The notes under the pieces: model-generated | The model's input: only the letters and a program-made list of their open reading frames with translations | Told to the model about the DNA's origin: nothing | Databases searched by the model: none | Assembly: GCA_017470045.1 (NCBI GenBank) | Contig: JAFUFG010000058.1 | Coordinates: 1-6,774, forward strand | Source: Bacilli bacterium | GTDB taxonomy: Bacteria; Bacillota_I; Bacilli_A; RF39; UBA660 | Direction of reading: 5' to 3' | Length of the DNA: 6,774 bases | Position numbers and translations under genes: made by a program | Shown: positions 1 to 6,774 of the stretch, piece by piece | Layout of the letters: the number at the start of each line of letters is the position of its first letter | Position numbering within the stretch: the stretch's first letter is position 1

Positions 1-211
1 ATAGAATATGAACTAATAAATCAACCGCTTCTTTATGATCTTTAATTGGAGTAGTAACTTCTTTCTTATCATCACCCATACGAGTTGTATAGAAAGAATC
101 CTCTAGTCCGATACGTTCAAAAGTTCCCTTCATTAATAATTCTTCCGCAGGCATTTCATATAAACGAAATTTAAGTGAACTACTTCCTGCGTTAATACTT
201 AATAATTTCAT
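1..211 (-). CDS. ackA: Acetate kinase, N-terminal part (runs off left edge)
   Basis: Acetate kinase interconverts acetyl phosphate + ADP and acetate + ATP in the cytosol, the ATP-yielding step of acetate fermentation. My own translation from the ATG at 211 gives 70 codons beginning MKLLSINAGSSSLKFRLYE. The NAGSSSLKF stretch (residues 7-15) is the family signature at the start of the first ASKHA (actin-like ATPase) domain; Asn7 is the conserved metal/phosphate-site residue. The start follows a GAGGG ribosome-binding site (217-221) with 5-nt spacing. The rest of the protein (about 330 residues in the family) lies outside the window. The gene has its own promoter just after the terminator of the upstream unit, so it is probably transcribed separately from thiI and the SASP gene. 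Butyrate or propionate kinase is possible in principle, but the N-terminus matches acetate kinase closely. Confidence 0.93.
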   Translation of the reverse strand, partial: MKLLSINAGSSSLKFRLYEMPAEELLMKGTFERIGLEDSFYTTRMGDDKKEVTTPIKDHKEAVDLLVHIL

Positions 212-238
212 AAAATCCCTCACTTCCAAGATACACTT

Positions 239-267
239 AAAATATCAAAAATACCTTGAAAAGTCAA
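239..267 (-). promoter_or_regulatory. σA-type promoter of ackA
   Basis: Reading the minus strand there is a -35 box TTGACT (262-267), a 17-nt spacer and a -10 box TATTTT (239-244), 27 nt upstream of the ackA start codon. Five of six bases fit the -35 consensus and four of six the -10. The -35 box begins only 2 nt after the U-tract of the preceding terminator, a compact boundary between two transcription units. Confidence 0.7.
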
Positions 268-269
268 TG

Positions 270-295
270 AAAAAGGATAGATTGCTCTATCCCTT
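270..295 (-). terminator. Intrinsic terminator of the thiI-SASP unit
   Basis: On the minus strand AAGGGATAG (287-295) pairs with CTATCCTTT (272-280) across a 6-nt loop (281-286), giving a 9-bp stem with one G-T (G-U) wobble. It is followed by a run of five T (270-274). It begins 4 nt after the SASP stop codon and ends just before the ackA promoter. Confidence 0.85.
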
Positions 296-299
296 AACA

Positions 300-539
300 T
301 TATTTATTCGAACTTTTTTTCTTAGAAGTTTTAGCCATTTCTACTAAACGCTTAGTCATTTCACCACCAACACGTCCATTGTCAGTACTACTAGCGTTAG
401 CTCCTAAGTTTACACCAAATTCATTTGCAATTTCGTATTTCATGTTCTCAACTGCATTTTTAGCACCTGGAACACTTGTCTTATTTGTAGACTTTTTAGC
501 TGCACTTGTAACTTTTGGTTTTCTACCTCTTTTAGCCAT
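300..539 (-). CDS. α/β-type small acid-soluble spore protein with basic N-terminal extension
   Basis: α/β SASPs saturate DNA in dormant spores, shift it towards an A-like form and protect it from UV and heat. They are degraded by the GPR protease at germination. The 79-residue product carries the whole family core: VPGAKNAVENMKYEIANEF (23-41), GVNLGA (42-47) and GRVGGEMTKRLVEMA (55-69). The GPR cleavage signature is present as E36-I37-A38. The start at 539 is chosen because AGGAGGTG (545-552) lies 5 nt upstream; an in-frame ATG at 584 has no comparable site and would translate through the ribosome-binding site. Unlike typical members (about 60-75 residues), it has a Lys-rich N-terminal extension containing KRGRKPK (3-9) and a Lys/Ser tail KTSKKKSSNK (70-79). 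The Arg usually found in the SRxNG motif is Thr here (S51-T52-D53-N54-G55), with an Arg at 56. It lies 53 nt after thiI and is followed by a terminator. No convincing σG promoter was found. Confidence 0.93.
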   Translation of the reverse strand: MAKRGRKPKVTSAAKKSTNKTSVPGAKNAVENMKYEIANEFGVNLGANASSTDNGRVGGEMTKRLVEMAKTSKKKSSNK

Positions 540-571
540 AGTTTCACCTCCTACTTCTAGTTTGTGAAACT
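540..571 (-). promoter_or_regulatory. Ribosome-binding site of the SASP gene inside an inverted repeat
   Basis: The strong ribosome-binding site AGGAGGTG (545-552) fixes the SASP start at 539. It is flanked by a perfect 8-bp inverted repeat: AGTTTCAC (564-571) pairs with GTGAAACT (540-547), which ends at the base before the ATG. In mRNA this hairpin would put GTG of the ribosome-binding site in the stem and AGGAG in the 16-nt loop. It could tune translation or be an operator; either role is inference. Confidence 0.55.
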
Positions 572-592
572 TTTCCTTTTTCATACAAGAAA

Positions 593-1777
593 TTATAATA
601 AATCGCTAAATTCTTCTGTTACTTCTTCTACTTTAATAGTATTTAAGTTTTCTACCGCTTCATCAATCAAATCGTTGTAGTCAAACTTAGACTCTTCTTC
701 CTCTGCAATCTCTAATTTTGGATTAATAACCGGATGCTTTGGAACAAAGATAGTACAACAATCTTCATATGGAAGAATACTTATTTCATACGTATCAATC
801 TTACGAGCAATATCCATGATCTCTAATTTGTCATAACAAGCAACTGGTCGAATAACCGGTACACTAGTAACATTATTAATAACAGACATACTATTTAATG
901 TCTGAGAAGCTACTTGTCCAACACTTTCCCCATTAATAATCGCAAGCCCCTTATACTTTACACATAGTCTTTCCATAATACGATACATCATACGTCTCAT
1001 AATAGTAATACAATAGTCTCCTCTACAGTTCTTATAGATAGACTCTTGAATCTTTGTAAAATTAACAATATGAAGATTAATATGATTCGTATATCCGCAT
1101 AACTTACGAGTAAGTTCAATTACCTTATTACGAGCTTCTAAACTAGTATGTGGAATTGCCTCAAAATAAACGCATTCTAGCTGAATTCCACGCTTCATAG
1201 CCAAATACCCTGCTACCGGAGAATCAATGCCACCACTAAGCATTAAAAGGCCTGTAGGTTGTGTTCCAACAGGATATCCACCTGCTCCCATAAAACTATC
1301 GGTATAAACATAAGTATTTTCTTCTCGAATTTCTACTTGAATTAATAATTCAGGGTTATGAACATCTACTTTAATATCTGGAACATTACGTAATACATGT
1401 GCTCCTAACTTTTGACTCATCTCTAGACTAGGAATTGGAAAAGCTTTATTACTTCGCTTTGTTTCGACTTTAAAAGTTTTAAAATTTGTACTTTTAGCTA
1501 CTTCTAATACACTAGAAGCAATACAATCATAATCCGTATCAACAATATTCGCAACATGATATTTATGAATACCAAACACCTTATCAATACTACTTTTAAT
1601 ATTCTCTAAATCCGAATCTAAGAATTCGATATACATATGCGCTCTATCCTTACGAATACGAACATCATATTTACTTAATTTACTTTGAATATTACGATAT
1701 AACGTATTAATAAAGAAATTACGATTTCCCTTCTTCGTACTTAATTCTCCATACTTAATTAGAATTACTTTATTCAT
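593..1777 (-). CDS. thiI: ThiI, tRNA 4-thiouridine synthetase (short, rhodanese-free form)
   Basis: ThiI adenylates U8 of tRNA and replaces its oxygen with sulfur taken from a cysteine desulfurase; 4-thiouridine acts as a near-UV sensor and stabilises tRNA. The 394-residue protein has an N-terminal ferredoxin-like region (about 1-60), a THUMP RNA-binding domain (about 60-165) and a PP-loop pyrophosphatase domain (from about 175) with SGGIDS at 181-186. GESVGQVASQTL (283-294) and PYEDCCTIFVPKHP (336-349) follow, the latter with the conserved catalytic Cys pair 340/341. It ends without a rhodanese domain, like the Bacillus subtilis protein of about 400 residues, so a role in thiazole synthesis (which uses the rhodanese domain in E. 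coli) is unlikely. The start at 1777 is supported by GGAGGGG (1783-1789) 5 nt upstream; an in-frame ATG at 1813 precedes that site and the likely promoter. No cysteine desulfurase is adjacent, although nifZ accompanies thiI in many Firmicutes. Confidence 0.95.
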   Translation of the reverse strand: MNKVILIKYGELSTKKGNRNFFINTLYRNIQSKLSKYDVRIRKDRAHMYIEFLDSDLENIKSSIDKVFGIHKYHVANIVDTDYDCIASSVLEVAKSTNFKTFKVETKRSNKAFPIPSLEMSQKLGAHVLRNVPDIKVDVHNPELLIQVEIREENTYVYTDSFMGAGGYPVGTQPTGLLMLSGGIDSPVAGYLAMKRGIQLECVYFEAIPHTSLEARNKVIELTRKLCGYTNHINLHIVNFTKIQESIYKNCRGDYCITIMRRMMYRIMERLCVKYKGLAIINGESVGQVASQTLNSMSVINNVTSVPVIRPVACYDKLEIMDIARKIDTYEISILPYEDCCTIFVPKHPVINPKLEIAEEEESKFDYNDLIDEAVENLNTIKVEEVTEEFSDLL

Positions 1778-1782
1778 AGGTT

Positions 1783-1789
1783 CCCCTCC
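1783..1789 (-). promoter_or_regulatory. Ribosome-binding site deciding the thiI start
   Basis: GGAGGGG on the minus strand lies 5 nt before the ATG at 1777. It selects the MNKVILIKYG start, which matches the usual ThiI N-terminus, over the upstream ATG at 1813. Confidence 0.85.
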
Positions 1790-1799
1790 AAACGTCATT

Positions 1800-1808
1800 A
1801 TTTTAACA
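1800..1808 (-). promoter_or_regulatory. Candidate extended -10 promoter of thiI
   Basis: The minus strand reads TGTTAAAAT, an extended -10 (TG, one base, then TAAAAT with five of six consensus bases). No good -35 is seen at 17-18 nt; that region is the tail of the upstream terminator. Transcription would start near 1793, giving a short leader of about 16 nt that still includes the ribosome-binding site. The position between a terminator and thiI supports the call. Confidence 0.5.
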
Positions 1809-1829
1809 TACAAATAAAAATAGATAAAG

Positions 1830-1856
1830 AAAAAAGATTGAAATCAATCTTTTTTT
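1830..1856 (-). terminator. Terminator of the F1-like ATPase block (overlaps last stop codon)
   Basis: A perfect 11-bp inverted repeat (1830-1840 with 1845-1855) encloses a 4-nt loop. The stem has a GATTG/CAATC core flanked by six A and six T, so it has poly-T on the 3' side in either direction. The loop and first stem base hold the TGA stop codon (1844-1846) of the upstream gene. No plus-strand gene is seen, so its likely job is to end the leftward ATPase transcript before thiI. Confidence 0.85.
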
Positions 1857-2557
1857 GGTAAATTCATAAGTTTTGAAACATCCTTTATAAATAACTTAGA
1901 AGTATCATTATAATACATTAAATCCAAACTAGCATTTACTTTATATTTACCATTCGTAATGATAACTTGATCACGAACTTCTTCTAATACATCAAATTTA
2001 TCATTCGTATAGTCATAAACAGAAACGGTATTATTTAAAGTATCTACAATAACATAAGATAATGGATCTAATTCATATTTCTTATCTCCAAAAGTAACAG
2101 TAGACTTTTCTGTTAAGAAGTAGATATCTCCTCCATCATAGATAATTGCATCAAATAATCTCTTATCTAAACTACCATCTTTAATAGAAAATTCAGTATA
2201 ATCTTCATATATTTCAGAATAATAATTAATTTTATATTGAATTCCTCTTAATGGATAGATAACAGCCATATTCTTAGGAAATAAAACTCTCTTTTCCCCT
2301 TTGTAATAAATAGGAGTTGTATCAAGTTCAATTACTTGATCCTTAAAACTTAACTTCGTAATCTCATCTTTATTTTTATTAATATGAATTGTTCCCTTAT
2401 ATTCTACTTTAATACCAGTAAGATATTGGTATAAAGAACGATTCTTAATTTCTACAACATCAATATCTCTCTGAAAAGAAAATAATATTGCTAGAATAAT
2501 GATAATAATCAATAATGCTAACCATTTTAAATTACTTCTACTAAATACTTTCTTCAT
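1844..2557 (-). CDS. Unknown membrane-anchored protein, last gene of the F1-like block
   Basis: I do not recognise this 237-residue protein. It has a short basic N-terminus (MKKVFSRSNLK), one strong hydrophobic helix (about 12-29, LALLIIIIILAILFSF) and a polar domain of about 205 residues. By the positive-inside rule that domain should face outside. It is rich in short alternating β-type segments with many Tyr and Asp, and has no Cys and no catalytic motif that I can name. There is no lipobox, so it is a bitopic membrane protein rather than a lipoprotein. The start at 2557 is set by AGGAGGG (2564-2570) 6 nt upstream; an in-frame ATG at 2590 lies before that site. The gene overlaps the end of the preceding membrane-protein gene by 17 nt, which implies coupled translation and a linked function. 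The TGA stop falls in the terminator hairpin. It may be an extracytoplasmic partner of the neighbouring membrane protein; this is inference. Confidence 0.85.
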   Translation of the reverse strand: MKKVFSRSNLKWLALLIIIIILAILFSFQRDIDVVEIKNRSLYQYLTGIKVEYKGTIHINKNKDEITKLSFKDQVIELDTTPIYYKGEKRVLFPKNMAVIYPLRGIQYKINYYSEIYEDYTEFSIKDGSLDKRLFDAIIYDGGDIYFLTEKSTVTFGDKKYELDPLSYVIVDTLNNTVSVYDYTNDKFDVLEEVRDQVIITNGKYKVNASLDLMYYNDTSKLFIKDVSKLMNLPKKD

Positions 2558-3092
2558 TTCTTTCCCTCCTGATATATCGAGTCTTAACAATTAAACTATT
2601 GATATTTCTTAACAAGAAGAATGTTGAATAGATAATAATAAAGACTTTTAATAATATATCACCAACATAAACATACCATTCATAACGTACTTCAATCAAA
2701 TAGTTTGTTAAAATTCTACTGGCAAGTAAGGCAAAATATAATGCAAAACTATTGAATGATTCAAAAACTAAATTCTTAATACTCTTTGAAAATATTCCAA
2801 ATAACAACGTAAAGGCAATTAGAATAATAATATGAAAATCACCAATAGATAACTTATCAAATAAGGTCCATATAACAAATACAAATCGTACCAACAAGAC
2901 ATCTAAGGCAAGTATTGTAAAATCGTCTAACTCCATTAATAATCCAAATAAGTGAACTCTTGCACCCTCAATCGTATGATTTTTACTTTTTAAATCTAAT
3001 ACAATATAAGAAATAAGTTCTAAAATAAGAAGAAATACAACAAAGAATATCGTAAACTTTATTAATACATTCATTAAAACATTTAAAGTCAT
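2541..3092 (-). CDS. Unknown multi-pass membrane protein in the F1-like block
   Basis: I do not recognise this 183-residue protein. It is strongly hydrophobic, with about five predicted membrane helices near residues 9-33, 55-77, 84-102, 108-131 and 140-163, and a basic C-terminus (KTRYIRRERN, 170-179) that should be cytoplasmic. A few charged residues lie in or near the helices (E25, E54, D56, D57, D64, R69, D85, E134, R136). It does not show the recognisable helices of Fo a (the conserved Arg region) or c (a hairpin with one buried Asp/Glu), and it is too long for AtpI. The start at 3092 follows AAGGGA at about 8-nt spacing, 3 nt after the ε-like stop codon. The stop is TAG, and the end overlaps the next gene. 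Its place directly after γ-β-ε makes it a candidate membrane partner of this ATPase; that is inference from position. Confidence 0.85.
   Translation of the reverse strand: MTLNVLMNVLIKFTIFFVVFLLILELISYIVLDLKSKNHTIEGARVHLFGLLMELDDFTILALDVLLVRFVFVIWTLFDKLSIGDFHIIILIAFTLLFGIFSKSIKNLVFESFNSFALYFALLASRILTNYLIEVRYEWYVYVGDILLKVFIIIYSTFFLLRNINSLIVKTRYIRRERNEESI
2564..2570 (-). promoter_or_regulatory. Ribosome-binding site deciding the start of the last block gene
   Basis: AGGAGGG on the minus strand, 6 nt before the ATG at 2557, lies within the coding sequence's upstream neighbourhood just past the end of the preceding gene. It rules out the earlier in-frame ATG at 2590, whose product would be 11 residues longer. 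Confidence 0.8.
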
Positions 3093-3095
3093 AGA

Positions 3096-4695
<1,600 letters not shown>

Positions 4696-4716
4696 CTAAC
4701 TACCCCTTTTCTAATA

Positions 4717-5487
4717 TTACTTTCTAAAGTTTTCAATAATCTTTTGAAAATCTTTTTGTTTTTTGATCTTACGGTTAGCCTTAAATTTTTCTTCTTCCAT
4801 TTCATCAATTTTCTTTAAAGATTCATTCGTTAATTGCTGACGAACAACATTTTCAGCAGCATAACTATTCATTTCACAAATCTTTAGTTCATAGCACAAA
4901 TAAAGTGCTATCAAATTATTAAGCATTGGTGCTAAATCAGTCTCCATTGCAAAATCTTCATCAAATGTTTCATCACCAGAAGACGAATCATAATCCACTG
5001 GAAATAATTTTTTCTTTGTAAACTCCAATGAATTAACATTATGATAATGATTATAAACGACGTTAATCTCACGATATTTACGTTCTACAATACCATCATA
5101 AATAACATCTTCCACTTTTTTAAAACTATCAAAAAATTCATCTTTTGTAATACGAAGAACAACTTTATCATCATCTTCTCTAGTATGAATTTTTTTACCA
5201 ATTAGTATTTTATAATCTTCATCCTTACGAACTTCTTTATTAATCGCAAAGTTGAAGTCACCACAGAACCCCAAGTCATTACCAATATATACATTTAAGA
5301 CAGGCGCATTACTTCTTGGAGTAATGGCCTTCTTGTCTAAAATGATATTTCGATTGTATAAAATCTTACGAATAATTTTGAATAATTCAGCTTCAGTATC
5401 AAAATACATTGCAGCTTTTCTTCTAGCTTTATCAACACGAAGAAGAGAGTGAAAGTTCATAACTTTTACTACGTTACGTACAGCCAT
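4717..5487 (-). CDS. atpG: Divergent F1 γ-like central-stalk subunit
   Basis: γ is the rotating shaft of F1. The 256-residue protein is recognised by IGNDLGFCGDFNFAIN (68-83), matching the family's SDRGLCGGLN region in the central Rossmann-like domain. The C-terminal helix also fits: SYAAENVVRQQLTNESLKKI (208-227) corresponds to the SENAARMxAMxNATxNA segment, and NRKIKKQKDFQKIIENF (238-254) to the NKxRQxxITxEIxEIV end. The N-terminal helix (1-43, rich in Lys/Arg) is present but lacks the usual ITKAMxMV sequence. The chain is 30 or so residues shorter than ordinary γ and has an acidic insert (170-183) and a charged C-terminus. The start at 5487 is 1 nt after the stop codon of the upstream acidic protein, with a weak ribosome-binding site (GAAGTGA), so translation is probably coupled. 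Position before β is as in standard F1 operons. Confidence 0.85.
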   Translation of the reverse strand: MAVRNVVKVMNFHSLLRVDKARRKAAMYFDTEAELFKIIRKILYNRNIILDKKAITPRSNAPVLNVYIGNDLGFCGDFNFAINKEVRKDEDYKILIGKKIHTREDDDKVVLRITKDEFFDSFKKVEDVIYDGIVERKYREINVVYNHYHNVNSLEFTKKKLFPVDYDSSSGDETFDEDFAMETDLAPMLNNLIALYLCYELKICEMNSYAAENVVRQQLTNESLKKIDEMEEEKFKANRKIKKQKDFQKIIENFRK

Positions 5488-5488
5488 A

Positions 5489-6774
5489 TTAGATCACTTC
5501 TTCCTCTGACTTCTTCTTATTCGTATTCTTTTTCTTCTTTCCTTTTGAACTCTTTTTCTTAGTTGTTTTATCGAATGGTTTAAATTCAACAGATTCTTCT
5601 TTAGGTTCTTCTGTAGGATTTTCTTCTTTTACCTCAACAGGTTCTTCTACTTTATCTTCTACAGTTTCTTCTGGAAAATCAAATTCGAATTCTTCAGAAT
5701 AAACATCTTCTTCCTCTTCTGGAATTTCTAGATTAGTAGAAGTTTCATCTGTCTGTTCTTCAACAGGAGTCTCCTCTATAGGAGTAGATTCTTCTGGAAA
5801 GTCGAATTCAAACTCCTCTGAATATACTTCTTCTTCCTCAGGAATCTTTAAATCATTTGGTAAATCAGCATTTTCTACTTCATTTGCTTCTACTTCTGGG
5901 TTTACTTCTTCTTCGTAAACCTCTTCTGTATCAACATTTTCCGTAAGTCCCGATTTCTCTTCTTCATTTATTTGTTCTCCAGTTACATTTTCAGTAACTT
6001 CATCATCTGTATCTTTAACGAATTCACCATCTGGTGCTTCTCTTACAATCTTTCCATCTAAAACAGGATCTACTTCTACTACCTCTTCAGGTACTTCTCC
6101 ATCAAGATTTAAATTGAAAGCAAAAGTACGAGTATCATCTAGTGGATCTTTCTCAACAACCTCTTCATTAGTCTCTTCTACAGGAACTTCTGAAGTAGTT
6201 TCTTCTACTACATCCGTAACAGGAATTTCAATTCCATCATCCGTAGCTTCTTCAATACGATCTACTTTCACATCTTCATTTAATTCAAATGCAACCTCTC
6301 CAAGATCATAGTCAACACTAACAGTTTCAATATCATCTTCCTTAGGTTTGTCATCATCAAATCCAGGAACATCAATAGATACATTTTGATTAATATCAGC
6401 TTGATCTAAAATATCATTCATCTTTGGAATTGTAGGAGTATCAATAGCTTGAATCATTTCTTCTACTTCTTCCTCAGTTGCATCATCAGGAATTACCATA
6501 CTAATTACAGGTTCTTCAAAATCTGTTTCTGGAACTGGAACAGGAATTTCCGTAACAGGAATAGATAAATTGTCTTCTGTAACAATTCCATCAGGATTTG
6601 GTATATTCATATCCATAATTGGCAATTCAAATCCCTCAGTTGGTGTTCCCATTTCAATTGGAGTATTAACTTCCATTACAGAAGAATCTGCTACCATAGC
6701 ATCATCTGTTACCGTTGGAACATTCATATGAACTTCCATTGGTACCTCTGTGGAAATCTCCATAGGAACCTCTG
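5489..6774 (-). CDS. Acidic, low-complexity protein, C-terminal part (runs off right edge)
   Basis: The reading frame is open through the right edge of the window (the codons before the Met at 6763 read Glu-Val-Pro), so this is the C-terminal portion, at least 428 residues, of a longer protein. It is dominated by Glu and Asp with Val, Pro and Thr. No Cys, Trp or membrane segment is seen, and it is very probably disordered. Numbering from the Met at 6763, residues 1-130 are rich in VP/IP/TP steps, 140-395 are strongly acidic and contain two near-identical copies of IPEEEE-VYSEEFEFDFPEE (307-325 and 347-366), and 396-418 is a Lys-rich tail (TKKKSSKGKKKKNTNKKK) ending in SEEEVI. It stops 1 nt before the γ-like gene, the place where α normally sits. 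It could be the tail of an α-like subunit, a stator- or linker-like protein, or a surface or scaffold protein. I cannot name it. Confidence 0.8.
   Translation of the reverse strand, partial: EVPMEISTEVPMEVHMNVPTVTDDAMVADSSVMEVNTPIEMGTPTEGFELPIMDMNIPNPDGIVTEDNLSIPVTEIPVPVPETDFEEPVISMVIPDDATEEEVEEMIQAIDTPTIPKMNDILDQADINQNVSIDVPGFDDDKPKEDDIETVSVDYDLGEVAFELNEDVKVDRIEEATDDGIEIPVTDVVEETTSEVPVEETNEEVVEKDPLDDTRTFAFNLNLDGEVPEEVVEVDPVLDGKIVREAPDGEFVKDTDDEVTENVTGEQINEEEKSGLTENVDTEEVYEEEVNPEVEANEVENADLPNDLKIPEEEEVYSEEFEFDFPEESTPIEETPVEEQTDETSTNLEIPEEEEDVYSEEFEFDFPEETVEDKVEEPVEVKEENPTEEPKEESVEFKPFDKTTKKKSSKGKKKKNTNKKKSEEEVI
5666..5725 (-). repeat. Peptide repeat copy 2 (IPEEEEDVYSEEFEFDFPEE)
   Basis: This is the second copy of an acidic/aromatic motif in the protein upstream of γ. 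It differs from copy 1 by one inserted Asp. At DNA level the copies differ at several third codon positions, so the peptide rather than the DNA appears conserved. Confidence 0.8.
5789..5845 (-). repeat. Peptide repeat copy 1 (IPEEEEVYSEEFEFDFPEE)
   Basis: This is the first copy of the 19-residue motif; the copies start 40 residues apart. The spacer between them (STPIEETPVEEQTDETSTNLE) is not repeated. Confidence 0.8.

What the first reader, a model, noticed from the sequence alone, without database searches (positions are those of the whole stretch)
1844..6774. Possible F1-like/X0 rotary ATPase cluster in a spore-forming Firmicute
A catalytically intact β is joined to a divergent γ, a one-domain ε, an acidic repetitive protein before γ and two unknown membrane proteins after ε, all in one tightly coupled unit. 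Standard operons run atpB-E-F-H-A-G-D-C and normally end at ε. Mycoplasma type 2 and type 3 F1-like ATPases are known for keeping F1-type subunits while pairing them with unrelated membrane proteins (X0); some are tied to gliding or to immunoglobulin cleavage. A similar machine in an organism with spores and the standard code would widen that family. The link to X0 types is inference.
Basis: partly seen in the sequence, partly recalled or inferred. Interest (0 to 1): 0.85.

Follow-up and report, generated by a model that had tools for sequence, protein, structure and literature searches.

The report
Ion-free rotary ATPase with surface arms
These genes look like part of an ATP synthase that has lost its ion-carrying residue and is instead linked to very large cell-surface proteins, so it probably burns ATP to move something outside the cell.

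Summary
In detail: one tight minus-strand unit encodes a divergent, catalytically intact F1 β, a γ, a short ε-like protein and two unknown membrane proteins (M1, M2). The acidic protein before γ is the C-terminal tail of an α cut by the window edge. In relatives the unit belongs to a conserved operon: giant protein 2 – Fn3-like protein – c – b/δ fusion – α – γ – β – ε – M1 – M2 – giant protein 1. The order c-b-δ-α-γ-β-ε is that of an ordinary atp operon. At its ion-binding position c carries a carboxylate in 0 of 67 loci, against 27 of 27 ordinary c scored. No ordinary subunit a is found in 80 loci. M1's predicted helix plan resembles subunit a (inconclusive); M1 is fused to M2 in ten loci. 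β forms its own clade, apart from ordinary AtpD and both mycoplasma types, whose X0 proteins show no similarity. In 17 small host genomes no other F- or V-type rotary ATPase was detected. Best reading: an ATP-driven, ion-uncoupled rotary motor acting on giant adhesin-like surface proteins; like the mycoplasma X0 machines in idea, not a member of Types 2 or 3.

The parts
5489..6772 (-). C-terminal acidic, repetitive tail of the α subunit (the gene runs off the window; the catalytic core lies upstream, as seen in relative L011)
   Evidence: 49% identity to residues 622-919 of the 983-aa L011 α; 10 of 64 complete α are longer than 540 aa
4717..5487 (-). γ subunit, 256 aa, divergent
   Evidence: PF00231 E 1.8e-23 (over cut-off); TIGR01146 55 bits (under cut-off)
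3322..4692 (-). β subunit, 456 aa, catalytically intact, own clade
   Evidence: PF00006 E 2.4e-66; catalytic Glu motif 78 of 78; tree
3096..3353 (-). ε-like subunit, 85 aa, length of the N-terminal domain only
   Evidence: weak: NCBIfam ε E 0.013; profile against ordinary ε Prob 0.4 although colinear; assigned mainly by position and length
2541..3092 (-). M1, 183-aa membrane protein; predicted helix plan resembles subunit a but without a conserved arginine; proposed stator/bearing
   Evidence: model pLDDT 85.8; structural alignment, inconclusive; conservation; fused to M2 in ten loci
1844..2590 (-). M2, one membrane helix plus a β-rich domain of about 200 aa, placed outside the cell by inference; similar domains at the N-termini of the Fn3-like and giant proteins
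   Evidence: model pLDDT 85.8; profile comparisons; found in 10 of 10 genomes searched

Best explanation
The window holds the 3' part of an operon for an ion-uncoupled F-type rotary ATPase that does mechanical work at the cell surface. SHOWN by sequence: intact catalytic motifs in α and β; γ; a c subunit without the ion-binding carboxylate; an N-terminally anchored protein resembling b plus δ; the gene order of an atp operon; no recognisable subunit a; conserved linkage to M1, M2, an Fn3-like protein and giant proteins; a natural M1-M2 fusion. INFERRED: ATP hydrolysis turns γ-ε-c. The bδ stalk and M1 (which has taken the place of subunit a) hold α3β3 still and guide the ring without passing ions. 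M2 sits outside on M1, and the Fn3-like and giant proteins, which carry a similar anchor domain, assemble with it into an extracytoplasmic collar with long Fn3/GLUG arms. Rotation or stepping of the ring then moves or reconfigures these arms, for gliding, sweeping or attachment to host, food particle or neighbour. The α tail in the window's group may tether or cluster the motors.
For: Operon in the 49 of 80 loci with enough flank: c 48, bδ 49, α 49, γ 49, β 49 (by selection), ε 49, M1 48, M2 45, Fn3-protein N-domain 47, ordinary a 0. c resembles ordinary c (PF00137 over cut-off; profile Prob 97.6), yet the carboxylate position is T/A/S/V/M in 67 of 67, against E in 27 of 27 ordinary c scored (of 28). 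bδ: C-part against δ Prob 85, N-part against b Prob 71; the same parts against other families 2.5 or less. β catalytic Glu 78 of 78, α Arg finger 65 of 65, α Walker A 64 of 65. M1-M2 fusion in ten loci (Prob 98 and 100). Anchor domain: Fn–giant2 97, giant1–giant2 89, M2–giant2 85, M2–Fn 71, M2–giant1 68. GLUG over cut-off in giant 1, Fn3 below cut-off in giant 2; Fn3 structures hit by the Fn3-like protein's profile. 17 of 26 genomes have no subunit a and no F-type α/β other than this family's, and none of the 17 has V-type subunit I.
Confidence: 0.6

Rival explanations
1. The rotary ATPase energises export or assembly of the giant surface proteins (a secretion or chaperone machine) rather than moving them once they are on the surface.
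For: Giants are encoded in the same operon in many loci and share an anchor domain with M2; in the window's nearest genome there are three tandem giant-1 genes away from the motor, as one might expect of clients.
Against: The two giants read in full begin with an N-terminal hydrophobic segment compatible with ordinary export (by eye); the M1-M2 fusion and shared anchor domain look structural rather than transient.
Confidence: 0.13
2. The machine resets or opens a surface binding/processing complex, as proposed for the mycoplasma Type 3 ATPase with MIB-MIP (PMC12994834), with the giants as binders rather than as motile legs.
For: Same general layout (F1 plus surface proteins); the discussion of PMC12994834 proposes ATP-driven reset of a surface complex; tandem giant paralogues could be variable binders.
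Against: No protease or immunoglobulin-binding family was matched in the one giant 1 and one giant 2 scanned.
Confidence: 0.15
3. It is still ion-coupled: M1 plus the altered c-ring carry an ion through a different site.
For: c and b-like membrane parts are retained and M1 may be a-like; Thr/Ser at the site in 41 of 67 is polar.
Against: No acidic residue in helix 2 of c in 66 of 67; no well-filled M1 column has one basic residue in more than 39 of 59; Ala/Val/Met at the site in 26 of 67.
Confidence: 0.08
4. A decayed duplicate atp operon without function.
For: Divergent sequences, no recognisable subunit a.
Against: Catalytic Glu kept in 78 of 78 β and Arg finger in 65 of 65 α; the gene set is conserved across records titled Bacilli, Clostridia and Lachnospiraceae and holds the only full-length F-type α/β in 17 genomes.
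Confidence: 0.02

Closest known systems
Mycoplasma Type 3 F1-like X0 ATPase (MSC_0618/0619 cluster, MIB-MIP partner; PMC3369863, PMC12994834)
   Same: F1-type α, β, γ, ε freed from ordinary Fo and tied to membrane/surface proteins; proposed to pass force outward
   Different: Different order (P1-P2-γ-ε-P5-α-β, read in five of six stretches); a 12-TM P1, no b/δ or other F0 homologue (PMC3369863, section read); β of the window scores below its curated cut-off and lies in a different clade; P1/P2/P5 unlike M1/bδ/M2
Mycoplasma mobile Type 2 G1-ATPase gliding motor (PMC11864180, passages; PMC12994834 discussion)
   Same: ATP-driven F1-like motor thought to drive a surface crank and leg; its GliD is proposed there to derive from a b-δ fusion
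   Different: β has a long N-terminal extension (698 and 679 aa in L159/L160); its seven-gene cluster as listed in PMC12994834 has no c subunit; separate clade
Ordinary F1Fo ATP synthase
   Same: Gene order c-b-δ-α-γ-β-ε; detectable c, b, δ, α, γ, β similarity
   Different: No ion-binding carboxylate in c, no recognisable a, b fused to δ, one-domain ε-like protein, extra surface proteins
N-ATPase (alternate F1F0, TIGR03305)
   Same: A second, divergent F-type ATPase in some bacteria
   Different: β 396 bits against a cut-off of 752; N-ATPase c has residues for Na+ transport (PMC4154653, passage); its locus order differs (a passage there gives IB-IE-I-R-0A-0C-0B-IA-IG, seen from mid-sentence and taken to mean the N-ATPase)

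Membership tests
Ordinary F1Fo ATP synthase (Type 1) | Catalytic β and α with Walker A, catalytic Glu, Arg finger | tested here: met
   Catalytic Glu 78 of 78 β (Walker A by selection), Arg finger 65 of 65 α, α Walker A 64 of 65
Ordinary F1Fo ATP synthase (Type 1) | Ion-binding carboxylate in helix 2 of c | tested here: not met
   0 of 67 loci; 27 of 27 scored ordinary c have Glu
Ordinary F1Fo ATP synthase (Type 1) | Subunit a (PF00119) in the operon | tested here: not met
   Ordinary-a profile 0 of 80 loci; PF00119 not found in 17 of 26 genomes. M1 might be a remote remnant
Ordinary F1Fo ATP synthase (Type 1) | Peripheral stalk b and δ | tested here: met
   As one fused protein, by profile-profile comparison: δ Prob 85, b Prob 71. 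The ordinary b and δ models give no hit at E 1e-3 in 49 loci, so the match is remote
Mycoplasma Type 3 F1-like X0 | β over the curated NF045934 cut-off / in the Type 3 clade | tested here: not met
   404 bits against 570; 28 family rows form their own clade
Mycoplasma Type 3 F1-like X0 | 12-TM P1, P2 and P5 in a seven-gene cluster | tested here: not met
   Different gene set; Prob under 5 for the eight pairs of P1/P2/P5 with M1, c, bδ, M2 or surface domains that were tried
Mycoplasma Type 2 (G1) | β with a long N-terminal extension, over the NF045858 cut-off | tested here: not met
   Window β 456 aa, 358 bits against 850
N-ATPase | β over the TIGR03305 cut-off | tested here: not met
   396 bits against 752
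Subunit a (for M1) | Fold with long paired C-terminal helices wrapping the c-ring | tested here: inconclusive
Subunit a (for M1) | Essential conserved arginine | tested here: not met
   Among well-filled columns no Arg exceeds 31 of 59

The most novel reading that the evidence does not exclude
A new class of rotary motor: a complete F-type ATPase (F1, stalk, c-ring and an a-like stator) in which evolution removed ion transport from the membrane sector and attached giant extracellular arms, an ion-free c-ring motor. It may be an intermediate on the way to the mycoplasma gliding and X0 motors, and in 17 small host genomes it is the only F- or V-type rotary ATPase detected.
Probability: 0.5. Interest if true: 0.93.

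Novelty: new variant of a known kind. Interest (0 to 1): 0.87.

Why it matters
F-type ATPases are known as ion-coupled machines. [quoted passage not shown] A family in Bacillota, including records not marked as MAGs (Kineothrix alysoides KNHs209, Lachnospiraceae bacterium G11), that keeps the c-ring and stalk makes the question of how an ATP synthase becomes a mechanical motor testable in bacteria that are not pathogens so far as I know (recalled). It also warns that the name 'F0F1 ATP synthase subunit beta', which some sources give these proteins, need not mean an ATP synthase.

Full report
WHAT IS IN THE WINDOW. All genes of interest are on the minus strand: α tail (5489-6772, open), γ, β, an ε-like protein, M1 and M2, followed by ThiI, an α/β-type SASP and an acetate kinase fragment. 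The six genes overlap or are 1 to 24 bases apart. β and γ are clear homologues (PF00006 E 2.4e-66; PF00231 E 1.8e-23); ε is weak (NCBIfam E 0.013).

THE OPERON. No genome is held for the window. One scan of genome contigs with β confirmed 195 relatives, of which the best 80 loci were kept, so the sample leans towards close relatives. L011 (β 99% identical) has the same downstream genes as the window and shows what lies upstream: an Fn3-like protein, an 81-aa c, a 249-aa membrane-anchored protein, and a 983-aa α whose acidic tail matches the window's acidic ORF. Gene maps give a common order: giant 2 – Fn3-like – c – bδ – α – γ – β – ε – M1 – M2 – giant 1, with variants. Profile searches on six-frame ORFs, in the 49 of 80 loci with more than 6.5 kb upstream and 3.5 kb downstream, find c in 48, bδ, α, γ, β (by selection) and ε in 49 each, M1 in 48, M2 in 45, the Fn3-protein N-domain in 47, the giant 1 N-domain in 37, the giant 2 N-domain in 21 (many giant 2 genes run off the fetched stretch), and ordinary a, b and δ in none (the profiles were built from these loci). 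In ordinary operons read from host genomes (for example L106-L109 and L113) the order is a-c-b-δ-α-γ-β-ε; the family keeps the order from c to ε and lacks a at the front.

THE OUTSIDE. M2 has one membrane helix and a β-rich domain (pLDDT 85.8). In ten loci with two M2-type genes the first is an M1-M2 fusion (group profile: M1 part Prob 98, E 2.7e-13; M2 part Prob 100), good evidence that M1 and M2 belong together. The N-terminal domains of the Fn3-like protein, giant 1 and giant 2 resemble M2 and each other in roughly colinear alignments (Prob 97, 89, 85, 71, 68 and 25 for the six pairs; only six giant 2 N-termini were available). Giant 1 (2908 aa in L104) carries GLUG motifs over cut-off; giant 2 (1741 aa in L103) has Fn3 below cut-off. 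Giant 1 was found in 7 of 10 genomes searched, not in G014, G017 and G023. In the window's nearest genome it is on another contig as a row of three (3265, 3259 and at least 566 aa). M2 was found in 10 of 10 genomes, in G023 on another contig just behind an ORF that looks like the Fn3-like protein. A search of about 5.8 billion proteins with the M2 profile listed 95 relatives, none with a Pfam domain.

GENOME CONTEXT. Of 26 host genomes, 9 have PF00119: by record title five Lachnospiraceae, one Lachnoclostridium, Kineothrix, one Peptococcaceae and one Bifidobacterium. Eight of these show a full ordinary AtpD, the ninth (G024) a partial match; 17 genomes (0.8-1.6 Mb) have no PF00119. In those 17 the TIGR01039 search, which also rings in all four V/A-type archaeal controls, lists only this family's α and β, plus one weak extra in G022 (E 5e-10), and V-type subunit I is not found in 17 of 17. 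Most are MAGs, so single absences may be gaps. Frequency: M1 profile solid in 4 of 296 genomes of the class of G008, G008 included (two more matches are marginal); family β at 65% identity or more in 3 of 250 genomes of the family of G018, G018 included.

PHYLOGENY. In a β tree of 73 rows the 28 family rows form one clade (support 100), the 14 Type 3 rows another, the 2 Type 2 rows another. In a thinned tree of 65 rows family and Types 2/3 fall together against ordinary β with support 90, but long branches meet and AU tests do not settle the inner order. A shared origin with the mycoplasma motors is possible, not shown.

MECHANISM. With intact catalytic motifs and no ion site, ATP hydrolysis would turn the ring without pumping. 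The retained stalk implies that α3β3 is held still. The M1-M2 fusion places M2's domain beside the presumed stator, and the similar anchor domains of the long proteins suggest one mixed collar. All of this paragraph is inference.

KNOWN SYSTEMS. Papers seen: PMC12994834 (abstract, section 2.1, part 1 of the discussion), PMC3369863 (abstract, one results section), PMC11864180, PMC13104615, PMC4154653 and PMC12306168 (passages); other papers only as search listings. Nothing that I saw describes this family.

Noticed in passing
L020 (Bifidobacterium colobi strain LC6 contig): The operon sits in an actinobacterial record with GC 0.603, close to that genome's ordinary atp operon (0.587), which suggests horizontal transfer rather than contamination.
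   Followed up: partly
G008 contig C9 (L202, L203): Three tandem giant-1 genes (3265, 3259 and at least 566 aa) away from the motor genes, which look like a paralogous surface-protein array.
   Followed up: partly
L059, L065, L066 (one genome by record title); L034, L068 (one genome): Several diverged copies of the operon in one genome, as if different motors carried different surface arms.
   Followed up: no
L050, L063, L076, L078-L080: A variant order with γ moved behind M1 and M2 moved in front of c or away from the cluster.
   Followed up: partly
second M2-type protein in the ten fusion loci, e.g. L035, L038: A single-pass protein of about 450-550 aa whose C-terminal part matches M2 (Prob 99.9) and whose N-terminal part is of unknown kind.
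   Followed up: partly
L011 12157-14620: Two adjacent ORFs that both look like acetate kinases by eye, the second divergent, downstream of the SASP gene.
   Followed up: no
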